A stretch of DNA of 32,343 nucleotides from Desulfosarcina sp. (GTDB lineage Bacteria > Desulfobacterota > Desulfobacteria > Desulfobacterales > Desulfosarcinaceae), in the NCBI GenBank assembly GCA_014237405.1, contig JABZFO010000072.1:1-32343 (forward strand). The letters run 5' to 3'. Below, piece after piece: positions 1-32,343 of the stretch (positions are counted from its first letter, which is position 1; every line of letters begins with the position of its first letter). Made by a program: the position numbers and the translations under genes. A model generated the notes under the pieces. That model saw only the letters and a program-made list of their open reading frames with translations. It was not told where the DNA came from and made no database searches.

Positions 1-1500
1 ATACTCCAGCCGATTCAACCCGTTGATGTAGGCCTTGGCGCTGGCGGTGATGATATCCGGGTCGGAGCCGCGGCCCAGGGCCATCAGGCCGTTTTCCCTC
101 AGGCGCACGGTCACTTCACCCTGAGCATCGGTGCCGCCGGTCAGGGCGCTGACGGTAAAGCGCAGCAGTTCGGCGCTGGCATTGGTCAACTGGGCGATGG
201 TGTTAAATGCCGAATCGATGGGGCCGTTGCCGTAGTTGGCGCCCTGAACGCTGCGGCCGTTGATGGAGAGCTTTACGCTGGCCATGGGCAGGACCGTGGT
301 GCCGCAGGTGACGTGCAGGTATTCCAGTGAGAAGACTTCGGCGGATCTGAGCACGCCTTCGGTGACCAGGGCTTCCAGGTCTTCGTCCATGACGTGCTTT
401 TTCTTGTCGGCCAGGGTTTTGAACTGTTTAAAGACAGTCTTCAGTTCATCTTCGGACAGGTCGTAGCCCAGACCTTTCAGGTGGGTATACAGGGCATGGC
501 GGCCCGAATGCTTGCCAAGGACCAGCTGGTTCCGGCTCAGACCGACCGTCTCCGGCTTCATAATCTCGTAGGTCATGGGGTTTTTCAGCATGCCGTCCTG
601 GTGAATGCCCGCTTCGTGGGCAAAGGCGTTGGCACCCACGATGGCCTTGTTTGGCTGGACCATGATGCCGGTGATCATGCTCACCAGGCGGCTGGTGGGA
701 TAGATGTGCTGCGTCTGGATGCCCGTTTCAAAGGGCATGAGGTTCTGGCGGGTGTGCAGGGCCATGATCACCTCTTCCAGGGAGGTGTTGCCCGCCCGCT
801 CGCCGATGCCGTTGATGGTCACTTCGGCCTGCCGGGCGCCGGCATTGATGGCGGCGATGGTGTTGGCCGTGGCCAGGCCCAGGTCGTTGTGGCAGTGGAC
901 GCTCAAGGTGGCCTTGTGCATGTTCGGGGTGTTGGCCATCACATATTTGACCATCTCCTCGAACTCCTGGGGGATAGCGTAGCCCACCGTGTCGGGCAGG
1001 TTGACCGTGGTGGCGCCGGCCTCGATGGCCGCTCCGAACACCTTGCACAGGTAGTCCCGGTCACTGCGGGAGCCGTCTTCGGAGGAAAACTCAACGTTGT
1101 CGGTGAGGCTCTTGGCGTACTTGACGGACTCTGCCGTTGCGTTGATCACTTCGTCCCGGGACATTTTCAGTTTGTAGTCCAGGTGGATGTCCGAGGTGGC
1201 GATGAAGGTGTGAATTCGGGGTTTCACTGCGTGCTGGATAGCGCCCCAGGCCTGATCGATATCGCTCTTATTGGCCCGCGCCAGGCCGGCAACTTCAGTG
1301 GTCTTCAGCCGTTTGGCGATTTCCGAAACCGCTTCGAAGTCCCCTTCGGAAGCGGCGGGGAAGCCCGCTTCGATTATATCTACGCCCAGCTTTTCCAGCT
1401 GAACCGCCAGCCGCAGCTTTTCAGGCGTGTTCATGCTGGCGCCGGGACTCTGTTCGCCGTCTCGCAGGGTGGTGTCGAATATTTTAACGCGCTCGTTCAT
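1..1500 (-). CDS. leuA: 2-isopropylmalate synthase, LeuA (3' end beyond window)
   Basis: Condenses acetyl-CoA with 2-oxoisovalerate, the first committed step of leucine synthesis, in the cytoplasm. 500 residues are visible; the family is usually about 510, so only the last few codons lie past the left edge. The N-terminus has the DTTLRDGEQSPG motif (residues 9-20) typical of LeuA. The TIM barrel continues with VHCHNDLG, the metal-binding HxH, and NGIGERAGN. The C-terminal regulatory domain, which binds leucine in known LeuA proteins, begins around residue 390. The ATG start at 1500 is preceded by AAAGGAG. It lies 33 bp downstream of cimA and is the last visible gene of the ilv operon. CimA and LeuA are homologous; DGEQSPG here versus DGTQGEN in the neighbour separates the two. 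Confidence 0.97.
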   Translation of the reverse strand, partial: MNERVKIFDTTLRDGEQSPGASMNTPEKLRLAVQLEKLGVDIIEAGFPAASEGDFEAVSEIAKRLKTTEVAGLARANKSDIDQAWGAIQHAVKPRIHTFIATSDIHLDYKLKMSRDEVINATAESVKYAKSLTDNVEFSSEDGSRSDRDYLCKVFGAAIEAGATTVNLPDTVGYAIPQEFEEMVKYVMANTPNMHKATLSVHCHNDLGLATANTIAAINAGARQAEVTINGIGERAGNTSLEEVIMALHTRQNLMPFETGIQTQHIYPTSRLVSMITGIMVQPNKAIVGANAFAHEAGIHQDGMLKNPMTYEIMKPETVGLSRNQLVLGKHSGRHALYTHLKGLGYDLSEDELKTVFKQFKTLADKKKHVMDEDLEALVTEGVLRSAEVFSLEYLHVTCGTTVLPMASVKLSINGRSVQGANYGNGPIDSAFNTIAQLTNASAELLRFTVSALTGGTDAQGEVTVRLRENGLMALGRGSDPDIITASAKAYINGLNRLEY

Positions 1501-1533
1501 TGCTGTTCTCCTTTGATAATCAGTTTAAGACGG

Positions 1534-3195
1534 TCATGCGCTGCACGACATGGACCACCCCAGTTTGAGATCTTCCGCCTTTCCGTTTTTGGATGGTTTG
1601 CGGCTTTGCTTGGCCTCCTTGGCCAGCTTGAACTGAAAGCTGTCCGCCAGAGCCTCCCAGCTGGCTTCGATGATGTCTTCGGAAACGCCGACGGTGCTCC
1701 AGATCTGGTCCTGGTCCCGAGACTCGATGAATACGCGGACCTTGGCTTCCGTACCGTCGCATCCGTCCACCACGCGTACCTTGAAGTCTACCAGCTGCAT
1801 GGTGTCCAGGTCCGGATAGAAGTTGCCCAGGGCTTTTCTCAGGGCGTTGTCCAGGGCGCTCACCGGGCCGAGGCCTTCGGCGGCGGTGATCTCGTGAGTG
1901 TCGCCCACCGAAATTTTAATGGTGGCATGGGCCGAGCAGGGAAAATTCTTGTCCTTTTCGATGGTCACCCGGAAGGATTCCAGATCGAACAATGGCTTGA
2001 ACTGTTCGGTGAACTTTTCGAGCATGATCTGAAAAGAACCGTCGGCCACGTCAAACTGGTAGCCTTCGTCTTCCATCTGTTTGATGGCGGCAACGATGGC
2101 CTTGCTGTCACATCCGTTGGCGCACAGGTTTACACCCATCTCCTTTGCCTTGTACTCCACGTTGCTCTTGCCGGCCAGGTCGGACATGAGCACCCGGCGC
2201 TGGTTGCCCACCAATTCCGGGTTTATGTGCTCGTAGGCCCGGGAGTCTTTCATGATGGCGCTCACGTGGATGCCGCCCTTGTGGGCGAATGCGCTGCGTC
2301 CCACGAAGGGGCGGGTGTTCAGCGGCACATTGTTGGCCGTCTCGCTCACGTACCGGGAGAGGCTTTTCAGGCCGCATAACTTTTTTTTTGGAATGCAGGG
2401 CCGGTTCATTTTGTCGCTGAGGATGGGGATGATGGTGGTCAGGTCGGCATTGCCGCAGCGCTCTCCGTACCCGTTGATGGTACCGTGAACCATGACGGCC
2501 CCGCAGTTGATGGCGGAGATGGCGTTGGCCGCGGCCATGCCGCAGTCGTTGTGGGTGTGGATGCCCAGCTTCAATTCTCGCCGGCTGCCGAACCGGCTTT
2601 TCAGGTTCTGGGTGACCGATTGGGTAATCGATTCCACTTCGTGGGGCAGGGTGCCGCCGTTGGTGTCGCACAGCACTATAAAATCGGCACCGGCCTCGAA
2701 AGCAGCCACGAGGGTGTTTACCGCGTAGTCGGGAGCGTCTTTGAAACCGTCGAAAAAATGTTCGGCGTCATAGATCACTTCCCGGCCGTTCGATTTAAGA
2801 AAGGCTACGCTGTCGGCGATCATGGCCAGGTTCTCCTCCAGGGTGTTGTCCATGATGGACTGCACATGAAGGGGCCAGCTCTTGCCGAATATGGCCGCCG
2901 CCGGCGTATCGCTGTTCAGAATCGCTTTCAGGTTGGGATCGTCGGCGGCATCGATGCCGGGCTTTCTGGTGGAGCCGAAGGCCGTGATCCGGGCAGACTT
3001 GAATCGCTCTCGCTTGGCCAGATCGAAAAAGCGGATGTCTCGGGGATTGGATCCGGGCCACCCGCCCTCGATGTAATGGATTCCCATCTCATCCAGCCGC
3101 ATGGCGATCTTCAGCTTCTCATCCGCCGTGAAGTTGATATTTTCTCCCTGGGTACCGTCTCTCAAGGTGGTGTCATAGATTAGGATCGGTTCCAT
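1534..3195 (-). CDS. cimA: (R)-citramalate synthase, CimA
   Basis: Condenses pyruvate with acetyl-CoA to citramalate, giving 2-oxobutyrate for isoleucine without threonine deaminase. The 553-residue protein has the LeuA-like TIM barrel with DTTLRDGTQGE at residues 8-18, the metal site GIHTHNDCG near residue 215 and NGYGERCGNADL. A C-terminal LeuA-type regulatory domain follows from about residue 400. The TQGEN variant and the EGGWPGSNP segment fit the long citramalate synthase subfamily rather than LeuA or homocitrate synthase. The ATG at 3195 follows AGGAG. It sits between ilvC and leuA in the operon. Substrate choice is assigned from family signatures, not from measured activity. Confidence 0.93.
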   Translation of the reverse strand: MEPILIYDTTLRDGTQGENINFTADEKLKIAMRLDEMGIHYIEGGWPGSNPRDIRFFDLAKRERFKSARITAFGSTRKPGIDAADDPNLKAILNSDTPAAAIFGKSWPLHVQSIMDNTLEENLAMIADSVAFLKSNGREVIYDAEHFFDGFKDAPDYAVNTLVAAFEAGADFIVLCDTNGGTLPHEVESITQSVTQNLKSRFGSRRELKLGIHTHNDCGMAAANAISAINCGAVMVHGTINGYGERCGNADLTTIIPILSDKMNRPCIPKKKLCGLKSLSRYVSETANNVPLNTRPFVGRSAFAHKGGIHVSAIMKDSRAYEHINPELVGNQRRVLMSDLAGKSNVEYKAKEMGVNLCANGCDSKAIVAAIKQMEDEGYQFDVADGSFQIMLEKFTEQFKPLFDLESFRVTIEKDKNFPCSAHATIKISVGDTHEITAAEGLGPVSALDNALRKALGNFYPDLDTMQLVDFKVRVVDGCDGTEAKVRVFIESRDQDQIWSTVGVSEDIIEASWEALADSFQFKLAKEAKQSRKPSKNGKAEDLKLGWSMSCSA

Positions 3196-3263
3196 TTTAA
3201 CTCTCCTGACACTGCTGTTGATTTGGGGCCTGGCTTATTGTGCAGGCCTATACCCCGAATCCT

Positions 3264-4316
3264 TTATTTGCGCCGGTTTTCCGGTCGAAGAGAACGGACG
3301 GCGGCACCGGCCCGCCACATTTCCGAATCGTGGATGACCTTGAGTTCCGCATCCAGCTTCTCCCGGTAATCCGGAGCACTGTTACATTCCAGGGTCCGCC
3401 GGGTCTCTTCACCGGTGACAACGCTTTTGTAGAGCTTCTCAAATACAGGCGCCACGGCATCCCGGAAGCGGGGGGCCCAGTCCAGGGCGCCGCGCTGGGC
3501 AGTGGTGCTGCAGTTGGCGTACATCCAGTCCATGCCGTTCTGAGCCACCAGGCGAATCAGGCTCTGGGTCAACTCTTCCACGGTTTCGTTGAAGGCTTCG
3601 CTGGGGCTGTGGCCGTTTTTGCGCAGCATCGTGTACTGGGCCTCCATGACACCGGCCAAACATCCCATGAGCACACCGCGCTCACCGGTGAGGTCACTGT
3701 GGACCTCTTTTTCAAAGGTGGTGGGAAAGAGGTAGCCGGAACCGATGGCGATACCCAGGGCGATGGTGCGCTCCCTGGCCCGTCCGGTATAGTCCTGGTG
3801 AACGGCGAAGCTGGAGTTGATGCCGCTGCCGTCCAGAAAATTGGTGCGCACCGTGGTGCCGGAGCCCTTGGGCGCCGCCAGGATCACGTCCACATTTTCC
3901 GGGGGAACGATGTTGGTCTGATCCCGGTAAACGATGCCAAAGCCGTGGGAAAAGCACAGGGCGTCGCCTTTATTGAGGCATACTTTGATCTTGGGCCACA
4001 TGGCTACCTGGCCGGCATCGGACAGCAGAAACTGGACCATGGTGGCCTTTTTGGCAGCTTCCTCGATGGGAATCAGGGTCTCTCCGGGGACGAAGCCGTC
4101 GGCTACAGCCTTGTCCCAGGAAGCGGTGCCCTCCCGCTGACCCACGATCACCGCAATGCCGTTGTCGCGCATGTTCAGCGCCTGGCCCGGTCCCTGGACG
4201 CCGTAACCGAGCACGGCAACTGTTTCTTTCTCCAGCACCTCACGCGCCTGCTGGAGGGTAAATTCTTCTGAGGTGACCACTTCTTCAATCGTTCCGCCAA
4301 AATCGATATTTGCCAT
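3264..4316 (-). CDS. ilvC: Ketol-acid reductoisomerase, IlvC
   Basis: Converts acetolactate or acetohydroxybutyrate to the dihydroxy acids, using NAD(P)H and Mg2+. The 350-residue protein has an N-terminal Rossmann domain with GYGVQGPGQALNMRDNG and a VGQREG nucleotide loop. The helical knotted domain carries SDLTGERGVLMG and AFNETVEELTQSL. The ATG at 4316 is chosen because AAGGAG lies just upstream; a longer frame reaching 4337 has no such site. The sequence is unlike the common GYGSQGHAHALN form and closely recalls the KARI type I associate with Bacteroidetes, which suggests ancient transfer. It lies 108 bp downstream of ilvN, across a hairpin. Confidence 0.95.
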   Translation of the reverse strand: MANIDFGGTIEEVVTSEEFTLQQAREVLEKETVAVLGYGVQGPGQALNMRDNGIAVIVGQREGTASWDKAVADGFVPGETLIPIEEAAKKATMVQFLLSDAGQVAMWPKIKVCLNKGDALCFSHGFGIVYRDQTNIVPPENVDVILAAPKGSGTTVRTNFLDGSGINSSFAVHQDYTGRARERTIALGIAIGSGYLFPTTFEKEVHSDLTGERGVLMGCLAGVMEAQYTMLRKNGHSPSEAFNETVEELTQSLIRLVAQNGMDWMYANCSTTAQRGALDWAPRFRDAVAPVFEKLYKSVVTGEETRRTLECNSAPDYREKLDAELKVIHDSEMWRAGAAVRSLRPENRRK

Positions 4317-4393
4317 CCGGTACTCCTTGATTTGCATTTTAATTCCAGCAGGTTGGTAAATATTTCCTGCCGGATCGGTTTAATGGGACGACG

Positions 4394-4416
4394 CGGCATG
4401 CCCCGGTGGCATGCCG
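4394..4416 (-). promoter_or_regulatory. Intergenic hairpin between ilvN and ilvC
   Basis: A perfect 9-bp inverted repeat, CGGCATGCC / GGCATGCCG, surrounds a 5-nt loop just after the ilvN stop codon. No U tract follows on the minus strand, so it is not a standard terminator. An mRNA-stabilising or processing hairpin inside the operon is an inference. Confidence 0.4.
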
Positions 4417-4424
4417 TCGACTGT

Positions 4425-4913
4425 TCAGTGGGGCTCCCTGAACAGGGCGATGGTGCCCGTTCGGGCGATTTTCTTGATGCCCATGGGTTTGAGCAGGTTG
4501 ACCAGGGCCTTCATTTTTTCTTCGGTCCCGGTCGCCTCGATGATGTAATACTCGGGCCCCACATCCACGACCTTGCATCTGAAAATGTCGACCATCCGCA
4601 GTATCTCGTCACGGTTTTCCAGTTTGGCCCGCACACAGATCAGCGCCATTTCCCGTTGAACCGATCCGGACCCGGTAAGGTCCCGGAGCTTGATCACATT
4701 AATGAGTTTTCGAAGCTGCTTTTCGATCTGTTCAACAAGCGGTTCATTGGCTTTGGTGACGATGGTGATCCGGGATACCTTGGGATCGATGGTTTCAGCC
4801 ACGCAGAGGCTTTCGATGTTAAATCCACGGCCGCTGAACAATCCGACGATCCGGGAAAGCACCCCGGGTTCATTGTCCACCAGCATGGTCAATATGTGTT
4901 TTTCTTCTGTCAT
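4425..4913 (-). CDS. ilvN: Acetolactate synthase small (regulatory) subunit, IlvN
   Basis: Regulatory partner of IlvB; it stimulates the catalytic subunit and in relatives mediates valine feedback inhibition. The 162-residue length is standard. An ACT domain occupies residues 5-80 (LVDNEPGVLSRIVGLFSGRGFNIESL), followed by DLTGSGSVQREM and the C-terminal regulatory domain typical of IlvH/IlvN. The ATG is at 4913 with a weak AGGGA upstream. In most operons ilvN directly follows ilvB; here 175 bp containing a large palindromic repeat separates them, so the two subunits may not be made in simple coupled ratio. Confidence 0.96.
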   Translation of the reverse strand: MTEEKHILTMLVDNEPGVLSRIVGLFSGRGFNIESLCVAETIDPKVSRITIVTKANEPLVEQIEKQLRKLINVIKLRDLTGSGSVQREMALICVRAKLENRDEILRMVDIFRCKVVDVGPEYYIIEATGTEEKMKALVNLLKPMGIKKIARTGTIALFREPH

Positions 4914-4960
4914 TTTTATTTTTCCCTAATCCTGATACACTCGTAAAAAGTCACGTTTCA

Positions 4961-5084
4961 GACGGACTCGTAAAAAGTCCGAGATCAAGGCTTGCGAATC
5001 CCGAGGAATGAGGCGTACTGATCGTACGCCGCAGTGACGAGGGATGAAGCGTAACGCAGATATCGGACTTTTTACGAGTCCGTC
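4961..5084 (+). repeat. Nested palindromic element A (124 bp)
   Basis: A perfect 22-bp terminal inverted repeat begins GACGGACTCGTAAAAAG (4961-4982 / 5063-5084). Inside is a second imperfect palindrome (ATCCC...GGGAT and GGCGTAC...GTACGCC), flanked by the family motifs ATCAAGGCTTGCGAA and GTAACGCAGA. A 14-bp partial copy of the arm (ACTCGTAAAAAGTC) also occurs at 4939-4952. The element ends 4 bp beyond the ilvB stop. It is one of five related elements in the window. Confidence 0.85.
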
Positions 5085-5088
5085 AATC

Positions 5089-6774
5089 CTAGACCAGCAG
5101 CATTTCCGTAATGGGTGCCCCGGCCGGTACCATGGGATACACGCCCTCTTCCTTGGTCACCCTGAAATCCATGATCACCGGGCCGGGCGTTTCAAGCCCC
5201 TGGCGCAGGACGTCTTCCACCTCCTCCGGCCGGGTGGCCCGCAGTCCCACGGCACCAAAGGCCTCGGCCAGCTTTACGAAATCGGGCGCATGATCCATGC
5301 AAGTACAGGCATACCGCTTATCGTAAAACAATTCCTGCCACTGGCGCACCATGCCCAAGTAGCAGTTGTTCAGGATCACCACCTTGACCGGCAGTTTGTA
5401 CTGCACGGCGGTGGCCATTTCCTGGATGTTCATCTGAATGCTGCCGTCTCCGGCCACGTCCACCACCAGGGCATCGGGAAAGGCTACCTGGGCGCCGATG
5501 GCCGCCGGCAGCCCGAAACCCATGGTGCCCAGACCGCCGGAGGTGACAAAATGCCCCGGACGGTCGAAATGATAAAACTGGGCCGCCCACATCTGGTTCT
5601 GACCTACCTCCGTGGTGATGATGGCCTCACCCCGGGTCAGTTCGTAGAGCTTCTCTACTACATATTGAGGCTTGATCTCCTCCTCCTGAGTATACGCCAG
5701 CTTGAAATTCTGCTTCCACTGTTCGATCTGATCCAGCCAGGGGCCCCGGTTTGCCGTCAGTTTCTCCAGGTCCTCTTCCGCCAGGTAATTGTTGATCACT
5801 TCCAGGCTGCTTTTGCAGTCACCCACCACGGGAATGCTCACCGGTACGTTTTTACGAATCGATGTGGGGTCGATGTCGATGTGAACGATCTCGGCCTGGG
5901 CCGCAAAGCAGTCGGTTTTGCCGGTCACACGATCGTCAAAGCGGACGCCGATGCCGATGAGCAGGTCGCATTTGCCGGTGCTCATATTGGCCCGGTAAGT
6001 GCCATGCATACCGATCATCCCCAATGATAGGGGGTCGGAACCGGGAAAGCCGCCAAGTCCCATGAGCGACATGGTCACCGGAATCTTGGTGCTGCGGGCC
6101 AGTTTGGTCAGTTCCTCGGCCCCCTTGGAAAGAATCACCCCACCGCCGGCAAAAATCATCGGGCGTTTGGCCGTCATGATCAGATCCACCACCTTACGCA
6201 GTTGCTTCGAATTGGGCTTGTAGGTGGGGTTGTAGGACTTGAGCTTGACTTTCTGTTTGGGTTTGAAGTTGGTCGTGGCCTGCTGCACGTTCTTGGGGAT
6301 GTCAACCAGCACCGGCCCCGGACGGCCGGAGCGGGCAATGTGAAATGCTTCTTTCAGAATCCGGGGAAGCTCCTCCACTGATGGCACCAGATAGTTGTGT
6401 TTGGTGCAGGGGCGGGTAATGCCGACGATGTCCACCTCCTGGAAGGCATCGTTGCCGATGAGGTGGGTGGGCACCTGGCCGCTGATGATCACCATGGGAA
6501 TGGAGTCCATATAGGCGGTGGCCACGCCGGTAACGGCATTGGTGGCACCCGGCCCGGAGGTGACCAGACAGACGCCGACTTTGCCGGTGACGCGGGCATA
6601 ACCGTCGGCCGCATGCACCGCACCCTGTTCATGGCGCACCAGGTAGTGGCGGAGATCGGTTTTTTCCAGGTTGTCGTGAATATCGATGGTGGCGCCGCCG
6701 GGAAACCCGAAAATGGAATTCACGCCCTCTTCCTTGAGAACTTCCATGAGAATCTGCGCTCCGGTGAGTTTCAT
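5089..6774 (-). CDS. ilvB: Acetolactate synthase large (catalytic) subunit, IlvB
   Basis: ThDP-dependent enzyme that makes acetolactate or acetohydroxybutyrate from pyruvate. The 561-residue protein has the N-terminal PYR domain with the catalytic Glu in VRHEQGAVHAADGYAR and a central FAD/DHAP-like domain with GVRFDDRVTGK. The C-terminal PP domain has the GDG...NN cofactor motif (GDGSIQMN ... VVILNN). The ATG at 6774 is preferred because AAGGAG lies 9 nt upstream; an in-frame GTG at 6801 has no ribosome site. Downstream, palindromic element A separates it from ilvN. Upstream, a 7-bp-period array fills the gap after ilvD. Confidence 0.97.
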   Translation of the reverse strand: MKLTGAQILMEVLKEEGVNSIFGFPGGATIDIHDNLEKTDLRHYLVRHEQGAVHAADGYARVTGKVGVCLVTSGPGATNAVTGVATAYMDSIPMVIISGQVPTHLIGNDAFQEVDIVGITRPCTKHNYLVPSVEELPRILKEAFHIARSGRPGPVLVDIPKNVQQATTNFKPKQKVKLKSYNPTYKPNSKQLRKVVDLIMTAKRPMIFAGGGVILSKGAEELTKLARSTKIPVTMSLMGLGGFPGSDPLSLGMIGMHGTYRANMSTGKCDLLIGIGVRFDDRVTGKTDCFAAQAEIVHIDIDPTSIRKNVPVSIPVVGDCKSSLEVINNYLAEEDLEKLTANRGPWLDQIEQWKQNFKLAYTQEEEIKPQYVVEKLYELTRGEAIITTEVGQNQMWAAQFYHFDRPGHFVTSGGLGTMGFGLPAAIGAQVAFPDALVVDVAGDGSIQMNIQEMATAVQYKLPVKVVILNNCYLGMVRQWQELFYDKRYACTCMDHAPDFVKLAEAFGAVGLRATRPEEVEDVLRQGLETPGPVIMDFRVTKEEGVYPMVPAGAPITEMLLV

Positions 6775-6807
6775 TTTCTTGTGCTCCTTTTCTTGTGGCA
6801 CTCTGAT

Positions 6808-6870
6808 GTCAGAGGCCAGAGGTCTGAAGTCTGAGGCCAGAGGTCCGATGTCCGACTTCCGTCCTCTGTC
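6808..6870. repeat. 7-bp-period degenerate tandem array between ilvD and ilvB
   Basis: Nine consecutive 7-mers can be laid out: GTCAGAG, GCCAGAG, GTCTGAA, GTCTGAG, GCCAGAG, GTCCGAT, GTCCGAC, TTCCGTC, CTCTGTC. The last two are the most degenerate. The array begins 2 bp after the ilvD stop codon and ends shortly before the ilvB ribosome site. Confidence 0.7.
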
Positions 6871-6872
6871 TT

Positions 6873-8492
6873 TTACCGCACCACCGCCCCTTGGCTGGCC
6901 GACGAAACCTGCCGGGCGTATCGGGCCAGGTACCCATGGCGGATTTTCGGTTCCGGTGCCTGCCAGTCGGCCATGCGCTGATTGATTTCGTCATCGGGCA
7001 CCTTCAGGGAGACTGTTTTTGCAGGGATATCGATGGCGATACGGTCTCCCTCTTTTACCATGGCAATGGGGCCGCCCCGGGCCGCTTCCGGCGAGATGTG
7101 GCCGATGGCCGCCCCCCGGGATCCGCCGGAAAAGCGGCCGTCGGTAATCAAAGCCACGTGAGCGTCCAGCCCCATGCCGGCGATGGCCGATGTGGGGGTG
7201 AGCATTTCTCGCATGCCCGGTCCGCCCATGGGACCTTCGTAGCGTACGATGACTACATCTCCCTTGTTGATGCGGCCCTCCATGATGGCGGCAGTAGCCG
7301 TCTCTTCAGAATCGAAGACCCTGGCCGGACCTTCATGGCGCATCATTTTATCGAGAACGGCCGACTGTTTGACCACGCATCCATCCGGCGCCAGGTTGCC
7401 GTAGAGAACCGCCAGCCCTCCCTGCTGGTGGTAGGGGCGGTCCAGGGGCCGTATCACCTCGGGGTCAAGGGTAAAGACCCCGGAGGTGTTTTCGGCGATG
7501 GTGTTACCGGTGACGGTCAGGCAATCGGTATTGATCAATCCTGCAGTCGACAGTCCTTTGAGGACGGCGCTGATGCCGCCGGCCCGGTTCAGATCCTGGA
7601 TGTGGTGCTCGCCGCCGGGGCTCAGGGAGCAGATGTGAGGCGTCTTTTCACTGATTTCGTTGATTCTGTTCAAGTTCAGGTCTACGCCGGCCTCTGTGGC
7701 AATGGCCGGCAGGTGCAGCACCGTGTTGGTGGAACACCCCAGGGCCATGTCGACGGTCAGGGCGTTGTGAAACGCCTCAGGAGTCATGATCTGTCTGGCG
7801 GTGATCTGTTTCTCCCACAGGTTCAAGATTTGAATGCCGGCCTGCTTGGCCAGGCGAACACGGGCGGAGTAGACGGCCGGGATGGTGCCATTTCCCGGCA
7901 GGCCCATGCCGATCACTTCGGTCAGGCAGTTCATGGAGTTGGCAGTGAACATGCCGGCACAGGAGCCGCAGGTGGGGCAGGCGGCATCTTCGATGGCCGC
8001 CAGCGTGGAGGCTTCCATTTTGCCGGCTTTTACGGCGCCGACTGCTTCAAAAACGGTAATCAGGTCGATTTTCCGGCCGAGCGTTTCAGGGTGCTCTCCG
8101 GCCAGCATGGGGCCGCCGCTGATGAAGATGGTAGGCAGATCCAGCCGCGCGGCGGCCATGAGCATGCCCGGTACGATCTTGTCGCAGTTGGGGATCATAA
8201 CCATAGCGTCCAGGGCATGGCCGGTGGCCATCACTTCAATGGAGTCGGCAATGAGTTCGCGGCTGGCCAGGGAGTATTTCATGCCGGTGTGATTCATGGC
8301 GATGCCGTCGCATACACCGATGGTTCCGAACTCGACCGGTGTACCGCCGGCCATATAGATCCCGGCCTTTACCGCCTGGGCGATGGTGTCCAGGTGAACA
8401 TGACCGGGGATGGCGGTATTGACGGCATTGGCGATACCGATCAGCGGCCGCTCAATTTCCGCCCTTTCTGAAACCTGAATTGAGCATCGCAA
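6873..8492 (-). CDS. ilvD: Dihydroxy-acid dehydratase, IlvD (N-terminus atypical or truncated)
   Basis: Iron-sulfur dehydratase converting dihydroxy acids to 2-oxo acids in Val/Ile synthesis. The body is intact: [10 protein letters not shown] at about residues 13-22, [21 protein letters not shown], the cluster and metal segment [20 protein letters not shown], and [11 protein letters not shown]. The usual first ~30 residues, with the RAPHRSLL-type motif, are missing. The frame opens with only about a dozen unrelated residues and is about 17 residues shorter than relatives. The only start in frame is TTG at 8492, with no clear ribosome site. An 8-bp inverted repeat (8472-8479 / 8505-8512) flanks this start. 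The gene follows the attenuator directly. Activity of this copy is uncertain. Confidence 0.88.
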
Positions 8493-8521
8493 AAAAACGC
8501 TCGGTTCAGGTTAAGGAGCCC

Positions 8522-8562
8522 AAAAAAAATCCGTTATCACCTCTGGGGTGATAACGGATTTT
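8522..8562 (-). terminator. Rho-independent terminator (attenuator) of the ilv operon
   Basis: On the minus strand a perfect 16-bp stem (8547-8562 with 8526-8541, loop 8542-8546) is followed by an unbroken run of eight U residues (8522-8529, partly inside the stem). It lies between the branched-chain leader peptide and ilvD, so it is placed to stop transcription before the structural genes. Confidence 0.93.
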
Positions 8563-8600
8563 GTGTTTTCCGGTGTTGGCTGTTTTAGGCCATTATCGCC
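8547..8600 (-). promoter_or_regulatory. Antiterminator pairing that competes with the ilv attenuator
   Basis: The RNA of 8590-8600, reading GGCGAUAAUGG, can pair with CCGUUAUCACC of the first terminator arm (8547-8557): nine Watson-Crick pairs, one G-U and one mismatch. The 8590-8600 segment lies in the last codons of the leader ORF. A ribosome finishing the leader would mask it, whereas one stalled at upstream Ile/Leu/Val codons would leave it free. The pairing is seen in the sequence; the regulatory outcome is inferred. Confidence 0.75.
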
Positions 8601-8686
8601 CCCGTTTCCTCGTCGTGGATCAGGACCCCCACTACGAGGATAAGAATAAGACCAAGAATGTTGATAAGGGCGAAACGGATATTCAT
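8585..8686 (-). CDS. Branched-chain amino acid leader peptide (33 aa)
   Basis: A short frame starts at ATG 8686 with GGAG about 10 nt upstream and stops with TAA at 8585. Sixteen of its 33 residues are Ile, Leu or Val. Residues 7-23 read LINILGLILILVVGVLI, of which 14 of 17 are branched-chain. It ends 22 nt before the terminator hairpin that precedes ilvD. This is the arrangement of ilv and leu leader peptides in enterobacteria, where scarcity of charged tRNA stalls the ribosome and lets transcription continue. A small membrane peptide could look similar, but the position and the competing RNA pairings favour a leader. It is not an obvious sequence homologue of E. coli IlvL. Confidence 0.85.
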   Translation of the reverse strand: MNIRFALINILGLILILVVGVLIHDEETGAIMA

Positions 8687-8718
8687 ACTTTTGTCACTCC
8701 AATTTGATATAGTTTCAC

Positions 8719-8746
8719 CCCTAACAGCACACTATAGGCAAGTCAA
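8719..8746 (-). promoter_or_regulatory. Possible promoter of the ilv operon
   Basis: On the minus strand TTGACT (8741-8746) is a good -35 box. The best -10 at 16 nt spacing, TTAGGG (8719-8724), is poor. It lies 33 bp upstream of the leader ATG, a plausible distance. The -35 box is the only convincing part. Confidence 0.3.
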
Positions 8747-8804
8747 GCTTTTTCTTGCCTTTGGGCCAACACACCGTTAAGGTGAATGAAATATGCACGC
8801 ATCA

Positions 8805-8947
8805 GTGTCCATTCAGAAATGGTGGATTGTGGTTCAGACCAAGGCCGCAGCGATTTGGAAACCGCAGGCGTAGCAGCGCTACGTCGAGGATTTCCAAATC
8901 GTGAGAACGCAGAGCTGGGCCGCAAGATGCCATTTATAGACGGACAC
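8805..8947 (+). repeat. Nested palindromic element E (143 bp)
   Basis: Terminal GTGTCC/GGACAC repeats extend into imperfect arms of about 32 bp that match the arms of elements C and D. Inside is the pair CGATTTGGAAA / TTTCCAAATCG around AGGCGTAGC...GCTACG, flanked by the family motifs CAAGGCCGC and GAACGCAGA. It ends directly before the yqgE ribosome site and is the most diverged copy. Confidence 0.75.
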
Positions 8948-8964
8948 AAGGGGAGATTTACACC

Positions 8965-9531
8965 ATGGACCACACATGGCAATCCTTGAAAGGGCAGTTT
9001 CTCATTGCCATGCCCGGACTGGCCGACCCCAACTTCTTCCAGTCTGTCACCTGCCTGTCCGAGCATAATCCCAAAGGGGCCATGGGGATCGTGATCACGC
9101 GGGTTCACTCTGAAATCAACGGCAAGATGATCTTTGAAGAACTGCAGATCCCAACCACTGCCGGTGCGGAAAAAATTCCCGTCCATATCGGGGGGCCGGT
9201 TCATATGAATGAAATCTTTGTTCTTCACGGTGCCCCTTTTACCTGGGAAGGCAGCATGATGATAACCGGAGAGCTGGCGTTGAGCAATTCACGGGATGTC
9301 CTTGAAGCCATCGCCGTGGGCAGGGGACCCCGGGGGTTTATCATTGCCCTGGGGTGTGCAGGCTGGGGGCCCGGCCAACTGGAGAGTGAAATCCGCGGCA
9401 ATTCCTGGATTACGGGCCCATTTTCGGAAAAGATCGCTTTTCAAATGGAATTGGAAAGACGGTGGGAAGCGGCCATGAAAGGAATCGGCATTGACCTGGC
9501 GCTGCTTTCCTCTACAGCCGGCCACGCTTGA
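8965..9531 (+). CDS. yqgE: YqgE/AlgH family protein (UPF0301)
   Basis: The 188-residue cytoplasmic protein has typical family length and layout. It opens with SLKGQFLIAMPGLADPNFFQSVTCLSEHNPKGAMGIVI, the conserved first half, followed by PVHIGGPV and a later GCAGWGPGQLESEI motif. The molecular function is not established; the AlgH name comes from genetic effects on alginate in Pseudomonas. The ATG at 8965 follows AAGGGGAGA, which abuts element E. Palindromic element B begins inside the stop codon (TGA at 9529-9531). No operon partner is seen. Confidence 0.93.
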   Translation: MDHTWQSLKGQFLIAMPGLADPNFFQSVTCLSEHNPKGAMGIVITRVHSEINGKMIFEELQIPTTAGAEKIPVHIGGPVHMNEIFVLHGAPFTWEGSMMITGELALSNSRDVLEAIAVGRGPRGFIIALGCAGWGPGQLESEIRGNSWITGPFSEKIAFQMELERRWEAAMKGIGIDLALLSSTAGHA

Positions 9532-9654
9532 CGGTTTCGTAAAAAGCCCAACTTCTGCGTTGTGCTGCATTTCGTAATCATTCAACGTACGATAAGTACG
9601 CCTCATGATTACAAAATTTGCACGCCTTGAATTTGAACTTTTTACGAAACCGTC
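9530..9654 (-). repeat. Nested palindromic element B (125 bp)
   Basis: A perfect 17-bp terminal inverted repeat (GACGGTTTCGTAAAAAG, 9530-9546 / 9638-9654) encloses a second imperfect palindrome (GTAATCAT...ATGATTAC, CGTAC...GTACG). Family motifs appear in reverse orientation: TTCTGCGTTGTGC and GCACGCCTTGAA. It overlaps the last two bases of the yqgE stop codon. A further arm-like fragment (TTTTTACGAAGCC) follows at about 9664-9676. Confidence 0.85.
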
Positions 9655-9767
9655 TAAATCGGATTTTTACGAAGCCACGGAAAAGCAGAATCAGTTTTGA
9701 AACGGCTGACGCGTTGTGGTTTCGGGAGTGTTGCGGTTTGAAGGAGAACGAAGGGTGAGGGTATGGG

Positions 9768-9797
9768 AAGGGGCGTCGAACTCCCCCTTTTTATTTG
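9768..9797 (+). terminator. Weak terminator-like hairpin, plus strand
   Basis: AAGGGG pairs with CCCCTT across a 10-nt loop, followed by TTTTTATTT. It could end transcripts from yqgE but overlaps the 3' end of the opposing small gene. The stem is short, so support is modest. Confidence 0.3.
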
Positions 9798-9943
9798 GTG
9801 CTATCCTTTTTAGGTTTATGCTTTGGTTTTTTCTTTTTCAGGCAAACCTTGTCCTTTCTGACGAACGCACAGAGCTTGGGATTGTAGTACTCCTTACAGT
9901 TCAGCGGATTGTACAATGGGCATTCCGGATGTTTTTCTGACAT
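9791..9943 (-). CDS. Small four-cysteine protein, unknown function
   Basis: This 50-residue basic protein starts at ATG 9943, with AAGGA about 12 nt upstream. An in-frame start at 9991 would add 16 residues without a better site. Cysteines 8, 16, 25 and 34 are spaced 8-9 residues apart, in CPLYNPLNC and NPKLCAFVRKDKVC, which suggests one metal (zinc) site. The tail is lysine-rich (KKKKPKHKPKK). There are no membrane segments. It stands alone between yqgE and the dynamin-like gene, convergent with yqgE. The regular cysteine spacing and ribosome site argue for a real gene. I recognise no named family. Confidence 0.6.
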   Translation of the reverse strand: MSEKHPECPLYNPLNCKEYYNPKLCAFVRKDKVCLKKKKPKHKPKKDSTK

Positions 9944-10096
9944 GTGTCTGGTGTTCCTTATAAATGGACTTGGCGCCTTCGAACCACCCATCTTATCTCT
10001 TTCCGATCAGTTGTATATCATTAAATCATAAGGTTTACAAGCCATTGTGTTCATTGGGGAGATGCTGGTATCCTTTGACCACCCGTTGGGAAAGTT

Positions 10097-10125
10097 TTGA
10101 CAATCAACTTGTTTAAATGTAAAAA
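10097..10125 (+). promoter_or_regulatory. Candidate sigma-70 promoter of the dynamin-like gene
   Basis: TTGACA (10097-10102), a 17-nt spacer and TAAAAA (10120-10125) lie about 100 bp upstream of the start codon. The rest of 9992-10227 shows no gene or other clear structure. Confidence 0.45.
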
Positions 10126-10227
10126 CCTGTGACTGGCGCCGGATGATTGGCCACGGGCTGATTCCGGCCTTTCAACACCCGCATCCGTTGTGTTCGGAAC
10201 AATCGCCAAACCTGAGAAGCGATCGAC

Positions 10228-12471
10228 ATGCCTGTATACGAGACACTGAAGCACCAGCTCGCCAGGATCAGCGATGATACCGCGCGTCTTCTCGACGACG
10301 CCGAGAAAATCACCGAACTGACCGATGAGGGGTTTCCCCAGTGGAAGGCGACCTGCGAAATCATATCCGAACAGATATCCGAAGAGATCATGCGTGTGGC
10401 CGTGGTAGGCGCCATCAAATCGGGGAAAAGCACCTTTGTGAACACCTTGTTCGGCGGAGATTATCTCAAGCGGGGGGCCGGGGTCGTAACTTCCATCGTT
10501 ACCCGGGTGAGAACCGGCCGCCGATTGCAGGCCATCCTCTACCTGAAGAACTGGGATGAGGTGAATCGGGATATCGATCAGGCGTCGGTACTGCTGCCCG
10601 CGCACAACCGGTCCGGTGAGGATCATCCCTTTGACATCCGTCTGGAAAAGGATCGCCAGGTCCTTGATCGGGCGCTCAACGAACTGGCCGCCGACCAGCT
10701 GATCACAAACGACACCCGCAGCGCCGGCAGCGTGCTGCTGACCTCCTATCTGAAGGGCTACGACCGAGTGCAACAGCTTGTCGAAGCGGATCATGCCACC
10801 GTCGTCTTCGCGAACGACCGGTTCCCATTGCACCGGGATTTCGTGGGCGATGATGCCTTGGCCGTCTATCTGAAGGATGTGTTGCTGGAAATCGACACCC
10901 CGGGTCCTGGCGAAGGCGTGGAGATCGCCGACTGCCAGGGCAGCGATTCACCCAACCCGTTGCATCTTGCCATGATTCAGGACTACCTGATGATGGCCCA
11001 TCTCACGGTTTACGTGATCAGCAGCCGTACGGGGCTCCGTCAGGCGGACATCCGGTTTCTGTCCATGATCCGGAAAATGGGAATTCTGGACACGGTTGTG
11101 TTCGTGGTGAACTGCGATCTCAGCGAGCATGAATCCCTGGAAGAGCTTTCCGCCGGGATCCGAAAAATTGAAGAGGACCTGGGGCTGATCTGCCCAGAAC
11201 CCCGGACCTTTACCTTCTCGTCCCTGTTTCAGCTCATGTCCCAGATGGAACCCGACCTTTCCCAAAGAGACCGTGACCGGCTCGCCCACTGGTGTCGGGA
11301 GACGGCCATGGTTGATTTTGCAAAGGAAGAACTGGCCCGGTTTCACCGGTTCCTGAAGCGGAAGATCAGCCGGGAGAGAACCTCTCTGCTGCTGAAAAAC
11401 CATTTGGAACGGCTGGAGATCGTGGCCGGCGGCATTGGCAACTGGATCGGCTTCAACCGTGACCTGCTGGCCTGCAACGCCGATGACGCCCGGGAACTGG
11501 CTGATCGCGTCCACCGCCAGCGGGGCCGAATTGACCGCATGAAACTGACGGTGAAAAATACCCTGGACGGTGCCGTAAACCAGGTCAAACGCGACTTGAA
11601 AACCGCCACTGACCGGTTTTTCGATGTGCATGCCGACGGTGTCGTTGGAGGTGTTGTCCGTTTTGTTAGCGGCTATCAGGTGGAGATGCACCGCTACGAT
11701 GAAAGCCTGATGGCCGTGGGGTTTGCCAAAACGCTGTACATGGTGTTCCAGGAGTTCAAACAGGCGGTGGATACGCACATGGCCGAAACGGTAAACCCCC
11801 AGGTGATTCGGTTCGTCAAGGCGCAGGAGAAAAATCTCATGGGCTATCTGGATGAGATTGCCGGGCCGTACGGTGCCATGATTGATGATGCCCTGGCACA
11901 GTATGCCAACGCCATGGATGATGTAAAGATGCCCCAGCGTCGGGCATTGTCACGCATCAGCATCGGACCGGACCTGGAGACGATCCGCAAGATGGCCGGC
12001 CTGTCGCTGCCGCCGGCTGCGGCAACCATGCACTATTCTGCCCAAATTAAAACCGAAGCGGTCATGCGGTTCGGTTTTTACAAGATCATCAACCTGGTCA
12101 AGAAAGCCATTAAAAAACCGGCGGACAAGGGCCATCAGGAACAGTTTCTGGCCCTCGCGTCGGGGGTCAAACGGATGAAGCGTGAGACCGAGCGATCTAT
12201 TTTGTTTCACCTGAAAGACTACAAGGAGAATATCAAGTTTCAGTATATGCTGAAGCTGGCCGATGCCGCCGCCGCCGCCTTGTACCGCCGGATGCTGGAG
12301 CGCTTTCAACACCATGGTGCCGATCTGTCCAAGCTGGTGGAAATGATCAGTGAGCAGCGGCTGGACAAGGAGAAGGTATCAGCCTCACTCGACCGGATAG
12401 GGCAGTCCTCCAGATTCCTGCAGGAGAAGATCGGCCATCTCAAAGCGGATCTTCGGCAACTGAACGCCTGA
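10228..12471 (+). CDS. Dynamin-like large GTPase
   Basis: The 747-residue protein opens with a short helical segment and then a GTPase domain. The P-loop GAIKSGKST spans residues 61-69. The likely G3 motif is DCQG (235-238) followed by SDSPNP; a second D-T-P-G occurs at 223-226. G4-like VVNCD spans 293-297. Residues from about 330 to the end are long amphipathic helices, as in dynamin stalks. Bacterial dynamin-like proteins remodel or tether membranes; no membrane anchor is obvious here. Only a weak GAGAAG precedes the ATG. A ParA-type ATPase gene follows after 79 bp on the same strand, suggesting a joint cell-organisation role. Most bacterial dynamins come as tandem pairs; this one does not. 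Confidence 0.75.
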   Translation: MPVYETLKHQLARISDDTARLLDDAEKITELTDEGFPQWKATCEIISEQISEEIMRVAVVGAIKSGKSTFVNTLFGGDYLKRGAGVVTSIVTRVRTGRRLQAILYLKNWDEVNRDIDQASVLLPAHNRSGEDHPFDIRLEKDRQVLDRALNELAADQLITNDTRSAGSVLLTSYLKGYDRVQQLVEADHATVVFANDRFPLHRDFVGDDALAVYLKDVLLEIDTPGPGEGVEIADCQGSDSPNPLHLAMIQDYLMMAHLTVYVISSRTGLRQADIRFLSMIRKMGILDTVVFVVNCDLSEHESLEELSAGIRKIEEDLGLICPEPRTFTFSSLFQLMSQMEPDLSQRDRDRLAHWCRETAMVDFAKEELARFHRFLKRKISRERTSLLLKNHLERLEIVAGGIGNWIGFNRDLLACNADDARELADRVHRQRGRIDRMKLTVKNTLDGAVNQVKRDLKTATDRFFDVHADGVVGGVVRFVSGYQVEMHRYDESLMAVGFAKTLYMVFQEFKQAVDTHMAETVNPQVIRFVKAQEKNLMGYLDEIAGPYGAMIDDALAQYANAMDDVKMPQRRALSRISIGPDLETIRKMAGLSLPPAAATMHYSAQIKTEAVMRFGFYKIINLVKKAIKKPADKGHQEQFLALASGVKRMKRETERSILFHLKDYKENIKFQYMLKLADAAAAALYRRMLERFQHHGADLSKLVEMISEQRLDKEKVSASLDRIGQSSRFLQEKIGHLKADLRQLNA

Positions 12472-12550
12472 CGGCATCATCTTGCAACCATACCGGCCCA
12501 TCACCGGTGGCTGCCTTAGGATGCGGCAAATATAACGGAAGGGAGACGAG

Positions 12551-13342
12551 ATGGCCAAAAAGAAAACCAGAGCAATTGCGGTGGCAAACGAGAAGGGCGG
12601 TGTGGGAAAGACGGTTACGGTGATCAACCTGGCGGCGGCGCTGACACTGGCCAACCAATCCGTGCTGGTCGTAGACATGGATCCACAGGCCAGTGCCACC
12701 AAAGGGCTGGGCATTGCGCCCGATGACGAACGGCCCTCGGTCTACGACCTGATCATGAACAACGGCCGTAAAACGGTTGAAGAGACGGTCATTCCCACAC
12801 GATGGGACGGGCTTCACCTGATTCCATCCCATGTGGATCTCTCCGGTGCCGAAGTGGAGCTGGTGGAGGCCGAAGGGCGGGAAAACCGGTTGAAGGAGGC
12901 CCTGGCGCCGGTTGTCGGGAGTTACGATTTCATCCTGATGGACACGCCGCCCAGCCTCTCTCTGCTCACCGTCAACGTCTTCTCTTGTGCCTCGGAAGTG
13001 CTGGTACCCTGCCAGACCCACCCCTATGCATTCGGTGCCCTTGCCGAACTGTTCGACACCATCGATGCGGTATGTGAAGAGATCAACCCCGGGCTGTTCA
13101 TTTCCGGTATCATCCCCACCCTGGTGGACCTGCGCACACGGGTGGCCAAGGTCGTCATGGGACAGCTCAAGACCGATGAACGCTACCGTGACCTGGTGTT
13201 CGATACCGTCATTCGCAGCAATACCACCATCGCCGAAAGCGCAGAGGTGGGCAAGCCGGTGGTGTTCTACCGTCGAAGCAGCTACGGGGCCATCGATTAC
13301 AATGACCTGGCGGATGAGCTTTTGGCGCGGGTTAGCACTTAG
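12551..13342 (+). CDS. ParA/Soj-family ATPase (orphan)
   Basis: This 263-residue cytoplasmic P-loop ATPase carries the deviant Walker A motif KGGVGKTVTVINLA, including the signature lysine, near residues 15-21. Walker A' VDMDPQASAT and the Walker B-like FILMDTPPS follow. These match ParA/Soj proteins that position DNA or protein cargoes through ATP-driven dimers. The ATG at 12551 has GGAGACG upstream. No parB or parS-like gene follows: the next gene, copA, converges from the other strand, so this is not a standard chromosome-partition pair. Its cargo might involve the preceding dynamin-like protein. A 7-bp-period array starts at its stop codon. Confidence 0.9.
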   Translation: MAKKKTRAIAVANEKGGVGKTVTVINLAAALTLANQSVLVVDMDPQASATKGLGIAPDDERPSVYDLIMNNGRKTVEETVIPTRWDGLHLIPSHVDLSGAEVELVEAEGRENRLKEALAPVVGSYDFILMDTPPSLSLLTVNVFSCASEVLVPCQTHPYAFGALAELFDTIDAVCEEINPGLFISGIIPTLVDLRTRVAKVVMGQLKTDERYRDLVFDTVIRSNTTIAESAEVGKPVVFYRRSSYGAIDYNDLADELLARVST

Positions 13343-13376
13343 CTGACAGCTGATAGCTCATGGCTCATGGCTCAAA
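13342..13376. repeat. 7-bp-period tandem array at the parA-type gene stop
   Basis: Five 7-mers: GCTGACA, GCTGATA, GCTCATG, GCTCATG, GCTCAAA. The array begins at the last base of the TAG stop. The remaining 67 bp before the next array show nothing further. Confidence 0.7.
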
Positions 13377-13443
13377 GGAAATAATAAAAAGTGTCATCGT
13401 GCAGTCTTTCCTCTTGACGCGAAGATTAAACTGAACTCATTTT

Positions 13444-13497
13444 GCTTTCAGCTTTCAGCTTTCAGCTTTCAGCTTTCAGCTTTCAGCTTTCAGCTTT
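13444..13497. repeat. Heptanucleotide tandem repeat, GCTTTCA x7
   Basis: Seven perfect copies of GCTTTCA (13444-13492) plus a partial GCTTT. On the minus strand each unit reads TGAAAGC and contains TGA; because 7 is not a multiple of 3, every frame meets a stop within three units. The copA stop codon lies inside the array. Confidence 0.95.
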
Positions 13498-15932
13498 GCA
13501 CGATAGAGCCTCAGGCTGTTGGAAACCACCGAGATGCTGGAAAAGGCCATGGCCAGGGCGGCCAGGATGGGGTGCAATTGCCGCAGCATCATGGGCAGAC
13601 CCTCAAAGGGGTAAAGGGCGCCGGCGGCCACAGGGATCAGTACGGCATTGTAGAAAAAGGCCCAGAACAGGTTCTGGCGGATGGTGGTCATGGTGGCCCG
13701 GCTCAGGGCGATGGCCGTGGGAACACCGGTAAGCGATCCGGCCGCTAGAATAACGTCGGCCGTTTCGATGGCCACGTCGGTGCCTGTGCCGATGGCGAAG
13801 CCCACGTCGGCCTGGGCCAAGGCCGGAGCATCATTGATGCCGTCTCCCACCATGGCCACGGTTTTTCCCGCCGCCTGGAGCGCCCTGACCCGCGAGGCTT
13901 TGTCTTTAGGCCGCACTTCCGCTTCCACATGATCCACGCCGGCCTGCCGGCCGATGGTCTCGGCGGCCTGGCGGTTGTCTCCGGTGAGCATCACCGTCGC
14001 GAGGCCCGACTTTTTCAACGTGGCAATGGCCGCTGGTGAGTCTGCCTTGATCCGGTCCGAAACGCAGATCAGCCCCAGTAGCCGGTCTGCTTCACCGGCC
14101 ACCATTACGGTTTTTCCCTGGGTTTGAAAAACCGATATCCGATCGGCCATTTCTGGGGAAATCAGTCCTGACCGCGCATCAAACCAGTATGGCTTGCCCA
14201 CCTTGATGAGGCGGCCCTTCACCCGCGCTTCCACCCCGTGACCGCCGTGGGCCCTGAATGCCTCCGGCGATATCAGTGCCAGTCCAGACGATTCCGCTTT
14301 TTTAACCACCGCCCGGCCCAGTGGGTGCTCCGACCCTTTTTCCACCGACGCGGCAAGCGTCATCAGTTCGTTTTCCGTCATACCGTCGCCTGTATTGGGA
14401 ACCAGGTCGGTGACCACCGGTTTGCCTTCGGTGATGGTTCCGGTTTTGTCCAGAACCACGGTGGTCAGGCGGGTGGCGTCCTCCAGTGCCCGGCTGTTTT
14501 TGAAGAGTATCCCCCGTTCGGCACCCTTGCCGGTGCCGGCCATGATGGCGGTGGGGGTGGCCAGACCCAGGGCGCAGGGGCAGGCGATGACCAGGACCGC
14601 CACCATGCGGATCATGGCGGTCACAAAATTGCCGGCAACGATCCACCAGATGGTAAAGACCAGCACCGCGATGACGATGATCGCCGGTACGAACACAGCT
14701 GCGACCCGATCGGCAAGGGCCTGGATGGGCGCCTTGCTGCCCTGAGCCTCCTGTACCAGGCGGATGATCTGGGCCAGGGCGGTTTCCCGGCCCACCCGGG
14801 TGGCCGTGAAGACGATTATCCCCTGGCCGTTGATGGTGCCGGCGGACACCGTGTCGCCGTTGTTTTTATCCACCGGAATGGGCTCTCCGGTGAGCATGGA
14901 TTCGTCCACGGCCGAGGCGCCGTCGGTAACCTTACCGTCGACGGGGATCCGTTCGCCCGGTCGGACCAGAAGCGCGTCGCCCGCGCGTACCCGATCGATG
15001 GGAATCTCCTGCTCGATTCCTTCCCGGATCACCGTAGCGGTTTTGGGACGCAGCCCCATGAGTTTGCGGATGGCGTTGCCCGTCTTGCCCTTGGATCGGG
15101 ATTCGAGCAGCTTGCCCATCTTGATCAGGGTGATGATCACTGCCGAGGTTTCGAAATAGACATGCCCGCCCGTTGCTGACAGCAGCAACACGGCCAGGGA
15201 GTAGCCGTAGGCGGTGGACGAACCCATGGCCACCAGCACGTCCATGTTGGCGCTTTTGTTGCGCAGGCTTTTCAGGCCACTTACGTAATAGTCCCAGCCG
15301 GTGTAAAATTGCACCGGTGTGGCCAGGAACAGGAACAGCCAGTTCACCCATGGCTGGTGGCTCCACGGTCCGGTGAGGCCAAAATCTCTGGCCATGCTCA
15401 ACAGAAACAGGGGAAGCGCAAAGGCGACGCCGACTGTAAATTTGCGGAACTGATCGGCGATTTCCCGCTGCCGAGCCTTGGCTTCCGCGTCTTCCGGTTC
15501 GCCTTCCTGTTGGATCAGGGCACCGAAACCGGCCTTTTCCACCGCCAACACCAGGTCGTCAGGGATGACCATGGACGGCAGGTAATGAACCGTTGCCCGT
15601 TCGACGGCAAAGTTCACGGCGGCGTTCACTACCCCCGGGACCTTCTTTCCAAGGGCCCGCTCCACGTTCATGGCGCAATTGGTACAGGTCATGCCCGTGA
15701 CCGGAAAGTCGATGCGGGCGGTGGTTGCCTTAAACCCGAGTTTTTCGACCTGCCGGATCAGATCCGTCGGTGACGCGGAATGGGGGTCGAAGGTGACCGT
15801 TGTCTGCTCAGCGGCAAAATTGACGTTGGCGTCGCTGACGCCGGGCATTTTTTTAAGGCCACGGGCGATGTTCATGGCGCAGTTGGCGCAGGTCATGCCC
15901 GTGATGGGCAGAATGAGGGTCTGGGGTGTCAT
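13476..15932 (-). CDS. copA: Copper-exporting P1B-type ATPase, CopA
   Basis: ATP-driven Cu+ efflux pump of the inner membrane, 818 residues. Two heavy-metal-associated domains carry GMTCANC (Cys15/Cys18) and GMTCTNC (Cys83/Cys86). Then come the membrane helices, the actuator loop MLTGEP, the CPC copper motif in IACPCALG, the phosphorylation site DKTGT, the nucleotide-site HP in SEHPLG, and GDGINDAPA. The late helices have FFYN and [12 protein letters not shown], which with CPC define the Cu+ (P1B-1) group. The ATG at 15932 overlaps the copZ stop (TGATG), so translation is coupled. The last seven codons and stop are encoded by the heptanucleotide array. Confidence 0.97.
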
Positions 15933-16135
15933 CACTGGGCCGGATAGTTGATTTCCGTCAGGGTAGCTCGGATACGTTCGATGGATGCCGGAGCGTCCCA
16001 CTGGACGGTGACGGTTTTGGTTTCGGCGTCGGCCTTCACCGAGGTGATTCCTTCCATCTCGGCCAATTCAGTCTCGATGGTCGACACGCAGTGTCCACAG
16101 GAAATGTTGGGAACAGTAAGTGTCTCTTGTGCCAT
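15932..16135 (-). CDS. copZ: Copper chaperone, CopZ-like HMA protein
   Basis: This 67-residue cytoplasmic protein is a single ferredoxin-like heavy-metal-associated domain. Its binding motif SCGHC (residues 13-17) replaces the more common MxCxxC. It would carry Cu+ to the HMA domains of CopA, encoded next with a 1-nt stop/start overlap. The ATG at 16135 is chosen because AAAGGAG lies just upstream; the frame extends further upstream without a ribosome site. No copper-responsive regulator gene is adjacent. Confidence 0.92.
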
Positions 16136-16175
16136 AAATTGCTCCTTTGGGGGCATTTGGGTTTTTATGGCACAT

Positions 16176-16204
16176 AAAGTAAGGGGCCGGAGGGAAGCTG
16201 GCAA
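16176..16204 (-). promoter_or_regulatory. Candidate promoter of copZ-copA
   Basis: On the minus strand TTGCCA (16199-16204), a 17-nt spacer and TACTTT (16176-16181) lie about 40 bp upstream of the copZ start. No clear CueR-type dyad is seen. Confidence 0.4.
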
Positions 16205-16227
16205 GGTATGCATTGGAAAAGACCATA

Positions 16228-16360
16228 GTGTCCGTTCAGAAACGAGGATTTTCGTTCAAGATCAAGGCATGCGAAAAATTTTACCACAGGCATATGGTTG
16301 ATATTCCGAGGATAAAATTTTGAGCATAACGCAGAGATTGGGCGAAAAGACCGTTCGTCC
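16228..16360 (+). repeat. Nested palindromic element C
   Basis: It begins GTGTCCGTTCAGAAACG, has the family motifs ATCAAGGCATGCGAA and GCATAACGCAGA, and an inner AAAATTTTA...TAAAATTTT palindrome. The right-hand outer arm is eroded. Over 16227-16344 it matches element D (25645-25762, opposite orientation) at 114 of 118 positions. It fills most of the gap between the copZ promoter and the ycaO 3' end. Confidence 0.85.
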
Positions 16361-16402
16361 AACATCGAATGTTGAATGAAGACCAGAGACCAACTTCTTT
16401 CG

Positions 16403-18065
16403 CTACGGGTGCTTGTTGCCGGTGAGCCGTCCTAGATTGTCCCGGGCAAAATCGATGGACGGGTCCAACTCCAGGGCCAGCCGGTAGTAGCGCACCGCAT
16501 CGGTCTTTTTCCCCATGTCCCGGTAGTTGGAGGCGATGTTGGCGTAGTCGATGGCCGAGCCGGGATCCAGTTCAATGACCTTTTCAAAGCTTTGGATAGC
16601 CGCTTCGTGCTCCTTGCGCATGAAGTGGCAAAAGCCCATGAGATTGTAGATATCGGTGCGTTCCGGATCCAAGGCTTCGCCTTTGGCCAATACGGCAAGG
16701 GCCTGTTCATAATCGCCCAGTTCCTTGTGGCAGACCCCCATGTACGAGTAGATGCTGGGAATGTCCTGGTCTGCCGGCGACAGCTCAAGGGCCCGGTCAA
16801 AGTGCGACAGGGCCCTTTGCGGGTCGTTTTGCGTCAGATGGCAGTTGCCCATGTAAAACTGGATGAAATACTTGCCGGGCAGCAGCCGCTCCATTTCCAT
16901 CAGTCGCTTGATAGCCTCGTCAGGCCCGAAGCTCTCCATGGTGATCTTGGCGGTAAACATGGCCACACCGGTGCCGGTGGCGCGCTCTCTGAAATGGGCG
17001 CCGGGAATGATGGTGTAAAAGGCGGGTACGGCCAATTGGGGGTGCATGGTGTCCACCACCAGCACCTCGTAGTCCCGTTGGGACAGGGCCTGGATGCAGG
17101 TTTCCACCTCGTTGCGGATGTTCAGGTTTGAGATGTCGGGCAGGTCGGCCAGAGAGATGGGGCCGGGGGCGTTGATCACGTAACCGGCATCTTCCAGGCG
17201 GGTATACTTGGGCAGGCCCGAGGCCACGTAGTTGGACCCGGAATTGAAGTCGCCGGCCAGTTGGGCCACTTCGGTCAGGGCGCGGCTCAGGGCCTTTTCC
17301 GGACTGGGGGTGGTGCCGGCGGTCCAGACGATCTCGCTCTTGCCGGGAAAAGTGGCCGGATCGTAGGCCAGGACCCCTATGGAGGGGATGCCCATGTCCA
17401 GGGTAAAGTCGGTGATGAACACCTTGACGCTCGCTTTGGCATACTTGCCCAGCATTTCCCGGACCAGCCGGTCCGTTGCCGAATCCGGGTCGATCAGCGG
17501 TGTGGAAATGCGCTGGCGGCTGATTATCGACGACACGTGACGCTCGACGATTTCGCAGATACCCTGACACAGGGCCTCCTCCACACAGTTGCCGGCCGAC
17601 GGGCCGTTGAAGGCGTTGATGGCGTAAAACCAGTTGAGTGGCACCAGCACCTCCCTTTCCCGGGTAAGACTCCAGGCGCCGGCCCATCGCAGGGGCAGGG
17701 ATTCAAAAATTTGTTTTGATACGGCAAGGTCCCCGGATTCGTCGTGCACCGACTTGGCGATCTGATCGAAGGAGATGGCCTCGTCGGCAAACTGGGCGTA
17801 GGTGCCCAATTGGGTGTGGTCTTGATTATTGTAGAAGCTGAAAAAACTGAATCGTTCGGCCAGTTCCATCACCGCTGCTGAAAAATATGGGGATATCCAG
17901 CCGGCCATTGTCGATACGCATGGTCCGGTCCAGGATTTTTAATTCCATGGCGTTCATTTTTTCCTTGACCACGGTCACTGTTTTTTCCGGTTGCAAAATT
18001 TTATCCTGATCATCGGTCGCCCGCTTGATGGCGTCTCTCATTTTAATGGGGCCTGTCCGCTTCAT
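16403..18065 (-). pseudogene. YcaO-domain protein with C-terminal TPR repeats, disrupted by deletion/frameshift
   Basis: Reading starts at ATG 18065 after AAGGAGACGA and gives about 61 residues of a YcaO N-terminus, ending RIDNGRLDIPIFFS. Near 17880 the match moves to another frame: AVMELAERFSFFSF, then GNCVEEALCQGICEIVERH and SRALTEVAQL, and about 4-5 TPR units in the last 165 residues. The original frame stops at 17826. Relatives have about 25-30 residues between the two parts, including the GKG...A..S segment that helps bind ATP. That segment is absent, so both frame and ATP site are damaged. YcaO enzymes activate amides with ATP; the substrate here is unknown. An internal start would give 501 residues (16403-17908). 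Assembly error is possible. Confidence 0.8.
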
Positions 18066-18125
18066 CTCGTCTCCTTGGCTGGATAACAATGTTTGTCACC
18101 CAAGTCTCATTAACTGCTGCGGTTT

Positions 18126-18153
18126 AATATAAGTACGCCTTCTACATAGCCAA
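18126..18153 (-). promoter_or_regulatory. Candidate promoter of the ycaO-like gene
   Basis: On the minus strand TTGGCT (18148-18153), a 16-nt spacer and TATATT (18126-18131) lie about 60 bp upstream of the start at 18065. Confidence 0.4.
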
Positions 18154-18263
18154 GCCCGATCAATGCAAGCCCTTTTTGCCGTCGGCACAAACCGTAATGC
18201 CGATTCGGTAATCACTGGTCGACGCGCTTGCTTTCATTTAAATTTCAGGGTAGATGATCCTCA

Positions 18264-18292
18264 TTGACAACACCGACGATGTCAGCGATTAA
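18264..18292 (+). promoter_or_regulatory. Candidate promoter of hisB
   Basis: TTGACA (18264-18269), a 17-nt spacer and a weak GATTAA (18287-18292), about 70 bp upstream of the hisB start. Confidence 0.35.
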
Positions 18293-18364
18293 GGATGCAG
18301 CATCATTGCGGCGGTCGTGGACCGTACGCAAACCCCATACCGCTCGTTTCGAAGGAGAACTGCC

Positions 18365-18952
18365 ATGGCCCGAACGTGCCGGATCGAACGAAAAACATCG
18401 GAGACCCAAGTTAAGGTCGAAATGAACCTGGACGGACAGGGAAAGGCCGATATCAACACCGGTATCGCCTTTTTCGATCATATGTTGACCCTGTTTTGCG
18501 TTCACGGCCGATTTGATCTGGATATCCAGGCCAAAGGCGATCTGGATGTGGATTTTCACCACACCGTAGAGGACGTGGCATTGGTTTTGGGGGAGGCTAT
18601 TTCCAATGCCCTGAACAATCGGTTCGGCATTCGCCGCTATGGATTCGCCGTGACCCCCATGGACGATGCGTTGGCCGAAGTGGCCATTGACCTGTCCAAC
18701 CGCCCTTTTCTGGTTTACCACCTGCCATCGGTACCGGCGTCCGCAGGCCGCTTTGACCGGGGATTGGCCAAAGAGTTTTTCAGGGCACTTTCCGTCAAGG
18801 GAGGCATGAATCTGCACATCAACGTGAAATACGGGGAAAACGAACACCATGTGCTGGAGTCGGTCTACAAGTCCGTGGGCCGGGCACTCAAGCAGGCAGT
18901 ATCGATCCACGCAGACCGTTCCGGTGTTCGCTCATCAAAGGGGATCCTGTAA
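18365..18952 (+). CDS. hisB: Imidazoleglycerol-phosphate dehydratase, HisB
   Basis: Catalyses the Mn-dependent dehydration of imidazole glycerol phosphate in histidine synthesis. The 195-residue protein is the monofunctional form, without the phosphatase domain of E. coli HisB. It has FFDHML, the metal-binding DFHHTVED and, near the C-terminus, ENEHHVLESVYKSVGRAL with a closing SSKG. The ATG at 18365 follows AAGGAG; a longer frame upstream lacks a ribosome site. It stands apart from other his genes, flanked by the divergent ycaO-like gene and dnaG. Confidence 0.97.
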   Translation: MARTCRIERKTSETQVKVEMNLDGQGKADINTGIAFFDHMLTLFCVHGRFDLDIQAKGDLDVDFHHTVEDVALVLGEAISNALNNRFGIRRYGFAVTPMDDALAEVAIDLSNRPFLVYHLPSVPASAGRFDRGLAKEFFRALSVKGGMNLHINVKYGENEHHVLESVYKSVGRALKQAVSIHADRSGVRSSKGIL

Positions 18953-19030
18953 GGTCCGCAACATGTTGCCGAATGCTCCCGCCTTTTTTCTGAATACCCA
19001 GTGTTTTTTTTTGAAAGCCGCTACTATATA

Positions 19031-19059
19031 TTGACAAAAAGCCTCTGAGGATTTATTTT
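19031..19059 (+). promoter_or_regulatory. Sigma-70 promoter upstream of dnaG-rpoD
   Basis: Perfect TTGACA (19031-19036), a 17-nt spacer and TATTTT (19054-19059), about 175 bp upstream of dnaG. The remainder of 18953-19233 shows no gene and no clear terminator for hisB. Confidence 0.55.
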
Positions 19060-19233
19060 GTAAAATTTAGAAAAGGTTGACCCTATGCATAAGGTAGCTA
19101 CAGGCGCAGTCCAGGCGTTCAGGCGCTTTTTTCGCCGCCAATCTGGCCCGTGACCGTCTTTTTATTGAGGATGGCCCAGGTCCTACCGGAGCACGATTGA
19201 ACCCGAATCCATTTGAAATGGAGGCGGCTTTTC

Positions 19234-21048
19234 TTGGCGGCGTACATTCCTGACGAAAAGATTACAGCGATCAAGAATGCTTCCGATATTGTGGACATCA
19301 TATCGGAGATCGTATCTCTGCGTCGTGCGGGACGTAATTTTCTGGGATTGTGCCCCTTTCACGCCGAAAAGACCCCATCATTCACCGTGAGCCCGGACAA
19401 ACAGATTTTTTACTGCTTTGGTTGCGGTGCCGGCGGCAATGTATTCAGTTTTCTTATGAAACACGGAGGGCTCTCCTTCCCTGAGGCTGCCAGGGCACTG
19501 GCGGGACGTTACGGGATTGACCTTCCCACTCGGAATCTGTCTCCCCACGAGAAAAAAAAGTTGACGGAACGGGAAACGATACTAACGCTTAACGGCGAGG
19601 CCATGTCCTTTTACCACAAGTGTCTTCTTTCAGAGGAGCGGGGTAAACAGGCCATGGGGTATCTTTTAAAAAGGGGGATGACCAGAAAAACAATTGATGA
19701 ATTCAAATTAGGGTTTGCTCCGGATGGCTGGGATCACCTTCTCCGGTACTTCCGTTCACGGAGAAAGCCTGTTGAGATGGTCCTTCAGGCGGGTCTGATC
19801 GTTTCCCGGAAAAAAGGGGAGGGCCACTACGACCGGTTCCGGAACCGAATCATCTTTCCCATTGTCAACGGGCAGAATCAGCCGGTGGGGTTTGGCGGCC
19901 GCGTGATGGACGATGCGCTGCCCAAATACCTGAACAGTCCGGAAACGCCGGTGTACAACAAGAGCCGGTCCCTGTACGGGCTGAACCGGGCCCGCCAGAA
20001 ATGCCGGGAAACACAGACGGTGTATGTGGTTGAAGGGTATTTCGACATGCTTTCCATGCATCAGTTCGGCATCGAAAATACCGTGGCCACGCTGGGCACC
20101 TCCCTGACGGCCGATCATGTTCAGATTCTGAAAGGATTTGTGGGGGAGGGGGGTAAGGCCGTGCTGGTGTACGACTCGGATCAGGCGGGGATCAAAGCGG
20201 CCCAGCGCAGCGTGGCGGTTTTTCAAAAAGGGCTGCTGGAGGCCCGGATCCTGGTGTTGCCCAAGGGCCATGATCCCGATTCGTTTCTCATGGATCATGG
20301 GCCCGATGATTTTTTAAAGGCGGCGGAACAATCCATGGGGATGATTTCGTTCATGGTGGAATCCGCTGTCGAGAAACATGGGTTGAGCATCGACGGCAAG
20401 GTCCGCATCGTCAACGACCTGAAACCGGCCATTCTTGCTATCGGCGATCCGGTTGCCCGGTCACTTCAGATCAAGTACTTGGCAGAGCGGATTGGTGTGG
20501 ATGAAACGGTCATCTTGCAGAAAGTCCGGCGAACGGCGAACCCCCCCGCCAAGACGGCGTGGCTCTCGGGTCGGCAGGACCTGAACACAGCCCCGAAGCC
20601 GGCACCGGTTCGGGGAGAAACCTACCGGCTGGAACGGCAGGTGGTGGCCATGATGCTTCAATTCCCGGAGATGATCACCGATATAGAGCGGCGACGGCTC
20701 ATGAATCATTTCACAGACCCCTTGCTGACCGAGATTGGGCGGGGCATTATCGACCACTTTACACGTGCCGGCAGCGATATCGCCGGTTTGGTATCCCGCT
20801 GGGAGGACCCGGAAAAAAAGGCAGTGGTCACCCGGCTTTCCTTAACCGATGAACGCTGGGCCCGAAGCGGCTGCATGAACCTGATCAACCAGTTTGAGGC
20901 CAGCATACGCCGTCGGGACAAGGCGCTGTTAAAGCGTATCGAGGCTGCGGAAAAAAGCGGCGATGAGATTCTTCTGGCCGCATTGTTGCGGGAAAAGCAG
21001 CATCAGGCCCGAAAGATAAAGGAAAAACAAAGCGGTGCGAACCATTGA
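19234..21048 (+). CDS. dnaG: DNA primase, DnaG
   Basis: Synthesises RNA primers at the replication fork, working with the replicative helicase. The 604-residue protein has the CHC2 zinc site (Cys40, His43, Cys61, Cys64 in CPFH and YCFGCG) and then the TOPRIM core with VYVVEGYFDML and VLVYDSDQAG. A C-terminal helicase-interaction region follows from about residue 430. TTG at 19234 is chosen as start: GGAGG lies 9 nt upstream and it gives the family-like MAAYIPDEK. An ATG 21 nt earlier has no ribosome site. rpoD follows after 129 bp, the common dnaG-rpoD pairing, but without rpsU in front. Confidence 0.96.
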   Translation: MAAYIPDEKITAIKNASDIVDIISEIVSLRRAGRNFLGLCPFHAEKTPSFTVSPDKQIFYCFGCGAGGNVFSFLMKHGGLSFPEAARALAGRYGIDLPTRNLSPHEKKKLTERETILTLNGEAMSFYHKCLLSEERGKQAMGYLLKRGMTRKTIDEFKLGFAPDGWDHLLRYFRSRRKPVEMVLQAGLIVSRKKGEGHYDRFRNRIIFPIVNGQNQPVGFGGRVMDDALPKYLNSPETPVYNKSRSLYGLNRARQKCRETQTVYVVEGYFDMLSMHQFGIENTVATLGTSLTADHVQILKGFVGEGGKAVLVYDSDQAGIKAAQRSVAVFQKGLLEARILVLPKGHDPDSFLMDHGPDDFLKAAEQSMGMISFMVESAVEKHGLSIDGKVRIVNDLKPAILAIGDPVARSLQIKYLAERIGVDETVILQKVRRTANPPAKTAWLSGRQDLNTAPKPAPVRGETYRLERQVVAMMLQFPEMITDIERRRLMNHFTDPLLTEIGRGIIDHFTRAGSDIAGLVSRWEDPEKKAVVTRLSLTDERWARSGCMNLINQFEASIRRRDKALLKRIEAAEKSGDEILLAALLREKQHQARKIKEKQSGANH

Positions 21049-21177
21049 CCGCAGCCCATGGCATCTGACGGCTGCCGTCAGCCGATGAGGGGCATGGGGA
21101 TAAAAAACGATTTTCAGGATACAGCAACCCATTCATGGACTGTAAACAATCCTGTTTTGTTTCAGGAGGCAAACGGC

Positions 21178-23052
<1,875 letters not shown>

Positions 23053-23079
23053 CACTGCGCGGGGCAGGTGTTCATCCGC

Positions 23080-23108
23080 TTGACAAATGACCATGACGGG
23101 AGTAGTAA
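23080..23108 (+). promoter_or_regulatory. Promoter of the CAT tRNA gene
   Basis: TTGACA (23080-23085), a 17-nt spacer and TAGTAA (23103-23108) end 23 bp before the tRNA. Confidence 0.6.
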
Positions 23109-23131
23109 AACGATCGTTGATAACCTGATAC

Positions 23132-23204
23132 GGGCCCATAGCTCAGCTGGCAGAGCCACCGGCTCATAACCGGTCGGTCCCTGGTTCGATTCCAGGTGGG
23201 CCCA
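23132..23204 (+). tRNA. tRNA with CAT anticodon (Met, or Ile2)
   Basis: A complete 73-nt cloverleaf: acceptor GGGCCCA/TGGGCCC, D-arm GCTC/GAGC, anticodon stem ACCGG/CCGGT with loop CTCATAA (anticodon 23165-23167), variable CGGTC, T-arm CCTGG/CCAGG with TTCGATT, and discriminator A. CCA is not encoded. It lacks the initiator-type unpaired first base. C4-G69 and C5-G68 resemble the lysidine-modified Ile2 tRNA of E. coli more than its elongator Met tRNA, so the amino acid is left open. The 141 bp after it show nothing else. Confidence 0.95.
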
Positions 23205-23345
23205 CTTTAAAAAAACTCCGGCGCCGTTCGTCAACTCATAACGCCCGGAGGCCTCAATATCCGGCTCTGTTGAGGACATAAGGCGATTCGGCGTGGTGAG
23301 ATTCCGGCTACCGCGCCTTTTTTGTGCCCTTAAGAGGAAAACGGC

Positions 23346-24464
23346 ATGACAGGAACCGTCGCTCAATTTACCCGGATACTCGACCACCTGGCGCCTCCTC
23401 GGTTGGCGGAGTCGTGGGACAATGTCGGCCTTCAGATTGGAAACCGGGACTGGCCCGTAAAAAGGGTATGGACGGCCTTGGACCCGCTGCCCGAGGTGGT
23501 GGCCAGGGCCTGTGAAAACGATGTGGATTTATTGGTCACCCACCACCCGCTGTTTTTCAAGCCGGTCAAACACATCGATTGCGGTTCGCCGCTGGGGCGG
23601 ATTGTCGAAATGGCCTTATCCCGGCGGCTGGCCATCTTCAGCGCCCACACCAACCTGGACAGTGTGCACGGCGGCGTCAATGATGTCCTGGCCGGACGGA
23701 TGGGATTGAGTAAGGTTCGTGTCCTTGCCGGCCCTGCCCATGCCGACATGTGCAAACTGGTGGTGTTCGTTCCTCGGAATCATATGAAAGCGATCCTCGA
23801 TACCCTTTTTGCGCTGGATACCGGCAGGATGGGCAATTATTCATGCTGTACGTTCCGTTGTGAGGGCGTTGGAACCTTTTTGCCTGGAGCGGATGCATCA
23901 CCGGCTGTTGGAAAAATTGGCACCCTTACTGAAGTCCAGGAAAATCGTATTGAAATCCTCGTGTCCCACGGTGATCTGAGCACGGTGGTGGATGCGGTGA
24001 AAAAGGTGCATCCCTATGAATCCATGGCCTATGACGTCTACCCCCTCACTGTCCGCGACCACCAGACAGGATTGGGGCGGGTGGGGGAGCTTTCATCACC
24101 TTTGCCACTGGACGCCATTTCAGCGAAGCTGAAAGCCGTATTGAACCTTTCAACGGTGAAGGTGGTCGGCAAGCCGGACATGGTGGTGGAGACGGTGGCG
24201 GTGTGTTCGGGAAGTGGCTCCAGTCTGATGACCGCAGCCATCGCCTCGGGTGCACAGGCATACGTAAGTGGGGATCTGGGGTATCACACGGCCAGAGAGG
24301 CCCAACAGGCAGGCATCGGGCTCATCGATGTCGGACATTTTGGCTCGGAGCATCTGGTCGTCGATGTTCTGGCTGTATCCATTCGGGATGCGATCAAAGC
24401 ATCGGGTCTATCGGCCACCGTGGAAGCCGTCGACACGGAAACGGATCCATTTCATTACCTTTGA
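23346..24464 (+). CDS. Nif3/DUF34 family protein (YqfO-type, with inserted domain)
   Basis: The 372-residue protein matches the long form of the family, two Nif3 halves with a PII-like insert at about residues 130-235. The N-terminal half has [23 protein letters not shown] and AHTNLDS, whose histidines bind the di-metal centre. The C-terminal half has [16 protein letters not shown] and DVGHFGSE. These proteins are often labelled GTP cyclohydrolase I type 2, but the function is not settled. The ATG at 23346 follows AGAGGA. It precedes the coiled-coil zinc-ribbon gene by 25 bp, a neighbour pair that I recall as common in deltaproteobacteria. Confidence 0.92.
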
Positions 24465-24489
24465 AAAACGGGATACGGGAAAGGCAGCT

Positions 24490-25215
24490 ATGAGCAATAT
24501 TCAGGAGCAGATTAACATCCTCGTAGAAGTGCAAGGGGTTGAGGTGGAGATCCTTCAAGCCGGTCGGCTAATCATTGCGATGAGCGACGAGGCCGTCGCT
24601 CTGGAGCAGGAGGTGGCCGAGCGTGAGGCACTGGTGACCGCCGAAAGAGAGACACTTGACGATCTTAAAAAGTCCTATCGTGAGCTTGAATCTGAATCCA
24701 AGATCAATGCTGAGATGATCGTCAAAAGCAACGAGAAACTCCGTAACGTAAAAACCAACAAAGAGTACCAGTCAATCCTGAAAGAAATAGAGGACATCCG
24801 CAAAAAGAATTCAGGCATCGAAGACCGAATGCTCGATCAGTTAGAGAATATCGAATCCTCAGAAAGGACGGTTAAGGAAAAAGAGGCGCAACTGGGGGGC
24901 TTTTTTCAATCATGCCGAGAGAAAAAGGAAATGCTTGCTGCCAAGGAGCAGCGCGAACGGCAAGCGGTTGACACGTTGAACGAGAAGAAGGTGCAGATCA
25001 GTGCAAAGGCCGACCCGACAACAATCACCATCCTGGATGATGTGAAGAAGAAGGTCCGGGGGCTGGCTGTAGTGCCCGTTCAGCAAGCCATCTGTATGGG
25101 GTGTCACATGAACATCCCGGCGCAGTTGTTCAATGAGCTCCAGCGATTTGATGAGCTCCGGTTTTGCCCCCATTGCCACCGGATTATCTACTGGAAAGAA
25201 AACGATAGCGAATAG
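24490..25215 (+). CDS. Coiled-coil C4 zinc-ribbon protein (COG1579 type)
   Basis: This 241-residue cytoplasmic protein is a long antiparallel coiled coil (about residues 1-185, heptad-rich in Glu/Lys/Leu). It ends in a four-cysteine zinc ribbon, CMGC ... CPHC, in the last 45 residues. Such proteins are thought to bind nucleic acid or act as scaffolds; no reaction is known. The ATG at 24490 follows GGGAAAGG; the open frame extends upstream into nif3 without a ribosome site. It is likely in one transcript with the Nif3 gene. The RNase P RNA begins 1 bp after its stop codon. Confidence 0.88.
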   Translation: MSNIQEQINILVEVQGVEVEILQAGRLIIAMSDEAVALEQEVAEREALVTAERETLDDLKKSYRELESESKINAEMIVKSNEKLRNVKTNKEYQSILKEIEDIRKKNSGIEDRMLDQLENIESSERTVKEKEAQLGGFFQSCREKKEMLAAKEQRERQAVDTLNEKKVQISAKADPTTITILDDVKKKVRGLAVVPVQQAICMGCHMNIPAQLFNELQRFDELRFCPHCHRIIYWKENDSE

Positions 25216-25216
25216 C

Positions 25217-25612
<396 letters not shown>

Positions 25613-25620
25613 GCTATCTC

Positions 25621-25761
25621 GTGCCCATCCAGAAACGGTTTTTTCGCCCAATTTCTGCGTTATGCTCAAAATTTTATCCTCGGAATATCAACTATATGCC
25701 TGTGGTAAAATTTTTCGCACGCCTTGATCTTGAACGAAAATCCTCGTTTCTGGACGGACAC
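25621..25761 (-). repeat. Nested palindromic element D (141 bp)
   Basis: GTGCCCATCC (25621-25630) pairs imperfectly with GGACGGACAC (25752-25761), extending into about 30 bp of arms. Inside are the family motifs in reverse, TTCTGCGTTATGC and GCACGCCTTGATC, around an AAAATTTTA-type palindrome. It is nearly identical to element C in opposite orientation, 4 mismatches in 118 bp. It directly follows rnpB. Confidence 0.88.
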
Positions 25762-25819
25762 TAACTCGCTTTTTTAATGGAAGCCTTTTCGAACCACTGG
25801 TTGACGAACGGAGCGCATC

Positions 25820-27022
25820 GTGAACGATTCTTACTGTGAAATCTCTTTTTCTGAAAAGGTCAGAATCTTCTCATCAGATTACCTGAAATGCTGCATCTAC
25901 ATCTCCAACCGGCAGACCCCTGATCACGTATTTACCAAAAAACTCTACTCCAAACTGATCAGCACTTCCCAGGTACTGGAGGACTTCCTCGACTTCCACG
26001 GGGCGAAGAACAGCGAGGACTGGTACCTGTACCGGGAATTGTGTGCCACCGTCAGACACCTGAGCCTCGGGGCCTACTGCCAGAACCTGGCCCCCGTCAT
26101 TATTGACGAGGCCTCGCGGCTCAATATTGCCATACCGGCGGAAAGTTTCGGGCCCGAGGACTTTCCCGGCATCACCACAGGCGAGATGCTCAAATACGAC
26201 ATCGACGATGACGCCAAGGATGTTCAGAAGCGCAATATCGTGAAGATCGCCAGCGAGTTACTTTCCATCGCCGCCAGCTTCGATCCCATGGGGTTTTACG
26301 AGCCCTACGGAAAAGAAGAAATGACCGCTCTGGTTCCCGAAAAGGTGAACGAGGTGCAGATCCGCCGTTTCGAGATGTTGGTGCACAACCTTCAGTCTTC
26401 CTTCGATACCTATGTGATTCACGGCGGATTCCGTTTCGGCGACCGGAAGCTCAAAGCGATGAGAAGTTATTTCTCAATTGTTTTTCACCTGCTGCAGATG
26501 ATGGGACGCCTGCTTCATTTTTATGAGCGGCACCTTTATGAAGCCGGCTATAAAAACACCTATAAACGGGTCCAGGACAAATTGGCCTCCCTGGTGGACC
26601 CGGTGATGCTGCTGGACCGAACCATCAACTACGGATTGTACTATGCCTGCCACTACCTCAATTCCGGCAAAAAACTGGCGCGGGAAATCCTCAATGAAAA
26701 CATCGAGCGTTCCGCCATCACCGTGGGGATTCCGGTCAAGCTTGGGTTTCATAGTCGTCCCAGTCTCCTGGTGGCCAAGATTGTTCAGCATTTCGGTGGA
26801 CAGGTGGAACTGGTTATGGGCGAAGACCGGTTCGACGCCAGCAGTGTGCTGGACATTCAGTGGGCAGGCGGGAAGCTCCAAAAGGAGAAGATCACCGAGG
26901 TGACCTTCGAAGGCGACACCCGGGCCCTGGACGACATCCAGATCCTGGCCGGTGTCAATTACGGGGAAGACACCATGGGAAAAGGCGTGCCGCTTCCCAT
27001 CGAATTGAGTTACCTGAGATGA
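25820..27022 (+). CDS. Protein of unknown N-terminal domain with C-terminal HPr-like phosphocarrier domain
   Basis: This is a 400-residue protein. Residues about 1-300 are mostly helical and I recognise no domain. Residues about 300-390 match the HPr fold: GFHSRPSLLVAKIVQHFGG places His311 at the position of the phosphorylatable His15. DASSVLDI places Ser342 exactly 31 residues later, as for regulatory Ser46. HPr normally carries phosphate from Enzyme I to sugar transporters. No PTS gene is nearby, so a regulatory role is more likely. The start is GTG 25820 with GGAG 8 nt upstream. The stop overlaps the ispD start (ATGA), so the two are translationally coupled. Confidence 0.75.
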   Translation: MNDSYCEISFSEKVRIFSSDYLKCCIYISNRQTPDHVFTKKLYSKLISTSQVLEDFLDFHGAKNSEDWYLYRELCATVRHLSLGAYCQNLAPVIIDEASRLNIAIPAESFGPEDFPGITTGEMLKYDIDDDAKDVQKRNIVKIASELLSIAASFDPMGFYEPYGKEEMTALVPEKVNEVQIRRFEMLVHNLQSSFDTYVIHGGFRFGDRKLKAMRSYFSIVFHLLQMMGRLLHFYERHLYEAGYKNTYKRVQDKLASLVDPVMLLDRTINYGLYYACHYLNSGKKLAREILNENIERSAITVGIPVKLGFHSRPSLLVAKIVQHFGGQVELVMGEDRFDASSVLDIQWAGGKLQKEKITEVTFEGDTRALDDIQILAGVNYGEDTMGKGVPLPIELSYLR

Positions 27023-27729
27023 TTTGCGCTGTCATCGTTGCCGGCGGAAGCGGTTCCCGCATGAATTCACCGGTGCGAAAACAATATCTTACCCTGGACG
27101 GCCTGCCCATTGTCTCCCATACCCTGATGGCCTTTGACCGGTATCCCGTTCTGGAACGTATAATTCTCGTGGTGCCGGAAGATGACCTGGAATATTGCCG
27201 GGCTGACATCGTGGCACCGTTGACCATGGATCATGATGTCAAAGTGGTGGCCGGTGGGCGGCGGAGGCAGGAATCGGTGTCAAACGGGCTGACGGCCGTT
27301 GGCGTTTCCGACGGCATCGTCATGATCCACGACGGGGTACGGCCTTTTGTCCGCCCGTCTCTCTTAAGCGCCTGTGTTGTGGGCGTCAATGCAACCGGCG
27401 CCTGCATTCCGGCGATACCGGCCACTGACACATTAAAGCAGGTGGATGAAAACGGGGTGATTATCTGTACCCTGGACCGGCAGCAGATCCGTCTTGCCCA
27501 GACTCCTCAAACCTTTTCTATCGGCCTGATCCGGCGCGCCTACCAGTTGGTTGGGCGGCGCGGATTAGCTGCCACCGATGACGCTTCCATCGCCGAATTT
27601 GCCGGAGAGAGAGTGGCCGTGGTGCCAGGTGACCGGGACAACATCAAGATCACCACGCCGGAAGATCTATTGATCGCCCGGGCGATCCTCGACAGGTGGA
27701 GCGAAAAAGTCCCCCTGATAACCGAATAA
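27019..27729 (+). CDS. ispD: 2-C-methyl-D-erythritol 4-phosphate cytidylyltransferase, IspD
   Basis: Transfers CMP to methylerythritol phosphate in the MEP isoprenoid pathway. The 236-residue protein has the nucleotide-binding AGGSGSRMNSPVRKQY at residues 8-23, then VAGGRRRQESVSNGL, HDGVRPFV, TDDASIAEF and DRDNIKITTPEDL, all family landmarks. The ATG at 27019 overlaps the preceding stop by 4 nt (ATGA). An IspF gene often follows ispD but does not here; the opposing yvcK gene begins its 3' end 29 bp downstream. Confidence 0.97.
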   Translation: MICAVIVAGGSGSRMNSPVRKQYLTLDGLPIVSHTLMAFDRYPVLERIILVVPEDDLEYCRADIVAPLTMDHDVKVVAGGRRRQESVSNGLTAVGVSDGIVMIHDGVRPFVRPSLLSACVVGVNATGACIPAIPATDTLKQVDENGVIICTLDRQQIRLAQTPQTFSIGLIRRAYQLVGRRGLAATDDASIAEFAGERVAVVPGDRDNIKITTPEDLLIARAILDRWSEKVPLITE

Positions 27730-27758
27730 AAATCCGGGCCCAGAGGACCAGGCGTTGG

Positions 27759-28748
27759 TTATCCTCCAATGATCCGGGCAATCAGGCCGGCAAGCTTTTC
27801 CGGATTATGGCGGATGACGTCTCCCGATGTTTCAAGGAGGTCTTCTAAAAATAACTGACAGCCGGTGTCCGGGAGGCCGATGTCCACAAACTCGGCCTTC
27901 TGTTTTCGATAGAGGGCCAGCAGACGGTCATCGGGTCGTTGGGTGTTGATGATGGCAGCGCTGATTTTCCGACCGGTGAAGCCTTCTATCGTGGAAATGA
28001 AATCGTAAGCCTGATAGTGGTTCGTTTCGCCGAATTTGGTCATGATGTTTACTACGTGATAAATGGGCGCAGACACGGCGTTGAGCTTTTCCCGCAGGCC
28101 AGGAACGATGAGGTTGGGAATGATGCTGGTGAACAGGTCGCCCGGTCCAAGGATGATGATGTCGGCTTTGGCGATGGCTTTCAGCACCGGCGGATAAACG
28201 GTGATGGCGTCGCTGTGGTGAGGGACCAGGTAGACGTCCCGGATTGTCTCGCGCTGATGGCCCCGGGGGGTGTCGATGGCGCTCTCGCCGAAAATCCGGC
28301 TGCCGTCGGTCAGTTCAGCCACCAGGGTGGCCCGGTCGATGGTGACCGGCAGAATTTCACCCTTGACATCCAGGATTTCGGACAGGGCCTGAACGCCGGC
28401 GGGAAAGCTGCCGGTGTAGCGGGAGAGCATGGTCAAAAGCATGTTGCCGGCATTGTGCCCCTTGAGGCGCCGGTCCTTGTTGAACCGCTTCTGAAAGATG
28501 GCCCGGGCCGTTTCCTGATGGGGAGACAGAGCAAGGATGCACTTGAGGATGTCACCGGGGGGCAGGGTGCCCAACTCATCGCGGAGCCGGCCGGTGCTTC
28601 CTCCACTATCCATCATGGAGACCACGGCGCTGATCCGGATACCCGCCAGTTTTCTCAGGCCGGACAGAAGGGCATACTGACCGCTGCCGCCGCCGATGGT
28701 GACCACATGAACCGGCTGTTTATTCTTTTTGGATGTCTTGTCCGTCAC
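27759..28748 (-). CDS. yvcK: YvcK/CofD-like protein (gluconeogenesis factor family)
   Basis: The 329-residue protein has an N-terminal Rossmann-like motif TIGGGSGQYALLSGL, then SMMDSGGSTGRLRDELG and GHNAGNMLLT, and later GPGDLFTSIIPNL. These are shared by YvcK proteins and CofD transferases. B. subtilis YvcK is needed for growth on gluconeogenic carbon and for normal cell shape, and binds UDP-sugars; no enzyme reaction is assigned. The GTG start at 28748 follows GGGAGGG and overlaps the stop of the upstream gene (GTGA). Placement beside cell-envelope and central-carbon genes fits but does not prove that role. Confidence 0.88.
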   Translation of the reverse strand: MTDKTSKKNKQPVHVVTIGGGSGQYALLSGLRKLAGIRISAVVSMMDSGGSTGRLRDELGTLPPGDILKCILALSPHQETARAIFQKRFNKDRRLKGHNAGNMLLTMLSRYTGSFPAGVQALSEILDVKGEILPVTIDRATLVAELTDGSRIFGESAIDTPRGHQRETIRDVYLVPHHSDAITVYPPVLKAIAKADIIILGPGDLFTSIIPNLIVPGLREKLNAVSAPIYHVVNIMTKFGETNHYQAYDFISTIEGFTGRKISAAIINTQRPDDRLLALYRKQKAEFVDIGLPDTGCQLFLEDLLETSGDVIRHNPEKLAGLIARIIGG

Positions 28749-29926
28749 GGGTTTCCCTCCCCATGGTATTCCAGCACCTGATCCTTGAAGCCGTCGGTGC
28801 GGGTGATGCCTTTGGCGATGATCAGTTTTCTCCCTCTTTCCACCCCGTCCGCCAGCACCTGTGCGTCGTGTCCGGGGCCCTTTCTTGAAAATGACCGGAC
28901 ACGGGGATAGCGCTGTGCCAGGTATCGGGTCAGGGCATGATCCACCATTCGAACGGGCAGGTGGGTGTTGCTGCCACGGGTGCCCGTTCCGGATGCCTGC
29001 CGCAACGTGGTCTTGAAGCCGTCGATGATGCCGACGGCAAAATCGGTTTTGCGGTATCGGTTCAGACCTCTGCCCCGTCGATAGTCAACCCAGGCCGCGT
29101 CGATATAGCGGCAGATGGTATCGTGGATATATTCGGCGATCAGGACGTTTTTCCGGGTGCCGCTGATCTCCAGCACCCGTCCCATCCTTCCCTTTTCCAG
29201 CACCCAGGCCTGGATCCACATGCCCTGAACAAAATAATAATCCTGGAGCAGAAGGGCCAGTTGATAGGTCTCACGAAAATGCCGGAGGCGGGGTGTGCCT
29301 AAAAAAATGCTGTGGTAATCCTGATCAACCCCTTGACCGATCAGATCCACATTGTGGCGCGAGATCAACTCGTAGGCTTTGACCATGGCGGCGTGGGCCT
29401 CGTTGGGGTTCCTGCTTTCGGCCAGGGCCATGAGCTTGTGAATCTTGACCACGATGCGGTCCTTGTCGTTCAGTTCCTCCCCCTGGTTCAGGCGCGCGTG
29501 AAGGGGGCGGTAAGTGCCGGAGGCCGCTGGGTTGGCCCGCAGCAGGCGACAGGCCTGTTTGAAACTTTTGCCATGGGCGGGTTCTGATGTGGCCCGTAAT
29601 CCTTCGTGGGTCACCTGATGGGCCATTTCGTGAAGCAGCAACTCTTTTACGTCATCCCACCGATGACCGGTGACGATTTCCCGGCTCAGGATGATTTCCC
29701 GTTTATTCTGGCTCCAGCAGCCCAGCCTGCCCCCCATGTCCCGAATGGCAAAAAGGGGTTTTTTGATGGATCGTCGAAGGGGTTCGGGCAACAGCCACAG
29801 CGCGTTTTCCCATTCCGCCAGAAGACCGCGCAGAACCTGGCGCTCGAGGGATGACTGGAGGGTGGAAACACCACCCGCGGCGAATCGGTCGGACGTTGTC
29901 GATGGTTGTCTGAAGTTGGCGGCCAT
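28745..29926 (-). CDS. SprT-like metallopeptidase with DUF2786 domain
   Basis: This is a 393-residue protein. Residues about 25-130 are SprT-like, with the zinc motif HEMAH (His99, Glu100, His103) and a likely third ligand in AHGKSF (His118). DUF2786 follows at about 155-195 (VVKIHKLMALAESRNPNEAHAAM). The remaining 200 residues are not recognised. Eukaryotic SprT-like relatives degrade DNA-crosslinked proteins; the role of this bacterial form is unknown. The ATG at 29926 lies 9 bp after aroQ without a strong ribosome site. Its stop overlaps the yvcK start by 4 nt. Confidence 0.78.
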   Translation of the reverse strand: MAANFRQPSTTSDRFAAGGVSTLQSSLERQVLRGLLAEWENALWLLPEPLRRSIKKPLFAIRDMGGRLGCWSQNKREIILSREIVTGHRWDDVKELLLHEMAHQVTHEGLRATSEPAHGKSFKQACRLLRANPAASGTYRPLHARLNQGEELNDKDRIVVKIHKLMALAESRNPNEAHAAMVKAYELISRHNVDLIGQGVDQDYHSIFLGTPRLRHFRETYQLALLLQDYYFVQGMWIQAWVLEKGRMGRVLEISGTRKNVLIAEYIHDTICRYIDAAWVDYRRGRGLNRYRKTDFAVGIIDGFKTTLRQASGTGTRGSNTHLPVRMVDHALTRYLAQRYPRVRSFSRKGPGHDAQVLADGVERGRKLIIAKGITRTDGFKDQVLEYHGEGNP

Positions 29927-29935
29927 GGCAACGAA

Positions 29936-30406
29936 TCAGGCGATCAGCTGCGCCAGGGCTTCCAGGGCGAACAGATATCCCGATGCCCCCAACCCGGAGA
30001 TTTGTGCAGCAGCGATGTCGGCGATAAAGGACCGGTGCCGGAACGATTCCCGTTTGTGGATATTGGACAGATGAACCTCGATTATCGGTGCATCCAGGAG
30101 CAGTGCCGCGTCTCGGATGGCGACGCTGGTGTGGGTGTAGGCTGCCGGGTTGATGATCAGGCCATGAATCCGCCCAACGGCCTTCTGGATGGCGTCGACA
30201 ATTTCCCCTTCGTGATTGGACTGGAAGGTGGAAATCTGAAGGCCCAGCTCTCCGGCCTTTGTGGACAGGGACTGGTTGATGTCGTCCAGTGTCCGGCTGC
30301 CGTAGTGGTCGGGTTCGCGTTTGCCCAACATGTTGAGGTTGGGGCCGTGGACCACGAGAATTCGTTTGTTCTGGCGACTGTCATTCACGGGCGTTCCCTC
30401 TACCAT
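29936..30406 (-). CDS. aroQ: Type II 3-dehydroquinate dehydratase, AroQ
   Basis: Dehydrates 3-dehydroquinate to 3-dehydroshikimate in aromatic amino acid synthesis. The 156-residue type II enzyme has [17 protein letters not shown] with the catalytic Tyr/Arg loop, [29 protein letters not shown] and a C-terminal GASGY. The ATG at 30406 overlaps the rpe stop by 7 nt, with AAGG upstream. A GTG at 30388 after GAGGGA is an alternative that drops six residues. It is encoded in the tight minus-strand cluster between rpe and the SprT-like gene. Confidence 0.96.
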
Positions 30407-30984
30407 TTTGCCTTGAGTTCGGAAATGGTTTGCTGATAATTTTCACTGCCGAATATGGCACTACCGGCCACGAACACATCCACTCCGGCTTCCGAGATGC
30501 GGCTGATGGTGCCGGCATTCACGCCGCCGTCGATCTGGATCAGGGTGGGCAATCCCTGCTCGCGTATCATTGTCTTGAGTTGGGCCACCTTGTCCAGGGC
30601 AGACGGGATGAATTTCTGGCCGCCGAAACCGGGGTTGACACTCATGATCAGGATGAAGTCCAGGTCTTCCAATATCCATTGGAGGGATTCCACCGGCGTG
30701 GCAGGGTTCAGGGCCACACCGGGCTTTGCCCCTTTTTCGCGGATCAGCTGAATGGTCCGGTGCAGATGGGTGCATGCCTCCTGGTGGACGGCGATGGTGT
30801 CGGCCCCGGCATCGGCAAAGTCTGCAATATGGCATTCCGGGGATTCGATCATCAGGTGGACATCGATGGTCAGCGCGGTGGATCGGCGAACCGCTTCAAC
30901 CACCAGCGGGCCCATGGTGATGTTGGGGACGAAGCGGCCGTCCATGACGTCCACATGGATCCAGTCTGCGCCGGCTGCTTCCAC
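30400..30984 (-). CDS. rpe: Ribulose-phosphate 3-epimerase, Rpe, lacking its N-terminus
   Basis: Interconverts ribulose 5-phosphate and xylulose 5-phosphate. The frame from GTG 30984 gives 194 residues, against about 220 in the family. It retains [14 protein letters not shown] (His/Asp metal ligands), [20 protein letters not shown] and IQIDGGV. The standard opening of about 22 residues (IAPSILSADF type), holding the first beta strand and an active-site Ser, is absent. Upstream the rpe frame runs into the PASTA gene in another frame at GATATTCG (about 30988-30995). This looks like a deletion that removed the PASTA stop and the rpe start. No convincing ribosome site precedes the GTG. A TIM barrel without its first strand would probably not fold. 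Confidence 0.85.
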
Positions 30985-31979
30985 AGCACGAATATCCGGG
31001 TTTCCATCAGCTGACCATCCACATAAATCAGTACCGTGGGGTTACCACTTTTTGGTACCAAAAGCCAGATTTCTTGGCCCGGTGCCATAAAATCATCGAA
31101 CAGGCTTAGCAAAAACTGAGCTTGGTTTATTTTAACCTGGACCCGTTTATTTAAAAAACCGTTTTCCAGGGAGAACCGGAACAGTTCCACCTGATCTGTG
31201 TTTTTGGGCTCTCCGGTATATTGGCCGGCCTTAGATCGGTTGAACGTCAGGTCCACACGACCACCCCGGGCCACCCGGTAGCCTGCCAATGGCAGTTGAT
31301 CCACGATGGTTTCAAGCGGCGCACTGATCCTGTGAACGAATCGGATGGTTCCCACCGTCAGCTGCAGCTGTTCCAAACGACGAATGGCCGACTCCAGAGT
31401 AAACCCGGACAGGTCCACCATGGGAAATGCAGGGACCGAAGGCCCCCGGCTGATCAGCAGATCGGCACAGGTGTTTCGGGAAACGGTTGCACCGGGAGGT
31501 GGGGATTGGGCAATGACCTGGCCGGCGGCGCTCCGGGGACTGTTCATGCCGGCCAACGTCCCTCGGCACAAGCCGTTTTCCGTCAACAGGACACGGCTCT
31601 GCTGGAGGGAAAGGCCCGCCAGATTGGGCATGACGATGGTTTCCGGCCCGCGGGAAACCCGTATTTTAACGTCCCGGCCCCGTTTAATGGCGGCGCCGGC
31701 ATCCGGATCCTGGTCGATGACATGGTTTTTAGGTACCTGGTCATGATATGCCGTTCCTTTGACGCGGGTATTGAGTCCAAGATCCGAGAGGATTTCGAGA
31801 CCATACAGGACGTCCTTGCCGACCAGGTCGGGGACGACGACGGTATCCTCACCCTTGATGATCAGGGTCAGGGCCACGTAGGCACCGATACCGGCCATGG
31901 CCATGAAAAGGGCCACCAGCAGTAAGATCCGCAGGGTCTTTCTCGCCAGGCGCTTTACGGATGAAGTGGATGGGGGCAT
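30870..31979 (-). CDS. Membrane-anchored PASTA-repeat protein, 3' end run-on into rpe
   Basis: A short cytoplasmic tail is followed by one membrane helix at about residues 16-41 (ILLLVALFMAMAGIGAYVAL). Three PASTA domains span about 45-245 (VVVPDLVGK, IVMPNLAGLS and AFPMVDLSG units), with a beta-rich C-terminal domain after them. PASTA domains bind peptidoglycan fragments in kinases and penicillin-binding proteins; here there is no kinase or transpeptidase. After METRIF the frame continues about 40 residues through rpe sequence in the wrong frame, so the true stop is missing. ATG 31979 lies 5 bp after the preceding stop, suggesting coupling; a TTG at 31994 is also in frame. Confidence 0.75.
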   Translation of the reverse strand: MPPSTSSVKRLARKTLRILLLVALFMAMAGIGAYVALTLIIKGEDTVVVPDLVGKDVLYGLEILSDLGLNTRVKGTAYHDQVPKNHVIDQDPDAGAAIKRGRDVKIRVSRGPETIVMPNLAGLSLQQSRVLLTENGLCRGTLAGMNSPRSAAGQVIAQSPPPGATVSRNTCADLLISRGPSVPAFPMVDLSGFTLESAIRRLEQLQLTVGTIRFVHRISAPLETIVDQLPLAGYRVARGGRVDLTFNRSKAGQYTGEPKNTDQVELFRFSLENGFLNKRVQVKINQAQFLLSLFDDFMAPGQEIWLLVPKSGNPTVLIYVDGQLMETRIFVLWKQPAQTGSMWTSWTAASSPTSPWARWWLKRFADPPR

Positions 31980-31983
31980 GGGG

Positions 31984-32343
31984 CTAAAAGTCAATGGTTA
32001 GGCACAGGGAGACACCCTCGGGTGCCGGTATCAGGGAGAAGGACATCTGTCTGCGCTCGTTAAGCCGTTCACGGAACTCGGTGACCCGGTCACGGTTGTA
32101 CTTATGGGCACTGGAGACGGCACCGTAGATGTTACCGGTGTAAAAACCGAACTCCACGAAACTGATTACGCTGCCAAGGGCGTATTGCTCGTTGTCAAAT
32201 GCTTCCCATGCCGCCCAGATCAGGCCGGCGTTGATCAGAAAGGCGGTCAACGAATCCTGGACTCTTTCGCAGTAAAGCTGGCCGCCGCCGGGCACGATAG
32301 AGAGAAAACCGGCGGTGGTCGGATTCTTGAACGGGATGGCGTC
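31984..32343 (-). CDS. Hypothetical membrane-associated protein, C-terminal part (5' end beyond window)
   Basis: The last 119 residues of a protein whose start lies past the right edge. The visible part has PGGGQLYCERVQDSLTAFLI, a motif like that of small membrane proteins with a PGxGQ(L/F)Y turn, then two hydrophobic stretches (FLINAGLIWAAWEAF and VISFVEFGFYTGNIYGA). A conserved-looking SAHKYNRDRVTEFRERL follows. It is first in the cluster that continues with the PASTA gene, whose start is 5 bp downstream. I do not recognise a named family and assign no function. Confidence 0.7.
   Translation of the reverse strand, partial: DAIPFKNPTTAGFLSIVPGGGQLYCERVQDSLTAFLINAGLIWAAWEAFDNEQYALGSVISFVEFGFYTGNIYGAVSSAHKYNRDRVTEFRERLNERRQMSFSLIPAPEGVSLCLTIDF

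Follow-up and report, generated by a model that had tools for sequence, protein, structure and literature searches.

Upstream of a six-gene branched-chain operon of a Desulfosarcina sp., ilvD-ilvB-ilvH-ilvC-cimA-leuA, we found an element that is very probably a classical ribosome-mediated attenuator. It lies on the minus strand of the window, the whole stretch of 32,343 nucleotides that was analysed, where comparison of sequences bears out the leader, the terminator and the antiterminator, while ribosome stalling, termination and the physiological signal are what we infer from this anatomy. If Ile-, Leu- or Val-tRNA became scarce, the ribosome would stall in the Ile/Leu/Val run of the leader and cover segment A, leaving segment C free for segment D, so that no terminator would form and the polymerase would read on into the operon. 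If charged tRNA were plentiful, the ribosome would reach the stop codon at C and mask it, and D would pair with segment E to give the terminator; in an untranslated leader, A:C would form and termination would also be allowed. The RNA switch would thus probably turn the operon off when Ile, Val and Leu are plentiful. It is a new family of a well-known switch type, wide in the lineage and coherent with its genes.

The leader ORF occupies 8585..8686 of the minus strand, with its ATG at 8686 and its stop ending at 8585, and encodes the peptide MNIRFALINILGLILILVVGVLIHDEETGAIMA, in which Ile, Leu and Val make up 16 of 33 residues and 14 of the 17 residues from 7 to 23. The preliminary description had given the same composition, and translation bore it out. 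An ORF of 15 to 50 codons with at least 16 Ile/Leu/Val codons also arose in 133 of 5000 dinucleotide shuffles of the intergenic region, and therefore the unusual part of the leader is its dense run and not its total: 14 Ile/Leu/Val within 17 residues appeared in none of 5000 such shuffles, and only one of the 1058 small ORFs of the window, the leader itself, reached this density.

Upstream of the ORF there is a promoter-like region (8718..8746, minus strand), composed of TTGACT at 8746-8741 and, after 17 nucleotides, TAGGGG at 8723-8718, the second hexamer being assigned by eye; a promoter consensus scan listed no site at this TTGACT on the minus strand. TTGACA or TTGACT was found 25-110 nucleotides upstream of the leader ATG in all 28 order members with enough sequence (that of L029 was too short), and therefore transcription probably starts upstream of the terminator hairpin. 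Between this promoter region and a divergent gene of the AlgH/YqgE family, the window also carries an imperfect 24-nucleotide inverted repeat (8851-8901; 79%) with a 3-nucleotide loop.

The intrinsic terminator (D:E; 8522..8562, minus strand) consists of a 16-bp stem and a U tract. Its arms, 8562-8547 and 8541-8526, are 16 nucleotides each and 100% complementary, so the perfect stem with U8 reported beforehand stands, with the detail that four of the eight T lie in the stem. Pairing and covariation define the two strands of the antiterminator, segment C (8590..8601, minus strand), which is followed by the leader stop, and segment D (8546..8557, minus strand), which can partner either C or E. 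The pairing of the leader end with the first terminator arm had been put at 9+1 of 11 positions, and we recovered exactly this, with nine Watson-Crick pairs, one G-U pair and one mismatch between 8600-8590 and 8557-8547. Taken as 12-mers, C and D of the window pair at 11 of 12 positions, a value reached by none of 200 shuffles.

Comparison among relatives supported both pairings. In an alignment of 29 sequences (A1), 95.3% of the terminator cells were paired, with 21 cells of two-sided change against 8.0 in shuffles, and the three terminator pairs with two-sided changes did not rise above shuffles (427/500); such counts are not probabilities, here or below, since the sequences are related and kinship inflates shuffle tests. 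For C:D in the same 29 sequences, 91.5% of cells were paired and five pairs showed two-sided changes (0/500 shuffles). A second alignment of 53 elements (A4) gave 96.6% paired cells for the terminator (0/500 shuffles as high), with two-sided changes in 8 of 14 pairs (1/500), and 87.6% for C:D (0/500 as high), with two-sided changes in 9 of 14 pairs (9/500), 52 cells of two-sided change against 19.5 +/- 3.3 in shuffles (0/500) and 26 further pair types against 18.8 (0/500). When the partner strand was slid by 1-3 columns in A4, paired cells fell to at most 54% for terminator and antiterminator alike.

The antiterminator was also recovered in an alignment-free test on 87 rows, in which C was taken as the best window and chosen likewise in the shuffles. 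At least 10 of 12 positions of C:D paired in 78 rows and fewer than 10 in nine; in 76 of the 87 the own pairing was matched by no more than 10 of 200 shuffles, and in 81 of the 87 C paired better with its own D than with the average of the differing D segments of the others. The set omits places already among the first 30 loci (L001-L030) and L043, a weak match about 1.8 kb before ilvD, and it also omits, for no sound reason, the good match L148, which shares 109 of 146 bases with L135; the duplicate L123, identical to L015, was kept in the 87 rows and removed to give 86 distinct elements, and L026, which has no element, is in neither set. Since C:D and D:E both covary on the common D strand, the antiterminator would exclude the terminator by strand sharing. 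The stem core, CCGTTATC/GATAACGG, is nearly constant across much of the phylum sample.

Each of the 86 distinct elements carries a leader whose residues are 36-61% Ile/Leu/Val. The leader stop begins -6 to +17 nucleotides from the start of C, and in 47 of the 86 it begins within C. Because the leader finder selects for Ile/Leu/Val richness and for a stop near C, it was run on 1720 shuffled copies as a control, of which 751 gave no ORF and 48 gave an ORF of at least 21 residues with at least 35.7% Ile/Leu/Val. The preliminary description had pictured relatives that keep the hairpin and lack the leader ORF or the competing pairing; we found instead that leader, antiterminator and terminator are kept together, with compensatory changes, in support of the attenuator reading it proposed. 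The first gene after the 86 elements is ilvD in 55, cimA in 20, ilvB in 7 and leuA in 3, with one contig end.

Codon choice sets the leaders apart from the genes, whose codons were taken in the true reading frame in this test as in that of hairpin P. Among Leu codons of the genus, CTG accounts for 5% of 66 leader codons compared with 61% of 481 gene codons, and CTT for 59% and 8% of the same sets. In the rest of the class CTG makes up 4% of 239 leader codons versus 43% of 1881 gene codons, and outside the class the CTG bias is small (28% of 141 leader codons, 34% of 708 gene codons). In the Salmonella leu attenuator, a change of the CUA control codons to CUG reduced sensitivity, as described in the available text of PMC1183508. 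Demands of pairing may also shape the leader codons. The idea that control codons are matched to the first gene was rejected, given that leaders ahead of cimA and of ilvD show no difference in Ile share (p = 0.94 with the three leuA cases counted as cimA, p = 0.28 without them). Leaders ahead of cimA hold a smaller share of Val than those ahead of ilvD (p = 5e-5), but lineage and first gene are confounded here.

These data also bear on the alternative that the 33-residue ORF encodes a real small membrane protein and the hairpin is a plain terminator, with no switch at all. The peptide has the hydrophobicity needed for a single membrane helix, and its conservation in the genus is good; across classes, however, it is Ile/Leu/Val richness that is kept rather than sequence, the leader stop tracks segment C, the antiterminator covaries with the terminator strand, and the leaders of the class have a codon preference of their own. 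We therefore consider a membrane protein behind a simple terminator highly improbable.

Two further elements of the attenuator have moderate support. Segment A (8667..8678, minus strand), in the early leader, is likely to form a protector pairing with C. Compared with synonymous recodings, 26 of 29 leaders deviate as expected (mean z -1.39, standard error 0.19), L018, L022 and L029 being those in the wrong direction; the window leader is matched by 11 of 500 recodings, and 11 of the 29 leaders stand at 25/500 or below. Covariation of A:C is weak, with 70.9% of cells paired (10/500 shuffles as high), a covariation score reached by 88/500 and two-sided pairs matched by 60/500, and one of the slid versions surpasses it in two-sided cells (14 against 10). 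Inside the leader ORF, hairpin P (8607..8640, minus strand) is likely a pause hairpin, one that is not universal among relatives. Its cells are 81.0% paired (7/500 shuffles), with two-sided changes in 6 of 9 pairs (16/500), compared with 8 two-sided pairs when slid by +3. The coding parts of the leaders fold better than their recodings in 65 of 85 cases (mean z -0.98, 27 of them below -1.64) and no better in the other 20.

To describe the distribution of the element, we searched 60 genomes, own genome included, and found IlvD matches in 57. Among the matches listed, 29 of 30 ilvD loci, the window included, have an Ile/Leu/Val-rich leader and a terminator core common to all 29; the remaining one, L026 (G047:C310), has ilvD without an attenuator directly upstream, yet that genome holds two matches of the covariance model R1. 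The closest IlvD proteins among named records belong to Desulfobacteraceae UBA2771 (90%), Desulfatitalea alkaliphila (77%) and DS_bin_10 (74%), which would place the organism in or near the Desulfobacterales; the element also occurs in D. alkaliphila (L041), a cultured relative. R1, built from 28 ilvD-upstream elements and applied with a cut-off of E up to 0.01, matched 326 of 389 genomes drawn from the class, including 189 of 201 good assemblies and 132 of 148 genera, and gave no match in 63 of the 389. In 44 loci of the order, a sample biased to high scores and overlapping the first 30 loci, the downstream gene is ilvD in 37 and ilvB in 6, with one contig end.

In 395 genomes of the phylum R1 matched 42, with 15 from the own order and 27 from outside the class, and all 25 of the first-examined matches outside the class precede cimA (20), leuA (3), ilvD (1) or ilvB (1). 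A second model, R2, built from 53 elements, matched 63 of the 395, 48 of them outside the own order. Twenty further R2 places comprised 10 before cimA, 4 before ilvB, 1 before an acyl-CoA dehydrogenase gene and 5 with no branched-chain gene downstream; these five (L242, L243, L252, L253 and L254), whose leaders hold 9-29% Ile/Leu/Val, were rejected as false positives, and therefore R2 gives false positives at weak scores. Poor leaders were also seen in three of the 14 places before cimA or ilvB, namely L240 (27%), L241 (29%) and L245 (19%). A weak R2 match on contig C56, considered as a second element of the own genome, was discarded, with no branched-chain gene or leader within the 701 bases examined.

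Two single loci may be recorded here. At L236 (G690:C70) an attenuator with a good, Ile-rich leader precedes the acyl-CoA dehydrogenase gene, whose best NCBIfam match, acryloyl-CoA reductase, falls below the cut-off. L108 (2700-3010) has an Ile/Leu/Val-rich leader and a terminator before ilvD with a wholly different stem (CCCCTTCC/GGAAGGGG), at an R1 E-value of 0.0036.

Eight genomes carry copies before two operons, with cimA and ilvB operons each headed by a copy in G421, G565, G740, G758 and G760, and cimA and leuA operons in G590, G632 and G690; among these copies, the leaders of L240 and L241 are poor. We lean towards the view that a single family of homologous attenuators has kept its place ahead of branched-chain operons, both in the window's class of Desulfobacterota and beyond it, as the first gene changed among ilvD, ilvB, cimA and leuA, that in at least eight genomes the regulon would be built by RNA copies and not by a protein regulator, and that the stem would be nearly frozen because one motif serves A:C, C:D, D:E and the leader stop. 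Attenuation looks usual ahead of Ile/Val/Leu genes in this anaerobic class, which counts named sulfate reducers among its members. It has relatives elsewhere in the phylum, also ahead of cimA, whose product opens the pyruvate route to isoleucine. This leads one to expect codon-level sensing in organisms about whose regulation little is known. The element also makes a strongly covarying candidate RNA family, and its occurrences form a natural series of one switch ahead of different first genes.

In the window itself, the operon downstream of the leader runs on the minus strand through ilvD (6873..8492), ilvB (5089..6801), ilvH (4425..4913), ilvC (3264..4337), cimA (1534..3195) and leuA (1..1500, running off the contig). 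The six-gene branched-chain operon including cimA that had been described beforehand was confirmed, but that account overlooked a truncation of ilvD, from which the start codon and some 26 N-terminal codons are missing. This stretch is present in all 29 other loci compared (six of them in detail), and the searches of the own genome, a draft of 201 contigs, gave no other good match to it and no match to a second IlvD. Adjoining the loss (8463-8512) there is a 41-bp palindromic, MITE-like insertion between the terminator and ilvD (8472..8512), with related copies at other places of the genome; the palindrome contains an in-frame TTG (8492). A dispersed family to which the palindrome is related has AACCTGAA..TTCAGGTT-like, CCTGAATTGAGC-type inverted ends; in the own genome this family has copies on C133 (165 bp), C121 (68 bp) and C70 (62 bp) and single ends elsewhere, and G002 has relatives. 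Loci of this repeat family are L258, L262 and L263, with partial ones at L256, L257, L259 and L261; of all these, L261 and L262 at least are closely followed by an ATG.

It is accordingly possible, though we hold it to be the less probable state, that the attenuator is real in relatives and that this copy alone is decoupled or decaying, a palindromic insertion and a deletion having removed the start of ilvD; this would be compatible with attenuation. The absence of the ilvD start codon and N-terminus, and of a second copy of either the missing stretch or ilvD among the genome's matches, speak for such decay, whereas the leader, the pairings and the terminator are undamaged, the rest of ilvD is open with the in-frame TTG left, and a draft of 201 contigs may contain a fault of assembly or of strain mixture. 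The missing part precedes the Pfam domains of IlvD. The palindrome itself is less likely to be an assembly fault, given that its family has other members in the own genome; such a fault could still account for the missing ilvD start. The copy in the window may control a first gene that is damaged, unless the draft assembly is in error at the start of ilvD.

A structured RNA before a biosynthetic operon might also be a metabolite riboswitch or a tRNA-binding T-box that overlaps a short ORF by chance. T-boxes control ilv genes in other organisms. With the curated cut-offs of Rfam 15, a collection in which ilvB-OMG is a family, the window matched only RNase P and a tRNA, both elsewhere, and ten relatives matched no family; loosening the threshold to E up to 5 across 8440-8760 brought up nothing but miRNA and CRISPR-repeat models, far below their cut-offs. 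Leaders of the riboswitch and T-box kind do control ilv genes elsewhere, and ppGpp riboswitches are mentioned in this role in the available text of PMC10272879, but here no T-box, riboswitch or other Rfam family was matched, the conserved structure is the hairpin set expected of an attenuator, and the leader ORF accompanies 86 of 86 elements. A riboswitch or T-box in place of attenuation is thus very unlikely.

The available text of PMC545781, on delta-proteobacterial regulons, contains no mention of ilv, leu, branched or leader peptide, and in that of PMC11109978 the sole Desulfo- mention is a gcsH motif. The suggestion that an attenuator of this kind might be undescribed in the lineage holds within the reach of our search, which returned no Rfam match and, in the literature covered, no description in these bacteria; subscription papers lay outside it, and such an account may exist elsewhere. 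There are comparative surveys of proteobacterial attenuators.

Among known RNAs before ilv genes, the ilvD motif WRC-18-2 shares with our element a structured RNA before ilvD, in some cases with a terminator, but the available text of PMC8632094 places it in Veillonella only, as a weak riboswitch candidate, and mentions no leader peptide there. The ilvB-II motif of Corynebacterium, tested by reporters, resembles it more fully, with a branched-chain-rich uORF, a terminator and an antiterminator before an ilv gene; unlike the element described here, it is reported, in the part of PMC10272879 available, only in Corynebacterium, with another structural model and only before ilvB. In the same text, the ilvB-OMG and ilvB motifs have uORFs before ilvB that abound in branched-chain and threonine codons, for which attenuation was suggested (PMC10272879). 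No Rfam family matched our element, which would set it apart from these two.

Enterobacterial operons with attenuators include ilvGMEDA, ilvBN and leu. Peptide-leader attenuation of ilv and leu genes is best known from this group and a few Gram-positives, as partly covered by PMC1183508 and PMC10272879. As in our element, the enterobacterial attenuators combine a leader peptide rich in the regulated amino acids, a choice of control codons, alternative pairings and a terminator before the first structural gene (available text of PMC1183508). The likeness seen is one of architecture. In contrast to them, the first gene here is ilvD, ilvB, cimA or leuA, and the stem core of our family hardly varies in a large part of the phylum sample.
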